This document shows, in pieces, positions 1 through 35,865 of a stretch of DNA of 35,865 nt; the first letter of the stretch is position 1, and the number at the start of each line of letters is the position of its first letter. Location: positions 1 through 35,865 of the forward strand of contig JANXXR010000006.1 of NCBI GenBank assembly GCA_025350525.1, given 5' to 3'. The translations under genes and the position numbers were made by a program. This stretch comes from Deltaproteobacteria bacterium (GTDB lineage: Bacteria > Myxococcota > Myxococcia > Myxococcales > 40CM-4-68-19). Below the pieces are notes generated by a model, which did no database searches, was not told the DNA's origin, and worked only from the letters and a program-made list of their open reading frames with translations.

Positions 1-125
1 ACGCTGAAGATGGCGGTGGTGGCGCCGATGCCCAGCGCCAGCGCCAGCACCGCCGCGGCGGTGAAGCCCGGCGTGCGCAGGAGCCCCCGAACCGCGAAGC
101 GGAGATCGCGCAGGATTGCGTCCAT
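1..125 (-). CDS. FtsX/MacB-type ABC permease, 5' end only (cut by window edge)
   Basis: The minus strand from 125 reads [16 protein letters not shown] and continues into the first hydrophobic segment ([19 protein letters not shown]), where the window ends. This is the standard amino terminus of the large duplicated MacB/FtsX-like permeases (ADOP type, about 800 residues), inner-membrane proteins that couple ATP hydrolysis by a LolD/MacB-type ATPase to work in the periplasm. The start follows the stop of the upstream permease by two bases, so it is the fourth gene of the export operon. Only about 41 codons are visible. The first 89 bases of the window are identical to 2415-2503 in the neighbouring permease, so the two are recent or converted paralogues. 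Confidence 0.85.
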
Positions 126-127
126 GA

Positions 128-2539
128 TCAGTCCGCCCTCAGCGCCGACATCGGATCGACGCGCGTCGCCCGCAGCGCAGGGAGGTAGCTCGCCGCCAGC
201 GCCACCGCGGCCAGCACCATCGAGATGACCGCGTAGGTGAACGGATCGCGCGCGCCCACGCCGTAGAGCATGGAGGAGAGCACCTGCGCCGCGAGCAGCG
301 CCGAAGCGAGGCCGATGGCAACGCCCAGCCCCGCCACCTTGAGCGCGCCCCCCATCACCAGGCGCACCACGTCGCCGGGCTGCGCGCCCACCGCGATGCG
401 CACGCCGATCTCCCGGGTCCTCTGCGTCACGCCGTACGAGGTGACGCCGTAGATGCCCACCGCCGCGAGCAGGAGGGCGAGCGCCGCGAACGCGCCCAGG
501 AGCCGCAGCGGAAAGACCCGCGGCGCGAGCGAGTTGGCGACGACCTCGTCGAGCAGGTCGATGCGGCCTTCCGGCTGCGTGGGGTCGATGCCCGCGAGCG
601 GCTCGCGGAGGGAGGCGGGCGAGACCGCGCCGCGCAGCACCAGCGTCATCTGGTCGGGCGGCGATTGCGCAGCGGCGAAGTAGTAGACGGGCGGAGCCGG
701 GCGATCGAGGCCCTCTTCGCGCGCGTCCCCCACGACGCCGACGATGGTGCGCCACTCTCCCTCGCGCGGCCTCTTGGTGTCGAGCCGGATGCGGTGCCCC
801 AGCACCTCGCGACCTGGAGAGTAGCGCCGCACCCAGGCCTGGTTGACCAGCGCCACCAGCGGCGCGCGGGCGTCGTCGGACAGCGAAAATTCGCGGCCGG
901 CGACCACGGGCTGGCGCATCGCCTTGAAGTAGCCAGGCATGGCGCGGCGGATGGCGTCGCTGGGCTGCGGCTCGCCGGACGGCGGCTGGTAGCCTTCGAT
1001 GAAGTAGCTGAGCCGGTAGTTGCCCTCCATCGGCAGGCGATCGATCCCGCCGGCGGCCTCCACGCCGGGCAGCGCGCTCGCGCGGCGGAGCGCCTCGTCG
1101 AAGAAGCGGGCGCGGGCGGAGTCGTCGTCGTCGTACGCGGGGCCGCCGGGCGACAGTCGCGCCGCGGTGGCGCCGGCGGGGTCGAAGCCGGGTGAGACGC
1201 GGAGCAGGCTGGCGAAGCTGCGCAGCACCAGCCCCGCGCTCACCAGCACCACCAGCGAGAGCGCAACCTGCGCCACCACCAGCATCGAGCGGAGGCGTCC
1301 GGCGGAGACGCCGGCGGTGGTCTGGCCGCCCTCTTTCAGCGAGCCGGCGAGATCAGGCCGGCTGAAGCGGAGCGCGGGCAGCAGCCCCGAAAGGATGGTG
1401 GTCGCCGCAGTGACCCCGACCGCGAACGCCAGCACCGCGCGGTCGACGCGGATGTCGGCGAGCTGGCGGATCTGGCGCGGCGCGGTGGCGAGCAGCCCGT
1501 CGAGGCCCCAGGCGCCGATCAGGACGCCCAGCGCCGCGCCCATCACCGCCAGCACCGCGCTCTCGGTGAGCAGCTGACGGGTCAGCCGCGCGCGGCCCGC
1601 GCCCAGCGCCGATCGCAGCGCGAACTCCCGCTGCCGCGACGCCGACCGCGCCAGCATCAGATTTGCCACGTTGCCGCAGGCGATGAGCAGCACCAGGAGC
1701 ACGAGGCCGAAGAGCAGCCACAGTGGCTGCCGCGACGATCCGACGAAGCGGTCGCGCAGGGGCGCCGTGCTGAAGCGGAAGCCCTGCTCGGGCGCGTAGC
1801 TCTCCGGGTGGGCCGCGCGCACGCGGGCGCTCAGCTGATCGAGCGCCGCCTGGGCCGCCTCGGGCGAGAGGCCTGCGCGCAGCCTGCCGACGCCCTCGAG
1901 GTAGTGCGCCCCCCGCTGCTTGAGCCGCTGCTCGTCGGTAAAGCCGAACGGCACGTAGAACTCGCGCGTCCCGCCGTAGCGGAACGAGTCGGGCAGCACG
2001 CCCACGATGCGGTAGGGGTGGCCGTCCAGCGTGACGCTGCGCCCCACCACCGCGGGATCGGCCCCGTAGCGGCGGCGCCACGCGGTGCCGTCGAGCAGCG
2101 CGACCTCATCGTGGCCCTTGAAGTCCTCGTCCGGCGCGAAGCCGCGGCCAAGGACCGGCTGCACGCCCAGAGTCTTGAAGAAGCTGCCGGTGGCGTTGGC
2201 CACCCGGACCCGCTCGGCCCGCTCGCCCTGCAGCGCGGCCGTGCCGTCGGCGAAAGCGCCGGCCGCCTCGAGGAACGGCGCCGCCGTGAAGTCTTCGTAC
2301 TCGGGCACCGAGAGCGAGAAGCCGACCAGGTGGCGGGTCATGAAGTCGGTGCGCAGCGAGACCAGGCGGCTCTCGTCGCCCCATCCCAGCGATCGCAAGA
2401 GCACCGCGTGGACCACGCTGAAGATGGCGGTGGTGGCGCCGATGCCCAGCGCCAGCGCCAGCACCGCCGCGGCGGTGAAGCCCGGCGTGCGCAGGAGCCC
2501 CCGGATGGCGAAGCGCAGGTCGCGCAGGAGAGCGTCCAT
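128..2539 (-). CDS. Large duplicated FtsX/MacB-like ABC transporter permease (ADOP family)
   Basis: This 803-residue inner-membrane permease is the membrane half of a MacB-type ABC system. It has two similar halves. Each has a transmembrane helix, a large periplasmic MacB_PCD-like domain (roughly residues 40-270 and 460-640) and a three-helix FtsX bundle, with the typical helices [17 protein letters not shown] and [21 protein letters not shown]. FtsX-like sequences such as [13 protein letters not shown] and [12 protein letters not shown] follow helices in both halves. MacB-type systems transmit ATPase movement to the periplasm rather than passing substrate through the membrane, and often export peptides, lipoproteins or antibiotics. 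The start ATG is one base after the ATPase stop (TGA-C-ATG), so translation is coupled. The substrate cannot be read from sequence. Confidence 0.93.
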
Positions 2540-2540
2540 G

Positions 2541-3235
<695 letters not shown>

Positions 3236-3239
<4 letters not shown>

Positions 3240-4510
3240 TTCAGCCTCACTCGGTCGGCCTGGTCCCAGGCGGACATGTCGGAAAGGATCACGGTGTCGC
3301 CCTCGGCAAGCCCTTCGAGCACCTCGACGGTGGAGACGGAGCTGCGGCCCAGCTTCACCTTGGCGCGGCGCGCCTCGTCGCTCTCCCTGGCGAGGCGGAA
3401 GAGCTCGATCTGACCCTCGGGCTGCGCGCCGGCGGGGCGGCCGACGTAGAGGACGTTGGCCAGCTTCTCGATCTCCACCGTGCCCTCGATGGTCAGGTCG
3501 GGCCGGGCGCCGCGCGGCAATTCGGCGGGCAGCGAGACGTCGACCTCGACCGAGCCCTGGTTCGCCGAGGGCGAGATGCGCGAGACCTTGCCCTGCACGA
3601 TGCCGTTGCGGGTGTCGATCGAGGCCGAGAGCTGCAGCGCCAGGTCGCGCGCCTGCGTCTCGGGAATGCGCAGCACGGCCTTGAGCTTCTCGGGCTGGAC
3701 GACCTTGGCGAGCAGCGAGCCCGGCGTCACCCACTGGCCCAACTCCAGCGGCAGCTCGGAGAGGACGCCGTGTTCCACCGAGCGCACCTTCATCGATTCG
3801 ACCTGCTTGCGGCGGAAGGCGACCACCGCCTTGAGCCGCTCGATCTGCGCCCGCTGGGCCGCGACCACTTCCCGGCCGCTGCTGGAGACGACGCCGAGGC
3901 GCCGCTTCTCGAGAGCGAGCCGGCGGGTCAGCTGGGCGGCCTTTTCGATCTGCTGGTTCGCCTCGAGGCCGCTGATGACGCCGTCCTGCGCCAGCTTGCG
4001 GTCGGCCTTGGCGCGGCGCTCGGCGTCGAGGGCGTCGGCTTCCAGCGAGGCGAGGCCGGATTCGGTGACCAGCTCGTTGCCGCTCGAGGTCGCGCGCAGG
4101 TTGATGAGGTCGGCCTGCGCCTGCGCAAGCTGCCGCTCGGCGTCGAGCGCCTGCAGCATGACGTCGGGGTTGGACAACTCGAGCAGCACCGTGCCGGCCT
4201 CCACCTTTGCGCCGGGACGCAACGGGATGCGCTCGACGCGGCCGGCCGTGTCGGCGGTGATCAGCCGGATCTGCTCGGGCACCAGCGTGCCGGGGCCCTT
4301 CACCTCGCGCAGCATCGGTCCGCGCTTGACGGTGTCGGTCCAGAGCGAGGCGCGATCGACCACCGGCGCCGCCGACCGCAGGCGCGAGAGCCCGATGGTG
4401 ATCGCGATCAGCGCGGCGACGCCGGCGCCGATGGCCGCCCAGCGCGCCTTCTGGCTGCGCGGCTTGCGCGGAATGTCCACGATGCTCGCTGCTCGCTGGG
4501 GCTCGGCCAT
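3236..4510 (-). CDS. HlyD/MacA-family periplasmic adaptor (membrane-fusion) subunit
   Basis: This adaptor is about 424 residues. It should be anchored by one inner-membrane helix and bridge the permease to an outer-membrane channel. The order is a basic cytoplasmic tail, a helix (AAIGAGVAALIAITIGL), the first biotinyl-lipoyl-like half (GRVERIPLRPGAKVEAGTVL), a long alpha-hairpin of coiled-coil type, the second lipoyl half and beta-barrel, and a C-terminal membrane-proximal region ending LAEGDTVILSD. The track starts at TTG 4540. I prefer ATG 4510 (MAEPQRAAS), just before the positively charged tail, although neither start has a clear Shine-Dalgarno sequence. It is the first gene of the operon and overlaps the ATPase by four bases. 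No outer-membrane factor gene is visible nearby. Confidence 0.9.
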
Positions 4511-4540
4511 CGGGCGGGTAGAGAGCGAAAGTTGTGCCAA

Positions 4541-4706
4541 CCGTCTCGAGGGCCTCGGGCCTCAGGCTTCAGGCCTCAGGCCCAAGACAACGTGTGCGGA
4601 TTTGGGACTGGCCGTCCCCGAACCGGGCATCTCGCCGATCGAGGACGTCTTCCTGATCCTGGCGTATACGGTCTGAAATCGCGGCGCCTGACCGCCCAGG
4701 GCTTTC
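4541..4706 (+). promoter_or_regulatory. Divergent intergenic region with an imperfect GGCCT-rich hairpin
   Basis: This 166 bp gap separates the divergent adaptor and GH13 genes, so it must hold both promoters, though no convincing -35/-10 pair stands out. At 4550-4583 a run built from repeated CCTCAGG/CTTCAGG units can fold into an imperfect hairpin: GGGCCT pairs with AGGCCC and GGCC with GGCC, with a two-base mismatch and a loop of about ten bases. The hairpin and repeat are seen directly; any regulatory role is a guess. Confidence 0.4.
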
Positions 4707-6635
4707 ATGCCAGTCACCCAGGATGGAATTGACGCAGGCACGCCCATGGGCGCGACCGTCGTAGAAGGAGGTGCCACCTTCCGGGTCTGGGCGCCGGGGG
4801 CGCGCGACGTCTATTTGCGCTTTCCCGACGACGCGGCGACGGGATGGCTGCCGTCGGCGGGAAACCGACTCGCCCGACAGCCGAACGGCACCTGGGCGGG
4901 GTTCGTCGCCGGTGCGAGCGACGGCGAGCGATACCGGTTCTTCGTGCGCGGCACGGGCAGCGAAGGCTTCAAGCGCGACCCCTACGCCCGCGAGCTGACC
5001 GAAGAATGGCCCAACCCACGCTGCGTGCTGCGAGCTCCGAGGTATCCTTGGCACGATGGCGCTTTCATGGGGCCGGCGCTGGCGGACCTGGTCATCTACC
5101 AGTTCCACATCGGCACCTATCGCGCCGTCGACGACGCCGGCCACGACCTCCGCAACGGCCGGGTGGCCAGGCTTCTCGACGCCGTCGACCGCATTCCATA
5201 TCTGGCAGACCTCGGCTTCAATGCAGTAGAACCACTTCCCATCGACGAATTCACGGGCCCTTTCAGCCTCGGATACAACGGCGTCGATTACTTCTCGCCG
5301 GAGATGGACTATTCAGTCCCGGCGCCGGAGCTCCCCCGATACCTCTCCAGGGTGAACGCGCTGCTGGCGGCGCGTGGCGCACCGCCGGTCATCGCGCGCG
5401 ATCTCGAGGCGCACGGCGACCAGGTGCGCGCCTTCGTGGATCTCTGCCATCTGTACGGCATCGCCGTGCTCTTCGACGTGGTCTACAACCACGCGGGCGG
5501 TGACTTCGGCGACCAGGGACTCTACTTCTTCGACCGCCGGCCCGAGGGCAATCGGAACGACAGTCTCTATTTCACCGATCAAGAATGGGCGGGCGGCCTG
5601 GTCTTCGCTTACTGGGACGCGGACGTGCGGCGGTTCCTCGTTGATAACGCGCGTTCCTATTCACGCGAATACCACGCGGACGGCCTTCGTTACGACGAGG
5701 TGACCGTCATTGCGCGCAAGGGCGGTTGGCAGTTCTGCCAGGAGTTGACGGCCGGGGTCCGCGGCGAGCCCCGGCCTGCGATTCAGATCGCCGAGTATTG
5801 GGATGACCCGTTCTACGTGGTCGAATCGGCCCGGGAAGGCGGCGCCGGCTTCGATGCGCACTGGAGCGACCGCCTGCGAGTGGCGGTGCGCCGCGCTCTC
5901 GGACAAGCTGCGGCAGGTCGCGATGCCCAGGTCGACATCGAAGGTCTCGCCCGCGCGTTGTGGCCCGACGACCGATACCCCGCGTACCGGGCTGTCCATT
6001 GCCTCGAGAACCACGACCTGGTGCTGGTCACACATGCCGACGCCGTGCCTCGCATCGTCACTGTCGCCGACGGCTCCGATCAGCGCTCCTGGTGGGCACG
6101 CAGCCGGACGCGAGTCGCGAACGGCTTGCTCCTCACGGCTCCCGGCGTTCCCATGATGTTCATGGGCCAGGAGCTGCTCGAGCGAAACCTGTGGCACGAC
6201 GATCCCACCGACGCCGGCCATCTCGTGCAGTGGGACGGACTTGCGAGCGATCCCGCCGTCATCGACCACCACCGCTTCGTACGCGAGCTCATTGGCATCC
6301 GCCGCAGCTATCCCGCGCTTCGCGGAGAACGTATCAACGTGTTCCACGCGCGCGACGACAGCCGCGTCCTCGCCTTCCATCGCTGGCTCGACCAGCAGGG
6401 CCGGGACGTCGTGGTCGTGGCGAGCCTGTGTGAGACGACGTACGGCCGCTACCGTATCGGCTTCCCCCTCGCGGGCGCGTGGCGTGAAGTCTTCAACAGC
6501 GAGGCGTACGACCGGTATCCGGCGACAGGAAACGCCGGCCGCGCCGACGCGCTCGGCGTGCCATGGGACGGCTTGCCGGCCTCGGCCGAGATCGTCGTTC
6601 CGGCGTGCTCGATCATGATCTTCGCGCGCGAGTAG
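4707..6635 (+). CDS. GH13 alpha-amylase-superfamily enzyme, glucan branching enzyme-like
   Basis: This 642-residue cytoplasmic glycoside hydrolase/transferase acts on alpha-1,4-glucan or trehalose-pathway sugars. An N-terminal CBM48-like beta-domain (residues about 12-115, FRVWAPGARDVYLRF) precedes the TIM barrel. The GH13 conserved regions are visible: LFDVVYNHAG, GLRYDEV with nucleophile Asp330, IAEYW with acid/base Glu363, and LENHD with transition-state Asp437. A C-terminal all-beta domain ends IVVPACSIMIFARE. The length and C-terminal domain fit GlgB-like branching enzymes; the related maltooligosyltrehalose trehalohydrolase is the main alternative. ATG 4746 (MGATVVEGG) is a possible later start. 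No glycogen or trehalose gene flanks it, so it appears to be monocistronic. Confidence 0.85.
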   Translation: MPVTQDGIDAGTPMGATVVEGGATFRVWAPGARDVYLRFPDDAATGWLPSAGNRLARQPNGTWAGFVAGASDGERYRFFVRGTGSEGFKRDPYARELTEEWPNPRCVLRAPRYPWHDGAFMGPALADLVIYQFHIGTYRAVDDAGHDLRNGRVARLLDAVDRIPYLADLGFNAVEPLPIDEFTGPFSLGYNGVDYFSPEMDYSVPAPELPRYLSRVNALLAARGAPPVIARDLEAHGDQVRAFVDLCHLYGIAVLFDVVYNHAGGDFGDQGLYFFDRRPEGNRNDSLYFTDQEWAGGLVFAYWDADVRRFLVDNARSYSREYHADGLRYDEVTVIARKGGWQFCQELTAGVRGEPRPAIQIAEYWDDPFYVVESAREGGAGFDAHWSDRLRVAVRRALGQAAAGRDAQVDIEGLARALWPDDRYPAYRAVHCLENHDLVLVTHADAVPRIVTVADGSDQRSWWARSRTRVANGLLLTAPGVPMMFMGQELLERNLWHDDPTDAGHLVQWDGLASDPAVIDHHRFVRELIGIRRSYPALRGERINVFHARDDSRVLAFHRWLDQQGRDVVVVASLCETTYGRYRIGFPLAGAWREVFNSEAYDRYPATGNAGRADALGVPWDGLPASAEIVVPACSIMIFARE

Positions 6636-6769
6636 ACAGCCTCTGATGCAACACTCGCCATTCTTCACCGTCCTCAGTCCACTCCAGCCCCCCTTTTGTC
6701 GAGGGCATTTCCCTGTTAGGGTTAGAAGGCGATGCAGCAGCATCCAGCGCGTCGCTCTTGGGGGACAAG
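6636..6769 (+). promoter_or_regulatory. Upstream region and ribosome-binding site of the giant lipoprotein gene
   Basis: This 134 bp gap follows the GH13 stop. A slightly AT-richer stretch with TTGTCG at 6696 and TTAGGGTTAG at 6716 might be a promoter, but the spacing is not canonical. GGGGGA at 6760-6765 lies four bases before ATG 6770, which decides in favour of that start over the track's TTG at 6758. Confidence 0.35.
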
Positions 6770-7801
6770 ATGCGCGCACACCGGCCAGCGCTAGTCGCAG
6801 CGCTTTGCATTGCCGCCGCATCCTGTAATTCGGGTTCGCCCGCTGCGCCCGGCAAACGGGACCGCAGCCACGAGGTCATCTCGGATGCGGCCCACAACAG
6901 CGGCACGCCGGGAATCTATTTCCTCCGTCCCATGATGCCCGCGCAGCCGGCGCAACTCGGGCACAGCGCCCCGCCCGGGAGCTTCGGCGGCCCCTGGGTG
7001 GTCATCGATCGCATCTCGCTGCCCGCGGGATGCGTCAACGACTGCCCGGCGCAGGTGATCACGCCCAACGTCACCACCATCACCCGCACCGCCACCAGCG
7101 ACGGCACCGGCATTCCCGTCAGCAAGGGCGACGCGCGCAACCGGCTCGTCTACCACGTCAACCGCGTGCCGCCTCCGCCCGGCGACAGCGAGCCCGACGC
7201 CGACCTCGACGACGTGCCCGACGGCTACTGGTCGACGCACTGGGAGTCGGACGACTTCGGCACCCTGGTGAACGGCATCTACCGCGCTCACGTGTTCGTG
7301 GGCAGCGTCGCGCAGCCGCTCGAGCTCGGGTTCGCCGACATCGAGATCGTTCCCGACGGCATCTCGAACGCCGTCTGGAAGAAGATCGATCGCACCGAGT
7401 TCGTGCCGCTCAAGTTCGGGCACACCCTCCTCATCACCTTCCAGATCGAGCCTTCGGCGCTGGTCTGCCTGGGCGTCGCCTGCACCGCTTCGGACTCGTG
7501 CCACCTGGCGGGCGTCTGCGACCGCAGCACCGGCGCCTGCTCGACCCGGCCGCGCCGAACGGCACCTCTTGCGCGACCAACGGCGGTCAGTGCCACGGCG
7601 GGAGCTGCTCGTGCCCGACCGGGTACTCGCTCGCGAACGGGACCTGCACGCCGATCGACAGCTGCCTCATCCATCACGGCGGGTGCAACGGCGCTGCCGT
7701 CTGCACCAGCACCGGGCCCGGCCAGAACGTCTGCGGCTGCAACCCGGGCTACACCGGCGACGGCAAGAGCTGCACGCCCGGCCTCGCCATCACCGGCGTG
7801 A
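6770..7801 (+). CDS. Giant secreted lipoprotein, part 1: signal peptide and N-terminal domain (frameshifted)
   Basis: The start ATG 6770 gives MRAHRPALVAALCIAAASC, a lipoprotein signal peptide with Cys19 as the expected lipidated residue. A Gly/Pro-rich stretch and a beta-rich domain of about 200 residues of unknown function follow, then a Cys-rich segment (CLGVACTASDSCHLAGVC). Real coding sequence in this frame ends near 7547; the remaining codons to 7801 are an out-of-frame Arg/Ala/Pro-rich tail. Restoring one C in the CCC run at 7545-7547 turns the sequence into STPAAPNGTSC and joins it smoothly to the next frame, so one base appears to be missing here. It is the 5' part of the gene continued in the next three entries. 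The function is unknown; an outer-membrane or surface location is inferred. Confidence 0.75.
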   Translation: MRAHRPALVAALCIAAASCNSGSPAAPGKRDRSHEVISDAAHNSGTPGIYFLRPMMPAQPAQLGHSAPPGSFGGPWVVIDRISLPAGCVNDCPAQVITPNVTTITRTATSDGTGIPVSKGDARNRLVYHVNRVPPPPGDSEPDADLDDVPDGYWSTHWESDDFGTLVNGIYRAHVFVGSVAQPLELGFADIEIVPDGISNAVWKKIDRTEFVPLKFGHTLLITFQIEPSALVCLGVACTASDSCHLAGVCDRSTGACSTRPRRTAPLARPTAVSATAGAARARPGTRSRTGPARRSTAASSITAGATALPSAPAPGPARTSAAATRATPATARAARPASPSPA

Positions 7802-10260
7802 CCGACGGCGAGATCACCAACGCCGCCTCGGTGACGCCGGTGATCGTCTCTCCCGCGCCGGTGACGGCGGCGCTCGCCGGCGCGCCCTTCCTCTCCGGGA
7901 CCGCGGTCGCCGCCGAGGGAGATCACCTGCTCGCCGCGACGGCGGCAGACGCCTTCGGCAACCAGAAGTCGGCGACGGTGCACTTCTCCCTCGATCGAAC
8001 TCCGCCAGCCGTGGTCATCGCCGGGGTCAGCGACGGCGAGCTTCGCGCCGCGCCGGCGACCATCTCCTTCAGCGCCACCGACGCGCACCTCGCATCGGCG
8101 GCCGCGACCCTCGATGGCGCGCCCTTCGCCTCGGGGGGCACGGTCGCTAGCGAAGGCCTGCACCAGGTGGTGGTGACCGCTGCGGACGCCGCGGGAAACA
8201 GCGCCGTCGCCTCGGTGACGTTCCGCATCGTGCTGACGCCGCCCGCGATCGTGGTCGTGGCGCCGAGCGATGGCGCCTACCTCAACACCGCCACCGCCTC
8301 TGTGGTCGCGCAGGTCACCGACCAGGGCGGCGGCATCGCGCAGGTCCAGGCCAACGGCGTCGCGATGGTGTTCTCCACGGGCGCATTTCGCGCCGACCTG
8401 CCGCTGCTCGAGGGCGTGAACACCATCGCCGTCGCGGCCAGCGACCTGGTCGGCAACCGGTCGCAGGTGACCCTTTCGGTAATGCGCGACACGACACCGC
8501 CCGCGATCAACCTGACCTCGCCCGCCGACGGCGCGCACCTCGCGGCTGCGAGCGTGCAGGTGGTCGGCGTCGCCACCGACGCGAGCCCGCTGGTCGTGCG
8601 GGTCGACGGCGCGCCGGTGTCGCCGAGCTTCGCCACCACGGTGGCGCTGACTCCCGGGGCGAACCTGATCGTGGTCTTTGCCACCGACGCGGCCGGCAAC
8701 TCCTCCACCGTCACGCGCCAGGTGCGCTCGAACACGGTGCCGCCCGCGCTCGCGGTCCTGTCGCCGCCCGATGGCCTGATCACCAGCCAGACGACCATCG
8801 CGGTTTCCGGCACTGCCCCTCCCGGCGACAGCGCCGACACGCTCTCAGTCACCATCGACGGCGCGCCCGCGGCCCTGACCGGCGCGGCCTTCAGCGGCGC
8901 CGTCTCGCCCCCCGAGGGCGACCACACCATCGTCGTCACCGCCAAGGACAGCTACGGCCTTTCCGCGCAGCGGCAGATCCACCTCACGCGCGACACCACG
9001 CCGCCCGTGATCGCCATCAGCGGCGTGGCCGACGGCGAAATCCGCACCAGCCCCGTCAGCATCTCGTTCAGCGCCAGCGACGCGCACCTCTCTTCCGTCA
9101 GCGCCACGCTCGACGGCGCGCCCTTCGCGAGCGGAGGCACGGTGAAGAGCGCGGGGCCGCACGCGCTGGCCGTCCTCGCCAGCGACGCAGCAGGAAATGC
9201 GTCGGCCGTGTACTGCACTTCCGCCTCGCCCTTGCGCCGCCGCAGGTCACCATCCTCGCGCCTGCCGACGGCAGCTACGGTAACTCGCCCACCGCGGCCG
9301 TGGTCGCGCAGGTCACCGACGGCGGCGGCGGCATCGCGCAGGTCACCGCCAACGGCGTGCCGATGGCGCTGGGGGCAGGCGGGCTCTTCCGCGCCTCGGT
9401 GGCGCTCACCGAGGGCCACGACCTGATCGCGGTCACGGCCACCGATCTGGCGGCGCAGTCGGCCCAGCAGACGATCTCGGTCGTGCTCGACACGCAGCCC
9501 CCGGCCCTCAACCTCGCCGCTCCGGCCGAGGGCGCGTTCATCGCCGCGCTCAGCGCCACCGTCAGCGGCACCGTCACCGACGCGAGCCCGCTGGCGCTGA
9601 CGGTCAACGGCGCGGCGACGGCGGTGGCCGCCGGCGGAAGCTTCTCCATCACGGCGGCGCTGTCCGCGGGAGCGAACACCATCGTGGCGTTGGCGACCGA
9701 CGCGGCGGGCAACTCCTCGGCGGTGACGCGCCACCTGCGCGCAAACAGCGTGCCGCCCGCGCTCACCGTCTCGTCGCCGGCCGAAGGCTTGATCACCAAC
9801 CAGACCACCATCGCGGTCTCCGGGACTGCTACGCCCGGCGACAGCACCGACACGCTCTCGGTCACCATCGACGGTGCCCCCGCGGCCCGGTCGGGCTCCG
9901 CGTTCAGCGGCGCGATCTCGCCGCCCGAAGGCGATCACACCATCGTCGTCATCGCCACCGACAGCTACGGGCTCTCCTCGCGGCAGGAGGTGCACATCAC
10001 GCGCGACACCACGCCGCCGGCCATCGCCATCAGCGGCGTCGCCGACAGCGAGGTCCGGACCAGCCCCGTTACCATCTCGTTTAGCGCCACCGACGCGCAC
10101 CTGTCGTCCGTCAGCGCCACGCTCGACGGCGCCTCGTTTGCGAGCGGAGGGACGGTGAGCGCCGCGGGAGCTCACGCGCTCGTGGTGGTGGCCGCCGACG
10201 CGGCGAGCAACCAGGCGACGCAGACCGTGCACTTCAGCATTGCGGCAGCGGGCGTCTTCA
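7480..10260 (+). repeat. Roughly 1 kb tandem Ig-domain module in the giant lipoprotein
   Basis: A block of four Ig-like domains, opening with PP.I.I.GV.DGE.R and containing FSA.DAHL.S, starts near 8002, recurs near 9001 and starts a third, incomplete time near 10014. The periods are 999 bp and 1013 bp, the second becoming 1014 bp (338 codons) once the missing base near 9213 is restored. The later two starts are more alike than either is to the first, which suggests stepwise internal duplication. Confidence 0.75.
7549..9426 (+). CDS. Giant secreted lipoprotein, part 2: EGF-like region and Ig-like repeats
   Basis: In this frame the protein continues with a Cys-rich EGF-like region (NGGQCHGGSCSCPTGY, then CGCNPGYTGDGKSC), followed by a string of Ig-like beta-sandwich domains of about 80-90 residues. 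Most domains open with a DTTPP-type linker and close with DAAGNS-type sequence, the signature of bacterial Ig-like/cadherin-like repeats used as spacers or adhesins on the cell surface. The real frame ends near 9212. There GTG-TAC-TG-CAC has five bases where sister repeats need six, so one base is missing; codons from 9216 to the stop at 9426 in this frame are spurious. No start codon with a ribosome-binding site is evident at 7549, which supports continuation from part 1. Confidence 0.75.
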   Translation, partial: AAPNGTSCATNGGQCHGGSCSCPTGYSLANGTCTPIDSCLIHHGGCNGAAVCTSTGPGQNVCGCNPGYTGDGKSCTPGLAITGVTDGEITNAASVTPVIVSPAPVTAALAGAPFLSGTAVAAEGDHLLAATAADAFGNQKSATVHFSLDRTPPAVVIAGVSDGELRAAPATISFSATDAHLASAAATLDGAPFASGGTVASEGLHQVVVTAADAAGNSAVASVTFRIVLTPPAIVVVAPSDGAYLNTATASVVAQVTDQGGGIAQVQANGVAMVFSTGAFRADLPLLEGVNTIAVAASDLVGNRSQVTLSVMRDTTPPAINLTSPADGAHLAAASVQVVGVATDASPLVVRVDGAPVSPSFATTVALTPGANLIVVFATDAAGNSSTVTRQVRSNTVPPALAVLSPPDGLITSQTTIAVSGTAPPGDSADTLSVTIDGAPAALTGAAFSGAVSPPEGDHTIVVTAKDSYGLSAQRQIHLTRDTTPPVIAISGVADGEIRTSPVSISFSASDAHLSSVSATLDGAPFASGGTVKSAGPHALAVLASDAAGNASAVYCTSASPLRRRRSPSSRLPTAATVTRPPRPWSRRSPTAAAASRRSPPTACRWRWGQAGSSAPRWRSPRATT

Positions 10261-11351
10261 GGCTCGGCGGAACCGTGACCGGCCTCCCCTCGAGCCTGGT
10301 CCTGGCGAACGGTGCGGAGCAGCTCACCGTCTCGGACAACGGCGCCTTCGCCTTCGACACGCCCCTGGCCAGCGGCCAGAGCTACTCCGTCGGCATCCAG
10401 TCGCAGCCCGCTCCGCCTGCCCAGACCTGCACCGTGACCAACGGCGCCGGCGTTGCCACCGCCGACGTGACCAACGTGGAAGTGGACTGCCCTCCGTTTG
10501 CCGTCGCCAGCGGGCTGGTTGGCCCGGCCCTCGTCAAGGTCAATGGCTCGTCGGTCTACTTCGCCACCTCGAGCACGGTCAGCTGCTACGGCACCGGCAC
10601 CCCGCGGGACGGCATCATGATGGTGCCCACCAGCGGCGGTACGCCGGTGGCCATCGCGCCCATCGACCATTTCGCCGGCAATTGCGGCGCCTATGGAATG
10701 CTCTTCGATTCGTCGTATCTCTATTGGGCCGACTATGCCGATGCGACCATCTGGCGGGCGACGCTGGCCGGCGTCGGCCCGACGCAGATCTTCAGTGGCG
10801 GACAATACCTGAACGGTCTCGCCATCGACGCGGCCGGCGGGTCGCTCTACTATCACCAATATGGCTATTCCTCGATCGGCCGCGTCTCGACGGCGGGAAG
10901 CGGGAATACCACCTTTGCCAGCGCCGGCTCGATCAACGGCGAGAACCTGACCAGCGACGGCGCCAACCTCTATTGGACCGACGCCACCGTCGGAACCGTC
11001 AACCAGGTCCCGTTCAGCGCCTCCCCGCCCGCCTCGCCGACCACCCTCGCAACGGGGGAGGCGGCCCCGTTCGCCCCCTTCGTCAGCTCCTCGTCGATCT
11101 ACTGGCTCGCCTCCGGCGCGCTCCGCTACGCCTCGCTGACGTCTCCGTCCGCTGCGTCGCTGGCGACCGGCCTCCTCGCGCCCAACAGCACGGTTGCGGA
11201 TGCGAGCTCCGTTTGGGTGCTCGCCTCGGGATCGGGTGCGTCCGACGGGCGCATCTATCAGATCCCAACTGGCGGCGGCGCGCCGGTGATCATCGCCAAG
11301 GGCCTCTACCAGCCGAGATCCCTGGCGCAGGACGCGAGCAACCTCTACTGA
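9216..11351 (+). CDS. Giant secreted lipoprotein, part 3: Ig-like repeats and beta-propeller
   Basis: The third frame continues the Ig-like array from CAC 9216 (HFRLALAPPQVTI). It repeats the module seen in part 2, then shows a linker domain (FRLGGTVTGLPSSLVL, with CTVTNGAGVATADVTNV) of a type common in secreted proteobacterial proteins. A six-bladed propeller with blades marked by YLYWAD, NLYWTD and SIYWLA follows. The ORF ends at TGA 11349-11351, exactly where the last blade should have the Trp of NLYW. Changing TGA to TGG extends the frame without a break into the next segment. The propeller may be a ligand- or protein-binding surface module. Confidence 0.75.
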   Translation, partial: HFRLALAPPQVTILAPADGSYGNSPTAAVVAQVTDGGGGIAQVTANGVPMALGAGGLFRASVALTEGHDLIAVTATDLAAQSAQQTISVVLDTQPPALNLAAPAEGAFIAALSATVSGTVTDASPLALTVNGAATAVAAGGSFSITAALSAGANTIVALATDAAGNSSAVTRHLRANSVPPALTVSSPAEGLITNQTTIAVSGTATPGDSTDTLSVTIDGAPAARSGSAFSGAISPPEGDHTIVVIATDSYGLSSRQEVHITRDTTPPAIAISGVADSEVRTSPVTISFSATDAHLSSVSATLDGASFASGGTVSAAGAHALVVVAADAASNQATQTVHFSIAAAGVFRLGGTVTGLPSSLVLANGAEQLTVSDNGAFAFDTPLASGQSYSVGIQSQPAPPAQTCTVTNGAGVATADVTNVEVDCPPFAVASGLVGPALVKVNGSSVYFATSSTVSCYGTGTPRDGIMMVPTSGGTPVAIAPIDHFAGNCGAYGMLFDSSYLYWADYADATIWRATLAGVGPTQIFSGGQYLNGLAIDAAGGSLYYHQYGYSSIGRVSTAGSGNTTFASAGSINGENLTSDGANLYWTDATVGTVNQVPFSASPPASPTTLATGEAAPFAPFVSSSSIYWLASGALRYASLTSPSAASLATGLLAPNSTVADASSVWVLASGSGASDGRIYQIPTGGGAPVIIAKGLYQPRSLAQDASNLY

Positions 11352-11867
11352 GCGAGCGCCAACACCAGCGGTAACCAGGACGGCACCATCCAGATGATCA
11401 GCAAGGGCCCCCGGACCAACAACTGCGCCGGCCTCGGCGTGGCCTGCCCGGTGGCAGGGGACGGTTGGTTGTGGGACAACGCGGGGCCGGGGTGCCGGTG
11501 CATCTTCAGCACCTGCAACTGCTGCGACTTCGGCGGCAACGGTTTAAGGGAGCTGAAGTCCCACGTCGTCACCTTCCTGGTGGCTGGCGAGTCGCTGTCC
11601 TTCACCTTCGCTCCCACCTTCAGCTCCTGCTTCACCGGCGCCGAGGACTTCACGGCCCGGTGGATCCCGGCTCCCGGAAACAACCACGCCGGCGTCACCA
11701 TCACACCGCAGGGGGGCGCCGCCGACCTGTTCCTCGTCAATGACGGCAGCCATCAAATGGTCGAGTCATCCACTTTCAACACGTACCACCCGCAGACCTT
11801 CACCATCGGCTTCCCCGACGGCCGGCAGTTCGTCATGGACGGCACGACCGGCTTGTTGGTCCACTGA
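11352..11867 (+). CDS. Giant secreted lipoprotein, part 4: cysteine-rich C-terminal tail
   Basis: This is in the same frame as part 3, directly after the TGA. The first residues, ASANTSGNQDGTIQMISKG, complete a propeller blade, so it is a continuation. The track's ORF starts only at ATG 11394, in mid-blade. The tail has a Cys-rich knot (CRCIFSTCNCCDFGGNG) and a beta-rich domain ending FVMDGTTGLLVH. I do not recognise this domain. As a separate gene it would lack a signal peptide and a ribosome-binding site. Its stop lies nine bases from the stop of the convergent tannase gene. Confidence 0.6.
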   Translation, partial: ASANTSGNQDGTIQMISKGPRTNNCAGLGVACPVAGDGWLWDNAGPGCRCIFSTCNCCDFGGNGLRELKSHVVTFLVAGESLSFTFAPTFSSCFTGAEDFTARWIPAPGNNHAGVTITPQGGAADLFLVNDGSHQMVESSTFNTYHPQTFTIGFPDGRQFVMDGTTGLLVH

Positions 11868-11876
11868 CCTCGCACG

Positions 11877-13439
11877 CTACCGGTCGTGGTCGTTGTCGTG
11901 TTCCCTGCAGACGAAGTTGGCCGCGTCGTTCGTGCTGCCGCGCCCCTTGTACTCGGCGAACTTCGGGAACGGGCACAGCGGGCGAGTGACCGCGACGCCG
12001 TTGGCAGGGTTGTCGCCGGTGAACTTGGTCGCCACGATGCTGTCCGGTGCGCGGCCCTGCTCGACCCATTGCACGAGCGGGGAAACCGTATCGAAAACGT
12101 TGGGGCCGGGCCCGCCGCCGCAGTGCAAAACGCCAGGAGCGAGGAAGAGGCGGTAGAACTCTTGCGTCTCCTCGCCGCCCTCGCGGGCGGAGACGGCATC
12201 GAAGTAATTGATGCTGCTCAGCGGAGAGATGGCCGGATCGTCCCAGCCGTGCCACTGGAGCAGCTTGCCTCCGTGCGCACGGAAGCGGCGCAGATCCGGA
12301 TCGGTGGAGTTGATGGTGCCGGCGGTGGTGTAATCAGCAAAGGAGACGTCGGTGTCGAAGTTGAACTTCGTGTAATCGAAGGAGGGATCCTCGAAGATGA
12401 TGAAGGTGAAGAACTGGTTTCCGAAGAACGCCTGGATGGTGGGCGAGCCCGCAATCGGGAAGGGTCCGGTGATCCAAGCCGACCAGCCGCCGGGCGCAGC
12501 CTCCGCGCCGGGGGCATAGCCCGGGAAGATCTGTCGGCCGGTGCGCGGGTTCCGCGGCCCGTCGTAGATGGCCTTCACCGCGGCCACCTGCGCGGCGGTG
12601 AGACAGGAGGGGCTGTCTGCGCCTTTGCACTGGATGCTCGCCGGATCGAAGTGGCACTGGCGCGGATCGTTGAGGACGCCGTCGAGGACTCCGTCCAGCT
12701 TGTCGCACTGGGCGAGGGCCGCAGCCTGGATGGCGGGGAGCTTGTTGGCGGGGATGCTGCCGGCCGGATCCGCGAACAGCGCCTTTTCGTTCCAGATGAA
12801 GCCGGTAAAGAGGTGCGTCCAGTCGTTGGCGGGAGCGCCGGCGGAGATGCCGTCGAAATCCTCGGGGAAGCGCTGCGCCTCCATCAAGGCCTCGCGGCCC
12901 CCGTCGGAGCAGCCCACGAAGTACGATCGCGACGGTCCCGTTCCATAGAACGCGGCGATAATCGCTTTTGCCTTGTCGGTGGTCTCCTTCAGCGCGCGGA
13001 ACCCGAAATCGATGACCTGCTGGTGGTGTCCCGGTGCGAAGGTGGCCGTGCCGCCGACGTGCCCGTCGTCGGTGCCCGCTGCCGCATAGCCGAGTTGCAG
13101 GGCGCCGGCGAGCGAGCCATAGGGAACCGCGCCGGCGAATCCGCCGTTGCCCGACTGCTGATATCTGCCGTTCCAGGTGGAGGCGGGCATCCAGACTTCG
13201 CTGATGATGTGCGAGTCGGGGCTGGGCGCGGAGTTGACTGCCACGCGGCAGAAGGCGGGGAGATTTGCGAAGGTCTGACCATTGGGCGCTTTGTAAGAAC
13301 CCGCCGGAACCGATTGTGCCGCGGTGATGGTGGCGTGGGGCAGCGAGAGTCCGGTCAGGCTGCTGCAGGGCGCTGCGTGGACGGGAGCGGCGGCGAACGC
13401 GGCGCACGCGAATGCGAGCGCGGTAAGGATGCGAGTCAT
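11877..13439 (-). CDS. Secreted tannase / feruloyl esterase family hydrolase
   Basis: This 520-residue exported alpha/beta-hydrolase should cleave ester bonds of plant phenolics (gallate or ferulate esters). The signal peptide MTRILTALAFACAAFAAAPVHA has an AHA-type cleavage site. The family's CS-D-HC arrangement is visible: GCSDGG with Ser178 next to Cys, WHGWDD supplying the Asp, and VLHCGG supplying the His-Cys pair, so the catalytic triad and its disulphide are intact. A lid region lies between the Ser and Asp motifs, with extra cysteines. AGGAGG at 13445-13450 precedes the ATG at good spacing. The length is normal for the family. It is monocistronic and convergent with the giant lipoprotein. 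The exact substrate cannot be told. Confidence 0.92.
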   Translation of the reverse strand: MTRILTALAFACAAFAAAPVHAAPCSSLTGLSLPHATITAAQSVPAGSYKAPNGQTFANLPAFCRVAVNSAPSPDSHIISEVWMPASTWNGRYQQSGNGGFAGAVPYGSLAGALQLGYAAAGTDDGHVGGTATFAPGHHQQVIDFGFRALKETTDKAKAIIAAFYGTGPSRSYFVGCSDGGREALMEAQRFPEDFDGISAGAPANDWTHLFTGFIWNEKALFADPAGSIPANKLPAIQAAALAQCDKLDGVLDGVLNDPRQCHFDPASIQCKGADSPSCLTAAQVAAVKAIYDGPRNPRTGRQIFPGYAPGAEAAPGGWSAWITGPFPIAGSPTIQAFFGNQFFTFIIFEDPSFDYTKFNFDTDVSFADYTTAGTINSTDPDLRRFRAHGGKLLQWHGWDDPAISPLSSINYFDAVSAREGGEETQEFYRLFLAPGVLHCGGGPGPNVFDTVSPLVQWVEQGRAPDSIVATKFTGDNPANGVAVTRPLCPFPKFAEYKGRGSTNDAANFVCREHDNDHDR

Positions 13440-13549
13440 GGGTTCCTCCTGCGGGGCGAAGCTGGCGCGCAGTCAGCGCTGCGGAGTTCGCAAAATCAAG
13501 ACGCGACGGGTCACGCAGGGCCGGTCCGCGCCGCGTCCAACCGCACCAG

Positions 13550-13690
13550 TCGACGCGCGGCCGATCATCGTCGCCGTCGTGGGCCCAAATGGGGCCGGCA
13601 AGTCGACATTCTTTCATGCGCATCTCGCCTCGTCGGGTCTCGCTTCCTGAATGCGCATGACCTCGCCCCGGAGCTTGAGGTCGATGCGGG
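13550..13690 (+). pseudogene. Zeta-toxin-like P-loop ATPase, N-terminal remnant
   Basis: The plus strand encodes RPIIVAVVGPNGAGKSTFF, a Walker A motif in the sequence style of zeta-toxin-family kinases (PIIVVVAGPNGAGKST), then HAHLASSGL and a stop. In the next frame RFLNAHDLAPELEVDA follows, matching the usual continuation (FVNADEIA-like), so one base is missing near 13640 as well. The rest of the gene is absent: after about 13690 the sequence matches something else. In intact family members a kinase domain phosphorylates a nucleotide-sugar or other small substrate. The identification rests on about 45 residues. Confidence 0.5.
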
Positions 13691-13693
13691 CAA

Positions 13694-13800
13694 CGGCAGC
13701 ACCAGGCGAGCGCGCGCGCCGGCGCGGTCGGTGCGGTTCTCCAGCGAGAGCGTGCCTTCGTGCGCTCGGCGATCTGCCGCCGCGAGCTCGGGCGCAACCT
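13694..13800 (-). pseudogene. Histidine kinase ATPase-domain C-terminal remnant
   Basis: The minus strand reads AHEGTLSLENRTDRAGARARLVLPLP, which matches the last two strands of a HATPase_c domain, usually AHGGxLxLENR...GARxRLxLP. The upstream G-boxes and dimerisation domain are not found, and the fragment abuts the zeta-like remnant on the other strand. It looks like a leftover from an old rearrangement. The match is short, so this is tentative. Confidence 0.4.
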
Positions 13801-13887
13801 GACGGGCGGCCGAGCGCTTCCTTCGATCAGTTGCCCCACACATGCCGAATGGCGAACTTCTCGTGGGGTCGGTCGTGGGGGGGAATC

Positions 13888-15777
13888 ATGCGCGCGCTCG
13901 TCTGGGTGGCGGTCGTCTGCCTTTTGGCATGTGGTGGGACCTCTCCCGGCGCGGGGAGCGTGGCGCCTGCGGAGGACGGCGGGGGCAGTTCGTCCCAAGG
14001 CACTCCCGACGGCGGCGCAGGGCCGGCCACTTCGCCTGCCGATGCCGGACCGCCCGATGCCAGCACGCCCGACGCCGGGGCGAACACCCCCGACGCCGGG
14101 GCGAGCGACCCCGGCAAGCCCGACGCCGGTCCGCCCGACGCGGGCCCGGCTCAAGCGACCTTCATGCTGCGCATCCGGATCGAAGGACGCGGCGCGGTCG
14201 CTTCGTCATCGCGGAGCCTCGCGTGCGCGCAGAGCTGCCAAGGGGTGTTCGTCGCCGGCACCTCCGTGTTGCTGACCGCCACTCCCGACGCGGGTCAGAA
14301 GTTCGCCGGCTGGAGCGGCGCCTGCGCAGGCTTCGGCAACTGCACGGTGGCGGCGGAGGCCACCGTCATCGCCAACTTCGTCGTCGACGTGCCGCCGGTG
14401 CCTAAGCACACCTTGAAGATCTCAGTCGGCGGCTCGGGCAGCGTCGCCTCCCGGCCGGCCGGTATCCTCTGCGGCGCGACCTGCGAGGCCTCCTTCGACG
14501 AGGGCACCATCGTCGCGCTGACCGAGGTTCCCGGCTCGGGCGCCCAGTTCAACACCTGGACCGGCGCCTGCGCGGGCCCGGGGGGCTGCTCGGTGACGAT
14601 GACCGCGGACCTCCAGGTGAACGCCTGGTTCGAGCCGGCGCCCAACGCGGCCTCCTGCCTGGGCATCCGCGCCGCCGATCCCGTGCAGGAAAACGGCACA
14701 GGCTGGTACACCGCTGCCTCCTGGAGCTGCCTGCCGCCCGTCGGCGACGGGCTCGGCAAGCTCGCCTTCGGGGTGAGCGATCCGCAACAGCAGTCCGCCA
14801 ACATGGTCGTCTTCAACGCGGACTTCCACGGCAGCAGCGACGTCGTGGCCGGCCTCTACCTCAGCGGCGTGACGCGCGTGCAGCAGCAGTCCACCGGCTT
14901 CTTCGCCTGGAAACAGGGGACGCCGCAGGATGCGGGGGCGATCGCCGTCACGTACTGGAAGCCGGGGGAGAGCTCGTACACCATGTACGGCAACCTGAAC
15001 GGCCTCTTCCGCCCGGGCGTCTTCGCGTCGGAGGAATCGCCGCACGGCCTGCTCCTGGTCAGCGATCTCGACACCCGCACGCCCTCCGCGGTTCGCGCGG
15101 CCGTCCTGCTCAAGGCCAACCAGACTGGGTCCCCGGAGATCGCCTGGGGGCCCATCCAACTCGACGCCCGGGGGCCGGCCTTCGGCGCCGGCGTGGACGC
15201 TATGGATCGCACCATCGTCATCACCGACGGCTCGGCGAAGTTTGGCGCTGGCGCCATCTCGGCCGAGTGGCTGGGACCTGATGGCGCGCCCCTGACCGGC
15301 GAGTTCCTGCTCCAGGCTTCTGTCGTCCCGGGCGCCAACACCTGGTTCGAGACCTCGGCGCTCATCGGCGGAGGAGTGCTGGTGCGCCGGATGGACCTCG
15401 ACGCGCGCGGCACGCATTCGCAAGCCCTCGTCACCGTCGCGAGCGGCTCGCCCGTCGTCGCCCCGCCGCCGGGCTGGATGGTGGCCCGACGCGACAGCCG
15501 CCTCAAGATCGCCCGCGGCGGGAGGGCGTACGCGGTGCTGCCCTTCGGCGCCAAGGGCGTCGCCTGCTCGCAGCGGGTGGAGCTGATCGCTCCGGACGGC
15601 ACCTTCTGCAGCGCGAGCACGTACACGATCCGAGCGGGAGCCTGCGACACCGCCGACCTGGCCCTGGGCGAGGACGGAACGGTCGTGCAGACCTCGCCGC
15701 CGGTGTTCAGCACTGACGATCAAGGTAAGGCGAATATGAGCTGCACCTGGCAGTGGTGGGTCGGTACGCTCCGATAG
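13888..15777 (+). CDS. Lipoprotein with Asp-Ala-Pro linker and two InlB-type repeat domains
   Basis: This 629-residue surface lipoprotein starts at ATG 13888 (MRALVWVAVVCLLACGG), with a clear lipobox and Cys15, and GGGGGGAA just upstream. The track's earlier start at 13651 would bury the signal peptide. Residues about 25-85 are a low-complexity linker of PDAG/PPDA units. Two divergent InlB B-repeat-like domains follow, each with a paired Cys and a FAGWSGACAG or FNTWTGACAG core; such domains are typical spacers of bacterial surface proteins. The C-terminal 400 residues form a beta-rich region that I do not recognise (possibly a propeller), with scattered cysteines. No enzyme motif is visible. 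The gene is convergent with the GST-like gene, 18 bp away. Confidence 0.85.
   Translation: MRALVWVAVVCLLACGGTSPGAGSVAPAEDGGGSSSQGTPDGGAGPATSPADAGPPDASTPDAGANTPDAGASDPGKPDAGPPDAGPAQATFMLRIRIEGRGAVASSSRSLACAQSCQGVFVAGTSVLLTATPDAGQKFAGWSGACAGFGNCTVAAEATVIANFVVDVPPVPKHTLKISVGGSGSVASRPAGILCGATCEASFDEGTIVALTEVPGSGAQFNTWTGACAGPGGCSVTMTADLQVNAWFEPAPNAASCLGIRAADPVQENGTGWYTAASWSCLPPVGDGLGKLAFGVSDPQQQSANMVVFNADFHGSSDVVAGLYLSGVTRVQQQSTGFFAWKQGTPQDAGAIAVTYWKPGESSYTMYGNLNGLFRPGVFASEESPHGLLLVSDLDTRTPSAVRAAVLLKANQTGSPEIAWGPIQLDARGPAFGAGVDAMDRTIVITDGSAKFGAGAISAEWLGPDGAPLTGEFLLQASVVPGANTWFETSALIGGGVLVRRMDLDARGTHSQALVTVASGSPVVAPPPGWMVARRDSRLKIARGGRAYAVLPFGAKGVACSQRVELIAPDGTFCSASTYTIRAGACDTADLALGEDGTVVQTSPPVFSTDDQGKANMSCTWQWWVGTLR
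14020..14155 (+). repeat. Low-complexity PDAG/PPDA-coding repeat
   Basis: A run of short GC-rich units (variants of CCCGACGCCGG) encodes the Asp-Ala-Pro-Gly linker after the lipobox. Such linkers hold surface lipoproteins away from the membrane, and they vary in length between strains by slippage. Confidence 0.7.
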
Positions 15778-15795
15778 TCGCAGAGGAGATCGCCT

Positions 15796-16536
15796 TCAGG
15801 CCTCGTCGAGCTTGAAGAAATGCGCCTGGCGGTCCCGGTGGGCCAGGAGCGCGGGCGTGATCGCCGCTGCCACCGCCCCATCGAGCCACCCGAAGGCGCC
15901 GCGCGCTCTGGCTGGCAAAGCGCGGATCGAGTCGGGCAGCGGCAAGAGCGCATTGATGCACGCCGCGCAGTACACATCGAGCGCCGAGAACCGATCGAAG
16001 AAGAACCGCCTGCCCCCGAGCCGCCCATCGAGCGCGCGCAAAAGGGAGACGCAGCGCTCGCGCGCCCAATCCAGCTCATCAGGCTGGTGCCCATAGCGCC
16101 CTAAGAGAAATTGCCCCGCGCGCGGCGCCAGCCCTTCGCGTCCGTCGGTCGCGAGCCCGCGAGAGACGAGCATTGCCCGCCGCGCCCAGGCCAACCCGCG
16201 CTCCCCGAGCAGCTCGTGGCCGAGGCCGAAGAGCTCGACCCGGTGCTCCGGAGGAATGTGCCCCGGTGCGAGCCGCTCGAGCAGCGAGAGGATCTCCGCC
16301 CAGCCGCTGCGGGGAAGCTCCCCTGAAAAGAGCGCGGCCGGCGCGTTGGCGACTCCCGACCAGCGCGTGGTCTCGGCGTCGCCGGCCGCGAGCCGCACCG
16401 CGACCGCGTCGAGCTGCTTGGCCGCGACCAAGGCAAGGACCGAGTCGGACCACGGGCTGGGGGCGCTGGTGAGCAAGACCAGCCGCAGACCGCTCGCCGC
16501 CTTCGCCGTCTCCAGTTCGACGAATGTGATTCCCAT
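15796..16536 (-). CDS. Glutathione S-transferase-like protein
   Basis: This 246-residue, apparently cytoplasmic protein starts at ATG 16536 (MGITFVELETAK); the longer track ORF begins in the divergent gene. Residues about 15-100 fit a thioredoxin-like N-terminal GST domain (LRLVLLTSAPSPWSDSVLALV), with NAPAALFSGELPRSGWAEIL where GSTs keep the cis-Pro and the glutathione-binding turn. The rest is helical and ends in a GST_C-like region with FFFDRFSALDVYCAACINAL. The usual catalytic Ser/Cys/Tyr near the N-terminus is not obvious, so the activity is uncertain; a metaxin-like role is an alternative. It is divergent from the GHKL operon. Confidence 0.65.
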   Translation of the reverse strand: MGITFVELETAKAASGLRLVLLTSAPSPWSDSVLALVAAKQLDAVAVRLAAGDAETTRWSGVANAPAALFSGELPRSGWAEILSLLERLAPGHIPPEHRVELFGLGHELLGERGLAWARRAMLVSRGLATDGREGLAPRAGQFLLGRYGHQPDELDWARERCVSLLRALDGRLGGRRFFFDRFSALDVYCAACINALLPLPDSIRALPARARGAFGWLDGAVAAAITPALLAHRDRQAHFFKLDEA

Positions 16537-16641
16537 GCCGCGCACAATGCCACGGCGCGCGGCCCCTGAAACTCTCTCCGCCTCTTCCGTGCTAGATCTG
16601 GCCGCGGGAGAGAACATGGCCGCGGATTCGGGTCGCCGGGC
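16537..16641 (+). promoter_or_regulatory. Divergent promoter region with a possible 9-codon leader peptide
   Basis: In this 105 bp gap, GGGAGAGAAC precedes an ATG at 16616 that opens a nine-codon reading frame (MAADSGRRA) ending at TGA 16643-16645. That stop overlaps the GTG start of the ATPase gene as GTGA. The mini-ORF has a better ribosome-binding site than the ATPase itself, so it could deliver ribosomes by coupling. No clear promoter consensus is seen. Confidence 0.4.
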
Positions 16642-17169
16642 GTGAGGGCGAGACGGAACGACCTCAGCGCGCTCGACCTCCAGATCGATCCCGAATGGGA
16701 AGCTGTGAAGGCGGTCTGGGACCCGTGCCGGGTCTTCCTCGAGCGGGGAGGGCTCGCGGATGACGAGACCTACCAGCTCGCCATGGTGGCGCGCGAGCTG
16801 CTCGAGAACGCCGTGAAGTTCGGAGCCTTCGCGGAAGGGGATCGCGTTCAACTCGCCATCCGCGTCGCCGCCGAAGACGTCGTGGTCGAAGTGAAGAGCC
16901 GCGTCGGCGTGGACGAGGCGCACCTGCGTCGCTTCGATCAGACCATCCAGTGGATCCGCGGGTTCCAATATCCCTTCGAGGCCTTCGTCGAACGGATGAA
17001 GCTCGTCTCCGCGCAGCCTTCCTCGGAGGGCGAGACCGGCCTCGGACTGACCCGCATCGCCTACGAAGGGAGAAGCATCATCGATTTCTACCTGGACGAA
17101 GACGACCTCCTTGCGGTCTCGGCGATCTACCGGCGGGACATCCCGGGGGGCGTTTGGAGAACTCCATAA
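16642..17169 (+). CDS. GHKL/HATPase-type regulator (anti-sigma serine-kinase-like)
   Basis: This 175-residue cytoplasmic protein resembles the ATPase partner of partner-switching systems (RsbW/SpoIIAB-like; the cyanobacterial slr1658 group may be closer). The N-box is ELLENAVKFGAF (residues about 53-64) and the last lid motif is GETGLGLTRIAYE (about 133-145). Between them the canonical DxGxG box is not visible; VEVKSRVGVDEAHL stands in its place, so ATP binding or kinase activity may be altered. The GTG start at 16642 has a weak ribosome-binding site of its own. Its 3' end overlaps the STAS-like gene by 16 bases, so the two proteins are likely made in fixed ratio and interact. Confidence 0.75.
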   Translation: MRARRNDLSALDLQIDPEWEAVKAVWDPCRVFLERGGLADDETYQLAMVARELLENAVKFGAFAEGDRVQLAIRVAAEDVVVEVKSRVGVDEAHLRRFDQTIQWIRGFQYPFEAFVERMKLVSAQPSSEGETGLGLTRIAYEGRSIIDFYLDEDDLLAVSAIYRRDIPGGVWRTP

Positions 17170-17528
17170 AGAAATGGGTCCAGACGGGTCTCGAGATCTC
17201 CCTCGCGCAGGAGCCAGGCGGACTTCGCCTGAGCTGGGTGGGCAAGAGCACGGCGCGCGAACCCCGGGTCTTCCTGGTGCCGATCCTGCTGGAGGCGTTC
17301 CAGAGCGCCCTGGCCGCCGCGCTTCCGTTGGTGCTCGACTTCACCGCGCTGGACTACATGAACTCGGCCACCCTGACCTCGGTGGTGAAAGCGTTCGAAG
17401 AGTCGCGCCGGCTCTCGGTTCCGATCGTCCTCGAGTACAGCCTTTCGCGAAGGTGGCAGGCGCTTTCGTTTGAAGCTTTCCGGACCTTCGAGACGCCCGA
17501 CGGCCGGATCAAGGTCACCGGCAAGTGA
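17154..17528 (+). CDS. STAS-like anti-sigma-antagonist / slr1659-type regulator
   Basis: This protein is about 124 residues. TTG 17154, behind a GGGGGG run, is the only sensible in-frame start after the ATPase domain; the track's start at 16950 lies inside the upstream gene. The order of strands and helices, with VLDFTALDYMNSATLTSVV, matches a STAS-like fold in which the MNSAT segment sits where SpoIIAA-type proteins carry the phosphorylated Ser. I infer that the GHKL protein binds it and may phosphorylate Ser or Thr there. The slr1659/SiaC-like group is the likeliest family. Its stop overlaps the methyltransferase start by GTGA. The track's ORF 17354-18118 on the other strand is a shadow. 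Confidence 0.65.
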   Translation: MENSIKKWVQTGLEISLAQEPGGLRLSWVGKSTAREPRVFLVPILLEAFQSALAAALPLVLDFTALDYMNSATLTSVVKAFEESRRLSVPIVLEYSLSRRWQALSFEAFRTFETPDGRIKVTGK

Positions 17529-18928
17529 TCGGCGCGCCCGTCGCGGAGCCGCGGCGCAGGGGACGCTCCGTGCTCAGCGGGCGGCCGCTGACGTTCAGCG
17601 CCGGGGCGGCGAGCCGGCTCAGCCTCGAGGTGTCCTTCGAGGAAGGTGCCGTCCTCCCCGACGGCGCCGAACTGCAGTGGGTGGAGATCGAGCTGGCGCA
17701 GCTGGTCCGGCTCGGCCGGTGCCGCTTCGCCGCACAGGACGGCAAAAAAGAGGGCGCTGCCGGACGCTTGCTCTTCCTCGACGAGGTGTACGACTGCCGG
17801 ATCCTGATCCGCGACGGCAGGTTGATGGACCTCCGCGGCTTCTTCCAGAACCTGCCCCTGGTCCTCTTGCAGCGCGAGCGCATCCGGCCCGAGTTCAAGG
17901 AGCACTGCGCGCGGGTCGTCTACGACCTCGCGGTCTACAAGCGCTTCTTCGACGAGCAGGACCGGATCATCGACGAGGAGCCGGCCGACGTCGCCGGCGC
18001 CGCGCGCGAGGCGCTGCTCAAGGCCGACGGCCGGCGCTTCCTCGGCTTCCTCGACGAGAAGGTCCGGGAGCTCGACGCGCTCGTCCACGACTACACCTAC
18101 GAAGAGCACGAGCGGCACGGCTTCTATCTGCGCCGCTTGCTCTGGCCCTATCTCATGTCGGGCAAGATCCTGCGCCGCTCAAACTTGAAACCGCAGGGCT
18201 ATGCCGGCGATGCCGAGATGATGATCATGGTCTACGAGAACAGCTACGCAGGCCGGACCGTCTTCGACCAGCTGATGCACAAGCACGCGGTCGAGACGGC
18301 CGCGGCCGAAGCGGTCCGCTCCCGGCGGCGGCTGGTCCCCCGCGTGCTGCGGGAAGTGGAGGAACGGGTTGGGGATCCAGGGCCAGACGGATTCCACTTC
18401 CTCTCGCTGGCCGCTGGACCCGCGAGCGAGCTCGAGGAAGTCTTCCGCGGTCCGGGCGACGTAGAGCGGTTCAACCTGACGCTCCTGGATCAGGACCCCG
18501 TCGCGCTCGACCTGGCCCGGGCGACCGTGCGGCGGATCGAGGTGGCGCGGGGGGCTGCCCTGTCCGTGCGCTACCTGCAGCAGTCGGTTCGAACCGTGAT
18601 TCGCAGCCGCGACCTGGGGAGCGTGGTGGGACGGCATCACTTCGTCTACTCGATGGGGCTCTTCGACTACCTCTCCGCGCCCGTGGCGCGCGCGGTCCTG
18701 GCAAAGATCTGGGAGGTGGTGCGCCCCGGCGGCACGCTCCTCGCCGGCAATTTCCACTCCAGCACCGCCTCTCGCTACCACATGGCGTACTGGGCCGACT
18801 GGTCGCTTTGGTACCGCACCGAGGAGAGCTTCTTGGCCCTCGCTGAAGGTCTCGAGTACTCCTCGGCGCGCATCGATTTTGATGAGACCGGCTGCCAGAT
18901 GTTCCTTCGCCTGGAGAAACCCGCCTGA
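17525..18928 (+). CDS. SAM-dependent methyltransferase with N-terminal PilZ-like domain
   Basis: This is a 467-residue two-domain protein. Residues about 15-150 are beta-rich, resembling a PilZ-like domain but without an obvious RxxxR signature (LSGRPLTFSAGAASRLSLEV). A helical linker (VYKRFFDEQDRIIDEE) follows. Residues about 200-467 form a class I methyltransferase: YAGDAEMMIMVY, motif I as FLSLAAGPASE, LLDQDPVALDLA for the ribose-binding acid, and VRPGGTLLAGNF. Size and layout resemble the group annotated as 3-hydroxypalmitate methyl-ester synthases (PhcB-like quorum-signal enzymes), a possible but unproven role. The GTG start overlaps the STAS-like stop, so it is the output gene of the module. 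Confidence 0.75.
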   Translation: MIGAPVAEPRRRGRSVLSGRPLTFSAGAASRLSLEVSFEEGAVLPDGAELQWVEIELAQLVRLGRCRFAAQDGKKEGAAGRLLFLDEVYDCRILIRDGRLMDLRGFFQNLPLVLLQRERIRPEFKEHCARVVYDLAVYKRFFDEQDRIIDEEPADVAGAAREALLKADGRRFLGFLDEKVRELDALVHDYTYEEHERHGFYLRRLLWPYLMSGKILRRSNLKPQGYAGDAEMMIMVYENSYAGRTVFDQLMHKHAVETAAAEAVRSRRRLVPRVLREVEERVGDPGPDGFHFLSLAAGPASELEEVFRGPGDVERFNLTLLDQDPVALDLARATVRRIEVARGAALSVRYLQQSVRTVIRSRDLGSVVGRHHFVYSMGLFDYLSAPVARAVLAKIWEVVRPGGTLLAGNFHSSTASRYHMAYWADWSLWYRTEESFLALAEGLEYSSARIDFDETGCQMFLRLEKPA

Positions 18929-18948
18929 GGGTCAGCGGATCCTGAAGG

Positions 18949-21744
18949 TCAGCGGATGTGGATCGCCCCGGAGGTCAGCTTGCCGGTGATCGCCGTCCCG
19001 TCGCTGAGGGTGAGGGTGATCGAGCCGCCCCCCACCGCGCTGTCCACCGCCACCAGCGTGAAGGTGACGAGGTGGCCGGCGTTGACACCCGCGCCGGTCA
19101 TGGTCGCGCTGTGGCTGACCGGATCCGAGGAGGCCGAATCCGTCCGCGTCGAGCGGAAGCTGGTGCCGGTGCCGTCGTCGCGGTAGTCGGCCTTCTCGCC
19201 GCCGTCGTTGCAGACGAAGGCGAACTGGCCGTGCTTTCCGTTGCCCTCGTCGGTCTCGCCGGCGCCGTCGTCGTGCTGGTCGCCGCAAGTCAGCGGCACC
19301 GGCCCGACGTTGCCCAGCGTGAAATCGAACGACCGGGTCGCGTCCACGTCGGTGTAGAGGTCGGTGCGGGAGTTGTCCCGGCCAAAGGTGAGCGCGGTCA
19401 CGTTGTAGAGCGTGCTGCCGAGGATGGGGCGGCCCGGACCGAAGCCGTCCAGCGGCACGTCGATGGTGATGATGTCCCCCTGCACGGAGCCCTGGGCGGC
19501 AAACTCGGCCGGGTACTGCACCACCTTGCAGGTGTCGGGGGTGGTGATGACGCAGCCGGTGCCGGGGACCGCGCCCTGCGAGGAGGAGCCGCTGCCCGCG
19601 AAGAAGCTGGGCGGGCCGCCCGCCACCGACTCGGCCCCGAGGTAGAAGATGCGGTACGACTCCTCTCCCTGGTCGCCCCGCGAGAGCGCCTGGAAGCGGG
19701 TCAGCCAGACCGCGTTGGCCTTGCCCGGCGGCGGCGCGAAGCTCGCCAGCTTCTGCAGACCCATCTGCACCCGCAGCGTCTTGAGGTCGGGCTGGCTGAG
19801 CGCGATGCCGGTGAAGTCCAGCTGCGGCTGATTGGCGCCGGGTCCGGTCACCGGCGCGTAGTGCGGCGACTGCGCGTCGCCGGTCGGGTCGAAGGTCGGG
19901 TCTCCCGGCGGCGTCTCGGAGAGGACCCTGCCAGAGGCGGTCGGGCCGGCCAGCTGGCGGGTCTCGAAGAGGTGCGCGCCGTGGTGCTGGCTGGTGGTGT
20001 CGTTGTAGACGATGCGCAGCCTGCCGTCGCGGTCGAGGGTGATGCCGAAGTAGTCGGCCATGGTGCGATCGCCGCCGCTGATGCAGAGCGTGCCGTTGGT
20101 GCAGATCTGGCCGTAGTGCATCGGCTTCTCGGTGAAGCGCGCCTGGGCGAAGGCCGGCGTCGCCGAGAGCGCATTGGTGATGACCGAGGCGTAGCCGTAC
20201 CACTTGTACGCGGTGGCGGCCTGCCGGTTTACCGTCCACGAGGCCATGAGATTTGGATCGAGGCGCTCGGAGGTGCCGTACCAGACGGCCACCAGCGTGC
20301 CGGCGGCGCCCGCCTGCGTCCAGGGCATGATGTTGGTGTTCGCGTCCGGGCCGCCGTTGATGCGGACGATGGGACCCCAGTGCGCCCCCGCGTCGGTCGA
20401 GGCGGTGTAATAGACGTTGTAGTCCTTCCGATCGACCCACACCGCGTAGAGGTTTCCGGCGGCGTCGGTCGAGACCACGGGGAAGAGGTTGCTGACGTTG
20501 CCGCCGGGCGAGGCCGGCGTGTTGACGGTGTGGAAGAGGATGCCGGTGCGCTGGCCAGGGTCCACGTGGCCCACCGAGATGATCACGTGGTCGCCGCCGC
20601 CGCAGGGCAGGTAGAGGTTGCGGCGCACCGGATCGAAGCGCATCTGGCCGCAGGGCGCGCCGGTGTTGACCGTCGTCTGCGGCGCCGCCGTGGCAGGCTG
20701 GTAGACGATGCCGCCCACCGGATCGGCCGGGCCCGTCGAGCCGGGCGTCGAGTAGACGTACGGCCCGGTTTGGAGCTGGCGGAAGGTGAGAAAGACGGTG
20801 TTGTCGGTCGCCGCCGCGGTCAGGCCGTTGTCGACCGCGAGCCACTGCCGGTCGATGGCGGCGTTGGCTCCCCCGAACGGATTCTTGCGAAAGCTGTTGC
20901 CGTGGTCGTTGGAGACGGAGACCCCGATGCCGGTGAGATCCTCGAGGTCGGAGAAGTATGCGTAGCCCTGGTCGTCGACGACGACGTCGGTGTCGCCGCC
21001 GCCCGGGGGCGGGTCGGGCCGCACGCCGACGCTGAGGGGCGTGACGATGTTGAACTGGTCGCCGCGGTCCACCGAGCGGTGGATGAACGACTGGTTGGTG
21101 CTGGCGCCGAACGGCCCCGACTCCCAATAGGCGCCCGAGCTGTCGATGACGCTGAGCGGCTCGCCCTCGGTGCGCTGCGCGTCGACCACTGTCGCCGGAC
21201 CGAAGGCGAGTCCTCCGGTGGTGCGGGGCGGACCCTGCGTCGGGCCGCCGGGGGTCGAGGCGAAGAGGGCCGTCCCGCTGTAGCCTCCCATCACCACGGT
21301 GGCGGGCAGCACGCGGACTTCATACGTGCCCGACGGATTCTTCAGGAACACGCTTTCGGTGCAGGTCCCGCCTGCCGACTTTCCCACCTGCGTCCCCGCC
21401 GCGTCGTAGACGTAGAGGTCGAAGTCGTTGAGCGTGCTCGGGCAGGTGATGTCGATCCGGACCCCGCCGTTGTTGGTGGCCCAGTAGGAGCTGGGGACGT
21501 CCACCGTCAGGTAGTAGTGATCGCAGCGGAGGTTGGCCGGGTCGGCCGCGGGCGGGCAGGCGGCCGGATCGGCGTTGACGCCGACCACGTACGTCTGCCC
21601 GGTCCAACTCGCCGAGGTCGAAGCCGGACCGACGGTGCCGGCAGGCGGTGTCGCAGCCCGGGACGAGAAGGCGGCGAGCAGGGCCGCGACGGCGAGTCCA
21701 GCCGGCGACAGGCGGTGCGAGTGAGTCCACTGAGCGCAGGTCAT
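18949..21744 (-). CDS. Exported BNR/Asp-box beta-propeller protein, third gene of operon
   Basis: This 931-residue secreted protein has a signal peptide (LAVAALLAAFSSRAA). Residues about 40-175 form a PPC-like beta-domain (NDFDLYVYDAAGTQV, typical of secreted peptidase accessory domains). A sialidase-type propeller follows with Asp-box-like strands (SVDRGDQF, SNDHGNSF, STDAGAHW), then further beta-domains. The C-terminal part has an acidic stretch (DDGAGETDEGNGKHG) and a beta-domain ending TLTLSDGTAITGKLTSGAIHIR, of a kind that often closes secreted proteins. The catalytic Tyr/Glu pair and Arg triad of true sialidases are not apparent, so it may bind glycans or proteins. CCGGAGCT precedes ATG 21744; the gap to gene two is 12 bp. 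Confidence 0.85.
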   Translation of the reverse strand: MTCAQWTHSHRLSPAGLAVAALLAAFSSRAATPPAGTVGPASTSASWTGQTYVVGVNADPAACPPAADPANLRCDHYYLTVDVPSSYWATNNGGVRIDITCPSTLNDFDLYVYDAAGTQVGKSAGGTCTESVFLKNPSGTYEVRVLPATVVMGGYSGTALFASTPGGPTQGPPRTTGGLAFGPATVVDAQRTEGEPLSVIDSSGAYWESGPFGASTNQSFIHRSVDRGDQFNIVTPLSVGVRPDPPPGGGDTDVVVDDQGYAYFSDLEDLTGIGVSVSNDHGNSFRKNPFGGANAAIDRQWLAVDNGLTAAATDNTVFLTFRQLQTGPYVYSTPGSTGPADPVGGIVYQPATAAPQTTVNTGAPCGQMRFDPVRRNLYLPCGGGDHVIISVGHVDPGQRTGILFHTVNTPASPGGNVSNLFPVVSTDAAGNLYAVWVDRKDYNVYYTASTDAGAHWGPIVRINGGPDANTNIMPWTQAGAAGTLVAVWYGTSERLDPNLMASWTVNRQAATAYKWYGYASVITNALSATPAFAQARFTEKPMHYGQICTNGTLCISGGDRTMADYFGITLDRDGRLRIVYNDTTSQHHGAHLFETRQLAGPTASGRVLSETPPGDPTFDPTGDAQSPHYAPVTGPGANQPQLDFTGIALSQPDLKTLRVQMGLQKLASFAPPPGKANAVWLTRFQALSRGDQGEESYRIFYLGAESVAGGPPSFFAGSGSSSQGAVPGTGCVITTPDTCKVVQYPAEFAAQGSVQGDIITIDVPLDGFGPGRPILGSTLYNVTALTFGRDNSRTDLYTDVDATRSFDFTLGNVGPVPLTCGDQHDDGAGETDEGNGKHGQFAFVCNDGGEKADYRDDGTGTSFRSTRTDSASSDPVSHSATMTGAGVNAGHLVTFTLVAVDSAVGGGSITLTLSDGTAITGKLTSGAIHIR

Positions 21745-21756
21745 GGCGAGCTCCGG

Positions 21757-24639
21757 TTAGCGGGGGTGGATGGAGAGGACGCCGGACACCAGCGGCGCGC
21801 TCTTCTGATAGAGGAAGCCCAGCGGCCCGGTGATGGTCATGGTGAAGGTGCCGACCTGCGTCGCCGTCGGCAGGTTGCAGGCGGTGAACGCGTAGGTGTA
21901 GCCGGGCTGGAGGTTCACGGTGGCGGCGCCGAGCAGGTTCACGCAGGCGCCGTTCGAGTAGGTGACGGCCTGCGAGCCGCCCACGCTCTGCATGGTGAAG
22001 TTGTCGCGGGGCGCGCTGTACTCGACGTTGCTGTTCTCCGGGTGGTTCGGGTCGTCGGAGAAGCTGGCGTGATCGCGGTCGGCAGCGTCCGAGTCGTCGC
22101 CCTCGCCGCTGTCGCCGCCGCCGCTGCCCGGAGGAGCGCCCACCCAAGTGGCGGTGTCGAACCGGTATGTGCCGTTGAGGCGGGTGAGGTCGGAGATGCC
22201 GTCGCCCCCGCCGGTCTGGGCCTGGCCGCGCAGGCCAATAAAAGTCGCGCCGGAGACGATGGCCCCGTGCTTCTGCAGCGCGTTCAGCTTCGCCAGCGCG
22301 ACCTTGACGGTGACCTGCTTGTTGACGAGGTCGAAGGCGCCGAAGTCCGCCGGACCGACGGTGGTGTAGACCATGTGCCCGCCGGAATCGCGCACCGCGG
22401 TTCCGTACGAGAACGTCTGCACTCCCTGCGGGTCGGTCGCGGCCAGCAGGAACCACTGGTCGGCGTGGTCGGAGACGAACGGCCGCGTCGGGTTGGTGGC
22501 GAAGCTCATCCGCCAGGTGCTATCGGGCGGCACCGAGGTCAGCCCCGACAAGCGCATGGTGGCGCTGATCAAGGTCGTCGGCGTGGTGACGTCGCAGCCG
22601 TATTGCACCGAGAGGATGTCCACCGGGCTGTCAGTCGGGGTGACCGCGAGGAGCCCGGCGGCCTGATCGTGCAGCTCGTCGACGACCTGGGGCTGCGTCG
22701 GGTCCGGCGCCGGCGCGCGATCGGTTCCCTGGATCTTCACCTGCGCGCCGGTGTGGAGGCTCAAGCCGCCGGTCTGGTGGGTGACGTACGGGTTCCCCTT
22801 GTAGTCGTTGTGGTCGTCGTCGAAGGTGATGAAGGCGAGGCCCTGCGGGTCGGTCTCCAGCTGGAAGAAGTCGCCCAGGTTGCGGTTGGCCGCGCCGCCG
22901 AATCCGCCCAGGCTGATGTTCGAGCCGTGCACGTAGTGGTCGCTCGCCACCGACTGGTAGAAGGTCGGGTTCTGCGCGGTCGCGTTCAGGCTCTCGGCGA
23001 AGAAGACCTTCCAGTTGGCGGCGTCGTTGTTCTGGCCCTTGCCGTCGTCGGTGTCGGAGACCTCGGTGCCGTACCAGGCCACGGCGATGCTGCCCGGCTT
23101 CTTGCCGGTGGTGATCCAGGGCAAGAGCGAGGTCGAGGGGCTGGCGAGGTTGCTGACCTTCACCGGCTGCGTCCAGGTCTTGCCCTGATCGGAGGAGGAG
23201 GCGAGGTAGATGGCCACGCCGCCGTCCGAATAGGCGACGTAGACGGTGCCGTCGGGCGCCACCTTGCACACGGGAAAGAGCGCCGCGATCGTGGCCGTCT
23301 TTCCCGTGGCGGCGGTGACGGTGTGGAAGTCGGCCGCGGTCGGCCCCAGCGAGCGCACCGTCGGGTGGCCGATGGCGACGTTCAGCTGGTTGGCGCTGGT
23401 CCCCTGCATGCAGAAATAGACGGTGCCGTCGCGCTGATCGACGGTGACCGGGCCGGTGGTGTTGCCGCCCACGGCGGCGAGGACGGGCGGGCCATAGGAG
23501 AAGCCGGCGTCGGTGGAGCGGTTGATCCAGAACTTCGAGGTTGCCACGAGGCCGGTGAAGTCGCGGTAGGCGAGGTAGACGGTGTCGCTGCCGTCGAACT
23601 CCATCCAGTTGCGGTCGTCGAGGGGGCTGGCCGAGTTGCCCGCCGGGTTGCGCTGGTAGCTGTTGGCGCGGTCGAAGGAGCGCTGCGTGGAGATGTTGGC
23701 CGCCACCAGGCTGGAGAGCGCCAGCGCCGGCACGTTGCCGCCGCCCGACGTCTGGGGCAGCGCGAAGCCGACCGCCATGTCCATGTCGCCGCCGCCGTCG
23801 CCCCCCAGCTGGGGGTTCTGCTGGCCGGTGACCGAGTCGGGCATGCCCTTGTACGACGGGTTGAAGGAGTTGCCGCCTCGGTCGATCGAGGCGGTCGCCC
23901 TCCGCAAGAAAGGATCGTAGCTGGCGCTGTTCGGGTTCAGGTCGAAGCGCCAGAGGTCATCGCCGCCGGGCACTCCGCGGATGCCGCCCGCGTAGGCGTT
24001 TCCCTGGAAGTCGACCCGGACGCTCGGCTCGTTGTCGCCGGTCGCGGCGAAGGCCAGGAGCGTGCGGTTGCGGCTGAAGGAGATGCCGACCTTGCTGCCC
24101 GGCACGTAGTTCGCCACCCGCGGCGCGGGTCCGGCCGGAATGGCCTCGAGCGCGGCGGTGCCCGTGTAGGGATCGGAGGTCACCACCGCGAAGTAGATGG
24201 CGCGCACCGCGAAGGTGTCGTTGACGCCGGCCGCGACGACGCGGTCGATGTCGAGCGTGGTCTCCTCGCTGGTCTCGGGAACGCCTCCGCCCTTCGAGGC
24301 CACCAGCGGGCCGGAGACGGAGCCGGTGAAGACGTCCAGATCGTAATCGTTGTACTGGTTCACCCACGCGATCTTGAAGTGGATGCGCTTGCCGGTGTAG
24401 TCGCCCGGCGCGAGGCGCAGCGTGAAGGTGTCGCAGTTGGTACCCTCGATGCAGGTGGTCTCGCCCTGCGGGCTCGCGGCCACCGCGGCGAATCCGTTCC
24501 AGGTCACAGTGGCGCCGGGGCTGAGCGTGCCGCTGGCCGGCGTCGCGGCCCGGGCTTCGCGGTGAAAGGAGGACAAGCCGGCGGTCACCACCAGGGTCAC
24601 TGCCGCGGTCAGCGTCGCGAGCATCAACTTGGTTTTCAT
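21757..24639 (-). CDS. Exported BNR/Asp-box beta-propeller protein, second gene of operon
   Basis: This 960-residue secreted protein has signal peptide MKTKLMLATLTAAVTLVVTAGL. A PPC-like beta-domain (YNDYDLDVFTGSVSGPLV, residues about 35-165) precedes a long propeller with Asp-box-like strands (STDAGFSYG, SSDQGKTW). A Cys-poor beta-rich region follows, then an acidic segment (GGDSGEGDDSDAADRDH) and a terminal beta-domain ending SGVLSIHPR. The order of domains matches the third gene, so the two are distant paralogues. AGGAGC lies at good spacing before ATG 24639 and overlaps the TAG stop of the first gene (TTCTAGGAGC), which couples their translation. No catalytic motif is recognised. Confidence 0.87.
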   Translation of the reverse strand: MKTKLMLATLTAAVTLVVTAGLSSFHREARAATPASGTLSPGATVTWNGFAAVAASPQGETTCIEGTNCDTFTLRLAPGDYTGKRIHFKIAWVNQYNDYDLDVFTGSVSGPLVASKGGGVPETSEETTLDIDRVVAAGVNDTFAVRAIYFAVVTSDPYTGTAALEAIPAGPAPRVANYVPGSKVGISFSRNRTLLAFAATGDNEPSVRVDFQGNAYAGGIRGVPGGDDLWRFDLNPNSASYDPFLRRATASIDRGGNSFNPSYKGMPDSVTGQQNPQLGGDGGGDMDMAVGFALPQTSGGGNVPALALSSLVAANISTQRSFDRANSYQRNPAGNSASPLDDRNWMEFDGSDTVYLAYRDFTGLVATSKFWINRSTDAGFSYGPPVLAAVGGNTTGPVTVDQRDGTVYFCMQGTSANQLNVAIGHPTVRSLGPTAADFHTVTAATGKTATIAALFPVCKVAPDGTVYVAYSDGGVAIYLASSSDQGKTWTQPVKVSNLASPSTSLLPWITTGKKPGSIAVAWYGTEVSDTDDGKGQNNDAANWKVFFAESLNATAQNPTFYQSVASDHYVHGSNISLGGFGGAANRNLGDFFQLETDPQGLAFITFDDDHNDYKGNPYVTHQTGGLSLHTGAQVKIQGTDRAPAPDPTQPQVVDELHDQAAGLLAVTPTDSPVDILSVQYGCDVTTPTTLISATMRLSGLTSVPPDSTWRMSFATNPTRPFVSDHADQWFLLAATDPQGVQTFSYGTAVRDSGGHMVYTTVGPADFGAFDLVNKQVTVKVALAKLNALQKHGAIVSGATFIGLRGQAQTGGGDGISDLTRLNGTYRFDTATWVGAPPGSGGGDSGEGDDSDAADRDHASFSDDPNHPENSNVEYSAPRDNFTMQSVGGSQAVTYSNGACVNLLGAATVNLQPGYTYAFTACNLPTATQVGTFTMTITGPLGFLYQKSAPLVSGVLSIHPR

Positions 24640-24649
24640 TGGGTAGCTC

Positions 24650-27535
24650 CTAGAAGTGGAAGGACCAGATGCCGCGGCCGAAGGTCGCGGCGAGGAGGAG
24701 GTTGGGATCGTTCGGGGCGAAGGTCAGGGCCGGCGTGGTGAAGGCGGGAAGGTTCGCGAGGACGCGCCAGGTGCCGCCGTCGAGCGTGCTGGAGATGAAG
24801 ACGCCGAGGTCGGTGCCGACGATCAGCCGGGTGCCGTGGACCACCACCCAGTCGGCCGGCGTGTCGGGCAGGTTGCCGGAGACGTCCACGAAGGTGTTGC
24901 CGCCATCCACCGACTTGAAGACGTGGCCGGTGCCGACGTTCTCCTGGAAGACGGCGCCGGGCGGCAGCCAGTGCGTGCTGTACCCGCCCAGTGCCGCGTA
25001 GACCGTGCGCGGATTCGCGGCGTCCATCCGCACCGAGTTGATGTACCGCCTGGGCAGCCCCGCGGGGTTCGGGATGACGTGCCAGCCGTTGCCGGTGAGC
25101 CGCTGCGCAGGCAGGGCGCCGCCCACGTTGGTGGCGAGCCCGCGACCGAAACGGTGCTGGCTGGTGCCGCTGCAGGGACCGCAATACCCGACGTAGGCGT
25201 TGTCGCCGACCAGGTCCACCGCGGAGAGCCGGTTGTTGGGATCGGCGGTGGTCTTGGTCGCGGCGGCGTCGCCCGGATGGTCGGCGGTGCCGAGGTCGAA
25301 CACCTTGGTCCAGACAAAGCCGGCGCAGGTCTCCTTGGCCGGCGTATTCACCACCGTGCAGGGCTGCGTGTACGCGTCGGTCGTCTCCTGCACGTCGCGC
25401 CCGCCGATGAGCAGGTGGCCAGCGCTGGTCGGATCCTGCTGCAGCGGCGTGGCGAAGAGCGGCGTGGTGAGCGCCGGATCGACGTGCTTCCAGGTGCTGC
25501 CGCCGTCGTTGGTGAGGGCGACCACGCCGCCCGCGTACTCCTCGACGATGTTCTTCGAGTTGTCAGGGTCGATGGCGGTGAAGAAGCCGTCGCCGCCGAA
25601 GATCATCACCTCGTATCCGGTGGGGGTGATCTTCATCTCGCCGTTGTCTTGAAGGCCGGCGACGATGGTGCCGTCCTTGGCGGCGGAGAGGTGGTAGGGC
25701 AAGAGCGTGGCGAGGCCGTCGTTGGCTCCGTTGCCCCAGCGGTCGTTGGAGAAGTCGGCGCCCGCGGCGACGTGCTGGAGGAAGGCGCCGCCGTCGTTGC
25801 CTGCGAGCAGCGTGACCCCGCCGCCCGACGCGTCGGGGACGAAGAGGCCGGCGTGCTGGTCGGGGTGCGTGGTGGTGCCGGGGATGGGCGAGGCGGCGCC
25901 GTTGCACTGGTAGCCCGGCAGCGAGAAGGCACAGGCGTTCCAGTAGCGGGCGATGACCTTCCAGGGAGTCGCCGCGGCGCTGACGCCGTTCTGCGGCTCG
26001 CCGACGAGGGTGTTCTCCCAGATCTCCTCGAGGCCGAAGGCGACACGGGTCGGCGCGTGGGTGAGCGCGTCGGTCGACGTCGGGTCGGCGTCGATCCAGA
26101 GGTTGTACCAGGACTGGACGCCCGGGTCGTAGCCGAGGGCGGCGCCGGCCGGCCCGAGCGAGCTGTTGGTCCCCGGCAGGGTGAGCTGCGACCAGTCCAT
26201 GATCTTGGTCCAGGTCTGGCCGAAGTCCTTGGAGACGTACGCGCCGTCGAGCACGGTGGGCGGGGCGGCAGTGCCGGCCGCGAGGCAGGTGTTGACCTCG
26301 AGGCCGGCCTGCACCTCGTCGAGGCAGCCGGCGATCTTCTGCGCGTCCTGCACGATGGCGTAGACGAGGTTGTGATCCTGGCCCACGCCGTGCGCGACGG
26401 TGAGCGCGGTGCGGCCGACGACGGGCGTGGGGGCGAAGCCGTTCTTCGAAGGGTTGCCGCCCGGGTCGACGAAGCTGAACGTTCCCGGCCTGCCGCTGGC
26501 GGAACGATAGATGCCGTTTTGCGGCGCCTGCTGAAGCGTGGTCGAGAGCGTTCCCTCGGCGTTGCGCATCTTCAGCTGGCCGCCGATCCAGCCGACCGCG
26601 GCGATCACCTGGCCGCCGCCCGCGCCGTTGGCGTCGGCGGGGCGGACCGTCACGTCGGTGACGATGTTGGCGAAGAAGCAGGCGCCGCTGGTGGTGTCGC
26701 CGGCGCAGTTGACCGGGTATCCCGCGGGCGAGGTGGGCAGGGCGACGTTGACGAAGGAGGCGCCGCCGTCGGTCGAGCGGTAGAGGCCCTTGCTGGTGGC
26801 GGCGTAGAGCGTCGCGCCGGTCGCGTCGCTCGGGTCGACGGCGATCCTGAACGAGAGCGCGCCGCTCGGGATCCCGGCGGCGTGGGTCCAGTGGCTCAGG
26901 TCGCGCGTGGTGAAGACGCCCAGACCCGACAGGGACAGGCCGCCGCCCATGGCGTTGTCGCCGGTGCCGGCGATGAGCGTGCCGCCGCCATAGCGGGAGA
27001 AGGCGATGGCGCCGACCACCTGGGTGGGCAGCCGATCGCCCACCGACTGCCAGCTGCCGCCGCCGTTGGTGGATTGCCAGACGCCGCCGCCCGCGACAGA
27101 AGCGAAGTAGCGGCCGGGCCGCGCCGGATCGGCGGCGAAGCCGGTGACGCGCGCCGAGAGCTTCACCCAGCCCAGCGAGCTGACGCCGTCGTTGATGTCG
27201 TTGTAGGCGGGATCATTGGCGTAGAGCGGGGCGTGGCCCACCTGGTGCCAGCCGTTGCCGGCGCCGGTGGCCCCGGTTCCGTCGTCATGATCCATCCCGT
27301 CGCGCTCGGCGATGGCCGACTCCTCCGCCCCTTCGGCGACCTCGTCGTAGGGGGCGGCGTGCTTGGCCACCGCCTCGAACTGGCGCGAGAGCTCCTCGAT
27401 GGGACTCTCGCCCGCGACCCGCCCCTCCCCGGCCTCCCGCTGCGCGCCGGGCCGGTCGGCGCAGAGGACGGCCGCGGCGAGGGACAGGACTGCGAGCCAG
27501 GAGTTCTGCCAACTCAGAGCGCGGAACGGTCGCAT
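24650..27535 (-). CDS. Exported VPS10/GH74-like BNR-repeat beta-propeller protein, first gene of operon
   Basis: This protein is about 961 residues. ATG 27535 is chosen over the track's start at 27571 because AGGAG lies five bases upstream and the signal peptide then begins at MRPFRALSWQNS. The chain is a large double propeller with frequent Asp-box motifs: STNGGGSW, STDGGASF, SKDFGQTW, TNDGGSTW and SVDGGNTF. It closes with LLAATFGRGIWSFHF, the usual last strand of WD40/YVTN/BNR-like proteins related to GH74 and VPS10. The two catalytic Asp of GH74 cannot be assigned. It leads the three-gene operon, and the hairpins at 27602-27743 lie between it and the transposase. Confidence 0.87.
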   Translation of the reverse strand: MRPFRALSWQNSWLAVLSLAAAVLCADRPGAQREAGEGRVAGESPIEELSRQFEAVAKHAAPYDEVAEGAEESAIAERDGMDHDDGTGATGAGNGWHQVGHAPLYANDPAYNDINDGVSSLGWVKLSARVTGFAADPARPGRYFASVAGGGVWQSTNGGGSWQSVGDRLPTQVVGAIAFSRYGGGTLIAGTGDNAMGGGLSLSGLGVFTTRDLSHWTHAAGIPSGALSFRIAVDPSDATGATLYAATSKGLYRSTDGGASFVNVALPTSPAGYPVNCAGDTTSGACFFANIVTDVTVRPADANGAGGGQVIAAVGWIGGQLKMRNAEGTLSTTLQQAPQNGIYRSASGRPGTFSFVDPGGNPSKNGFAPTPVVGRTALTVAHGVGQDHNLVYAIVQDAQKIAGCLDEVQAGLEVNTCLAAGTAAPPTVLDGAYVSKDFGQTWTKIMDWSQLTLPGTNSSLGPAGAALGYDPGVQSWYNLWIDADPTSTDALTHAPTRVAFGLEEIWENTLVGEPQNGVSAAATPWKVIARYWNACAFSLPGYQCNGAASPIPGTTTHPDQHAGLFVPDASGGGVTLLAGNDGGAFLQHVAAGADFSNDRWGNGANDGLATLLPYHLSAAKDGTIVAGLQDNGEMKITPTGYEVMIFGGDGFFTAIDPDNSKNIVEEYAGGVVALTNDGGSTWKHVDPALTTPLFATPLQQDPTSAGHLLIGGRDVQETTDAYTQPCTVVNTPAKETCAGFVWTKVFDLGTADHPGDAAATKTTADPNNRLSAVDLVGDNAYVGYCGPCSGTSQHRFGRGLATNVGGALPAQRLTGNGWHVIPNPAGLPRRYINSVRMDAANPRTVYAALGGYSTHWLPPGAVFQENVGTGHVFKSVDGGNTFVDVSGNLPDTPADWVVVHGTRLIVGTDLGVFISSTLDGGTWRVLANLPAFTTPALTFAPNDPNLLLAATFGRGIWSFHF

Positions 27536-27601
27536 GCGGGCTCCTGCGGAAGCGCCAGGGATGGCGCGCAAGGCCCTTCAGCAAGGGCGGTGCCAGCGGG
27601 G

Positions 27602-27743
27602 GCTGGAGCGGCCACGCTGGGAAGTGCGTCCGCGTCCCTGCGCCGCCGAGAGCAAAAGCTGCGCGTTTGAGCAAGAGCGCCAGCCGGAGAGCAACTCTTG
27701 CTCACTGCGGTCCCTACCGGCACCAGCGTGCGGCCGCTCCAGC
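27602..27743. repeat. Nested inverted repeats between propeller operon and transposase
   Basis: The outer arms at 27602-27620 (19 nt) and 27723-27743 (21 nt) are inverted copies that differ only by two extra bases in the right arm. Inside them, TGAGCAAGAG at 27668-27677 pairs perfectly with CTCTTGCTCA at 27695-27704 around a 17-base loop. The paired-hairpin layout recalls a REPIN; it could also be a terminator for the transposase or a promoter-proximal structure for the operon. The pairing is seen directly; the role is inference. Confidence 0.65.
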
Positions 27744-27800
27744 GAGCGGTCCGCGGCTCATCGAGTGGCTCTTCGCCCGGCTGATGTGCTGTGGCGTCGG

Positions 27801-28424
27801 TCAGTCGTTGCGAGACAAAGGCGATCGGTCGTGCGCGGGCCGCCTGGGTCGGGCCCGCCGCCATCCGACGCGCAGGAGCCAGGTGCGCGGCTCAGACAGC
27901 ACCTCGCGCGCCGCCGGCTCCGCCGAGGAGAACGGGTCGCGCCCGGCCGCGGCGAAGTGGTGCGCGGCGTTGCCGAGTACGTAGGCAATGGCGTTGGCCA
28001 GCGCGGTGGGCGAGGTTAGCAGGCGTGCGTGGTAGTGGTCGCCGAAGACCTTCCCGGCGCGGCCCATCATCTTGTTGAGCGCCTTGGCGATGCGGATGCA
28101 AAGCCCCTGCAGCGCCCGCGAGAGCGAGGCGTGGTCGTCGGCCTCGAGGATGAGGTGCAGGTGGTTCCCCTGCACGCTGAACTCGACGAGCCGCACCCCG
28201 AAGCGCCCGCGAGCTTTTTCGAAGCAGCTCCGGATGCGCCGGAAGCTCCGCTTGGAGCGCAAGTTCCAGACGTGATCGCGCATGCCCAGGGTCACGTGCA
28301 CCGGCGTCGCCCGCATGAAGCGCGGCCGGGCGGCGTGCGAGACGCGGTTGCCGCGCGGGCGGCCAGCGCCGTCGCGACGACCGCCGCGGGTGGGGAAGCT
28401 GAGCTGGCTGGAGCGAGCGCGCAT
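27801..28424 (-). CDS. REP-associated tyrosine transposase (RAYT / Y1_Tnp family)
   Basis: The 207-residue form starts at ATG 28424 (MRARSSQLSFPTRGGRRDGAGRP), the usual basic opening of this group; the track's start at 28466 adds residues without such a match. An HUH single-strand nuclease fold is indicated by VQGNHLHLILEA, which carries the metal-binding HxH. The segment MMGRAGKVFGDHYHARLL should carry the catalytic Tyr and ends the core. RAYTs cleave and join single-stranded DNA at REP hairpins, and the chromosome often keeps them as single domesticated copies. No insertion-sequence ends or target duplication are visible, but inverted repeats lie just downstream. It appears intact. Confidence 0.9.
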   Translation of the reverse strand: MRARSSQLSFPTRGGRRDGAGRPRGNRVSHAARPRFMRATPVHVTLGMRDHVWNLRSKRSFRRIRSCFEKARGRFGVRLVEFSVQGNHLHLILEADDHASLSRALQGLCIRIAKALNKMMGRAGKVFGDHYHARLLTSPTALANAIAYVLGNAAHHFAAAGRDPFSSAEPAAREVLSEPRTWLLRVGWRRARPRRPAHDRSPLSRND

Positions 28425-28678
28425 GAATTCGGGACTAATTGTACGATCGGCGCCGAGGAGAGTCAAGCCCCGATGATTGAAAAGCCTTTACAGTTACAGT
28501 CGAGGCGCAAGGCGGCGCCGTCGAGGCGGGCTCGCGTGCTCGTCCTCGCCTCGGCTCGCGGACGCGCCCCAGGACCAGCCCGAAACCGAGGCCCTGAACG
28601 AGGACGCGGACGAGCACGGCGCTTAGACGAGCACGGCGCTTAAGTGGGCGGCATTGGGCGAGGGATAGCGGCCCCCGA
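28425..28678. other. Upstream region of the transposase with a 17 bp tandem repeat
   Basis: This 254 bp gap has no supported gene. It contains TTACAGTTACAG near 28488, two GTCGAGGCG copies near 28500-28530 with an inverted CGCCTCG about 18 bases later, and a perfect tandem duplication of a 17 bp unit at 28609-28642. Any promoter of the transposase must lie here. Confidence 0.5.
28609..28642. repeat. Perfect 17 bp tandem direct repeat (2 copies)
   Basis: The unit GACGAGCACGGCGCTTA occurs twice with no gap, 36 bp beyond the stop of the ADYC lipoprotein gene. It may be a slippage product or a scar. Confidence 0.85.
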
Positions 28679-29701
28679 TCAGGGAGCGACGTTCGCCTTC
28701 GACTCGTTGAAGAGCCGGGTGCTCGAATCGAAGAGCGCCGCCTGCTCGGGCGTGTCGCAGACGGTGCCGGCGGAGGTGGAGGCGCCCGGGGCGACCAGCT
28801 TGCCCGGGCAGTTCTGCGCGATCTGCGGGTTCAGCGTGGCCCACCGCTGCTTGGAGAGGCAGACCGCGCCCTTCGTGTTCCAGCCCGCCTCGAAGACGAA
28901 GGTGGGGTCGGAGGGCCCGTGCAGCTGGAAGGGGCCCGGCGCGGGGGCGGTGTCCCAGACGTTGATCCGGGTGCCGTTCTGGGTCCAGGTCCGGCCGTCG
29001 CCGCAGTAGTCCGCGCGCGCCAGGCGGGTACAGGCCCAGTGCAGGTTGGAGAACGTCAGCGAGGAGCCCGCGGCGTCGGTCAGCCACGGCCGGTAACCCC
29101 AGCGGTAGCACTTGGCCATCACGCCGCGGGTGCAGGCGAAGGAAAACTGCGTGGTGGACTCGACGCGGTTGCCGCCGCTGTCGAAGGTCGCGGCGATGGG
29201 AATGGCGGCGGCGACGCCGTTCGCGTCGGCGGCGCAGAGCGGAGAGTAGGTTTTGCTCGAGGAGTCGTAGAGGTCGATGGAGTAGAGCCAGGTACTGCCG
29301 TCCGCGGAGGACGGATCCTGGGAGACGCTGCGCACCACCGTCCAGACGGCCTGGCCGGCGTCGTCGGCGGGGATCCAGCTGCCGGCGAGGGAGGCGCCTG
29401 CCAGTGTGCCCTTGGGTCCGGAGACCTTGAGCTCGCCCTTCTCGATCCGCGCGGACGGAAGCCAGCCGTTGTTCCACCAGCCCGAATAGCGGTGGTAGAT
29501 GGGCGGCTCGGCGCTGGCGGTTCCCACCGGCGCGGCGCTTTGCAGCACCCGGCCCTGCAGCTGCTGTCCCTGGTCCTGGTAGTACGCTGGGCTGCGCGGG
29601 ACCAGCGACATTCCCTCGCGAGCCGCGGGCACTTCCTCTCCGCAGGCCAGCGTGAAGAGGAAGAGGAAAGACCATGAGAGCCGCGCGAAGGGGCTGTTCA
29701 T
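28679..29701 (-). CDS. ADYC-domain lipoprotein
   Basis: This 340-residue lipoprotein begins at ATG 29701 (MNSPFARLSWSFLFLFTLACGEE), with a lipobox and Cys18. The track start at 29725 is a TTG that would only add residues before the signal peptide. The family motif is plain: RADYCGDGRTWTQNG, within the region residues about 120-290, and many cysteine pairs (ACTRGVMAKCYRWGYRPW, NLHWACTRLARADYC) suggest disulphides. ADYC proteins are known chiefly from myxobacteria and have no assigned function. It lies 52 bp downstream of the kinase on the same strand, so it may be an envelope partner or ligand of the kinase's extracytoplasmic sensor. No paralogue is seen in the window. Confidence 0.85.
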   Translation of the reverse strand: MNSPFARLSWSFLFLFTLACGEEVPAAREGMSLVPRSPAYYQDQGQQLQGRVLQSAAPVGTASAEPPIYHRYSGWWNNGWLPSARIEKGELKVSGPKGTLAGASLAGSWIPADDAGQAVWTVVRSVSQDPSSADGSTWLYSIDLYDSSSKTYSPLCAADANGVAAAIPIAATFDSGGNRVESTTQFSFACTRGVMAKCYRWGYRPWLTDAAGSSLTFSNLHWACTRLARADYCGDGRTWTQNGTRINVWDTAPAPGPFQLHGPSDPTFVFEAGWNTKGAVCLSKQRWATLNPQIAQNCPGKLVAPGASTSAGTVCDTPEQAALFDSSTRLFNESKANVAP

Positions 29702-29753
29702 GAGGGCCCAACCTGCAAAGAACAAGGCTCGAAATCAAGCCCCCTGGCTCGAA

Positions 29754-32345
29754 TTATTGTTGATCGGAACACAATCGAAACCCGATGAGCAGGCCGCGGG
29801 CGGTGGCCTCGGAGGGCTCGCGGTTGACCGCGCGCGCGGAGAGGGCTCCCTGGTACCAGCTGCCGCCGCGGATGGCCGGCGCGCCCGACGGCGACACCAC
29901 CATCTCCCAGGCGTTGCCGGCCATGTCGGCCGCGCCCACCGGGCTGTTCGAGCGCGGGTGCGAGCCGACCGGGTCGGGCCCGAAGGCCAGCGGCTCGCGA
30001 CCGTAGGTCTCGTCGATGTTGGCGTCGGCGCCCGAGAGGGTGTCGCCGGAAGGAAAGGCGCGACCGTCCGCGCCCCGCGCCGCCCGCTCCCACTCCTCTT
30101 CGCGGCAGAGGCGAGCGCGGGGCACGCGGCCCTGGGAAGAGAGCCAGGCCGCGTACGCGCTCGCGTCCTGGAAGGTGATGCCGGTGACCGGCAGCTGTCC
30201 CCAGTCGACCGCCGCGTTGGTCCTGCGGCCGGGATACACCAAGGGCGCGCCCTCGACCGCCTCGTACGCCCGGGTGGTCGGCTGGATGCGGAGCACGAAG
30301 AGACCGTCGCTGCGCTGCGAGAGCGCGACGCCGTTGCGCGCCGTCTGCACCGCCGGCATCCGCAGCTTCCGCTCCGGCGGCGCGAGGGCGCGCAGGTAGT
30401 CCAGCCATTGGGCGAAAGTCACCTCGGTGCGGGCGATGGCAAAGGCCGCCGACTCCCGCTCGTGCAGCGGCGGCGCGCCGAAGATGCCCAGCCGCACGTC
30501 CTCCTCTCCTTCGTACCCGGTGAAGTAGCGGCCGGCGGGGAGCGCGATGAAGCCGGGCGGCGCCGGCCGGATGTCGCGCAGCTTCAGCTCCTGCCGGTCG
30601 CCGAAGCGGAGCAGCAAGGGCAGGCGCGCGCCAGAAGCCAGCTCGAGGACGTAGGAGCCGGGCTTGAGCTCGCGCTCGGCGCCGGGCTTGAGCTGGATCG
30701 CGGGCGAGGCGTCGAGCAGCGGCCGCAGCTGCGCGTCCACGTCGATCTTCAGGCGCGCGGGCCGCTCGAAAGGAGCGCGCCGCCCGCCGCCCGGGTCCAC
30801 CTGGGCCAGCTGCGCGAGGAGCCCGGCGCGCTCTCGCGAGAGCGGATTCTGCCCGTCGCGCTCCAGCCGGAAGACGACCAGGTCCGCGAGCAGCCGGCGC
30901 GGCTCCTCTCCGGGCGAGAGCAGGAGGGCGCTGTCGATGGCGCCCCGCGCCTGTTCGAGGATCTGCAAAAGGCTGTGGTCGGCCGCCAGCACCCGCGTCC
31001 AGACCTGCTCGGCCACCACCGTCTGGTCGGCGTCGAAGCGGGCGAAGGCCTCGCGGCGCAAGGACCGCTCCTCCTGGTCGAGCGCGCGTGCCTTCTCCAG
31101 CGCCGCGGCCGCCCCGTCCAGCTGCGCGGCGGCCAGCTTGTGCTGGGCGGCCTGCGCGCGCGAGCGGACCTCGGCGATTCCCAGCCCGAGGAGCAGGGGC
31201 AAAGCGACTGCGCCTGCAAGGATGAGGAAGCGCTGCCGGCGCGCCGCAGTGGTCGAGGCCAGGACGAAGCGGCGCTCCCGCTCTCCGAGCGGCAGATCGT
31301 CAAACTGCTGCAGGTCGCGCAGCCGCCGCCGGGACCAGAGGCCCTCCTCGCCGCGGGAGCTCTCCCATTCCTCGGCGGCCCGCTCCAGCCGCATCAACAG
31401 CGCGCGCTTCTGCTCGTCCTGACCCACCCAGGCGCGCAGCTGTTCCCAGCTCTGGATCAACGCCTCGTGCGCCAGCTCGTAGGTGGTGGTGGCCCCCTGC
31501 GCGCTGCCTTGCGGATCGCCCGAGGTGAGGATGCGGGCGGCCACCAGCGCCTCGAGGGCGCTCGAGATGTCGCCTCCGGGCGGGAAGTCGGCCCGGATCC
31601 TTCGCGCCCGGGTGCCCTGGGCGGTGACGAGAAGGCGCAGGATCTGCTCCGCGGCGCGCCGCTGCGCAACGGAGAGCTGGGCGATCGCCTGGTCGGCATG
31701 GCGCGCCAGTGCCCCGCCGACGCCGCCCAGCGCCAAAAGCGCGCTGCCGTCGATGACCCGCCGGATCGGATCGCGCCTCTGCCACAGCTCGGTGACGGCG
31801 AACTGCACGAGCGGCAGCGCGCCGGGCCCGACCTTGGCGGCGGCCACCAGGTCGTCCACCAGCGTCTCTGGCGCGAAGCGGAAGTCCGCCGCCCGCGCCG
31901 GCCCCTCGATGGCCTGTCGCAGGCCCTCCTCGGTGAGCGGCCGCAAGAGGTAGAGGGCGGCGCCGAGCTCGGGGCCGAGCGAGGGCAGCGCCGACAGCCG
32001 CGTGAGGAAGTCGCTGCGGGCGGTGGAGAGGAAGCGGAAGTTCGGGCTGCGAACCGTCAAGGCTCCGAGGAAGCGGCTGAGCGCCTCGGCGTCGTCGGGC
32101 GAGGCGAGCGAGACCAGCTCCTCCAGGCCGTCGATGAAGAGCGCGCGGCCCTGGCCGTCGGGGGCGGCGCGGGCCCGGGCGGCGAGCTGCTCCGGGTCGG
32201 TGCGCAGGGCCAGCGCCGCGGCGAGCTCGTCGACGCCGAGCCACTTTTGCAGCGCCGCTGCGACCGCCTCCACCGGGCGCATGCCGAGCGAGAGCGAGAC
32301 GACCTCGAAGCTCCGCTGCTCCAGCGCGCCTGCCCGCAGCTGGGG
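29754..32345 (-). CDS. C-terminal frame of the kinase: STAND core, helix, PEGA and FGE-like domains
   Basis: This is the part that a gene caller would report separately because of the frameshift (the track gives 29754-32762). The coding match begins with LPQLRAGALEQRSFEVVSL, immediately after the Walker A motif of the other frame. Sensor-type features follow: RFLSTARSDFL, a winged-helix-like region and the membrane helix. If the frameshift is real, the upstream product keeps the kinase domain but loses NTPase, membrane anchor and sensor, and this part has no good start of its own. Confidence 0.75.
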   Translation of the reverse strand, partial: PQLRAGALEQRSFEVVSLSLGMRPVEAVAAALQKWLGVDELAAALALRTDPEQLAARARAAPDGQGRALFIDGLEELVSLASPDDAEALSRFLGALTVRSPNFRFLSTARSDFLTRLSALPSLGPELGAALYLLRPLTEEGLRQAIEGPARAADFRFAPETLVDDLVAAAKVGPGALPLVQFAVTELWQRRDPIRRVIDGSALLALGGVGGALARHADQAIAQLSVAQRRAAEQILRLLVTAQGTRARRIRADFPPGGDISSALEALVAARILTSGDPQGSAQGATTTYELAHEALIQSWEQLRAWVGQDEQKRALLMRLERAAEEWESSRGEEGLWSRRRLRDLQQFDDLPLGERERRFVLASTTAARRQRFLILAGAVALPLLLGLGIAEVRSRAQAAQHKLAAAQLDGAAAALEKARALDQEERSLRREAFARFDADQTVVAEQVWTRVLAADHSLLQILEQARGAIDSALLLSPGEEPRRLLADLVVFRLERDGQNPLSRERAGLLAQLAQVDPGGGRRAPFERPARLKIDVDAQLRPLLDASPAIQLKPGAERELKPGSYVLELASGARLPLLLRFGDRQELKLRDIRPAPPGFIALPAGRYFTGYEGEEDVRLGIFGAPPLHERESAAFAIARTEVTFAQWLDYLRALAPPERKLRMPAVQTARNGVALSQRSDGLFVLRIQPTTRAYEAVEGAPLVYPGRRTNAAVDWGQLPVTGITFQDASAYAAWLSSQGRVPRARLCREEEWERAARGADGRAFPSGDTLSGADANIDETYGREPLAFGPDPVGSHPRSNSPVGAADMAGNAWEMVVSPSGAPAIRGGSWYQGALSARAVNREPSEATARGLLIGFRLCSDQQ

Positions 32346-33411
32346 CAAGCACTCCCGCGCGGCAGAGCGAGCTCTTGCCCACTCCGGAATCTCCCGCCAC
32401 CAGCACGAACGACGCCGCCCGCAGCCGCTCCAGCACCGCGCGCACCTCGCGCTCCCGGCCGAAGAAGAGCGCCGCGTGCTCGGGCCCGAAGACGGAGAGG
32501 CCCCGGTAGGGCTCCTCGGGCAGGGGGCCGCGCTGGTGCGCCAAGAGCGGCTCGAGCACCTCGAGCAGCGCCTCGGCACGCTGGGGGCGGCTGCGCGGAT
32601 CCGGCGAGAGACAGGCATGCACCAGCGCCGCGACCTCTCTGGGAGCCCGTGCGAGCGGCGCAAACGACCCGGCCTCCGCCTGCGACCGCAGCTCGTCGAG
32701 CGTCCGCGCCTGGTAGGGTGGGCTTCCGCTGCAGATCTCATAGATGACCGCGCCCCAGGCATAGAGATCGCTCAGTCGCGTCCCCGGCGCGCCGCCGAGG
32801 AGCTCGGGAGCGGCGTAGAGGGGAGTTCCCACCTGCAGCATGGCGCCGTGCCGTGCCACCGGGTCCGCGGCGCCGGGAAGCGGCTGCGTCTCGGCGAGGC
32901 CGGGGGTGATCTTCTGCAAGGGCAGGGCGTCGGGTTCGGCCAGCGCCGCCGAGACGCCGAAGTCCACCAGCTTGAGCTCCCCGGCGTCGGAGAGCAGCAC
33001 GTTGGCGGGTTTCAGGTCGCGGTGCAGAACGCCAGCCCGGTGGGCGGCGGCGAGGGCACGGGCCAGCTGCAGCGCGATGGGCAGCACCTGGTCCAGGTCG
33101 AGCGGCAGCGGCAAGAGGTCGAGGCTGCGGCCGTCCACCCACTCGGAGACGATGAAGGGCCGCCCCAGCACCTCGCCGACGCGATGGACCGCGACCACGT
33201 TGGGATGCTGCAGCCGGGCCAGCGAGCGCGCCTCGAGCAAAAAGCGCGCGCGCATCTCCGGCCGCTCGGCATGGCGCACGAACTTGATGGCCACCTGCCT
33301 GCCCAGGAGTTCGTCGTCGGCGAGGAACACCTCGCCCATGGCGCCGCGGCCCAGCGGCCGGACGATGCGAAACTCGAAGAAGGCGCGGGGCGGCTGGAAG
33401 TCCTCGCTCAC
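29754..33411 (-). CDS. Ser/Thr kinase + STAND NTPase + transmembrane + PEGA/FGE-like sensor (frameshifted)
   Basis: Read as one protein it is about 1,218 residues. The kinase (1-270) is complete: Lys43 in VAIK, Asp132 in HRDLKPAN and Asp150 in DFG. A STAND-type NTPase follows, with Walker A GDSGVGKSS near residue 345 and Walker B LFIDGLEE. A single helix (LILAGAVALPLLLGLGI) then leads to a coiled coil, a PEGA-like domain and a C-terminal FGE-sulfatase-like domain ending IRGGSWYQG...GFRLCSDQQ. One base too many near 32346-32347 (GTGCTTGCCC where GTGCTGCCC is expected) shifts the frame just after Walker A. The GTG start overlaps the activator stop by GTGA. FGE's catalytic cysteines are absent, so that domain probably binds rather than oxidises. 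Confidence 0.8.
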
Positions 33412-33737
33412 GCCTGAAGCCCGTACTGCTTGACCTTGAGCACGAAGGTGCGCAGCGGCATCCCGATCAGCTGCGCGGCGTGCTTCTGCACCCCGCCGCT
33501 CGCCGCCAGCGCCTCGACCATCCGGGCGCGCTCGAGCGCCTTGATCTCCGCTCCGATGGAGGTGGCGAAGCCCTCGCGCTTCTGCACGGGCCGCGGCGGC
33601 GCGGGCGCCACCTCCCGTCCTTCACCGAGCGCGATCTCCTCGATGATGGGCCCTTCGTGCAGCGCGGCCAGCGCGGCCATGAGGTTGCGCAGCTCGCGGA
33701 CGTTGCCGGGCCAGGCGTGCAGAGACAGCTGCGCCAT
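33408..33737 (-). CDS. C-terminal frame of the sigma-54 activator: AAA+ end and Fis-type HTH
   Basis: These 109 codons hold LSLHAWPGNVRELRNLM, the end of the sigma-54 interaction domain, and the DNA-binding tail RARMVEALAASGGVQKHAAQLIGM. They belong to the upstream frame through the single-base shift near 33755. ATG 33737 lies in mid-domain, so an independent product is unlikely. Loss of this segment would remove DNA binding. Confidence 0.8.
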   Translation of the reverse strand: MAQLSLHAWPGNVRELRNLMAALAALHEGPIIEEIALGEGREVAPAPPRPVQKREGFATSIGAEIKALERARMVEALAASGGVQKHAAQLIGMPLRTFVLKVKQYGLQA

Positions 33738-35136
33738 GGCCGCCGCGCTGATGGGTTGGCGTCCCGATGCCGAGAGCTTTGCAGGCGCTGGCGAGGAAGG
33801 TCCGCGCCAGCAGCGGGATCTCGCGGGGGCGGCTGCGCAGCGCCGGCAGCGCCACCCGCGCCGCGCAGAGGCGGAAGTAGAGATCCTCGCGGAAGCGGCC
33901 TGCTTTGACCTCGGCGGCGAGATCGCGGTGGGTGACGGCGATTACCCGCACGTCCACCGCCACGCTGCGCGAGTCGCCCAGCCGGACGATCTGGTGGGTC
34001 TCCGCGGCGCGCAGGAGCTTGGCCTGCAGCGGCAGCGAGAGCTCGCCGATCTCGTCGAGGAAGAGCACGCCGCCCGCGGCCGCCTCGAAGAAGCCCTGCT
34101 TGGCGGCGGTGGCCCCGGAGAAGGCCCCGCGCTCGTGGCCGAACAGCTCGCTCTCGGCCAGCGCCTCCGGCAGCGCTGCGCAGTTGACCGGGATGAACGG
34201 TCCCTGCGCCCGCCGGGATCGGGCGTGCAAGGCCAGGGCGATCATCTCCTTGCCGGTGCCGGTCTCTCCGGTGATGAGGACGGGCAGGTCGCTGGGGGCG
34301 AGCCGCTCCACCAGCCGGTAGAGGCCGCGCATGGCGGGGTCGGCGACGATCAGCTCCTGCGCGCCCAGCCCGACGCGCATCACCAGCTCGCGGGCGAGAT
34401 GGACGCCGGGCTTGCCGGCCGCCTCCCGCGCCGCCCACAGCAGCGACTCGCCGTCGGCTGCGTCCTCGGGAAAGAGGGCGATGCCGGCGCTCGCTTTGCT
34501 TTCCTCTAGCGTGGCGAGGAGCTCGGTCGCGAGCTGGACCACTTCCGGCTCCTCCAACTCCGGCAGCAGGAAGAGCAGCATCGCCGGAGAATCGAGCGCG
34601 CCCCGGTCGTGCGACCGCAAGCGGGACTTGAGGCGCGTCAGCTGCTGCGGCGCGAACGGCACCGGCGCCGACACCGCGATCAGCGCCAGGGGCCGCTCGT
34701 AGTGCGTCGAGCGGGCCAACTCCTCCGCCAGGCGCTCGCGCAGGCGGGGCAGCGGCACCAGGGAATCCTCGGCGTGGGCCCGCTGACCCTGCAGCACCAG
34801 CGTCACCTTGCCGAGCGTGATGACGTCTCCCGGCGCGATGGCCCGCGGCTCCTTGACGGCGGCGCCGTTGAGCAGGGTCCCGTTGCGGCTGCCCAGGTCG
34901 CTCAGCACCACGCTGTCCCGGGTCACCAGCAGCCGCGTGTGCAGCCGCGAGATCGATGGGTCGTCGATGATCAGGTCCGCGTCCACCGCCCGGCCGATGG
35001 TGAAGGGTCCCGTCCGCAGCGCCACCACCTGCGAGCTTCCCTCCTGCACGATCACCAGCTGGAGCCGCTCCCAATCGGCTTGCCTGGGCGCTGCTTCGAA
35101 GTCCTGGGTCTCCCGCGGGGGGGCCATCTCCGTCAT
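33408..35136 (-). CDS. Sigma-54 activator with FHA and GGDEF-like domains (frameshifted)
   Basis: Read through, this is a bacterial enhancer-binding protein of about 575 residues. An FHA domain (residues about 25-110; TIGR, SRLH, GSRNGT) binds phosphothreonine. Residues about 120-260 resemble a degenerate GGDEF fold (GIALFPEDAADGESLLWAA) without the catalytic motif. The sigma-54 AAA+ domain has Walker A GETGTGKE, a GAFSGA loop instead of GAFTGA, and Walker B GGVLFLDEIGE. A Fis-type helix-turn-helix closes it. One extra base near 33753-33757 breaks the frame between the AAA+ lid and WPGNVREL. ATG 35136 (MTEMAPPRE) is preferred over the track's 35244. The gene is coupled by GTGA to the kinase whose phosphothreonine its FHA domain may read. 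Confidence 0.8.
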
Positions 35137-35233
35137 CCGGCCGCCAGCCAAGCACGACAGTCGCCGCTGGCGCAATGGCCGGCGCGGGTGCGATTGTTTT
35201 TCAGAATTCCGTACCAGGCTTGAAAGGATTTCA
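35137..35233. promoter_or_regulatory. Divergent promoter region between the activator and the membrane-protein gene
   Basis: This 97 bp gap separates two divergent genes. It is locally AT-richer (GATTGTTTTTCAGAATTCC around 35192-35210), which fits a promoter area, but no canonical or -24/-12 element is clear. AAAGGA at 35223-35228 is the likely ribosome-binding site for TTG 35234. Confidence 0.35.
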
Positions 35234-35865
35234 TTGCCGGACACCGACTCCCGCTACCTCCGGCTCAGGCTCCTCTATGCGCTCTTGCCGTTGCTGGCGC
35301 TGGACACGGTGCTGTTCGCGGCGCGGCTGCTCGAGCGGATCGAGCTCTTCTTTCCGCGGCCGGATCGGATGGAGCTGCAGGACTGGCTGAACATCAGCGC
35401 CTCCTTCTTCTTCTTCCACTTCGGCATCGCGCTCTTCGCCATCGGGCTGGTGCGCTGCAGCCGGCGGCCCGACCTCGCCATCTGGTTCCTGCGCGTGCTG
35501 GCGCTGCTGATCAGCCTCTGCGAAATCGTCGGACACATCTACTTCATGATCACCGGCGACTCGCTGGACTTCTTCCAGCTCGTCTACGCCCTGCAGCGCC
35601 CGCGCGAGGTCTGGCTGATCGCCCGCGCCGGGGCCAACGAGGCGCGGTGGCTCCTCGCCGTCGCGCTCTACGCCGTCCTGCTGGCCGCGCCGCGCCTGCA
35701 CCGCCGCTTCATTCCCCGGCCGGCCAGCACCCCGCGGGCCCCGCTCCTCACCCGCCGCGCCGGCTGGATGCTGCTGCTGGGCGGCATCCCCATCGCGGCC
35801 ATGGGCGCCCTCGTCTTCGCCGACCCCAGGCTCGACGCCATGGCCCGGCGCGATCCGGCCATCAA
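35234..35865 (+). CDS. Polytopic membrane protein, probably N-terminal part of an LtaS/sulfatase-like enzyme (cut by window edge)
   Basis: This frame is open from TTG 35234 (LPDTDSRYLRLRLL) to the window end, 210 codons, and the ORF track misses it. AAAGGA lies five bases upstream. About five transmembrane segments are visible: YALLPLLALDTVLFAARL, ASFFFFHFGIALFAIGLV, LAIWFLRVLALLISL, LLAVALYAVLLAAP and WMLLLGGIPIAAMGALV, after which a soluble domain begins. Five helices ahead of an extracytoplasmic domain is the layout of LtaS/OpgB-type sulfatase-fold phosphoglycerol transferases, but the catalytic domain is outside the window, so this family is only a guess. Confidence 0.7.
   Translation, partial: MPDTDSRYLRLRLLYALLPLLALDTVLFAARLLERIELFFPRPDRMELQDWLNISASFFFFHFGIALFAIGLVRCSRRPDLAIWFLRVLALLISLCEIVGHIYFMITGDSLDFFQLVYALQRPREVWLIARAGANEARWLLAVALYAVLLAAPRLHRRFIPRPASTPRAPLLTRRAGWMLLLGGIPIAAMGALVFADPRLDAMARRDPAI

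Follow-up and report, generated by a model that had tools for sequence, protein, structure and literature searches.

Many Asp-box propellers have no assigned function, and further families among them were anticipated in a 2009 survey (PMC2716378). Several described groups are close to the proteins reported here. GH74 xyloglucanases (e.g., 5fkq, 6p2m, and 2cn3) consist of tandem Asp-box propellers and have two catalytic Asp residues. GH33 sialidases and BNR_2 proteins have Asp-box propellers, and the Photorhabdus PLL/PHL lectins have seven-bladed propellers, the PLL type with sugar-binding pockets between the blades. The ligands of PLL lectins are fucosylated and O-methylated sugars (PMC12203525). 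Another related group is the post-COAP-1 proteins (NF041523, curated cut-off of 40), including choice-of-anchor P proteins. A search of the literature on post-COAP or on BNR repeats in myxobacteria found nothing relevant.

The window, which is the whole 35,865-nucleotide stretch that was analyzed (contig C485), belongs to a soil myxobacterium-like genome assembled into 728 contigs (5.27 Mb). It contains three consecutive genes for secreted propeller proteins, transcribed in the order G1 (27535 to 24650), G2 (24639 to 21757), and G3 (21744 to 18949).

24650-27535, (-) strand: G1, 961 aa; signal peptide and two tandem Asp-box propellers (GH74/Vps10-like)
24640-24652, (-) strand: 10-bp gap between G1 and G2 with the G1 stop codon; an AGGAG ribosome-binding site overlaps the TAG of G1
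21757-24639, (-) strand: G2, 960 aa; signal peptide, PPC-like domain, propeller, beta domain, acidic linker, and divergent post-COAP-1-like domain
21745-21756, (-) strand: 12-bp gap between G2 and G3 with a CGGAG ribosome-binding site
18949-21744, (-) strand: G3, 931 aa; signal peptide, PPC-like domain, propeller, beta-sandwich, acidic linker, and post-COAP-1 domain

The sequence-only reading of this locus had given the same protein lengths and gaps and had placed the second ribosome-binding site over the preceding stop codon. These details are exact, although "giant", as the proteins were called, is overstated at 930-960 aa. The intergenic bases between G1 and G2 are ...TTCTAGGAGCTACCCAATG, where AGGAG begins within the stop codon, and those between G2 and G3 are ...CGCTAACCGGAGCTCGCCATG. 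All three open reading frames have a GC content at the third codon position of 0.93-0.95 and are therefore genuine coding genes. Their overall GC contents (0.71, 0.69, and 0.70 for G1, G2, and G3) are close to that of the window (0.705), and with the codon pattern and GC content uniform, an assembly error behind the trio was rejected. No terminator-like sites were found between the genes on their strand. Judged by eye, each protein has a Sec-type signal peptide with no lipobox. From the spacing and the ribosome-binding sites, a single transcript would yield three Sec-exported beta-propeller proteins. The operon is real, but it is not conserved as a unit, as described below.

A methyltransferase-like gene lies 20 bp from G3 in convergent orientation. 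On the other side of the operon, G1 is preceded, at 265 bp and on its own strand, by an IS200-like Y1 transposase gene (27801-28466, (-) strand; PF01797, E = 3.5e-6), RAYT-like by eye. Despite this gene, capture of the trio by a transposon was rejected, if weakly. Elsewhere in the window, 29754-32762 ((-) strand) encodes an nSTAND1 NTPase fused to an FGE-sulfatase domain, and 7030-9423 ((+) strand) encodes a 798-aa protein with EGF-like, Ig-like, and glucodextranase-B domains.

Asp-box propellers had been proposed for all three proteins, and this holds. G1 has four strict Asp-boxes (0.03 in shuffled sequences) and G2 has two (shuffle P = 0.002). G3 has only one strict and one loose box (P of about 0.05 and 0.02), but its Asp-box column is conserved across its family and its AlphaFold model is a propeller. 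The Asp-box fold of GH33 is thus seen in G3 from the conserved column and the model, and in G2 by homology only. Pairwise BLASTP among the three proteins gave no meaningful match, not even between G2 and G3. A G2-family profile, however, matches G3 both in the propeller (E = 1.6e-34) and in the N-terminal region (E = 5.6e-18), which bears out the common PPC-like N-terminus claimed for them. These profile-level matches and the common architecture place G2 and G3 as remote relatives in a single family.

G1 is most similar to GH74. Single-sequence searches gave only weak sortilin and GH74 matches, including Pfam Sortilin-Vps10 at E = 2.1e-6, under the family cut-off. A profile of 13 G1-family sequences matches GH74 xyloglucanases across both propellers at E = 1e-33, in comparison with 1e-9 for sortilin. 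The first 24 Foldseek matches of the G1 model are all GH74, with a mean pLDDT of only 59 and blades that cannot be counted. Unlike GH74 xyloglucanases, G1 is about 200 aa longer, no CBM was found in it, and the first catalytic Asp position (TDIGG) has become V/A, reading SVAGGG. Asp is missing at this position in all 11 G1 relatives that cover it; among the xyloglucanase structures, 5fkq has Ala there and 5fkr has Asp. The second catalytic position is kept in G1 (D630, in the motif GLQDNG) and reads Q[DE] across the family. With the first Asp replaced and the second kept, G1 may act as a GH74-fold binder and is not to be classified as a GH74 enzyme. Judging from these residues, it is probably a binding protein.

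In a genome of the same genus (G001), the G1 orthologue is ~74% identical over 939 aligned codons with a dN/dS of 0.33. The gene after it is unrelated (cysteine dioxygenase-like by eye), and when eight genes of the window were compared with a 16-kb stretch of G001, only G1 had a match. Purifying selection therefore keeps G1 in the genus without G2 and G3.

G3 consists of a PPC-like domain (about 30-165), a propeller (about 185-610), a beta-sandwich (about 615-815), and a post-COAP-1 domain (about 825-931) preceded by the acidic linker. An AlphaFold model from 30 sequences (pLDDT 82, pTM 0.74) shows the same order of N-terminal beta-domain, propeller, beta-sandwich, and closing beta-domain. Against PPC (PF04151) G3 scores 20.3 bits (E = 0.001) and its orthologue L049 scores 25.1 bits, below the gathering cut-off of 25.9, and G2 has no PPC match in Pfam. 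The N-terminal domain of the two proteins is thus PPC-like only. All other direct Pfam and NCBIfam matches of G2 and G3 are also below cut-offs (e.g., BNR_2 for G2, E = 0.0034). Single-sequence PDB searches with the two proteins gave nothing useful, and a profile search with G2 gave chance matches only. Foldseek matched G3, at comparable E-values, to the Photorhabdus seven-bladed lectins, GH145, and GH33 sialidases. In the PDB, the G3 propeller fits the PLL/PHL lectins best (TM-score by target length 0.64-0.73); with about 8-13% identity, a high rmsd of 6-10 A, and three extra domains in G3, the likeness of the model to these lectins would be one of fold only. Compared with GH33 sialidases, the G2/G3 family has no FRIP-like motif and no Arg triad among its near-invariant residues, since only R299 and R560 are near-invariant Arg in 30 homologues. 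Together with the Asp position lost in G1, this agrees with the earlier observation that no sialidase or GH74 catalytic set is evident. Conserved residues of the family propeller are E195, D251, D298-R299, R560, and D564, and from their conservation they could form an unrecognised active site.

The acidic stretch and closing beta-domain noted earlier in G2 and G3 are also present, and the latter can be named. Three G3 orthologues (L052, L053, and L054) pass the post-COAP-1 cut-off with scores of 72.6, 72.0, and 65.5 (E = 3e-20 for L052), while G3 and G2 themselves are below it. Aligned together with L049, the closing domain of G3 matches post-COAP-1 with an hhalign probability of 97.7%. For that of G2 with L044 the values are 66% and a pairwise E of 5e-5. 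By sequence comparison, the assignment is clear for G3 and its orthologues and weak for the divergent domain of G2. Post-COAP-1 passes the cut-off in five of the 12 family genomes searched. It sits behind a choice-of-anchor P domain in one same-genus protein that was examined, whereas in G2 and G3 it is joined to propellers. L044 itself (138-1286, (-) strand, in G001) encodes 383 aa with an unrelated N-terminus and a C-terminal domain sharing 43-45% identity with the one in G2. Other G2 homologues end differently: L101 has a FlgD-like tail in place of post-COAP-1, L125 and L127 have no closing domain, and in L083 the part related to G2 follows an S8 protease and is itself followed by a type IX sorting tail. 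The last (L083:683-5803, Ignavibacteria) is a single protein in which the S8 subtilase is joined to a PA domain, the G2-type propeller region, and that sorting tail. Such interchangeable C-termini suggest that post-COAP-1 probably serves as a retention or anchoring module.

G2/G3-type genes are found across many soil phyla. The 80 loci considered came from a genome scan keyed on G3, so the sample is biased toward G3 relatives. G3-clade genes, the orthologues of G3 (38-59% identity), come from MAGs of Chloroflexi, Actinobacteria, Verrucomicrobia, Bathyarchaeota, and "Euryarchaeota". G2 orthologues (34-55%) include L125 and L127 of Acidobacteria (~54%), L101 of Rokubacteria (42%), and L083 of Ignavibacteria (34%). 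The tree joins G2 to Acidobacteria (100/100) and puts G3 inside a mostly Actinobacteria/Chloroflexi set (100/99), where its immediate partner has weak support (83/94). Neither has an orthologue in the Myxococcota genomes searched besides the host (G000); G001 and G008 carry a family paralogue from another clade. Note that a single sampling campaign supplied many of the MAGs, and misbinning may therefore make this spread look wider than it is; independent sites (Antarctic, groundwater, and others) are also represented. Closely similar propeller paralogues are found in L085 (Myxococcota) and L102 (Chloroflexi), both from sample 14_0927_12_20cm (branch lengths 0.09 and 0.05), reflecting either recent transfer or misbinning.

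The proposal of a single extracellular complex of all three proteins is consistent with the tight operon, with exported products of similar size, and with the Verrucomicrobia locus L058, where a G3 orthologue is preceded at about 0.7 kb by a G2-clade gene, in the order seen here. Apart from this pair, the only hint is that same-strand tandems of the family recur, in eight of the 80 loci (L058, L063, L064, L065, L067, L070, L111, and L123; L063 is partly fragmentary). A Chloroflexi contig (L065:1-8476) has about four propeller-family open reading frames in tandem. Conservation of the triplet in relatives, named earlier as a check of the proposal, was not found; the homologues mostly occur singly instead, the outcome that had been named as refuting it. 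The trio is in none of about 195 phylum genomes searched, host aside, and the G1 orthologue of G001 is alone. Across phyla the G2 and G3 orthologues are without these partners: no G1 homologue (E<1e-6) is present in the 80 loci, and in 12 genomes with G2/G3 orthologues the best match to G1 (E = 1e-13, about 33% identity over one propeller segment) is not a close relative. A second family gene is absent from the available flank, sometimes short, in 13 of 14 G3-clade loci and all four G2-clade loci, and nine of the 13 lone G3-clade loci have at least 1.5 kb on each side. Since relatives of each gene are almost always alone, local assembly of surface sugar-binding proteins is the most likely account of the trio, as opposed to a conserved three-part machine, and we consider a complex very unlikely. 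The trio would be a lineage-specific assembly of independently evolving genes.

What these proteins do is less certain. The explanation we favor, at roughly even confidence, is that independently evolving secreted propellers, probably glycan-binding, were gathered into one operon. Glycan binding itself, as the most likely shared function, has in our estimate about an equal chance of being right or wrong; lectin and GH fold matches and the lack of FRIP and of a third near-invariant Arg support it. Most likely the propellers would bind extracellular glycans or other polymers in a lectin-like manner. Counting against this, no ligand-binding site is demonstrable, sialidase and GH145 folds fit G3 about as well as lectins do, the G1 model is of low confidence, and the acidic and Arg residues of G2/G3 may be an active site. 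These residues, the nearest folds (GH33 sialidases, GH145 BT3686, and GH74), and D630 of G1 would instead fit the main rival. Under it, an undescribed propeller family of active enzymes that cleave polysaccharides would include G2 and/or G3, which together with a degenerate or altered GH74 in G1 would degrade a plant or microbial polymer. We regard such catalysis as rather unlikely: none of the three proteins passes any glycosidase family cut-off, the third Arg needed for a sialidase triad is missing along with FRIP, and G1 and its 11 relatives lack the first GH74 Asp. A Vps10/sortilin-like or protease-associated role, with peptides or proteins as ligands instead of glycans, is quite improbable. 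PPC domains are typical of secreted proteases, G1 matches Sortilin-Vps10, and the Ignavibacteria homologue of G2 is fused to a subtilase; but this fusion is a single instance, and the G1-family profile is far better on GH74 than on sortilin. For prey binding, also suggested earlier, no evidence was found.

Secreted modular propellers such as G2 and G3, with a PPC-like beta-domain, propeller, beta-sandwich, acidic linker, and post-COAP-1, would then be lectin-like proteins held at or near the cell. The operon is ordinary in kind, and the cross-domain spread of G2 and G3 is mildly interesting. Because their family has full-length bacterial and archaeal orthologues, conserved candidate site residues, and a C-terminal module, its ligand and anchoring are directly testable. 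Tentatively, and with less than even confidence, G2 and G3 may represent an undescribed family of bacteria and archaea, comprising secreted propellers that act as lectins or enzymes and whose anchoring tails can be exchanged; its members would have been repeatedly transferred among soil microbes and repeatedly gathered into co-expressed sets, this operon being one.
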